Below are positions 1 through 26,847 of a stretch of 26,847 bases of DNA, piece by piece. Where the stretch lies: IMG/VR virus record IMGVR_UViG_3300042328_000892, positions 1 to 26,847 of that record, one strand, 5' to 3'. The notes beneath the pieces are model-generated. The model made no database searches. It was given only the letters and a program-made list of their open reading frames with translations, and was not told the origin of the DNA. The translations under genes and the position numbers were made by a program. Within the stretch, counting starts at the first letter, position 1. Each line of letters begins with the position of its first letter. The stretch is from a virus.

Positions 1-407
1 CCCAGGACGATTTTGACGGTATCATATATTCTAGAAGTGCAACTGCTACTGGCATATCGTTTTTTGGTATAACTAATAAAATTTCATATACTTGGAACAA
101 TGCTGTTAATACCTATACCTGGGATAGTGGATTGACCATACCAGATTTGACATGGTGCATGATTGCAGTTTCCGTTACCAGCACCTCAGCAACAGCATAT
201 CTGTGTCAATCCAGTGGAATCACCTCTGCCACTAATACTGTGTCTCATACCAGCACTACCCTAGACGATATAAAAATTGGTCAAGATGATCTTGGTGGTA
301 GATTTTTCACTGGAAATATAGCCACAGCAATGATCTACGATCGTGCCTTGTCAGCTGGTGAAATCACGCAAAACTTTAACGCCTTACGTGGAAGGTACGG
401 ATTATAA
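1..407 (+). CDS. C-terminal part of a LamG/concanavalin-A-like structural protein (5' end outside window)
   Basis: The frame is open from base 3 to the TAA at 405-407, so this is the last ~134 residues of a longer protein. The end has the pattern of a LamG-type jelly-roll domain: a DDIKIGQD turn, GNIATAMIYDRALSAGEI, then a short NFNALRGRYGL tail. In phages such domains usually end large tail or fibre proteins and bind carbohydrate. It lies directly upstream of a repetitive tail-fibre gene, which fits a tail or receptor-binding module. The fold is recognised from motif pattern only; what precedes it cannot be seen. Confidence 0.75.
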   Translation, partial: QDDFDGIIYSRSATATGISFFGITNKISYTWNNAVNTYTWDSGLTIPDLTWCMIAVSVTSTSATAYLCQSSGITSATNTVSHTSTTLDDIKIGQDDLGGRFFTGNIATAMIYDRALSAGEITQNFNALRGRYGL

Positions 408-419
408 TACAGTAAAACT

Positions 420-427
420 AATAAATA
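420..427 (+). promoter_or_regulatory. Late-type promoter box AATAAATA before the tail-fibre gene
   Basis: AATAAATAC matches the T4 late consensus TATAAATA at 7 of 8 positions. It sits in the 40-base gap before the tail-fibre ATG at 448. A start six bases after the box would give a leader of about 15 bases. The leader has only a weak purine stretch (cagagaac) as ribosome binding site. Confidence 0.55.
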
Positions 428-447
428 CACAATAACAGAGAACAAAT

Positions 448-3400
448 ATGATTTTAAGCAACGTTAACATTGGTACAGGCCCATCAGCAGGTGATGGTGA
501 TCCGTTACGCACCGCATTTATAGCTATCAATAATAATTTCCAAATAGTTAAAAATAACGTAAATGCCTTGACAAATTCGGTAAATTCAGTAGCTGGACGT
601 ACTGGTAATGTTATTTTAACAGTTAACGATATAGTTGGATTAAGCAGTACCTACACTAGCCAAGCAAATACCACTGCAGCCAATGTTGGTATGAAGGGCT
701 ACGTTGATGCAAAAATCACAGCAAATATCGCACTACTAGTAAATCTAGCACCAACCTCGCTAGATACGATCCGTGAGCTAGCAGATGCCATTGGTGATGA
801 TCCTAACTTTGCTGTGAACGTTGCCCTAAGTGTTAGTTCAGCTAATACTAAAATGCGTGGTTATGTTGACGGGCAGATAACTGCGGCTAATGCAGGGGTA
901 ACCGCAGCTAATCTAGGCATGCGAGGTTATGTTGATCTAGCCAATACCATACAATCAGCTCAAGTAGGAGCAGCCAATCTGGCTATTATTGCAGCCAATC
1001 TAGGTATGAAAGGATATGTTGACAGCGTTGCCAGCCAATCAATCTACGGAAATGTTAATGTCCAAGCCTATACTGAAACCATGGGATTCTCTAATTTCAG
1101 TAATGTCAATGTCGCGGCCTATGTGACCACCGCAAATTCAGCTATAGTAGGTTACGTCGATCAAGCCAATACCATACAATCACAACAGATCGCATCTGCT
1201 AATATAGGCATCATAGGTTACGTCGATCAAGCCAATACTATACAATCAGCACAGGTCAATGCGGCCAATTTAGCTATTGTTGCAGCTAATTTAGGTATGA
1301 AGGGATATGTAGATAGTGTAGCCAGTCAAAGCATATATGGCAATGCCAATGTTGCTTCTTATCTACATGCAAATGACTACAGTCCATATAGTAATGTCAA
1401 TGTTGCTGTATTCACAAATCTCAGCACCTATGCCTATAGTGCTAACGTTACTGCGGCCAATCTTGGCATGAAGGGATATGTTGATAGTGTAGCTAGCCAA
1501 AGCATATATGGCAACGGCAATGTTAAATCATACCTAACACAGTTCGATGGCAATATCGTACCAAGTGCTAATGTAACCTTTAGCTTGGGTAATGTAACTA
1601 ATCGATGGAAGGATCTGTACCTCAGCGGTAATACTATATTCTTAGGTGATTCTACTATCACTACAGAAGGTGGTAGATTAGTTACCACAGGTGCGGCAAT
1701 CAGCCCACCAACTGGTGCTGTGGGTTTTGCTAATGTGCAACTTGAAGCACCTACAGATTTTGCCCAGATACGCAGTTATTATGTAGATAATAACTTTGGA
1801 TATACTGCAAACTTAAAAAATTATGCGTCAGCTCCTATAGTATGGGATGAACTAAGAAGTGCTAAATTTTATGAAAATAGTCTCATAATTGGAGGCGCTA
1901 CACCAGATTTTTCAGCATTAGATACGTCAGGCGGTAGATTCGCCAATGCTGTTGCAACTATAGATGCTACTGGTAATATTGCCAGCTTGACTATCACAGA
2001 TGGTGGCGTGGGCTATGATTCCTACTATCCATACTATGCAACAGATCCTACCGGTTATGACAGTAACTACATTGGGAGATCTTTCACAGGCGCTCCAACA
2101 GGGAAGAGCTATAGACGTATCAGCCTAATCCCAACAACAGCCAGTGATGTTGGTAATATCACCAGTATAGGTAGTTTTTCAAGATATGACGGATGCCCCA
2201 CAGTAGGATCCAATTCATATACATGGACAGGCAACACCGGAACTACGATTAGTTTCACTGTAGACTGGAGCAGCAATACCGTAACCAGTTACACATATAC
2301 TCCAGCACTGCCAGCATTGACATCAGCTAATGATTGGCAGAATTGGATATTGGACTATCAAAACACCAACGATTATGGTTGGTGGATAGGCAGTGGAGGC
2401 AGTCAGAGTCTTAGTGTGTCATCATCATCAGCAATATACGACTATCTATCCAGAGAGGCACTGCCAAATAGCCTAACTTATGATCTAAGCAATACCACTT
2501 GGTATCCCAATAATTTACTAGTCAACAATAGCGCAAGCACAGCTACGCTTTCATCTCAGACAATGTTTGTCTCATTTAATAGAACTGCTATAGGCTGGGC
2601 TAAGGTAGAAAATAGTTATGGTAATCCAGTCTACTGGTTACGTGGATTAACTGCTGACAGCGGTATAAGCACTGGTGGTGACATGACCGTAGCAGGTGAT
2701 CTCAGAGTCACTGGCGATTTATACGTCAGCCCAGACAGCATATACTTGGGCGATTTACAATTAAGTTCCAGTAGCGGCAATTTAGTAGTACATGGCAATG
2801 TCACAGCTAATAATGTCACAACTACAGGCAATATATCAGCTACTTACTTCCTAGGTAATGGTGCGCTATTAACTGGTATTACAGTAGGTGGTGGCAGTTA
2901 TAGTAATGTCCAAGTAGCCACATACTTACCAACATACTCGGGTAACATCGCCAACGTCAGGCTTGGTACATCAGGAGTCTTAACGTTTGCTGATGGCACT
3001 ACGCAAACCACAGCAGCCTCAAGTGGAGGTGGCAGTTACGGTAATGCTAACGTTACTGCTTATACAGTGTCAATGGGCTTTACTAATTACAGCAATGTCA
3101 ACGTCAAAGCCTACTCTGAGTCTATGGGATATCAAAACTATGGTAACGTCAACGTTGCGGCATTGATAACTACAAATGGATTAACAAACTACAGCAATGT
3201 TAATGTCATAGCTTATCTAGCAGGTAATGTTTCAGCAGGCAACGTTTTTGCCAGTGGAACCAGTGGTAAACTTGGTTATACTAACGGTGGATTCGTCCAA
3301 CAGATCACAGCAAACAGCAATGGTGTTTCATTGAACACCGTCACTGGTAATATCCAATTAATGGGTATAAATCTTGGAGTAAACGGCATACACACAGTGT

Positions 3401-3600
3401 CATTTACTAATAACAAACTAGAAGAAACTAACATGATTCTAGTATCACATCACAGTGGCGGTGTGAGTAATTTTGCTGTAGGAGCATACTATGTCGCTCC
3501 CAGCACTGCTATTATTTGGATCCGTAACATAACAGGAGCAGACACAAGCACAGTCACTCCAATGCTGAAATTTGCTCTGATCAAAGCACCAGGCAGTTAA
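448..3600 (+). CDS. Large repetitive tail-fibre protein
   Basis: A 1050-residue protein rich in Asn, Ser, Val and Ala, without a signal peptide. Residues 80-350 carry eight GYVD units (Gly at 84, 138, 160, 189, 235, 257, 285, 343), mostly as AANLGMKGYVD, three of them followed by SVASQSIYGN. Residues 99-121 (APTSLDTIRELADAIGDDP) match a block common in tail fibres of T4-like aquatic phages. Residues ~425-735 are non-repetitive and may be a globular insert. A GNISATYFLGNGALLTGI block near residue 800 and later YSNVNV units lead to a ~70-residue C-terminal domain. The repeats differ at synonymous sites, so they are kept at protein level. Likely a trimeric distal fibre involved in host recognition. 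No S74 chaperone domain is evident. Confidence 0.85.
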   Translation: MILSNVNIGTGPSAGDGDPLRTAFIAINNNFQIVKNNVNALTNSVNSVAGRTGNVILTVNDIVGLSSTYTSQANTTAANVGMKGYVDAKITANIALLVNLAPTSLDTIRELADAIGDDPNFAVNVALSVSSANTKMRGYVDGQITAANAGVTAANLGMRGYVDLANTIQSAQVGAANLAIIAANLGMKGYVDSVASQSIYGNVNVQAYTETMGFSNFSNVNVAAYVTTANSAIVGYVDQANTIQSQQIASANIGIIGYVDQANTIQSAQVNAANLAIVAANLGMKGYVDSVASQSIYGNANVASYLHANDYSPYSNVNVAVFTNLSTYAYSANVTAANLGMKGYVDSVASQSIYGNGNVKSYLTQFDGNIVPSANVTFSLGNVTNRWKDLYLSGNTIFLGDSTITTEGGRLVTTGAAISPPTGAVGFANVQLEAPTDFAQIRSYYVDNNFGYTANLKNYASAPIVWDELRSAKFYENSLIIGGATPDFSALDTSGGRFANAVATIDATGNIASLTITDGGVGYDSYYPYYATDPTGYDSNYIGRSFTGAPTGKSYRRISLIPTTASDVGNITSIGSFSRYDGCPTVGSNSYTWTGNTGTTISFTVDWSSNTVTSYTYTPALPALTSANDWQNWILDYQNTNDYGWWIGSGGSQSLSVSSSSAIYDYLSREALPNSLTYDLSNTTWYPNNLLVNNSASTATLSSQTMFVSFNRTAIGWAKVENSYGNPVYWLRGLTADSGISTGGDMTVAGDLRVTGDLYVSPDSIYLGDLQLSSSSGNLVVHGNVTANNVTTTGNISATYFLGNGALLTGITVGGGSYSNVQVATYLPTYSGNIANVRLGTSGVLTFADGTTQTTAASSGGGSYGNANVTAYTVSMGFTNYSNVNVKAYSESMGYQNYGNVNVAALITTNGLTNYSNVNVIAYLAGNVSAGNVFASGTSGKLGYTNGGFVQQITANSNGVSLNTVTGNIQLMGINLGVNGIHTVSFTNNKLEETNMILVSHHSGGVSNFAVGAYYVAPSTAIIWIRNITGADTSTVTPMLKFALIKAPGS

Positions 3601-3609
3601 TCAAATCCG

Positions 3610-3638
3610 TTGACCTAAACTGATATTCAGTATATAAT
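3610..3638 (+). promoter_or_regulatory. Sigma70-type promoter for the primase gene
   Basis: TTGACC (3610-3615), a 17-base spacer and a perfect TATAAT (3633-3638). This is the best sigma70-like promoter in the window and lies in the gap after the fibre gene. Transcription would start around 3645, at the ATG of the primase gene (3646), leaving no room for a ribosome binding site. It fits early or middle expression by unmodified host polymerase. Confidence 0.7.
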
Positions 3639-3645
3639 ATAATAT

Positions 3646-4644
3646 ATGCTGAATATCATCTCTGATTTCATTAAAAGTATCTTACCCGCAAAGCGCAAAA
3701 TAACTCCCAGTGGTTGGCAATCTTTTAACGCACCCTGCTGCCCACATAATGGTGAAAGTGCAGATACCCGTGGTCGTGGTGGACTAACAGCCAATCCAGA
3801 TGGTAGCGTGTCTTTCCATTGTTTCAACTGCAATTTCAAAGCCAGCTATCAACCTGGACGTCATCTAACATTCAAATTCCGTAAACTACTAAAATGGTTA
3901 GGTGCAGACGACACTGACATCAAACGCTTAGTTATCGAAGCCATCCGCGTCCGTGAATTAGTCGCACCAGAAGAGGTAAAGGCAGAAGCCGAAGAAGAAC
4001 GTATCGAATTCAAAGTCCGTGACCTACCAGATGATGCAGAGAATTTGGTCACACTAGATTATGTCCACCCAGCATTGGAATATTGCGTGGCACGCAAAAT
4101 TGACCTAGACAAATATCAGTTTTACGCAACTCGTCAAGCGCAATATAATCTACACAAGAGAATCATCATACCGTTCGTTTGGCAAGGTCGTACTATTGGT
4201 TATACTGCCAGAGCTATCGAAGAAAACGTCAAACCAAAATATCACAGCAACTACGAACCAAACTTTGTGTTTAATATCAACAATCAACTAGCAGACAGCA
4301 AGTTCGTCATAGTCTGTGAAGGACCATTTGATGCTATGAGCGTAGATGGTGTAGCGGTATTAAATAATGAATGTAATGAAACACAAGCAGACATTATAGA
4401 ATCATTGGGCAGAGAAGTCATAGTGGTAGCAGATCGAGACAAGGCCGGCGCTAAGATGATCAATAATGCTATTGAATACGGATGGACAGTTAGCTTTCCT
4501 GTGTGGCTAGAAACTTGTAAAGACGTAAATGAAGCTGTGGTTAAATATGGTCGGCTGTTTGTGATGAAAACTATATTAGATGCTAAACAGACGAGTAAAC
4601 TCAAGATTGAACTTATGCGGAAAAAATTATATGCTAATACCTAA
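3646..4644 (+). CDS. DNA primase (zinc ribbon plus TOPRIM, T4 gp61-like role)
   Basis: A 332-residue primase that makes RNA primers for lagging-strand synthesis. N-terminal zinc-ribbon ligands are visible as CCPH (31-34) and C59-F-N-C62. The TOPRIM core shows VIVCEGPFDAMS (catalytic Glu225, Asp229) and VADRDKAG (Asp263, Asp265). The length matches phage T4-type primases, which lack a fused helicase. The partner helicase gene lies 1.5 kb downstream, separated by an AT-rich cassette that appears inserted. The ATG at 3646 coincides with the predicted transcript start, so the mRNA would be leaderless. If it is not, the start would have to lie further into the protein, before the zinc ribbon; I see no better candidate. 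Confidence 0.9.
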   Translation: MLNIISDFIKSILPAKRKITPSGWQSFNAPCCPHNGESADTRGRGGLTANPDGSVSFHCFNCNFKASYQPGRHLTFKFRKLLKWLGADDTDIKRLVIEAIRVRELVAPEEVKAEAEEERIEFKVRDLPDDAENLVTLDYVHPALEYCVARKIDLDKYQFYATRQAQYNLHKRIIIPFVWQGRTIGYTARAIEENVKPKYHSNYEPNFVFNINNQLADSKFVIVCEGPFDAMSVDGVAVLNNECNETQADIIESLGREVIVVADRDKAGAKMINNAIEYGWTVSFPVWLETCKDVNEAVVKYGRLFVMKTILDAKQTSKLKIELMRKKLYANT

Positions 4645-5332
4645 TAATAATTTAGTGGCAATAGCTTACAAGACAGGATATTGTGGTTCATTGACCTACA
4701 CTCTCTTTGCACTGAGCCCTGAAGTTCAACAATATTGCCCAATTGATAAGTTAACTTTCGATGATTCAACTGCACATGAATACGAGGAATTTTGGTTTAA
4801 TAAATTACACAGTTATAGTGATAGTTTAGACGTTTCTGAGGAAGAATGGGAATCATGTATGACCGATGAAGCCCGTGAAGCTTTAAAAAATAAAGAATTA
4901 ATTTTATTCCGTTGTCATCCAAATACTATTTTAAAATTATCTTTTATCAAAAATTTAAAAGTTCTTTATGTGACTCATTGTAATAGATATATTCCTGAAA
5001 GATGGGCATATGAAAAAGTATATAAACATAGTGATTCATTTTATCAAGATAGTCTTCAAAAACTTTATAATAGTTCTAAAAATTTTGTTTTAAATGACAT
5101 AATAAAAAGGAACATATTAATAAGGAATTTAAATCATAATGTTGAATCATACGAAAATTTACATAAAATTTTAAGTGATAGAATATATCAAATTAAAATT
5201 AATAGAATATTAAATTACGAATATGAAGAATATTTAGATGCTTGTAAATTTTTAGAAATTTCTGGTATTCCAGAATCACAATTCTTACAAATTATTGAAA
5301 CATACAATAGCAAACAATGGAAACGATTCTAA
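4631..5332 (+). CDS. Sulfotransferase-like P-loop protein
   Basis: A 233-residue protein read from ATG 4631, which overlaps the primase stop by 14 bases; an ATG at 4580 would overlap far more and lacks a ribosome site. The N terminus, YKTGYCGSLTYTLFALS at residues ~13-29, resembles the 5'-phosphosulfate-binding loop of sulfotransferases, where a K-T-G-x-x-G-S loop follows the first strand. The C-terminal part (EYEEYLDACKFLEI near residue 200) resembles the helical end of phage and bacterial sulfotransferase-like proteins. The family call rests on pattern, not on an alignment. The gene is strikingly AT-rich (8 G/C in 60 bases at 5161-5220). It starts a three-gene overlapping cassette with an ACP-like and an SGNH-like gene, which suggests modification of a surface glycan or small molecule. 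Confidence 0.6.
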   Translation: MLIPNNNLVAIAYKTGYCGSLTYTLFALSPEVQQYCPIDKLTFDDSTAHEYEEFWFNKLHSYSDSLDVSEEEWESCMTDEAREALKNKELILFRCHPNTILKLSFIKNLKVLYVTHCNRYIPERWAYEKVYKHSDSFYQDSLQKLYNSSKNFVLNDIIKRNILIRNLNHNVESYENLHKILSDRIYQIKINRILNYEYEEYLDACKFLEISGIPESQFLQIIETYNSKQWKRF

Positions 5333-5520
5333 TCAACTGGCTTAAAGATTATTCTACAATATCGGATATAACGATAGAAACGAAATTCATTGATCTAAAT
5401 TTTGATTTATTTGATCAAGCTATGACTGTAGATTTTATAAAAGAAACATTTAATAAAAATATAAATCAGAGAGAAAAATGGTATATAACAGTTGGAGAAC
5501 TAATTAATGATATTTCCTGA
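5317..5520 (+). CDS. Acyl-carrier-protein-like protein lacking the attachment serine
   Basis: A 67-residue acidic helical protein whose pattern follows acyl carrier proteins: ETKFIDLNFDLFDQAMTVDF aligns with the helix-II region TKLxDLGxDSLDxVEL, and YITVGELINDI with the C-terminal ITTVGDLIDYI. Asp30 of the DSL motif is present, but the phosphopantetheine-attachment Ser is replaced by Leu31 (DSLD becomes DLFD). A classical carrier role is therefore unlikely unless another residue is used. It overlaps the upstream gene by 16 bases and the downstream SGNH-like gene by 14, so the three are probably translated together. It could be a scaffold or allosteric partner of the neighbouring enzymes. Alternative: an unrelated small helical protein that resembles ACP by chance. 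Confidence 0.6.
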   Translation: METILINWLKDYSTISDITIETKFIDLNFDLFDQAMTVDFIKETFNKNINQREKWYITVGELINDIS

Positions 5521-6151
5521 TGCTCCGATACATATGAAAGATTTAGCGGGACAAACTGTAGATAAGTTTGGGTATGATAATATTAGTAAAGTTAGATATA
5601 AATTTAATAATCTTGGATATAGATCAGATATAGAATTTGTGCCAACTAATGATGCAATCATATTGTTAGGAAATACTTTAACATTTGGGCTAGGATTGCC
5701 AATTGAAAAAACATTTGCTGGTATAATCGATAATACAGTTAGCAATTCAGTTTATAACTTTGCTTGGGGATGTTATGGTCATACAAATTATGAACAATTA
5801 CAACTACTTAAGAGCATACTTAAAGTAACTTGTCCAAAATTTATCATATTACAAATTAATAATCTGAACAGAATAAGAAATCCTGATAATTCTGTAAGTT
5901 TCAATAATCCTATAGATCAAATTGAAAAAGAATATAAAAAATTCCGATCAGAACTCAATATAGTATTAAACAATGTGCCACATCATTTATTATATTGGGA
6001 TGAAGAAACTTATCAGTTTGACTTCAGTGATTGTTTAATTTATAATAAGTATCATATCGACAATAACGTTATTAAGTCCCCATCGGAAATGTCTCTTTTT
6101 GGTGTTAAAACTCACAAACTAATAGCAACTAAACTACTACAAAACATATGA
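5507..6151 (+). CDS. SGNH/GDSL-hydrolase-like protein with altered nucleophile block
   Basis: A 214-residue protein with the layout of SGNH-fold hydrolases. NNLGYRSDIEF (35-44) precedes a strand and LLGNTLTFGLGLP (53-65), equivalent to block I GDSxTxG; NFAWGCYGHTNYEQL (84-98) fits block II; LQIN (115-118) fits block III. The catalytic Ser of GDS is Thr57 and the Asp is Asn56, and I do not find a clear DxxH near the C terminus, so hydrolase activity is doubtful. The gene is AT-rich and overlaps the ACP-like gene upstream and the helicase start downstream (ATGA). Related proteins act on acyl groups of glycans or lipids; here the job is unknown. Confidence 0.65.
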   Translation: MIFPDAPIHMKDLAGQTVDKFGYDNISKVRYKFNNLGYRSDIEFVPTNDAIILLGNTLTFGLGLPIEKTFAGIIDNTVSNSVYNFAWGCYGHTNYEQLQLLKSILKVTCPKFIILQINNLNRIRNPDNSVSFNNPIDQIEKEYKKFRSELNIVLNNVPHHLLYWDEETYQFDFSDCLIYNKYHIDNNVIKSPSEMSLFGVKTHKLIATKLLQNI

Positions 6152-7539
6152 CAAAAGAATATAGCCCAGAACTACAGAAACTATTTTTAGAAATGATGCT
6201 ACAGGATGCACAGAGTTATGTGCGTGTCCAAAATATCTATAATGCAGAAAACTTTGATCGTAGTCTACGTGAAGTAGCTAAGTTTATCAAAACCCATACT
6301 GATGATCATAAAGCCATGCCCACACACGAACAGGTCAAAGCAGTCACAGGGGTTGATCTTAAACATGTGCCGGACCTAACAGAAGATCACTACAGTTGGT
6401 TTATGGCAGAATTTGAGGGCTTTACTAGACGTAATGAACTTGAACGTGCAATCCTTAAATCAGCAGACTTGTTGGAAAAAGGTGATTATGATCCTGTAGA
6501 AAAATTAATCAAAGATGCGGTACAGATCAGTTTGACTAAAGATATGGGCACAGACTATTTCTTAGATCCACGTGCTAGGCTATTAGCAATTAAAAGCAAT
6601 AATGGACAGGTAAGTACTGGTTGGCCAACTCTTGATAAAAGATTATTTGGTGGTATGAACCGCGGAGAACTTAATATCTTTGCTGGCGGATCTGGCAGTG
6701 GCAAATCATTATTCATGCAGAATATCGCTATCAATTGGTGTACACAAGGGCTTAACGGTGTGTTCTTAACATTAGAACTTAGTGAAGGCTTGTGTGCTAT
6801 GCGTATGGACAGTATGGTAGCCAACTGTAGCACTAAAGAAGTGTTCAAAGATCTCGACACAGTCGAAATGAAAGTTAAGATGGTAGGTAAGAAGTCAGGT
6901 GCACTGCGTATCAAATATATGCCAGCTCAATCAAACGTAAATCAAATTAGATCATACTTAAAAGAACTACAAGTACAAACAGGCTTACGAGTAGACTTTA
7001 TCATGGTAGACTATTTAGATTTAGTCATGCCAGTGAGTGCTAAAGTCAGTCCAAATGATTTGTTTGTCAAAGACAAATATGTATCAGAAGAATTGCGTAA
7101 TCTAGCACGTGAACTTAACATTTTAATGATCACAGCGTCACAGTTGAATCGTGGTGCAGTAGAAGAGATTGAGTTTGATCATAGTCACATCGCAGGTGGA
7201 TTGAGTAAGATTAATACAGCAGATAACGTGTTTGGTATCTTTACCAGCCGTGCTATGCGTGAGCGTGGTCGTTATCAACTACAACTTATGAAGACACGTA
7301 GCAGTAGTGGTGTAGGTATGAAAGTGGACTTAGAGTTTGATCTAGAAACACTAAGAATTACTGATCCAGGTGAAGAAGCACAAGAAAGTGGCCTACGTGG
7401 AGTCGGAGCCACTAATATCATGAGTCAGATCAAAACAAATTCAACAGTATCACCCGGCGAAGAACCTAAGATACAAGCGGGTGTAGACAGTAGTAAACTT
7501 AAAAGTATGTTAGCTGGCCTTAAAAACACTTCAGAATGA
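6148..7539 (+). CDS. Replicative DNA helicase, DnaB/T4 gp41-type
   Basis: A 463-residue RecA-fold helicase that unwinds the fork and works with the primase. The Walker A motif FAGGSGSGKSLFMQ is at 178-190, Walker B VDFIMVDYLDLV at 282-293, and the sensor-like SQLNRGAVE follows about 50 residues later. The N-terminal ~130 residues form the helical domain typical of DnaB/gp41. The ATG overlaps the stop of the SGNH-like gene (ATGA). Base composition returns here to that of the phage core, unlike the AT-rich cassette just upstream. In T4 the primase and helicase form the primosome; here the two genes flank the inserted cassette. Confidence 0.93.
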   Translation: MTKEYSPELQKLFLEMMLQDAQSYVRVQNIYNAENFDRSLREVAKFIKTHTDDHKAMPTHEQVKAVTGVDLKHVPDLTEDHYSWFMAEFEGFTRRNELERAILKSADLLEKGDYDPVEKLIKDAVQISLTKDMGTDYFLDPRARLLAIKSNNGQVSTGWPTLDKRLFGGMNRGELNIFAGGSGSGKSLFMQNIAINWCTQGLNGVFLTLELSEGLCAMRMDSMVANCSTKEVFKDLDTVEMKVKMVGKKSGALRIKYMPAQSNVNQIRSYLKELQVQTGLRVDFIMVDYLDLVMPVSAKVSPNDLFVKDKYVSEELRNLARELNILMITASQLNRGAVEEIEFDHSHIAGGLSKINTADNVFGIFTSRAMRERGRYQLQLMKTRSSSGVGMKVDLEFDLETLRITDPGEEAQESGLRGVGATNIMSQIKTNSTVSPGEEPKIQAGVDSSKLKSMLAGLKNTSE

Positions 7540-7679
7540 TTTATACATTTGGCGACGGATTTACCGCCGGACTGTTATGTGATTTGTTAAATACTTTCTT
7601 TAATCAATTCGTAAAATTCTGGCAGGTAATCTTTGATCGAAATATTTTTCAATTGATCTTGATGTTGTATTTCTGTTAA
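7536..7679 (+). pseudogene. Remnant 5' end of an SGNH-like gene, coupled to helicase stop
   Basis: An ATG overlaps the helicase stop (ATGA at 7536-7539) and opens MIYTFGDGFTAG, which looks like the first strand and GDS block of an SGNH-fold protein. After about 12-14 residues the reading runs antisense into the 3' end of the reverse radical SAM gene and stops at 7677-7679 (47 residues in all). The most economical reading is a gene whose body was removed or displaced when the reverse-strand gene arrived. A tiny functional leader peptide is possible but less likely. This stretch is too short to be a complete enzyme. Confidence 0.5.
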
Positions 7680-8612
7680 AAATCGAGAAAAATTTTCATC
7701 ATCGTCAATGCTATGTTGCCTGAATAACTCTTGGTTTAATCCCAATTTAATTTTTTCAGGCAACGCATTTACTGAAAAATGATTAGGATAAGTTACCAGA
7801 TTATGGTTATGTCTTAATTTTTGTTGATTAAACCATTCAATGGTTTCATTATAATAGAATATGTTCAGATTACTTATAGTATAACTAACAAATAAATCTA
7901 TATTAAGTGATTGAAAAAAATGAATATTTTCTAAAAGAATATCCCATTTAAGCGGAAATCTCATGTATTCAAATCTTTTTTCTATTCCGTCGATGCTCAG
8001 ACAAATATTTAAATTTTTAAACTGTTTTAAGATATTTTGTTGTTTTTGATTGAGTTGTACTGAGCCATTTGACACTAAAGAAATATAACAATCAGTATTA
8101 CCAATCGAAATCATATATTCTAATATATCAAAATTTTTCTTTTCAAATAACGGCTCCCCACCAACAAAAGATAACATGACTAGATCTTTATATGAGATTG
8201 AATCAAGTTGATCCTGACTGATAATTTCAAATGTTTTAACTTTTTTAAGTGTTGCCCAGGCACTGCTAAAACTAGGACTACAAGTAACACAGGTGCTGTT
8301 ACACAAATTTGATGTATATAATTTAAGTATTTGATGTGAGAAATCACCATCTCGACAATCTTTTTCAATAAATCGGATATCTCGATTAGTGTAGAAATCA
8401 AAAGAAGAATTTTTTAATTGTCTGTCACTGGTTTTACCTTGATCTTCTAAGGTCCAACATTTTTGACAGGCAACAGGACGTTGCCCGTTGAGCATTTCTG
8501 TTTGTAATTGTTTTATATTTGTATCTTTTGGTAATAAACAACAAGGAGTAATGAATCCAGATGGCCTATGTTCAGCACTAAAAAAAGGTAACACGCAAAA
8601 ATAATCATTCAT
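7587..8612 (-). CDS. Radical SAM protein with N-terminal twitch-like cysteine cluster
   Basis: A 341-residue radical SAM enzyme. The CX3CX2C motif binding the S-adenosylmethionine [4Fe-4S] cluster is C104-NST-C108-VT-C111, and the GGEP motif is at 151-154. An extra cysteine set lies N-terminally: C6, C24-C25, C49-QK-C52, followed by WTLEDQGKTSDRQ. This is the arrangement of twitch-domain radical SAM proteins, in which these residues bind an auxiliary Fe-S cluster. Substrate unknown. The gene is on the opposite strand to its neighbours, AT-rich, and flanked on both sides by TAAATACT motifs, all signs of separate acquisition. The phage also carries Fe-S assembly genes (iscU, iscA), which would serve such an enzyme. 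Confidence 0.88.
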   Translation of the reverse strand: MNDYFCVLPFFSAEHRPSGFITPCCLLPKDTNIKQLQTEMLNGQRPVACQKCWTLEDQGKTSDRQLKNSSFDFYTNRDIRFIEKDCRDGDFSHQILKLYTSNLCNSTCVTCSPSFSSAWATLKKVKTFEIISQDQLDSISYKDLVMLSFVGGEPLFEKKNFDILEYMISIGNTDCYISLVSNGSVQLNQKQQNILKQFKNLNICLSIDGIEKRFEYMRFPLKWDILLENIHFFQSLNIDLFVSYTISNLNIFYYNETIEWFNQQKLRHNHNLVTYPNHFSVNALPEKIKLGLNQELFRQHSIDDDENFSRFLTEIQHQDQLKNISIKDYLPEFYELIKESI

Positions 8613-8620
8613 TGTAAAGC

Positions 8621-8627
8621 TATTTAA
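8621..8627 (-). promoter_or_regulatory. TTAAATA box just upstream of the radical SAM gene
   Basis: On the reverse strand TTAAATA ends eight bases before the ATG at 8612. A start six bases after the box would leave a three-base leader, so translation would be almost leaderless. No good sigma70 pair is visible nearby. Assignment as a promoter rests on similarity to the other TAAATA boxes in the window. Confidence 0.35.
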
Positions 8628-8664
8628 TCCATGCTATACTAAGTTAAATTAAAATTTAAAGTTC

Positions 8665-8674
8665 GATAAATACT
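8665..8674 (+). promoter_or_regulatory. Late-type promoter GATAAATACT
   Basis: GATAAATACT matches the T4 late box TATAAATA at 7 of 8 positions. It precedes the gene starting with TTG at 8693. A transcript starting six bases after the box would carry a 15-base leader containing GGAG (8682-8685). It would drive the structural run that follows. Confidence 0.6.
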
Positions 8675-8692
8675 CTAAACTGGAGCAAGATC

Positions 8693-8941
8693 TTGCAGAA
8701 ACGCACCCGTAGCATACTTACCGAGCTTGACGAATTACTCACGCACAAGGACAAGGATAACCTCCTAGAGTCACGTGCCAATAACATCATCAATGGTGCT
8801 ATTAACCTAATCCGTTATATCCGTGAAAACTATGATATTGAAACTGCTACTAAACTTGAAAATCGTTTATTAAACGCCATCAAAGGCCAAGATCCTGCTA
8901 AATTCTCACGTGGCATTAGGAAAATTCAAAATGAAGATTAA
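8693..8941 (+). CDS. Small helical protein of unknown function
   Basis: An 82-residue, charged, almost wholly helical protein. The start is TTG at 8693, supported by GGAG at 8682-8685 seven bases upstream and by the absence of any in-frame ATG near it. No known domain is recognised. It is the first gene after a late-type promoter and its end overlaps the next gene (ATG 8931) by 11 bases. Position suggests a virion-assembly or scaffold-type role, but nothing in the sequence proves it. Confidence 0.7.
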   Translation: MQKRTRSILTELDELLTHKDKDNLLESRANNIINGAINLIRYIRENYDIETATKLENRLLNAIKGQDPAKFSRGIRKIQNED

Positions 8942-9419
8942 TGAAGTAACTGTAAAAGAAGCATCATTGGGCCAGCTTGGTGCTGGTATTGCAGGTATAG
9001 GACAAGGAATCGCAGGTGCATTTAGATCAGGCGAAAAATTTGCTCCAATCCAAGGATTCAAAGCCGGTTGGCAGACCAAAGGTGCGGCTCAGGCACAGAA
9101 CAAACAAGTCAAGGATATAACCACACAGGTATTACAAAAGTGGGCGGCCTATAATCAAAACATCAAAACTAATAAAAATAGAGATGCTAATACACAAGAG
9201 GCAACAGCATGGCTAACACAATTCTTTGGCGGACAGAAGCCCACATCACAACCGACTGGTACCAATCCAGTACAGATCCAACAATGGTTACAGAAGGAAG
9301 TAGCTGGCTATATGGCTAACCAAGAAGTGGCGGCAGAACCACCAGCCGAGTTACCAGATATCACCAAGTTAAATAGAGAAGAGCTGTTACAGTTAAGACA
9401 ACAGCTACAGGCGGCATAA
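8931..9419 (+). CDS. Ala/Gln-rich putative structural protein
   Basis: A 162-residue protein read from ATG 8931, preceded by AGGA at 8918-8921; an upstream in-frame codon at 8910 has no ribosome site. Residues ~15-40 are Gly/Ala-rich (LGAGIAGIGQGIAGAF), possibly a hydrophobic helix. The C terminus (ELPDITKLNREELLQLRQQL) closely resembles an internal block of the next gene's product (KLPDVTRLTPEQKKQLLAQI), so the two proteins may share a binding site or origin. Proteins beginning MKINEV and of this composition are common near virion genes of aquatic T4-like phages (recall). No enzyme motif is seen. Confidence 0.7.
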   Translation: MKINEVTVKEASLGQLGAGIAGIGQGIAGAFRSGEKFAPIQGFKAGWQTKGAAQAQNKQVKDITTQVLQKWAAYNQNIKTNKNRDANTQEATAWLTQFFGGQKPTSQPTGTNPVQIQQWLQKEVAGYMANQEVAAEPPAELPDITKLNREELLQLRQQLQAA

Positions 9420-9421
9420 TC

Positions 9422-11341
9422 ATGAAACTATATCTATATGAAGGCTTAAACACTCAAGACCGTGCCAGTGTCTTGCTTTGGGAATCTGCAGGTCGCAAAC
9501 TTGTAGAAGCACAGTTAACCGCTGATCAAATCACGCAACTATTCCAACAGATTCAAACAGCCAAAGGTAATCGTACCTTAGTTGGTAAAGGTGTTGATGC
9601 TGGTGGTGCGGCTGCAAAAGCATGGAACGATTTAAAAAGTAAATTATATAACAGTGGTCCTATGGAAGGATTTGCAGCCGCATATGATCAAGCCGCTGAG
9701 AAACTAAAACAGGCAACTGGTGGTGATCAAGGTGCCATGCAGTATGTACAAAAATATCGTGACTTTGCTAAGAAACATCCTATCCTACAAGGATTTTTAT
9801 ACAGTGCTCTTATTGCCGCGGCTGGTATCAGTTCAGCAGGTCTTGGTGGTGCGGCTGCATTGGCACTGTTAAAAACCACAGACAAAGCTCTACAAGGTGA
9901 AGATATCCGTTCAGCACTATACTCTGGTGCTAAAACAGGTGCGTTAGCCTACGGTGCTAGTAAACTTGGTGATCTTATCAGAGGTGGCGATCAAGCACAA
10001 CAAGTTACTAGTAAATTACCAGCTAATGCCAATTGGATGGATTATGAAGCTGCATTAGAGCAGGCAAATCCAGCACTTCTCGATCGTGTAAAGGATATAA
10101 TAAATGACCCAGGAGTAACAGATGAGTTCAAAACTCAATACCTGAAGAATCTTTATACTTTTGGTAAAGATATCACTGACCCAGCTAGAATTACAAATCT
10201 GGTTCAAGCGCAGTATAAATTAGCAGACGCCGCTTTACAAGCTGCAGACCAAGCCACATTAGCTGCCGCAGGTAATCCTAATTTTGAAAGCCGAGACCTT
10301 AGCCGTAAACAAGTCCTAGCATTGTTTGAACGTGTTGCCCATCTAAACAGTCGCATGTTAAATGAAGGACGATTAGAAGAAGGCATCTGGGACGATATTA
10401 AATCAGGTGCAGGCAAAGGCCTACAAGGTATTAAAAGTCTAGCTGGTAAAACCGCAGGTGCAGTAGCACAAGGTGCCGCTAAAGTCGGACGTAGCATGAC
10501 TGCTAAGGTATCAAGTGATGCATTGACCAAAGCATGGGAAAAAGCTGGTAAGCCAACAGACAGTGTAGAAATTGAAAAACTATTACAAGCCCAAGGTGTT
10601 AATCCTGAAGTAGTTAAAACAGTATTCCAAGCTAACAGTATTCCACTAAGTGTAGCCGCAGGTGCTAGCACAGGTTCAGCAGGTGTAGATGCCAACGAGC
10701 CAATGCCAGATGTTATGTCGACTAACAGAGCTGAAACTCCAGCACCTATAGAACCTGCAACAGCTAGTGCTGGTCCAGGTGCACAAGTAGCGCAACAACA
10801 AGCACAACAAGCACCTCAGCAGACTACGCAACAACCCGCTAGTGCAGAACCCGCAACAAGCCCAGCTGATCAAGGTGCAGTGGCACAAGGTGTACAACAA
10901 GCTCAAAGTCAACAACAGCAACCAAGTGCAACTGCATCTAAGTTACCTGATGTTACTAGACTAACTCCAGAACAGAAAAAACAATTACTAGCACAGATTG
11001 ATAAACAATTAGCAAGCATGCCGGCTGCAACAGCACAACAACCAACGCCCCCAGCTCCACAACCGTCTGCGGCACCTGCACCAACAGCACCAACACAATC
11101 AGCAACAGCGAATAAGATGCCTGCATCAATAACTCCTGTGGCTACAACTCAACAGGCGATAGCCGCTAAGATGCCAGTAGCGACCAAAACTGCCAAACCC
11201 AAAGTACCATATTCCGCGGTCGCGCAGAAAGCCACACCAGCCAAGGTATCTGCACCACGCAATCCGGGTGCGCCGACTGATACAGAATACAACAAATTCC
11301 AAGACCTATTAAAACAGGCATTAGATAAACAAGGTGCATAA
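9422..11341 (+). CDS. Large Ala/Gln/Pro-rich protein with a hydrophobic glycine-rich segment
   Basis: A 639-residue protein. Residues 121-150 (ILQGFLYSALIAAAGISSAG onward) form a Gly/Ala-rich hydrophobic segment long enough to span a membrane once or as a hairpin. A second hydrophobic stretch may lie near 165-185. Residues ~425-620 are low-complexity Ala, Gln, Pro and Thr with repeated KMP and QQ units; a KLPDVTRL block near residue 507 is shared with the upstream gene's product. It starts two bases after the upstream stop, and its stop shares one base with the next ATG. Such proteins could be internal virion or ejection proteins that cross the host membrane with the DNA (inference). A long antisense reading frame here reflects codon bias, not a gene. 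Confidence 0.75.
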   Translation: MKLYLYEGLNTQDRASVLLWESAGRKLVEAQLTADQITQLFQQIQTAKGNRTLVGKGVDAGGAAAKAWNDLKSKLYNSGPMEGFAAAYDQAAEKLKQATGGDQGAMQYVQKYRDFAKKHPILQGFLYSALIAAAGISSAGLGGAAALALLKTTDKALQGEDIRSALYSGAKTGALAYGASKLGDLIRGGDQAQQVTSKLPANANWMDYEAALEQANPALLDRVKDIINDPGVTDEFKTQYLKNLYTFGKDITDPARITNLVQAQYKLADAALQAADQATLAAAGNPNFESRDLSRKQVLALFERVAHLNSRMLNEGRLEEGIWDDIKSGAGKGLQGIKSLAGKTAGAVAQGAAKVGRSMTAKVSSDALTKAWEKAGKPTDSVEIEKLLQAQGVNPEVVKTVFQANSIPLSVAAGASTGSAGVDANEPMPDVMSTNRAETPAPIEPATASAGPGAQVAQQQAQQAPQQTTQQPASAEPATSPADQGAVAQGVQQAQSQQQQPSATASKLPDVTRLTPEQKKQLLAQIDKQLASMPAATAQQPTPPAPQPSAAPAPTAPTQSATANKMPASITPVATTQQAIAAKMPVATKTAKPKVPYSAVAQKATPAKVSAPRNPGAPTDTEYNKFQDLLKQALDKQGA

Positions 11342-12573
11342 TGAAATTATTTGAGATAAAACGCCAGGCCGCTGATTTCTTGCTTACAGAAAGCAAGAAC
11401 GTGCATCTCGAGCACCTCGAGGACCTAATATTTAACAAGGGCTATGCAGGCGCGGAAGAAGCCCTAGACTATCTCGAAAGTCTGCGTCACATGCTGGCAG
11501 AAGGCACAGGAACTACGACTCAACTCACAGTCAAATGGGACGGATCGCCAGCGATCATCTGTGGCATTGACCCAGAAGACAGCAAGTTCTTTGTGGGTAC
11601 CAAAGCAGTGTTCAGCAAGGGTGAACCTAAACGTGCTAAATCTGTTAAACAGATACAACAATGGTATGGTGATCAACCTGAACTAGCTGAAATCTTGATA
11701 TCGGCATTGAAATATCTCAGCAAGTTAAATATCGGTGGTGTGGTACAAGGTGACTTGTTATTCACCCCAGGCAAGGTTACCAAGGTAGAAGTCAATGATG
11801 AACTCTGTTATGTGTTCACTCCCAATACCATCACCTATGCTGTGCCAGTTGATAGCCATCTAGGTCAACGCATAGCTGAAGCTAAACTAGGTATCATATT
11901 CCATACCACCTATACTGGTGGTGACACTATTGACGAGATGACTGCACAGTTTGGTGTAAACGTTGGTAGTCTCACCCAGACCAGAGACGTATGGTTTGAT
12001 GATGCTACATACAAAGACTACACAGGTGTAGCCAGCTTGACCCCAACAGAAAATCTCAAGATAGAAAAATATCTAGCCGCAACAGCCAAGACCATGCAGA
12101 AGATTGGCGGCCAACGCTTTGATATCGTATTACAAGATCGTGAATTTAATCGCATGATCAAGCCCTTCATCAACAAGATGATCCGTGCAGGCATCCAGGC
12201 TATAGATCCTACAGCCTTTCTCAAGGATTTTATAGCACACTATAATCAAGAAATGATGAAAGGTGTGGAAGACCCCACCAGTCGCGTGGCACAGAATCGC
12301 GTGGCCAAGATCAAGGCCAAGGAACAGTGGATCGCTGACAACAGCAATAATCTAGTGGGAATCCTAGCAGTATACAAGAGAATGATCGAATTAAAACACA
12401 TGCTATTAGCTAAACTACAGAAGGTAGAAGGTATCGGCACGTTCCAAAAGACCAACGACGGCTACAAAGTAACAGCACCAGAAGGATTTGTTGCTATAGG
12501 ACACGATGGTGGCGCTGTTAAACTGGTGGATCGTTTGACCTTCAGTAGGATGAATTTTTTGAAGTCGGCATAA
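11341..12573 (+). CDS. DUF6267-like protein with nucleotidyltransferase (ligase-type) motifs
   Basis: A 410-residue protein resembling a family widespread in T4-like cyanophages (recalled as DUF6267). It opens with a helical region containing NVHLEHLEDLIFNKG. Residues 62-72 (TVKWDGSPAI) match motif I KxDG of covalent nucleotidyltransferases such as DNA/RNA ligases, with Lys65 as the would-be adenylated residue. VVQGDLLFTPG (134-144) fits motif III. Near the C terminus EGFVA (381-385) and GAVKLVDR (391-398) fit motifs IV and V. A ~200-residue helical insert lies between III and IV, longer than usual. The motif order supports a ligase-like core, but activity is inferred. It shares one base with the upstream stop and ends just before a late promoter. 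Confidence 0.8.
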   Translation: MKLFEIKRQAADFLLTESKNVHLEHLEDLIFNKGYAGAEEALDYLESLRHMLAEGTGTTTQLTVKWDGSPAIICGIDPEDSKFFVGTKAVFSKGEPKRAKSVKQIQQWYGDQPELAEILISALKYLSKLNIGGVVQGDLLFTPGKVTKVEVNDELCYVFTPNTITYAVPVDSHLGQRIAEAKLGIIFHTTYTGGDTIDEMTAQFGVNVGSLTQTRDVWFDDATYKDYTGVASLTPTENLKIEKYLAATAKTMQKIGGQRFDIVLQDREFNRMIKPFINKMIRAGIQAIDPTAFLKDFIAHYNQEMMKGVEDPTSRVAQNRVAKIKAKEQWIADNSNNLVGILAVYKRMIELKHMLLAKLQKVEGIGTFQKTNDGYKVTAPEGFVAIGHDGGAVKLVDRLTFSRMNFLKSA

Positions 12574-12576
12574 ATA
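12570..12576 (+). promoter_or_regulatory. Late-type promoter ATAAATA for the monocistronic putative structural gene
   Basis: CATAAATAAAA, overlapping the stop of the upstream gene. The predicted start at about 12582 puts a hairpin at the extreme 5' end of the message: stem 12583-12587 with 12592-12596 (one G-U pair) and a GAAA loop. The same start is also the ATG of a seven-codon reading frame (MRESVQT) whose TAG at 12603-12605 overlaps the AGGAG (12604-12608) of the main gene. Confidence 0.6.
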
Positions 12577-12617
12577 AAAGTATGCGCGAAAGCGTACAAA
12601 CTTAGGAGAAACATAAC

Positions 12618-12986
12618 ATGGCAACAATTACAAGAACAAACGGTGGTGCACGTAATCTAGGCACAGATGCAGCTAATATTGCAGTTACAGGCCGCACGCT
12701 TACACACTACACAGTAACATCAGCAGGTATGTTAACATACGGTAACGGTACAGTAATCAACTACCTAGCAGCTGGTTCAGACTATGAAAAATTAGTTTTA
12801 GCTATCGAGCAAATTGGTTCTATCGAACTATTAGGTCAACCATTAACAGGTAACCTATTCCACGTAGCATTATCAGGTGCAGCACCAAGTCCAGCAACTG
12901 GTCCAACAAGCCTACAAGCGTATTGCAACACATACGTAAATGGTTCTGGTGTTTCAGGCGCTACAGTAGCAGCATTCTCATACTAA
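12618..12986 (+). CDS. Putative abundant small virion protein
   Basis: A 122-residue Ala/Gly/Thr-rich protein without membrane segments or enzyme motifs. It has its own late promoter (12570), a strong AGGAG nine bases before ATG 12618, a 5' hairpin and an intrinsic terminator right after the stop. The protein uses a narrow set of codons (gca, aca, ggt, cta). All this is typical of a highly expressed structural protein such as a capsid decoration or tail-tube component. The exact role cannot be told from sequence. It contains one Cys (in QAYCNTY). Confidence 0.75.
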   Translation: MATITRTNGGARNLGTDAANIAVTGRTLTHYTVTSAGMLTYGNGTVINYLAAGSDYEKLVLAIEQIGSIELLGQPLTGNLFHVALSGAAPSPATGPTSLQAYCNTYVNGSGVSGATVAAFSY

Positions 12987-13012
12987 TCTAAAACTTAGTA
13001 TTCAAGTAACAC

Positions 13013-13042
13013 AAAACGGCACTTTTATAGTGCCGTTTTTTT
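13013..13042 (+). terminator. Intrinsic terminator after the putative structural gene
   Basis: An 11-base perfect stem (13013-13023 with 13029-13039) around a TTTAT loop, followed by a run of T ending at 13042. It ends the transcript of the gene at 12618-12986 and directly abuts the ATG at 13043 of the next gene. Confidence 0.93.
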
Positions 13043-13486
13043 ATGGCCATAAATATCACTGTGGACACTCAACAATATCTCTATCAAGGATTTACATTAA
13101 TAGATATAACTCCAACGGGAGTTATAAGTTATTCGCCCCAGAACGAACATAAGCGTAATCAACAACGCAACTGGGAAACTGTCCAACAGATCCTAAGCCT
13201 ACGCACACAGCCTACTATATTAGAAACTGACAACCTTGTTGATGATGTTATCAAGTATAACTTTGGTATCAAGTATCAAGGTGAACACAAGATCTGGACA
13301 TTTAAGTTTGGGGTCGACTATGCAGATATCTATCAAGAAGGTCCAGATAAGTTTGGATTGATCAAGAATGATTTTAAGATAACCCCAGTGATCCTAAACC
13401 TAACAGAAACCATTTTACCAGAACTTGCAGTGTTTACCCCAAAAGGTCCATGGAATAACATATATTTTAAATCAATTGGAGAATAG
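13043..13486 (+). CDS. Conserved-looking hypothetical protein, unusual start context
   Basis: A 147-residue soluble protein with alternating strands, not assignable to a family; similar unnamed proteins occur in aquatic T4-like phages as far as I recall. The first ATG (13043) lies inside the T-run of the upstream terminator with no ribosome site. An in-frame GTG at 13061 (Val7) lies exactly five bases after an ATAAATA box (13049-13055). The protein may therefore begin at 13061 on a leaderless mRNA and be 141 residues long. Which start is used cannot be decided from the sequence alone. Confidence 0.75.
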   Translation: MAINITVDTQQYLYQGFTLIDITPTGVISYSPQNEHKRNQQRNWETVQQILSLRTQPTILETDNLVDDVIKYNFGIKYQGEHKIWTFKFGVDYADIYQEGPDKFGLIKNDFKITPVILNLTETILPELAVFTPKGPWNNIYFKSIGE

Positions 13487-13488
13487 AG

Positions 13489-13587
13489 TAAATATATTAG
13501 ATGCTCAAAGGCATTCATTAAGGCACATATTAAGGCACATTGTTAAGGCTCACTCAAAAGACGGCATCGCTCACTTAGGAAGGCGAG
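13489..13587 (+). repeat. Repetitive leader before the holin-like gene
   Basis: Four imperfect copies of a 12-13-base unit beginning AAGGC (starting near 13508, 13521, 13533 and 13546; two of them AAGGCACAT) fill the gap between genes. A TAAATA box at 13489-13494 begins it. Each unit contains an AAGG like the true ribosome site (GGAAGG, about 13578-13583). No gene of useful length is seen here. Confidence 0.5.
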
Positions 13588-13851
13588 ATGGCCAAACCAA
13601 CAGAAATTGAGAAACAGAATCTAGAAGCCCACGTTGAGATATGTGCTGTGAGGTACAGCAACTTGGAAACTAAACTAGAAAACTTAGAACATCGTATGGA
13701 AAAACTTGAAGGCTACCTAGTCAGCATCAAGGCCAGTCTAGACGACAAATTTGAAGGTCGCGGCAAGCAAAGTGTCAGCACCTTAGTCAGCATCTTAGGT
13801 GTAATCCTAGCAGGACTCATCGGATTTATCGGATCAGCCCTCTTCAAGTAA
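13588..13851 (+). CDS. Coiled-coil protein with C-terminal membrane anchor, holin/XhlA-like
   Basis: An 87-residue protein. Residues ~22-52 form heptads (LETKLENLEHRMEKLEGYL), then SVSTLVSILGVILAGLIGFI (62-81) is a single hydrophobic helix ending in SALFK. This N-in, coiled coil plus one C-terminal membrane helix layout resembles XhlA-type lysis proteins and some holins. The ribosome site AGGAAGG before ATG 13588 is one of the strongest in the window. The leader holds a repeat array that could time expression. It could instead be a virion-membrane or unrelated anchor protein; no endolysin is adjacent. Confidence 0.7.
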   Translation: MAKPTEIEKQNLEAHVEICAVRYSNLETKLENLEHRMEKLEGYLVSIKASLDDKFEGRGKQSVSTLVSILGVILAGLIGFIGSALFK

Positions 13852-13860
13852 CTAAATACT
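13850..13860 (+). promoter_or_regulatory. TAAATACT box five bases before an ATG
   Basis: CTAAATACT at 13852-13860; TAAATA ends at 13858 and the next ATG is at 13864, exactly five bases on. If this is a late-type promoter the mRNA starts at the ATG and is leaderless. Confidence 0.45.
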
Positions 13861-13863
13861 TAC

Positions 13864-14073
13864 ATGAAGATAGTCGAATTATACAATAACATTCACTTAC
13901 CCGTCAACAATGAAGAAGCAGAACTCTTAGAACGCTTCATTGGTGCAACACCCATAGCCAAGAGCCACCTAACAGAGCGTGAGCAGATCCTAGCTAATCA
14001 ACTGACAGTCAAGGATGTGCTTCTACGTACGAATACTGATGGCAAAATCTACTATAAAAAACGCACCGGCTGA
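13864..14073 (+). CDS. Small hypothetical protein
   Basis: A 69-residue protein with a charged C terminus (TDGKIYYKKRTG) and no recognised domain. No Shine-Dalgarno sequence precedes ATG 13864; a TAAATA box ends five bases upstream. Its 3' end overlaps the next gene (ATG 14039) by 35 bases in another frame. Conserved small proteins of this kind are common in the virion-assembly regions of aquatic T4-like phages, but I cannot name a function. Confidence 0.65.
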   Translation: MKIVELYNNIHLPVNNEEAELLERFIGATPIAKSHLTEREQILANQLTVKDVLLRTNTDGKIYYKKRTG

Positions 14074-14530
14074 GTTTGACGTCGAAAAGATACGGCGATT
14101 TACACAACAAGAACTCGCAAAATTAGCCAACGATCCCACAGAATTACCTTTTTGTTATCAATTAGGCAAAGATGTTCTCGTGGGCCGATACAAGATCCTT
14201 AATATAGATGAGCGTTGCTGGCGAGTAACTGATGGTGATCAACAGCTATTTGATTTCTTCAATCGCAAGGATGCTATCTATTACTGTATAGCCCTGCATA
14301 AACAGAAAATACAGCTGGCCAAGGACATACAACACTGCGATAGTCTGCTAAATCGTTTGGAATTTGATGCTAGTCTATATCGCCAACGCTATAAGAAAGC
14401 ACAGGCCAAAGGTGATGATTGGGGTGAAGAATATTACTCGGCCCGTTACACAGAAACCATGGATCGCATCGAACAGGCCAAGAAAGAATTACGGAAATCT
14501 TTAAACTTGGCTAAATATATTAAACTGTAA
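14039..14530 (+). CDS. Hypothetical protein with C-terminal coiled coil
   Basis: A 163-residue protein read from ATG 14039 (MAKSTIKNAPAEF); an upstream in-frame ATG at 14015 would overlap the preceding gene by 59 bases and has its AGG too close. The first half contains YQLGKDVLVGRYKI and CWRVTD, a probable small beta domain. The second half (from residue ~80) is a long charged helix likely to form a coiled coil. No enzyme motif seen. The gene sits between a small hypothetical gene and the acidic-tailed protein gene at 14545, in one co-directional run. Role unknown, possibly assembly. Confidence 0.7.
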   Translation: MAKSTIKNAPAEFDVEKIRRFTQQELAKLANDPTELPFCYQLGKDVLVGRYKILNIDERCWRVTDGDQQLFDFFNRKDAIYYCIALHKQKIQLAKDIQHCDSLLNRLEFDASLYRQRYKKAQAKGDDWGEEYYSARYTETMDRIEQAKKELRKSLNLAKYIKL

Positions 14531-14544
14531 TTAGGAAATTAACC

Positions 14545-15228
14545 ATGAAACTAGCAGAAATGTCTATGAAATCAACAAAGAGCATCAACAAAGTTATGGA
14601 AAGCCGCTTTGGTTTTGCCATTAATTTCAGCTCATTGACTGTTGACAAAGCAGAAAAACTCAGCGAAACCATCGTGGCGAATCTCGACAAGATCCGCCAC
14701 AGCGTAGCACTACACACAGCAGAAACTAATCCACGCTACATGGAATTGTTGACAGTGCAAGAAGGCCTAAACACCTGGCTTGAACAACATCGCCAACAAT
14801 TAACAGAAGGCGAAGTTGGTAATGCAGAAGTGCTATTGGCTGCTAAAGACATGGTAGATTCAGTGCAAGATGCTATCGAAAAAGTAGGCAAGATGCAGAA
14901 TGAGCAACTACCACAATTATTAGATTCAATCCGCGATCAAATTGGTTCAGAACAATCTGAAGCTTTCAAATCAGCAGTAGGTGAAACTCTAAGCACATTA
15001 ATGCAAAATCTACAGGCTGCACGTGAAGGTGTTGACAATGGTGTTCGCGTATTAAGCGGTGAAGCGGTTGATCAACCAATGGCCATGCCAGGCGATCAAC
15101 CAGCTGACATGGGTGGTGAATTACCTCCTCCCCCTGCCAGTGATCTGGACGCTGATGAAACAGACGCATTTGGTGCTACAGATGCTGCAGTTGGTGGCAC
15201 AGAAGAACTAGGTCGCGAAAAGCGTTAA
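14545..15228 (+). CDS. Helical protein with acidic Pro-rich tail, possible head-assembly/scaffold protein
   Basis: A 227-residue protein starting at ATG 14545 after TTAGGAAATT. It opens with MESRFGFAINFSSLTVDKA (19-37), followed by ~120 residues of helix rich in Glu, Gln and Leu, and ends in an acidic, Pro-rich tail (PPPPASDLDADETDAF) finishing with LGREKR. Helical body plus acidic tail and a conserved-looking basic end is the style of phage prohead core or scaffold proteins (inference). No major capsid or prohead protease gene is visible in the window to confirm it. The next gene begins two bases after its stop. Confidence 0.7.
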   Translation: MKLAEMSMKSTKSINKVMESRFGFAINFSSLTVDKAEKLSETIVANLDKIRHSVALHTAETNPRYMELLTVQEGLNTWLEQHRQQLTEGEVGNAEVLLAAKDMVDSVQDAIEKVGKMQNEQLPQLLDSIRDQIGSEQSEAFKSAVGETLSTLMQNLQAAREGVDNGVRVLSGEAVDQPMAMPGDQPADMGGELPPPPASDLDADETDAFGATDAAVGGTEELGREKR

Positions 15229-15230
15229 TC

Positions 15231-15611
15231 GTGCGCTTAAATGAATTCGTTCATGGCCCAACAAATACTCCAGAGTCTAACTTACTAACGGCTCTGGAAC
15301 TTATCCAACATCGCTACAAAGACAAAGAAAAACTTCCAAACGTCAGCACACAGAGCCTGATTAATTTGGTGCGCAACACAGATCGCACCTTTGACTATGA
15401 CGCACTAGTACAGGCCAATGAGAACAACCCCGCAGTAAAAAATCTGGTCAAATCATTTAACAAAGATTTCATTGAGTTGAATCCAATCGGACCAACAGAT
15501 GATGAAACAGAAACTACTACTAACATTGGTGATGAAACCACTGATGCTCCAGTAGACACAGTCGCAAACATGGCCAAACGTGCGGCCAAAACACGTGGCG
15601 CCGCAATTTAA
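15231..15611 (+). CDS. Hypothetical protein, GTG start
   Basis: A 126-residue protein. GTG at 15231 gives MRLNEF, an N terminus like those of many proteins in aquatic T4-like phages; there is no better ATG nearby, and the gene starts two bases after its neighbour's stop, suggesting coupled translation. The middle contains FDYDALVQANENNPAVKNLV, a helical block, then an acidic Thr-rich linker and a basic tail (MAKRAAKTRGAAI). No function recognised. It is the last gene before the Fe-S cassette. Confidence 0.7.
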   Translation: MRLNEFVHGPTNTPESNLLTALELIQHRYKDKEKLPNVSTQSLINLVRNTDRTFDYDALVQANENNPAVKNLVKSFNKDFIELNPIGPTDDETETTTNIGDETTDAPVDTVANMAKRAAKTRGAAI

Positions 15612-15620
15612 TCAAAACCA

Positions 15621-15649
15621 TTGACATAGCACACTAAATACTGTAGTAT
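15621..15649 (+). promoter_or_regulatory. Promoter region for iscU: sigma70-like pair overlapping a TAAATACT box
   Basis: A perfect -35 box TTGACA (15621-15626), 17-base spacer and a weak -10 TAGTAT (15644-15649). CTAAATACT (15634-15642) lies inside the spacer and resembles the late boxes. The gene could therefore be read both early (host sigma70) and late. Either start leaves a leader holding TTGGAG before ATG 15677. Confidence 0.55.
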
Positions 15650-15676
15650 TTTAGTATACTATTGGAGATTTATAAT

Positions 15677-16066
15677 ATGGCTTATTCAGAAAAAGTTCTA
15701 GACCATTACGAAAATCCTCGTAATGTGGGTACCATGGACAAGGATAGTCCAGATGTAGGAACAGGCATGGTAGGTGCACCAGCCTGCGGTGATGTAATGA
15801 AATTACAGATTGAAGTGCATGAGGGGATCATAACAGATGCCAAATTTAAAACGTATGGTTGTGGCAGTGCTATTGCTAGTTCTAGCCTTGTCACCGAGCT
15901 CCTCAAGGGCAAGACGCTGGATGAGGCTCAGACCATCAAAAACTCACATATCGCAGAAGAACTCGCGTTACCGCCCGTCAAGATACATTGCTCAGTGCTT
16001 GCAGAAGATGCGATCAAATCAGCCATAGCGGACTATAGAAATAAACATGAAACGAAACCCCATTGA
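15677..16066 (+). CDS. iscU: Fe-S cluster assembly scaffold IscU
   Basis: A 129-residue IscU. It builds [2Fe-2S] clusters with sulfur from IscS and passes them on. The three ligand cysteines are present (C37 in GAPACGD, C62 in YGCGSA, C105 in IHCSVL), as is the key Asp39. LPPVK at 98-102 is the HscA chaperone docking motif, so the protein should work with the host's HscA/HscB. The sequence is close to bacterial IscU throughout, with length normal for the family. Start ATG 15677 follows GGAG (15664-15667); an upstream TTG at 15662 would precede the ribosome site. Neither iscS nor a ferredoxin gene is visible, so those must come from the host or from outside the window. Confidence 0.96.
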   Translation: MAYSEKVLDHYENPRNVGTMDKDSPDVGTGMVGAPACGDVMKLQIEVHEGIITDAKFKTYGCGSAIASSSLVTELLKGKTLDEAQTIKNSHIAEELALPPVKIHCSVLAEDAIKSAIADYRNKHETKPH

Positions 16067-16217
16067 TAGCCCTTGTATAGGCGTATGCCAATTCATCGGT
16101 GGTGAGTGCAGTGCTTGTTTTCGAACGCAGGATGAAGCCTTTGAATGGTACGAATTTACCGATGAACAAAGACAAACTGTGTGGAATAGAATAATAGAAA
16201 AAAATAAAAACAAATGA
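16047..16217 (+). CDS. DUF1289 family cysteine-rich small protein
   Basis: A 56-residue protein that overlaps iscU by 20 bases and iscA by four (ATGA). It shows the DUF1289 pattern: SPCIGVCQ, a short turn, ECSACFRT, then EAFEWYEFTDEQRQTVWNRI. The four cysteines (C10, C14, C21, C24) are spaced as in the family and could bind iron-sulfur or zinc. Cellular DUF1289 proteins have no firm function that I know of. Being locked between iscU and iscA by overlapping codons argues for a role in Fe-S work. Confidence 0.85.
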   Translation: MKRNPIDSPCIGVCQFIGGECSACFRTQDEAFEWYEFTDEQRQTVWNRIIEKNKNK

Positions 16218-16534
16218 TAACCCTAACAGATATAGCTGCTACCAAAGTAAAAGCCGCCATAGATAATCGTGGTCGTGGTATCGGCATGCGTCTCGCAGTG
16301 AAAACCACTGGTTGCAGTGGCATGGCCTATGTGTTAGAGTTCGCGGACCGAATGTTTGAAGGCGATGTTGAATTCGTCGACAAAGGTGTCAGGCTAGTGA
16401 TCAGCCAGAAAGATCTGACCTATCTCGATGGGGTTCAGGTTGATTATCAGAAGAAAGGTCTTAACGAGGGATTTGAGTTTATAAATCCCAATGAATCTGC
16501 ACGCTGTGGCTGCGGAGAAAGTTTCACTGTATAA
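16214..16534 (+). CDS. iscA: A-type Fe-S carrier protein IscA
   Basis: A 106-residue A-type carrier that accepts Fe-S clusters (or iron) and hands them to target proteins. The three conserved cysteines are C34 (TTGCSGMAYVLEF) and C98-G-C100 (RCGCGESF) at the C terminus. The GLNEGFEFINPN block before them is also typical. Its length and sequence fit bacterial IscA better than ErpA or SufA, though these are close relatives. It overlaps the DUF1289 gene by ATGA and ends just before a TATAAATA box. Confidence 0.94.
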   Translation: MITLTDIAATKVKAAIDNRGRGIGMRLAVKTTGCSGMAYVLEFADRMFEGDVEFVDKGVRLVISQKDLTYLDGVQVDYQKKGLNEGFEFINPNESARCGCGESFTV

Positions 16535-16537
16535 ATA
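16530..16537 (+). promoter_or_regulatory. Perfect late-type box TATAAATA, five bases before an ATG
   Basis: An exact copy of the T4 late consensus, overlapping the iscA stop codon. The next ATG (16543) starts five bases after it, so a late transcript would begin at the start codon. Confidence 0.6.
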
Positions 16538-16542
16538 TCTTT

Positions 16543-16902
16543 ATGAAATTTCCCGTTATCGAAATAGTAGATCGCTATGCTATCGCCGTAGTCAAACATG
16601 AAAAAACCAATGGTGCTAATCAAGAAGAACTTGAATTTTATCTTGATCAGATAAACGAAATTATAATCGATCTATCGAATCCTAAATTATTAGAATTAAT
16701 AGAACATCATAGATATGTTTGGTCATTGGAAGATGACTTTAAGAAAGCCAAGATTGATAACTTACCTCTAGAAGAAATTGGTCGGCGTGCATTATATATA
16801 CGTGATATTGGATATAGGCGTGTAGATCTTAAAAATGATTTTGCTAAAATACTAGGCGATCCTGTACGTGAAATCAAACAGGATCATGTGACTAATTCTT
16901 AA
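16543..16902 (+). CDS. DUF6165-like protein
   Basis: A 119-residue protein. The C-terminal half (RYVWSLEDDFKKAK, then RRALYIRDIGYRRVDLKNDF and EIKQDH) resembles the pattern I recall for DUF6165 (W-x-x-E-D, then R-x-x-x-x-x-D-x-x-R-x-x-x-K, then E-x-K). That family often lies beside glycosyltransferase genes in bacteria. Here it converges on a glycosyltransferase-like gene, overlapping it tail to tail by 11 bases, which supports the assignment. The function is not known. There is no Shine-Dalgarno; the ATG lies five bases after TATAAATA. Confidence 0.65.
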   Translation: MKFPVIEIVDRYAIAVVKHEKTNGANQEELEFYLDQINEIIIDLSNPKLLELIEHHRYVWSLEDDFKKAKIDNLPLEEIGRRALYIRDIGYRRVDLKNDFAKILGDPVREIKQDHVTNS

Positions 16903-17902
16903 CAGCTATCGCTGATCGCATAGCTGATACGATAGTATGATTTATTTCCGTTGACAGTACTAAATTCCTGTTGTGACTAATTATATCTAAATTCTCTTGG
17001 TAGATCTGTTGGATTTCTTCTAAGGGCTTAGATAAAAAATCAATAAAAGAACCAGTCACAGCATATAATCTTTCTGCTGGATTTTCTATAGTATCGTAAC
17101 TTTCATTAATTATATGGGCCCAAGTTTTGAATCCCAACGATCTTAAATATGCTAAACTGTGTGGCGGCCCTAAATACACAAATATATGATTATACAGCAT
17201 ACTATTGAATATCTTTTCTGAAAAGTACAACGGTCCTGTGAAAAATGTTTCAGTGATTATGGAGCAATAAGCGTTTGAAAAAACATCTGTTGAAATATCT
17301 CTATATTCTATAGTATCGTTGAATCCTTGTATAGGCAACAAATGGTCTATGCTGGCGCCTGCATCATGTATTAATTGTAGATTAGTTGGATCATATGGTT
17401 CATTGGTATGACATCTCTCTATACATTTGTAAGCTACATATCCTTGTTCTCTAAATCCATTATTAATTAAAGATTGCAAAATATATCTCCTGCTGAGATA
17501 ATCTTTGGTGCTGGCAAAAAAGAATTTTTTACTTTTATTAATTACAGGCGTAAATTCACCAATTGAATATTTACTCAAATATCGAAAAAATTCAATCTGT
17601 TGATATGGAAATCTTAAAACGCCTGGGCTGTTTTGGTATACTGCACCGTTGAATAAAATCATAGGATTTTTTACGCTATGATACCATTCATTTAATTTAT
17701 TAAACCTACGATCTTTGACATTTATTCTTCGATCAACTCCCCATAATACGATCAGGCTTTGATTATTTTTAATATTTAAATTTTGTATAAAATTATCTAA
17801 ATTAAAAACAGTATCGTCGTAGATATAATTCCACGAAAAATTTATATCATCTGGAATATCTAGATAAACATTATAGTGAATTGCAGTATTGAATAAACTC
17901 AT
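16892..17902 (-). CDS. Putative glycosyltransferase (GT10/fucosyltransferase-like C-terminal domain)
   Basis: A 336-residue protein, AT-rich. The C-terminal half has the sequence style of GT-B enzymes of the GT10 type: SIITETFF (214-221), YFSEKIFNSMLYNHIFVYLG (226-245), then LRSLGFKTWAHIINESYD (253-270). In such enzymes the E-x(n)-EK block contacts the sugar nucleotide. The N-terminal ~130 residues are less typical. It would add sugar to a phage or host glycan, or possibly modified DNA. It stands on the strand opposite to its neighbours and is divergent from the exonuclease gene. It is another likely cargo gene, like the AT-rich radical SAM gene. Confidence 0.65.
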   Translation of the reverse strand: MSLFNTAIHYNVYLDIPDDINFSWNYIYDDTVFNLDNFIQNLNIKNNQSLIVLWGVDRRINVKDRRFNKLNEWYHSVKNPMILFNGAVYQNSPGVLRFPYQQIEFFRYLSKYSIGEFTPVINKSKKFFFASTKDYLSRRYILQSLINNGFREQGYVAYKCIERCHTNEPYDPTNLQLIHDAGASIDHLLPIQGFNDTIEYRDISTDVFSNAYCSIITETFFTGPLYFSEKIFNSMLYNHIFVYLGPPHSLAYLRSLGFKTWAHIINESYDTIENPAERLYAVTGSFIDFLSKPLEEIQQIYQENLDIISHNRNLVLSTEINHTIVSAMRSAIAVKN

Positions 17903-17907
17903 ACTAA

Positions 17908-17914
17908 TATTTAA
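17908..17914 (-). promoter_or_regulatory. TTAAATA box five bases before the glycosyltransferase-like ATG
   Basis: On the reverse strand TTAAATA ends at 17908 and the ATG begins at 17902, leaving exactly five bases between. No Shine-Dalgarno is possible in that space. The spacing is the same as at 13864 and 16543. Confidence 0.5.
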
Positions 17915-17915
17915 C

Positions 17916-17944
17916 TTGCATTGTCTGATTAAATACTTTATAAT
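17916..17944 (+). promoter_or_regulatory. Sigma70-type promoter for the exonuclease gene
   Basis: TTGCAT (17916-17921), 17-base spacer, perfect TATAAT (17939-17944). The ATG at 17950 is five bases after the -10 box, so the message would again be leaderless. A TTAAATACT lies in the spacer (17930-17938), as in the iscU promoter. Confidence 0.65.
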
Positions 17945-17949
17945 AAATT

Positions 17950-18663
17950 ATGCTTATCCAAAAATACAACTATACCCCCATTAATCGCGATACAATAGAA
18001 GGCAAAAGGCTTTATACTTTACCCGACGGATCACGTGTTCCTAGTGTTACTACGATACTTGATCGTACCAAACCACAAGAGAAACGAGACGCTCTTGAAA
18101 ATTGGCGTAAACGAGTAGGAACTGATAAAGCCCAACAGATTACCACAGAAGCTGCCAGCCGTGGTACACGCATGCACAAATGGTTAGAAGACTATGTGCG
18201 TAACGATCGTGAAATGGGCACTCCCGGAACTAATCCAAATAGCCAACAGAGCTATGCTATGGCACAAGAGATCGTAGAACATGGACTTAAACACGTAGAT
18301 GAAGTATGGGGCATAGAAGTGCCCTTATACGTTCCGGGCCTGTATGCGGGTACTACAGATGCCTGTGGAGTATACAAGGGTAGCCCGGCAATTATCGACT
18401 ACAAACAGACTAATAAACCTAAGAAAACCGAGTGGATTGAAGACTATTTCCTTCAATTATGCGCCTATGCTGCCGCACATAATGAAGTCCATGGCACAGA
18501 CATTAAACAAGGTGTGATCTTAATGGCTGTGGCACCTAAACTACTGGAAGATAACACATTCGCCAGACCAGAATTCCAAACTTGGACAGTGTCAGGAAAC
18601 GAATGGACGATCTGGATGGACCGTTGGTTTGACAGAGTCGAGCAGTATTATAAGTTAGCATAA
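17950..18663 (+). CDS. PD-(D/E)XK exonuclease, MGME1/Cas4-like
   Basis: A 237-residue nuclease of the RecB/Cas4/MGME1 group. PSVTTILDRT (31-40), AASRGTRMHKWLEDY (68-82, with His76) and the core GLYAGTTDACGV (Asp137), AIIDYKQT (Asp150, Lys152) and LQLCAYAAA (Gln169, Tyr173) give the full motif set. Such enzymes digest single-stranded DNA ends and in phages are thought to act in replication or recombination. Length is normal. It stands alone behind its own sigma70-like promoter, suggesting early expression. No ribosome site precedes the ATG. Confidence 0.88.
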   Translation: MLIQKYNYTPINRDTIEGKRLYTLPDGSRVPSVTTILDRTKPQEKRDALENWRKRVGTDKAQQITTEAASRGTRMHKWLEDYVRNDREMGTPGTNPNSQQSYAMAQEIVEHGLKHVDEVWGIEVPLYVPGLYAGTTDACGVYKGSPAIIDYKQTNKPKKTEWIEDYFLQLCAYAAAHNEVHGTDIKQGVILMAVAPKLLEDNTFARPEFQTWTVSGNEWTIWMDRWFDRVEQYYKLA

Positions 18664-18668
18664 ATACT
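18660..18668 (+). promoter_or_regulatory. Late-type promoter ATAAATACT
   Basis: ATAAATACT overlaps the stop of the exonuclease gene. A start near 18672 gives a ~20-base leader with TTAAGGTG (18680-18687) as ribosome site for ATG 18692. This is a conventional late promoter with a normal leader. Confidence 0.65.
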
Positions 18669-18691
18669 AGATAACGACTTAAGGTGACAAC

Positions 18692-19282
18692 ATGGCTGTT
18701 TTAGAAGTAGCAAAGATACAGGTACGCAGTGGACTTTATGAAAATTTACCGGCGCTGGACACGGGTGAGTTTGGCTGGTGTGTAGATACCCAACAATTAT
18801 TCATCGGTAAAGGCACCCTGGCAGAAGGTGCTCCTGAAACTGGTGTAACTGAGATCTCGACAGAATATACTGTTGCATCTATCATAAACAGCTTTAATAG
18901 TTTGAATGCTAATGTGGCTAATATATCAGCGATCACTGCCGCTATAACTAGCCAACTTGGTAATCTCATACCAGTTTCAGTCACTTTATCCAATAATCAA
19001 TCAACACTGGCCAATGTAACCGCAGTGGCGATTGAAGCATATGGTGCGAGAGATCTTAACTATAGGATAGTCATGAATGCCCATGTCAGATCAGGAACCA
19101 TTTCGGTGGTTCAAACACAGGGCAATTTAATAACATTTTCTGATGACTATGTTGAGTCGGGCGACACCGGAGTTAACCTATATTTCACAGGTAATGCTAG
19201 TACAAAAACGGCAGTATTAGGATATACGTCAACGGCGACCACCACTGGCAATCTGACCTACTACCTACAATCATTTACGTAA
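18692..19282 (+). CDS. Structural protein with tail/fibre-type N terminus
   Basis: A 196-residue protein. The N-terminal 50 residues (LEVAKIQVRSGLYENLPAL, TGEFGWCVDTQQLFIGKGT, EGAP) match a block found at the start of many fibre and neck proteins of T4-like aquatic phages, in which a short beta repeat recognises the virion. The rest is Asn/Thr/Ser-rich beta structure. It has a late promoter and a clear ribosome site. It may be an adaptor or whisker-like component. Confidence 0.75.
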   Translation: MAVLEVAKIQVRSGLYENLPALDTGEFGWCVDTQQLFIGKGTLAEGAPETGVTEISTEYTVASIINSFNSLNANVANISAITAAITSQLGNLIPVSVTLSNNQSTLANVTAVAIEAYGARDLNYRIVMNAHVRSGTISVVQTQGNLITFSDDYVESGDTGVNLYFTGNASTKTAVLGYTSTATTTGNLTYYLQSFT

Positions 19283-19283
19283 A

Positions 19284-19745
19284 ATGTGGACGAATTTTTG
19301 GAATCTGCGGGTCAATGATAGGCTGGCAGAATGGAAGAACTTTCGACACAAACTTAGCGATTTACCATTAGATCAAGCAATCCGAGAACTTAACGGCATG
19401 TGGAGCACGGCTCCTTACGTTAACTATTATCTAGATCCAAGCGAACCAAACTCTTGGCCAGATCCCTGGACATTGTTAGCCGAAAATTACTATTGTAATG
19501 TTGCTAAAAGCCTAGGAATGCTATATACTATATACTTCACCAGTCATAGAGCCGTGGATTTAAAACTACACATGTATTATGATTACAAGGACAAGGAACG
19601 ATACACAGTGGCATGGATAGACCAGGGAAAATATATTCTTAATTACTGGCCCTACGAAATAGTAAATACAAAACAGATAGAAGAAAAGCAGTTGCATCTG
19701 CTATATCAATATTCGAGCACAGATTTACAGTTAGAAAAATATTAA
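19284..19745 (+). CDS. Hypothetical protein, Trp/Tyr-rich
   Basis: A 153-residue protein starting one base after the upstream stop. It contains LNGMWSTAPYVNYYLDP (36-52), WPDPWTLLAENYYCNVAKSLGMLYTIYF (58-85 region) and an aromatic C terminus. I recall similar unnamed proteins in aquatic T4-like phages next to fibre genes. The Cys in NYYCNVAKSLGM sits at a helix start as in thiol hydrolases and transglutaminase-like folds, but a catalytic His and Asp cannot be pinned down. Translation is probably coupled to the gene before it. Function unknown. Confidence 0.7.
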   Translation: MWTNFWNLRVNDRLAEWKNFRHKLSDLPLDQAIRELNGMWSTAPYVNYYLDPSEPNSWPDPWTLLAENYYCNVAKSLGMLYTIYFTSHRAVDLKLHMYYDYKDKERYTVAWIDQGKYILNYWPYEIVNTKQIEEKQLHLLYQYSSTDLQLEKY

Positions 19746-19762
19746 ACAAATAGAGGTTTCAA

Positions 19763-22084
19763 GTGAGCACTATTCAAGTCAAGAAACGCAGTGGACAGAT
19801 CGTACCATTGGATCTTACAAAATGGCAACTACAGGTAGCTAAGGTATGTCAAGGTATAGCTGATGTTAGTCAGAGTATGATCGAGATCAAAGCGCAACCG
19901 CACTTCTATGATGGTATCAGCACCCGTGAAATTGATGAGATCACCTTGCGTGCTATCGTCGATCTCATCGACGTAGAACACGAACCAGAAGTAGGTCACA
20001 CTAACTATCAGTTTGTAGCAGGCAAACAAAGACTGTCAATGCTACGCAAAGACATCTATGGTGACTATCAGGTCCCACACTTATACGAAATTGTAAAAAC
20101 AAATACAGCCACAGGATTATATACACAAGAACTTCTTGAGTGGTATACTGAAGAAGAGTGGAACAAGATGGAAGAACTTATCGATCATGCTAAAGATGAA
20201 GAATACAGTTATGCGGCTATTGAACAGCTGATTGAAAAATATCTAGTTAAGAATCGATCAACTAAACAACTCTACGAAACCCCACAGGTTCGCTACATGG
20301 TAGCAGCCGCAACAGTTTTCCATAAAGAGAATCCCAGTCAAAGATTAAAATATATTAAAGATTACTATACCTGCGCCAGTGACGGATTGTTCACGCTCGC
20401 CACTCCAGTGCTTGCTGGTTTGGGTACCCCTACAAAACAGTTCAGCAGTTGCGTGCTGATTAAATCAGATGATGACTTAGATAGTATCTTTGCATCAGGA
20501 GAGATGATGGCCAAGTATGCCAGCAAGCGTGCTGGTATTGGTCTAGAGATAGGTCGTTTGCGCCCGTTAGGGAGTCCTATACGAGGCGGGGAAATCATGC
20601 ACACAGGCATGATCCCCTTCCTTAAGAAATGGTTTGGTGATTTGCGTAGTTGCAGCCAAGGTGGTATACGTAATGCCAGTGCTACAGTATTCTATCCCAT
20701 CTGGCATCATCAGTTTGATGATTTGATAGTTTTAAAGAATAATCAAGGCACAGAAGAAACACGTGTGCGTCATATGGACTACGGTGTTGTGCTTAACGCT
20801 ATGTTCTGGCGACGATTTAAGAACAAAGAAAATATCACATTCTTTGATCCCAACGAAGTGCCTGACCTGTATGAAGCATTTTATAAAGATACAAAACTTT
20901 TTGAAGAGTTGTACGTTAAGTATGAGAAACAAAAAGGTCTGCGTAAGAAAGTATTAAGTGCGGAAGAAGTATTTAAAGGTGGCATCTTAAAAGAACGTAC
21001 CGACACTGGTAGAATTTATCTTGTGTTCATTGACAATGTAATGAAGCAAGGACCATTCAATCCTGAGTATCATACCATCTATCAGAGTAACCTCTGTTGC
21101 GAAATCCTACTGCCCACCAAGCCATTCAAACGCTTGGATGATCCAAATGGTCGCATAGCTCTATGCACGTTAGGAAGTATCAACTGGGGTGCATTCCGCA
21201 ACCCAGAAGACATGCGTCGTGCTTGTCGCATCCTACAACGTAGTCTATGTAATATTCTCGACTATCAAGATTTCCTAAGCATACAAAGTAAGTTGAGCAA
21301 CGATGAAATACAACCATTGGGAATTGGTATTACCAATCTTGCTTATTGGCATGCTAAAAAGAATCTACGCTATGGTGAGAAAGATGCACTACAAGAAGTT
21401 AAAACGTGGATGGAACATCAGGCATTCTACCTAACAGAAGCAACAGTTGACCTTGCTAAAGAACGTGGGGCTTGCGTACACAGTGAGCATACACGCTATG
21501 GTAAAGGTTACTTCCCCTGGGAAAATCGTGCTAAAGGTGTAAATAAATTAGCAGACTTTACGCCAACACGTGAACTAGATTGGGAACAACTACGTAGCGA
21601 CATGAGATCATATGGCGTGCGTAATGCTACATTGATGGCTATCGCTCCTGTGGAAAGTAGTAGTGTTGTTATTAACTCAACTAACGGTATTGAAATGCCG
21701 ATGAGTTTAATTTCAGTTAAAGAATCAAAAGCAGGTAGCTTTATACAGGTAGTACCAGAGTATAATAAATTAAAGAATAGATATCAACTGATGTGGGAAC
21801 AGAAGGACTGTGATGGTTATTTAAAAACTGCGGCAGTGTTAGCGGCTTATGTGGATCAAAGTATTAGTACAAACACATTTTACAATCCAGCACATTGGGC
21901 AGATCGTAAAGTGCCAAGTACACTAATTGCTAAAAACTTAATGCAGGCACATGCTTGGGGAATCAAGACATTCTACTACAGCCTGATCAATAAACAAGGT
22001 GCAAAAGCAGATGCGGAAATTGCACCAACATTAGCGGCACAACCAGATGAAACCGATGAAGATTGCGAGGCATGTAAACTATGA
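19763..22084 (+). CDS. nrdA: Ribonucleotide reductase class Ia, large (alpha) subunit
   Basis: A 773-residue NrdA that reduces ribonucleoside diphosphates to deoxy forms for phage DNA synthesis. Residues 1-100 are an ATP-cone regulatory domain (KKRSGQIVPLDLTKW). Active-site residues fall where expected: C230 (FSSCVL), N443-L-C445-C-E447 and C468 (LCTLGSIN), plus the NSTNGIEMP loop. The C terminus ends DCEACKL, a CxxC shuttle pair (768/771) that would take electrons from the phage glutaredoxin; Escherichia coli has a wider CxxxxC. The start is GTG 19763, seven bases after AGAGG. It overlaps nrdB by ATGA, so the subunits are made together. Confidence 0.96.
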   Translation: MSTIQVKKRSGQIVPLDLTKWQLQVAKVCQGIADVSQSMIEIKAQPHFYDGISTREIDEITLRAIVDLIDVEHEPEVGHTNYQFVAGKQRLSMLRKDIYGDYQVPHLYEIVKTNTATGLYTQELLEWYTEEEWNKMEELIDHAKDEEYSYAAIEQLIEKYLVKNRSTKQLYETPQVRYMVAAATVFHKENPSQRLKYIKDYYTCASDGLFTLATPVLAGLGTPTKQFSSCVLIKSDDDLDSIFASGEMMAKYASKRAGIGLEIGRLRPLGSPIRGGEIMHTGMIPFLKKWFGDLRSCSQGGIRNASATVFYPIWHHQFDDLIVLKNNQGTEETRVRHMDYGVVLNAMFWRRFKNKENITFFDPNEVPDLYEAFYKDTKLFEELYVKYEKQKGLRKKVLSAEEVFKGGILKERTDTGRIYLVFIDNVMKQGPFNPEYHTIYQSNLCCEILLPTKPFKRLDDPNGRIALCTLGSINWGAFRNPEDMRRACRILQRSLCNILDYQDFLSIQSKLSNDEIQPLGIGITNLAYWHAKKNLRYGEKDALQEVKTWMEHQAFYLTEATVDLAKERGACVHSEHTRYGKGYFPWENRAKGVNKLADFTPTRELDWEQLRSDMRSYGVRNATLMAIAPVESSSVVINSTNGIEMPMSLISVKESKAGSFIQVVPEYNKLKNRYQLMWEQKDCDGYLKTAAVLAAYVDQSISTNTFYNPAHWADRKVPSTLIAKNLMQAHAWGIKTFYYSLINKQGAKADAEIAPTLAAQPDETDEDCEACKL

Positions 22085-23181
22085 GTAAAGAACAATATAA
22101 TTTATCAACAAAGACCAACTATCTACAACGCAAGATGTTTCTCGACCCAGCAGGTCCAGTTACCATTCAACGTTTTGAAGAAGTAAAATATAATAAAATT
22201 GCTAACTTTGAAACTACAGCCAGAGGTTTCTTTTGGCAACCAGAAGAAGTCAGCTTGACTAAAGACAGTCAAGATTTCAAAGATGCCAGCGATGCTGTTA
22301 AACATATCTTTACCAGCAACCTATTACGTCAGACAGCCTTAGACAGCCTACAAGGTCGTGCCCCTAATCAAGTGTTTGGCCCAGTGGTGAGTCTACCAGA
22401 ACTAGAAGCACTTATCAGTAACTGGAGCTTCTTTGAAACTAATATCCACAGCAAGAGTTACAGCCATATTATCCGTAACATCTATAACGTGCCTAAAGAT
22501 GTATTCAACACCATCCACGACACTGAAGAAATCGTAGGCATGGCTAGTAACATTGGCAACTACTATGATAAGTTACATGTGATTAATTGTCGTAAAGAAA
22601 TGGGTAATAAGATAGATGAACGTGATCACATCAAAGCCATATGGTTAGCTCTACATGCTAGTTATGGTTTAGAAGCATTCCGTTTTATGGTAAGTTTTGC
22701 TACAAGTTTAGCCATGGTTGAGAATAAGATCTTTATTGGTAATGGTAATATTATCAGCCTGATCTTACAAGACGAATTACTACATAAAGAGTGGACGGCT
22801 TTCTTGATCAATCAGGTGGTCAAAGAAGACCCACGCTTTGCAGATATCAAAGCAGAATGTGAAGCTGAAGTTTATCAAATGTATCTTGATGTTATCGGTG
22901 AAGAAAAGGCCTGGGCAGACTATTTGTTTAAGCTAGGTCCAGTGATCGGACTTAACGCTGCTATCTTAAAAGAGTTTGTAGACTACACAGCGGTAGGAGC
23001 ACTAAAAGAAATTGGTATTAAGTACAGTAACCCTGCACCTAAGACCACACCTATACCTTGGTTTAATAAACACAGCGATACAAGTAAAAAACAAACAGCA
23101 TTACAAGAAAACGAATCAACAAATTATGTGATCGGAGTCATGGGTGACAGTGTTGAGTATGACGATCTACCGGAGTTATAA
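22081..23181 (+). CDS. nrdB: Ribonucleotide reductase class Ia, small (beta) subunit
   Basis: A 366-residue NrdB that carries the metal-radical cofactor. By alignment with Escherichia coli NrdB from memory, the ligands are D88, E119, H123, E198, E232 and H235, and the radical tyrosine is Y127 in IHSKSY. One residue is inserted between E119 and H123 (ETNIH instead of ETIH), so the first metal-ligand pair is ExxxH, not ExxH. The C-terminal tail (SVEYDDLPEL) is the acidic peptide that docks on NrdA. The gene overlaps nrdA by four bases and is followed after one base by the glutaredoxin gene. Confidence 0.95.
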   Translation: MSKEQYNLSTKTNYLQRKMFLDPAGPVTIQRFEEVKYNKIANFETTARGFFWQPEEVSLTKDSQDFKDASDAVKHIFTSNLLRQTALDSLQGRAPNQVFGPVVSLPELEALISNWSFFETNIHSKSYSHIIRNIYNVPKDVFNTIHDTEEIVGMASNIGNYYDKLHVINCRKEMGNKIDERDHIKAIWLALHASYGLEAFRFMVSFATSLAMVENKIFIGNGNIISLILQDELLHKEWTAFLINQVVKEDPRFADIKAECEAEVYQMYLDVIGEEKAWADYLFKLGPVIGLNAAILKEFVDYTAVGALKEIGIKYSNPAPKTTPIPWFNKHSDTSKKQTALQENESTNYVIGVMGDSVEYDDLPEL

Positions 23182-23182
23182 G

Positions 23183-23440
23183 ATGTTAACAGTATACAGT
23201 AAAAATTATTGTCCTTTTTGCGACAAGGCCAAACACTTATTAAAAACAAAAAATATCGCATACACAGAAATTAAGATCGATGAAGATCAAGAAGCACGTG
23301 AGTGGTTGATAGCCCAAGGGCATCGCACAGCACCTCAGATCTACAAGGGTGAAGAACTGTTCGTAGAAGGTGGTTATCAAGGCTTAGCACGATTAACAGA
23401 TGAAGAATTATTCAATAAACTAGGGGAAATCAATGCTTGA
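23183..23440 (+). CDS. Glutaredoxin
   Basis: An 85-residue glutaredoxin. The redox pair is C10-P-F-C13, the cis-proline loop T-A-P is at 49-51 (RTAPQIYKG), and GGYQGL (63-68) contacts glutathione. The start is ATG 23183, with GGAG (23172-23175) ahead of it and one base after the nrdB stop; longer in-frame starts lie inside nrdB. Its position after nrdA-nrdB shows its job: re-reducing ribonucleotide reductase. The role corresponds to T4 NrdC, but this protein is of the glutaredoxin CPFC type. Confidence 0.93.
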   Translation: MLTVYSKNYCPFCDKAKHLLKTKNIAYTEIKIDEDQEAREWLIAQGHRTAPQIYKGEELFVEGGYQGLARLTDEELFNKLGEINA

Positions 23441-23744
23441 AAAATTAGGATATGCTAAAGATACCGTAGTATCATTTAAGATAGTCAACGGTGACGAAAT
23501 TGTTGCCAAAATTGTAGAAGAAACACATGATGGGTTTACTATTAATAAACCAACAACGGTCATGCCTAGTCAAAAAGGTCTGGCATTGATGCAGAGTTTA
23601 TTTACTAGTGACCTAAATAAGAACATAACTCTAGACAAACGACACGTGATGATGCACAGTCCTACTGTTAAAGATGTGGAAGATTATTACATACAGACTA
23701 CTACTGGTATACAGCCAGTTAGTGCTGGCGGTATCATAACCTAG
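23433..23744 (+). CDS. Sm-like phage protein (putative)
   Basis: A 103-residue protein. VVSFKIVNGDEIVAKIVEE (12-30) followed by DGFTINKPTTVMPSQ is the pattern of the first strands of an Sm/LSm barrel, where G-x-x-V/I-x-A/G-x-V marks the bent strands. The rest (MQSLFTSDLNKNITLDKRHV and the TTTGIQP end) matches a small-protein family I recall from T4-like aquatic phages. It might bind RNA or act as an oligomeric ring, but this is an inference from fold-like pattern only. AGGGGA precedes the ATG, which overlaps the glutaredoxin gene by eight bases. Confidence 0.65.
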   Translation: MLEKLGYAKDTVVSFKIVNGDEIVAKIVEETHDGFTINKPTTVMPSQKGLALMQSLFTSDLNKNITLDKRHVMMHSPTVKDVEDYYIQTTTGIQPVSAGGIIT

Positions 23745-23753
23745 GATGTAGCC

Positions 23754-24461
23754 ATGTATCTTAACCCAACACTTGAATATCAACATATCAGTGAATGGGC
23801 TAATCATCTGATTGGTCGCAGGATAACTCCTCGCAACCTAGTTAAGACACTTGGCAAACATCTTAATAAACATCATCCTGTACGTGTTAAATTATACAGT
23901 GGCGCCAAAGGTGCACTTGATCCAGGTGAGTTCAGTATTGGTGCTGAATACGATCCCGGCCTAGATGAAATCCGTAAGAAACAATTCATCATTGATTTCA
24001 TATTAAACTATCCTAAAACTATGCCTATGCTATTCACAGAAGAACTAGCAGAAAAAATCACCATTGATCTAGTAGAAACATTGATACATGAATATGAACA
24101 TCAACGTCAATATAGATCACGTAGATATCGCATGCATAGAAATATATTTAGAAGCCATCATAAAGATCCCAAGGTCCGAGCTGATCAAGAATATCTAGGT
24201 GACCCTGATGAGATAGATGCTTATGCACAGAACATAGCGGCTAGGCACTATCTTTTAAAATATAAGTTAAATATTACTAGCACCAGCAAGATTAACAGTC
24301 CAGACTTAAAGCAATACTATAAGGCATTTGGTAAAGACCACGAAATAACAAAATTACTACTTAAAAAAGTAAAAGAAAATATAAAATATTTCAAGGAAAA
24401 CGACAATGGCAAAAATCACAGAAGAGTCCACAAACGACCCCAGCTTAAACGAAAGCGATGA
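23754..24461 (+). CDS. Putative zinc metallopeptidase (HExxH)
   Basis: A 235-residue protein with LIHEYEHQRQY (111-120), an HExxH zinc motif (His112, Glu113, His116) within a helix. A second block, EYLGDPDEIDAYAQNIA (~145-161), offers acidic residues that could be the third ligand, as in several metalloproteases. The protein is soluble and rich in Arg, Lys and His, with a strongly basic C terminus. Similar small HExxH proteins occur in aquatic T4-like phages; their targets are unknown. It has AGGA upstream, and its last 56 bases overlap the next gene in another frame. Confidence 0.72.
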   Translation: MYLNPTLEYQHISEWANHLIGRRITPRNLVKTLGKHLNKHHPVRVKLYSGAKGALDPGEFSIGAEYDPGLDEIRKKQFIIDFILNYPKTMPMLFTEELAEKITIDLVETLIHEYEHQRQYRSRRYRMHRNIFRSHHKDPKVRADQEYLGDPDEIDAYAQNIAARHYLLKYKLNITSTSKINSPDLKQYYKAFGKDHEITKLLLKKVKENIKYFKENDNGKNHRRVHKRPQLKRKR

Positions 24462-24636
24462 TGTGTTAGGGGATATACAACCAGAGGATTATGTTTTTGT
24501 TGTTAGTTCAGAAGGTATATTACGTGGTGTAAGCCTACCTGAAGCAGAGGTTGGAACCAGTGACAGAGTAGAAGAAATATTTAACTTCTTTATCAATAGA
24601 GATGGCGGCTATCTAGCTAGTAGAACCCTTCACTAG
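24406..24636 (+). CDS. Small acidic hypothetical protein
   Basis: A 76-residue acidic protein starting at ATG 24406 after AAGGAAAACG, a good ribosome site inside the 3' end of the metallopeptidase gene. The middle (DYVFVVSSEGILRGVSLPEA) reads as a short beta hairpin; nothing identifies a family. Its last 24 bases overlap, tail to tail, the end of the reverse-strand deoxynucleotidase gene. It closes the rightward operon that starts at nrdA. Confidence 0.65.
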   Translation: MAKITEESTNDPSLNESDDVLGDIQPEDYVFVVSSEGILRGVSLPEAEVGTSDRVEEIFNFFINRDGGYLASRTLH

Positions 24637-25116
24637 GCTACGTAAATCAAACAGCGTAGCAACTACATCACCCTCGTGCAAGATCGCCAGACCACCTGCG
24701 GCACGCCATTCTTCTATGTTGCTAGGACGATCATCGATTAAGATATCGCCTGGACGACAATGCTGGCATTTCTCATTGCTGTGTGGACCAAACCATACAG
24801 GTATCTTAGGCCAACGTGCTTCAATCCATTTGATCTTATCCCAGAATGCCCAAGGCACATCATTCTGTCTAGGAATAGCTGATAAGAATTTAACATCCAT
24901 GCTGTTTTCTTTTGCTAACTGTTGAACTTCTTTTACCAGTCTATGAGCATCAGGCATCTCAGGTAATAGACTATATAATCTAGGCTCAGCTGATATCTTT
25001 GCCCAACCTTCTTGATCATATCTGACACCACCCGGTGTGCGGAATCCTACTATAGGTTCAGCGTAGCCATCAAAGTCTGCTACTACACCGTCCATGTCTA
25101 AAAATATCGTTGCCAT
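24613..25116 (-). CDS. HAD-family 5'(3')-deoxyribonucleotidase-like protein
   Basis: A 167-residue HAD phosphatase. Motif I is FLDMDGVVADFDG (Asp7 nucleophile, Asp9), motif II FLSAIPR, and motif IV DILIDDRPSNIEEW. The cap-region and length fit the NT5C group, which removes phosphate from deoxynucleoside monophosphates. In a phage this would tune nucleotide pools made by the ribonucleotide reductase. Start is ATG 25116, seven bases after AAGGTGG; a GTG at 25125 lies within that ribosome site. It overlaps the upstream gene by one base and is the last gene of the reverse operon. Confidence 0.85.
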   Translation of the reverse strand: MATIFLDMDGVVADFDGYAEPIVGFRTPGGVRYDQEGWAKISAEPRLYSLLPEMPDAHRLVKEVQQLAKENSMDVKFLSAIPRQNDVPWAFWDKIKWIEARWPKIPVWFGPHSNEKCQHCRPGDILIDDRPSNIEEWRAAGGLAILHEGDVVATLFDLRSLVKGSTS

Positions 25117-25343
25117 TAAAACCACCTTAATTTAAAATAAAGAGCATCCACCGGATCCTCAAATCTGAAAGCAAATCCTTCTTTTGACTTCCACCCATGC
25201 AAGTGATATCGACCACCTGGAGCAGTAGCTAACCATTCGATGATCACAGGTGGCGTATGTCGCCCACTAGACAACATGATATCCCAGGTTATAACTACTT
25301 CTTCCCATTCAGCTGGCGGTGGCCATTTAACAAACTGTTCCAT
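25116..25343 (-). CDS. Small hypothetical protein, possible paralogue of the gene at 25714-25941
   Basis: A 75-residue protein, ATG at 25343 sharing one base with the stop of the lipoprotein gene. It contains EWLATAPGGRYHLHGW and ends GFAFRFEDPVDALYFKLRWF. The APGG turn and the F-x-F-E/D-x(4)-D-x(3)-F-x-L ending recur in the 75-residue product two genes upstream. No function is known to me. Confidence 0.65.
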   Translation of the reverse strand: MEQFVKWPPPAEWEEVVITWDIMLSSGRHTPPVIIEWLATAPGGRYHLHGWKSKEGFAFRFEDPVDALYFKLRWF

Positions 25344-25717
25344 CAATCTAACTCGTTCTTAATACGCCATACAGCCGTACGTGTTTTTGGTCCTATGGTT
25401 CCAGTTGGTTCGATACCTTTGGAACGTTGAAACGCAATAATTTTTTCTTTGGTGCTGAGATCAGGCATACGTTCCTTACATACCTTGTGATACTTATCGA
25501 ATACATTTACAAGATTACAATCTCGACCTGTTACAGCATCTAGGGCGTGATCAGTTAAGGTCTTGCCAGTAGTGCCATAGGCCACTACATCACCTGCGGT
25601 TTTGGCAGTGTCCACTGTTTCTGCCACAGCCACAGCGGTAGCACCTGCACCCATATTGCCTGCTAGCATGGTCACACACCCCTGTAATAATAAACACATG
25701 CATAATATTAATCTCAT
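25343..25717 (-). CDS. Lipoprotein with C-terminal peptidoglycan-binding-like domain
   Basis: A 124-residue protein with a lipoprotein signal: MRLILCMCLLLQGC, lipobox LQGC with Cys14 as the lipidation site. The mature part begins VTMLAGNMGAGATAV, then a helical segment (AYGTTGKTLTDHALDAVTG) with a possible disulfide pair (CNLVNV...VC). The end, KIIAFQRSKGIEPTGTIGPKTRTAV, has the pattern of a peptidoglycan-binding type 1 repeat. It should sit in the host outer membrane or periplasm and touch the cell wall. Candidate roles are superinfection exclusion or lysis (o-spanin-like), both inferred. Overlap with both neighbours (ATGA upstream) shows it is co-translated with a reverse operon. Confidence 0.8.
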   Translation of the reverse strand: MRLILCMCLLLQGCVTMLAGNMGAGATAVAVAETVDTAKTAGDVVAYGTTGKTLTDHALDAVTGRDCNLVNVFDKYHKVCKERMPDLSTKEKIIAFQRSKGIEPTGTIGPKTRTAVWRIKNELD

Positions 25718-25941
25718 AGATATTTTAATACAAACATGGTATAATCTTCGTCATGTTCAAAATCAAGATGGACTACGTCGACTCTATCGAAGCCTCCTGG
25801 GGCATCAGCTATGCTCCACACTTCTGTAGCCTTGCGTAACTGAAATTTAAGTTCTCGACCAATACTCATGGCGGTGTAGTCACGACTCAATCTGTGCCAT
25901 AACTTACCCCAGTCTTGCTCAGTATAACTAAGTGTTCTCAC
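25714..25941 (-). CDS. Small hypothetical protein, possible paralogue of the gene at 25116-25343
   Basis: A 75-residue protein; the ATG at 25941 overlaps the metallophosphoesterase stop (ATGA) and its own stop overlaps the lipoprotein ATG. It contains EVWSIADAPGGFDRVDVVHL and ends LDFEHDEDYTMFVLKYL, sharing the APGG turn and the phenylalanine-acidic-Phe-x-L ending with the small protein at 25116-25343. The N-terminal WGKLWHRLSRDY is helical. No known domain. Confidence 0.65.
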   Translation of the reverse strand: MRTLSYTEQDWGKLWHRLSRDYTAMSIGRELKFQLRKATEVWSIADAPGGFDRVDVVHLDFEHDEDYTMFVLKYL

Positions 25942-26744
25942 AGGTCAATATACTGTAGTTGAAAATTATCAGCACCGGGCTCATGACCACTATAGCCGCG
26001 CGGGTTACATACCACACGTGTTTCACCGATCGTGTAGTCAAAAGGCTCATGCGTATGACCGTGTGTCCACAAACGAATCTGTGGACGATATGCGATAAAG
26101 TCATCTAGGTCGCTAGCAAACGCACCATTCATGATCTTGTCATGGGCATACTTAGGATGTATGCTTTTCTTACTAGGACAATGATGCCCTACTACGATAA
26201 ATTTGTAGTTAGGACGATCGTAGGTGATATGATTGACGTAGTCCATGCTTTTCTTATGTAATACAACAGTATCCTCTGGAGAGAGACGTGCTGGTTTACC
26301 CCACTCATTTAAGGTCCTAGCACTGTTTTTAATGCTCTGGAAATCTGACATCATTGAACTCACGTGATACAAGGTTAGACTATCTTCTTCATTCATGTTA
26401 GTCCACAAGGTTATACCAATAAAAGTATAACCGAGAATGTCCACGGTTTCGTCATCTAAGATGTGTAGGTTATCATACACAAGTTCACGCTTTAAATGTT
26501 CAGTGGTATGTTGTATGTCATAGGCATAGTGTTCGTGATTACCTAAGACATAAATGACCCGAGGAAATCGTTCACAACATTCCTTAAAGAATTTCCTATA
26601 ACGAGCATCGTGATGATGTTCTCTATTTAAATGTTTAGCCACACAGATATCGCCAGATAGTACAAGTACATCTGCGTTTTCAGTGTTATGTAATTCTAAT
26701 GCACCAAACTCTAAGTGTAGGTCACTACCTAATGCTATTTTCAT
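25938..26744 (-). CDS. Calcineurin-like metallophosphoesterase
   Basis: A 268-residue two-metal phosphoesterase. Motifs: SDLHLE (Asp8, His10), LSGDI (Asp32), LGNHEHY (Asn69, His70), VVGHHCPS and WTHGHTHEPFDY (paired metal-binding His). These are the five blocks of the family in order. Substrate is unknown; phage members include phosphatases, nucleases and cyclic nucleotide phosphodiesterases. It overlaps the partial upstream gene by ATGA and its stop overlaps the next ATG the same way. With the deoxynucleotidase at the end of the operon, it suggests a phosphate- or nucleotide-handling operon. Confidence 0.9.
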   Translation of the reverse strand: MKIALGSDLHLEFGALELHNTENADVLVLSGDICVAKHLNREHHHDARYRKFFKECCERFPRVIYVLGNHEHYAYDIQHTTEHLKRELVYDNLHILDDETVDILGYTFIGITLWTNMNEEDSLTLYHVSSMMSDFQSIKNSARTLNEWGKPARLSPEDTVVLHKKSMDYVNHITYDRPNYKFIVVGHHCPSKKSIHPKYAHDKIMNGAFASDLDDFIAYRPQIRLWTHGHTHEPFDYTIGETRVVCNPRGYSGHEPGADNFQLQYIDL

Positions 26745-26847
26745 TTAATTAAATACCAATCTATTAATTTTAACACTTCATCACGACTCTTGCTGTTCCA
26801 TAAGTGCGATGCTCTCGCAAATCCTATATCACCATCTTCTTCCATGC
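26741..26847 (-). CDS. 3' end of an unidentified gene (5' end outside window)
   Basis: On the reverse strand a frame is open from the window edge to the TGA at 26743-26741, which overlaps the metallophosphoesterase ATG (ATGA). The visible residues end WNSKSRDEVLKLIDWYLIK, a charged helical C terminus. An in-frame ATG lies at 26845, but the real start is probably further upstream. No family can be assigned. Confidence 0.6.
   Translation of the reverse strand, partial: MEEDGDIGFARASHLWNSKSRDEVLKLIDWYLIK

Follow-up and report, generated by a model that had tools for sequence, protein, structure and literature searches.

A genuine ORF with an ATG start, encoding a DUF6267 protein of 410 aa, occupies positions 11341 to 12573 on the plus strand of a 26,847-nucleotide stretch of viral DNA (26.8 kb; the window), as read from the ORF listing and its translation. 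Its start and the stop of the preceding gene share one base. The surrounding locus serves mainly replication and nucleotide metabolism, with genes for primase, a DnaB-like helicase, an exonuclease, NrdA and NrdB; small virion-like genes are few, and the virion-region setting given in the initial annotation applies only loosely. The features discussed below are as follows.

3646..4644, plus strand: DNA primase (Toprim), from Pfam and PHROG
6148..7539, plus strand: DnaB-like replicative helicase, from Pfam and PHROG
9422..11341, plus strand: preceding gene, encoding 639 aa of low complexity, for which Pfam and PHROG searches gave no family (ORF list)
11341..12573, plus strand: DUF6267 protein, 410 aa, predicted RNA-ligase-like covalent nucleotidyltransferase (Pfam, PHROG, AlphaFold2 model, VIA-align)
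11404..11424, plus strand: N-terminal motif HLEHLED, residues 22-28, with H22, H25 and E27 invariant (alignment, VIA-align)
11533..11544, plus strand: motif I KWDG, residues 65-68, with Lys65 the predicted nucleotide acceptor, between two strands (translation, model, alignment)
11587..11619, plus strand: FFVGTKAVFSK, residues 83-93, probable counterpart of the ligase SRTG/KRTG element, with F84, K88 and F91 invariant (hhalign, alignment)
11746..11760, plus strand: QGDLL, residues 136-140, probable motif III counterpart on predicted strand 134-141, with D138 invariant (model, hhalign, alignment)
11902..11913, plus strand: HTTY, residues 188-191, at the motif IIIa position, with H188, T189 and Y191 invariant (hhalign, alignment)
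12043..12417, plus strand: predicted helical insert separating motif IIIa from motif IV, residues ~235-359; N278 and K352 are invariant (model, alignment)
12481..12495, plus strand: motif IV EGFVA, residues 381-385, with E381/G382 invariant (translation, model, alignment)
12517..12534, plus strand: motif V VKLVDR, residues 393-398, with a single invariant Lys394 and a near-invariant Arg398 (translation, alignment)

The 410-aa product matches DUF6267 (PF19782) over residues 20-407 (E=7.3e-107), and its score of 358.4 bits against a gathering cut-off of 27 places it in the family; the PHROG family matched by the same ORF, phrog_455, carries the label 'unknown function'. The gene is annotated as 'hypothetical' in nearly all records examined, and DUF6267 is not mentioned in the literature searched. 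Two forms of the protein occur, a long form of ~400 aa resembling that of the window and a short form of ~300 aa present in many cyanophages, with all motifs common to both. They differ in length chiefly in the loops flanking motif III and in the helical stretch that precedes motif IV. This mostly helical insert, initially put at ~200 residues, is smaller than that, spanning ~125 aa in the window model (~235-359) and ~75 aa in the short form (~177-250).

The tetrapeptide KWDG (65-68) and the elements QGDLL (136-140), EGFVA (381-385) and VKLVDR (393-398) stand in the 410-aa translation at exactly the residues first reported, in the order of motifs I, III, IV and V of covalent nucleotidyltransferases. 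Their conservation was assessed in an alignment of the window protein with 117 relatives, drawn from viral contigs, phage records and genome contigs and clustered at 75% identity, with a median pairwise identity of ~35% and a minimum of ~25%; one sequence from a neighbouring HIGH-domain ORF (L326:8122) was left out. Fourteen residues are present in all rows (H22, H25, E27, K65, D67, G68, P70, Q136, D138, Y166, H188, T189, Y191 and N278), while K352, E381, G382 and K394 are kept in every row without a gap there. Lys65, Glu381 and Lys394, the residues singled out by the initial annotation as a check on its proposal, are thus invariant wherever present. All seven motif residues (K65, D67, G68, D138, E381, G382 and K394) fall among the 26 near-invariant positions of the 410 (hypergeometric P=1.8e-9), a degree of motif conservation that, judged from the alignment, exceeds chance. 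Six diverged members from jumbo and other large phage records retain the K, D, E and K, and distant members in such records keep KWDG, the D at motif III, EGxV and KLV.

Within this conserved order, several positions depart from the canonical pattern. Motif III carries Asp (D138) in place of the Glu of canonical ligases, and the motif IIIa position reads HTTY rather than FD. Motif IV lies on strand 382-386 of the window model. In motif V, the first Lys (K394) is invariant, but Val or Ile stands where the KxK pattern would have its second Lys. At the N-terminus, HLEHLED stands where Rnl2/Rnl5 RNA ligases have their N-terminal element, its end lying 37 residues before K65 in the window protein and 22 residues before the corresponding lysine in the short form. 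The window protein stops 12 residues past motif V, with a short helix only.

AlphaFold2 models were obtained for the window protein (pLDDT 90.2, pTM 0.83; from an alignment of 107 rows including L326:8122) and for a short-form member, L178 (pLDDT 94.0, pTM 0.89). The Foldseek run with the long window model, in which CorA ranks first, was dominated by the predicted helical insert. With the compact short form, the first nine Foldseek rows against the PDB comprise only ligases and a capping enzyme, led by a Thermococcus DNA ligase at the best E value of 0.028. VIA-align of the short form gave an RNA ligase of Naegleria gruberi (NgrRnl) as the best match (Z 9.0, 177 residues, 3.8 A), followed by T4 Rnl1 (Z 8.3), REL1 (7.3), Rnl2 (7.1) and Trl1 (7.1) and then by DNA ligases (Z up to 5.9); 50 of the 50 PDB entries listed belong to the covalent nucleotidyltransferase superfamily, RNA ligases first. 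The window model likewise matched NgrRnl (Z 8.0) and other RNA ligases, along with Hsp70 rows that match helices only, over 71-86 residues.

The motifs also coincide in these comparisons, by arithmetic from the reported alignment ranges rather than by residue-level superposition. The aligned ends (model residue 294 with Rnl1 252) put short-form E269 on E227 of T4 Rnl1, its motif IV Glu, and those with NgrRnl (295 with 339) put E269 and K281 no more than one residue away from E312 and K326; K170, E312 and K326 of NgrRnl are the mutated residues named in PDB entry titles. Z values of 7-8 may occur without relationship, and what counts in the fold evidence is therefore the Z of 9, a list made up of one superfamily, and motifs that fall in register. 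The structural comparison proposed initially hence came out in favour of the annotation, the predicted fold of DUF6267 being that of RNA/DNA ligases.

Sequence searches gave no such match. Neither phmmer nor hmmsearch matched DUF6267 to ligases among PDB sequences, and Pfam scans of the window protein and of all short-form members recovered no ligase family. This includes PF09414, the RNA ligase 2 family (hhalign against the T4 RnlB family, 0.3%), and, for the window protein, PF01068, the ATP-dependent DNA ligases (0.4% against phage DNA ligases), and PF01653, the NAD+-dependent DNA ligases with domain Ia. NgrRnl, of the Rnl5 type, is the best structural match yet has no detectable sequence similarity, and DUF6267 differs from it in the helical insert between motifs IIIa and IV, the Asp in motif III and the loss of the second motif V Lys. 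T4 Rnl1 is also without a sequence match, despite the register of its motif IV Glu, and its C-terminal domain is missing from DUF6267. The distance from the L-E-[NH] element to the motif I lysine is 26 residues in T4 Rnl2 and short-form DUF6267 alike; however, T4 Rnl2 and the RNA editing ligases of PF09414 (Z 7.1-7.3 to the short form) differ in the insert, and T4 Rnl2/PF09414 has KxHG rather than KxDG at motif I. The window protein has no C-terminal substrate domain of the RNA ligase 2 type after motif V and, by translation and model, no C-terminal OB domain or motif VI. ATP-dependent DNA ligases (T4 gp30, PF01068) appear to share the superfamily fold, but their N-terminal DNA-binding domain, OB domain and motif VI are all missing from DUF6267.

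A remote link to a family with canonical motifs is provided by P0002. In a 260-kb phage record, a single 654-aa ORF carries an N-terminal P0002 domain fused to DUF6267 (L453/L460), and free-standing P0002 relatives were found in further large phage contigs as well as in phages of Stenotrophomonas and Xanthomonas. This family is likewise unannotated. Its motif series (KVDG, SRTGPIF, CELF, VPFDVL, IEGLVL and LVKVT) reads as that of a textbook covalent nucleotidyltransferase. Short-form DUF6267 aligned with P0002 by hhalign at 90% (E=1.5e-6, 248 columns), compared with 0.2-0.5% for the controls (T4 Rnl2, DNA ligases, the HIGH family and ligase N-termini), with motif I, GTKS/GSRT, the QGDF/CELF region, a helix lysine, EGYV/IEGLV and FKLV/VKVT in register. 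Against an alignment rich in long forms, the value drops to 10% (E=0.003), with the register unchanged. The bridge thereby adds independent, profile-level support for reading DUF6267 as a nucleotidyltransferase. P0002 has the canonical SRTGPIF, CE and, in some members, FD, unlike DUF6267, while the HxEHxED and HTxY signatures are found in DUF6267 only. Like DUF6267, P0002 fills the operon slot before the HIGH-family gene, and on its other side lies a pol-beta-like gene (GS...GDID). A pol-beta family, RlaP, is described as accompanying RNA ligases in jumbo phages (PMC7824862); the neighbour of P0002 is of this type of partner and may belong to RlaP.

DUF6267 itself comes after a gp41-type helicase in many Kyanoviridae and marine contigs, with a HIGH-superfamily nucleotidyltransferase next in line, and in many relatives a helicase is found 2-6 genes upstream. 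Neither a 5'-kinase nor a 3'-phosphatase recurs consistently as a partner, P-loop kinases occurring in ~4 of 115 neighbours. A PD-(D/E)XK-like pattern is present in 12 of 53 genes preceding DUF6267, against 3.2 expected and 10 of 130 elsewhere; it was set aside, the enrichment being only mild and the pattern absent from the preceding gene of the window.

On the evidence of its family, its conserved motifs, its predicted fold and its distant kinship with a canonical-motif family, DUF6267 very probably belongs to the covalent nucleotidyltransferase class, and it is probably a polynucleotide ligase. The initial suggestion of a ligase or adenylylating enzyme accordingly gains from the motifs, the predicted fold and the P0002 bridge, though not from any sequence match to a ligase family. 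The part in DNA packaging that was suggested with it gained no support. The best reading is of an OB-less new branch of the RNA-ligase-type covalent nucleotidyltransferases, rather than of a new kind of enzyme. From these features we infer catalysis with a nucleotide cofactor, most likely ATP and possibly NAD+, acting on a polynucleotide end. Lys65 would attack the alpha-phosphate of the cofactor to form lysyl-AMP, in a pocket predicted to contain Asp138 (motif III), Glu381 (IV) and Lys394/Arg398 (V). The AMP would then be passed to a 5'-phosphate end, and attack by a 3'-OH would seal the strand. The helical insert, with its invariant Asn278 and Lys352, may be a substrate-holding element that replaces the C-terminal/OB domain of known ligases. 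As for the main substrate, RNA is a tentative first choice and DNA a somewhat less likely one.

The DNA alternative, in which Kyanoviridae DUF6267 is the missing DNA ligase and seals Okazaki nicks, perhaps by pairing with PSSM2_317 as the catalytic half of a split enzyme, draws on distribution and is possible but rather unlikely. By tblastn, DUF6267 occurs in 456 records named Synechococcus, Cyanophage or Prochlorococcus and UvsX in 459, totals that are compared as such rather than record by record, and it is near-universal in T4-like marine cyanophages; in many Kyanoviridae it comes shortly after the gp41 helicase. Nine Kyanoviridae genomes searched, all with DUF6267, have no match to PF01068, PF01653 or PF09414. 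Homologues of g30 have not been found in cyanomyoviruses, and unidentified distant homologues have been raised as a possibility (PMC2984593). Most jumbo phages of subgroup 2.1, which include cyanophages, are without a known DNA ligase, and a standalone ligase DNA-binding domain, AAX44695.1, is encoded (PMC7824862). This protein is PSSM2_317 of P-SSM2, with relatives in 459 records named as above; among DUF6267 genomes they occur only where a full ATP ligase is missing, in none of the eight (0/8) that have one. The complementarity is suggestive but tracks lineage and is so confounded, and PSSM2_317 has no detected profile similarity to the ligase DNA-binding domain (PF04675, none). An ordinary ATP DNA ligase (PF01068) coexists with DUF6267 in close relatives of the window (G001 and G002, with 74% and 81% identical proteins), in G018 and G019 and in 7 of 23 ligase-selected records; DUF6267 is therefore not simply a replacement ligase, and that idea was rejected as a general rule. 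The higher rank of RNA ligases among the fold matches and the lack of an OB domain after motif V also weigh against DNA. A fuller version, still more speculative and improbable, has a split replicative ligase of marine T4-like phages comprising an OB-less, RNA-ligase-like DUF6267 catalytic subunit and PSSM2_317 as DNA-binding subunit, possibly fed by the adjacent NMN-adenylyltransferase-like domain (NMN recycling, if the cofactor is NAD+).

This HIGH domain, which in many marine phages is fused or adjacent to DUF6267, also underlies the proposal, improbable if marginally less so than the fuller split-ligase version, that DUF6267 works together with it to adenylylate or NAD-derivatise a target other than a polynucleotide end, for instance a protein or a small molecule. 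S-PM2 encodes the two as a single protein, phrog_455 holds both, the closest PDB relatives of the HIGH family are archaeal NMN adenylyltransferases (1.6e-6), and the family is present in 9 of 9 Kyanoviridae genomes searched; NMN recycling would fit an NAD+-using ligase too. The HIGH gene is absent from the 26.8 kb of the window and from four other DUF6267 carriers (G001, G004, G009 and G010), and the predicted fold and pol-beta-like associations point to nucleic-acid repair. That the protein is a catalytically inactive nucleotidyltransferase fold, serving as a structural or scaffold protein, is very improbable: small virion-like genes lie nearby and the second motif V Lys is missing, but the core catalytic residues are invariant despite a minimum identity of ~25%, which a dead scaffold would not need. 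Marginally less credible still is a coincidental motif order on a fold unrelated to ligases, for which the weak Foldseek E values and the CorA match of the window model could be adduced, against a Z of 9.0, one homologous superfamily throughout the 50 listed rows, motifs in register and the P0002 profile bridge. With a ligase as the preferred reading, the balance tips slightly toward RNA repair and away from DNA nick sealing on account of the fold ranking, the lack of an OB domain, the pol-beta-like association of P0002 and the coexistence with DNA ligase, while the distribution in Kyanoviridae pulls toward DNA nick sealing.

T4-like cyanophages are a dominant marine virus group, DUF6267 is found almost everywhere in them, and reviews of 2010 and 2021 describe no recognised DNA ligase in these phages. 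DUF6267 is a concrete candidate to fill this gap. If its substrate is instead RNA, it would be a widespread tRNA/RNA-repair enzyme that may let phages survive the anticodon nucleases of their hosts. On either substrate, the ligase superfamily would gain a compact, OB-less branch that could have enzymological use.

P0002, a family of ligase-like phage nucleotidyltransferases remotely homologous to DUF6267 and represented by no Pfam model, is fused in tandem to DUF6267 within a single jumbo-phage protein, whose P0002 half is an unannotated nucleotidyltransferase with canonical motifs.

L453: 1492-3441 (-), P0002-DUF6267 fusion, one ~650-aa jumbo-phage protein
L460: 1-1953 (+), P0002-DUF6267 fusion

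In the following records, the P0002 ligase-like gene is preceded, immediately or one gene further away, by a pol-beta-like gene that matches no Pfam family, contains a GS...GDID motif and encodes a protein starting with GGN[VA]. This gene is a possible RlaP-like partner of P0002 in RNA repair.

L459: 1904-3001, pol-beta-like gene
L462: 1835-2977, pol-beta-like gene
L464: 1784-2953, pol-beta-like gene
L466: 1987-2997, pol-beta-like gene
L467: 2085-3005, pol-beta-like gene

Several unrelated genes directly preceding DUF6267 share a D...[IV]SxK pattern resembling PD-(D/E)XK nucleases (12 of 53, against ~3 expected from shuffling). The reported standalone ligase DNA-binding domain of P-SSM2, PSSM2_317, is as universal in cyanophage records as UvsX (459 each); its counterpart in S-CAM1 directly follows ribonuclease H, and it was not found in those tested DUF6267 phages that possess a full DNA ligase.

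L081: 10953-12011, gene preceding DUF6267
L088: 3288-4028, gene preceding DUF6267
L475: 11440-12063, PSSM2_317

The label 'NrdB ribonucleotide reductase A subunit' given to the DUF6267 region of metaG-MbCM1 (JN371769.1, 145353-146249) seems to be an annotation error. Within the window, two genes lie on the minus strand of an otherwise mostly plus-strand region.

Window: 7587-8612 (-), radical-SAM protein
Window: 25938-26744 (-), calcineurin-like metallophosphoesterase

DUF6267 and the HIGH-superfamily gene also occur together on L324, a 188-kb contig, probably phage DNA, from the assembly of a bacterial isolate (Nonlabens xiamenensis). The cyanophage 'cytidyltransferase' adjoining or fused to DUF6267 has archaeal NMN adenylyltransferase as its nearest PDB relative, which suggests an NAD+-related role for this partner.

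L082: 7995-9770, 'cytidyltransferase'
L083: 4893-6050, 'cytidyltransferase'
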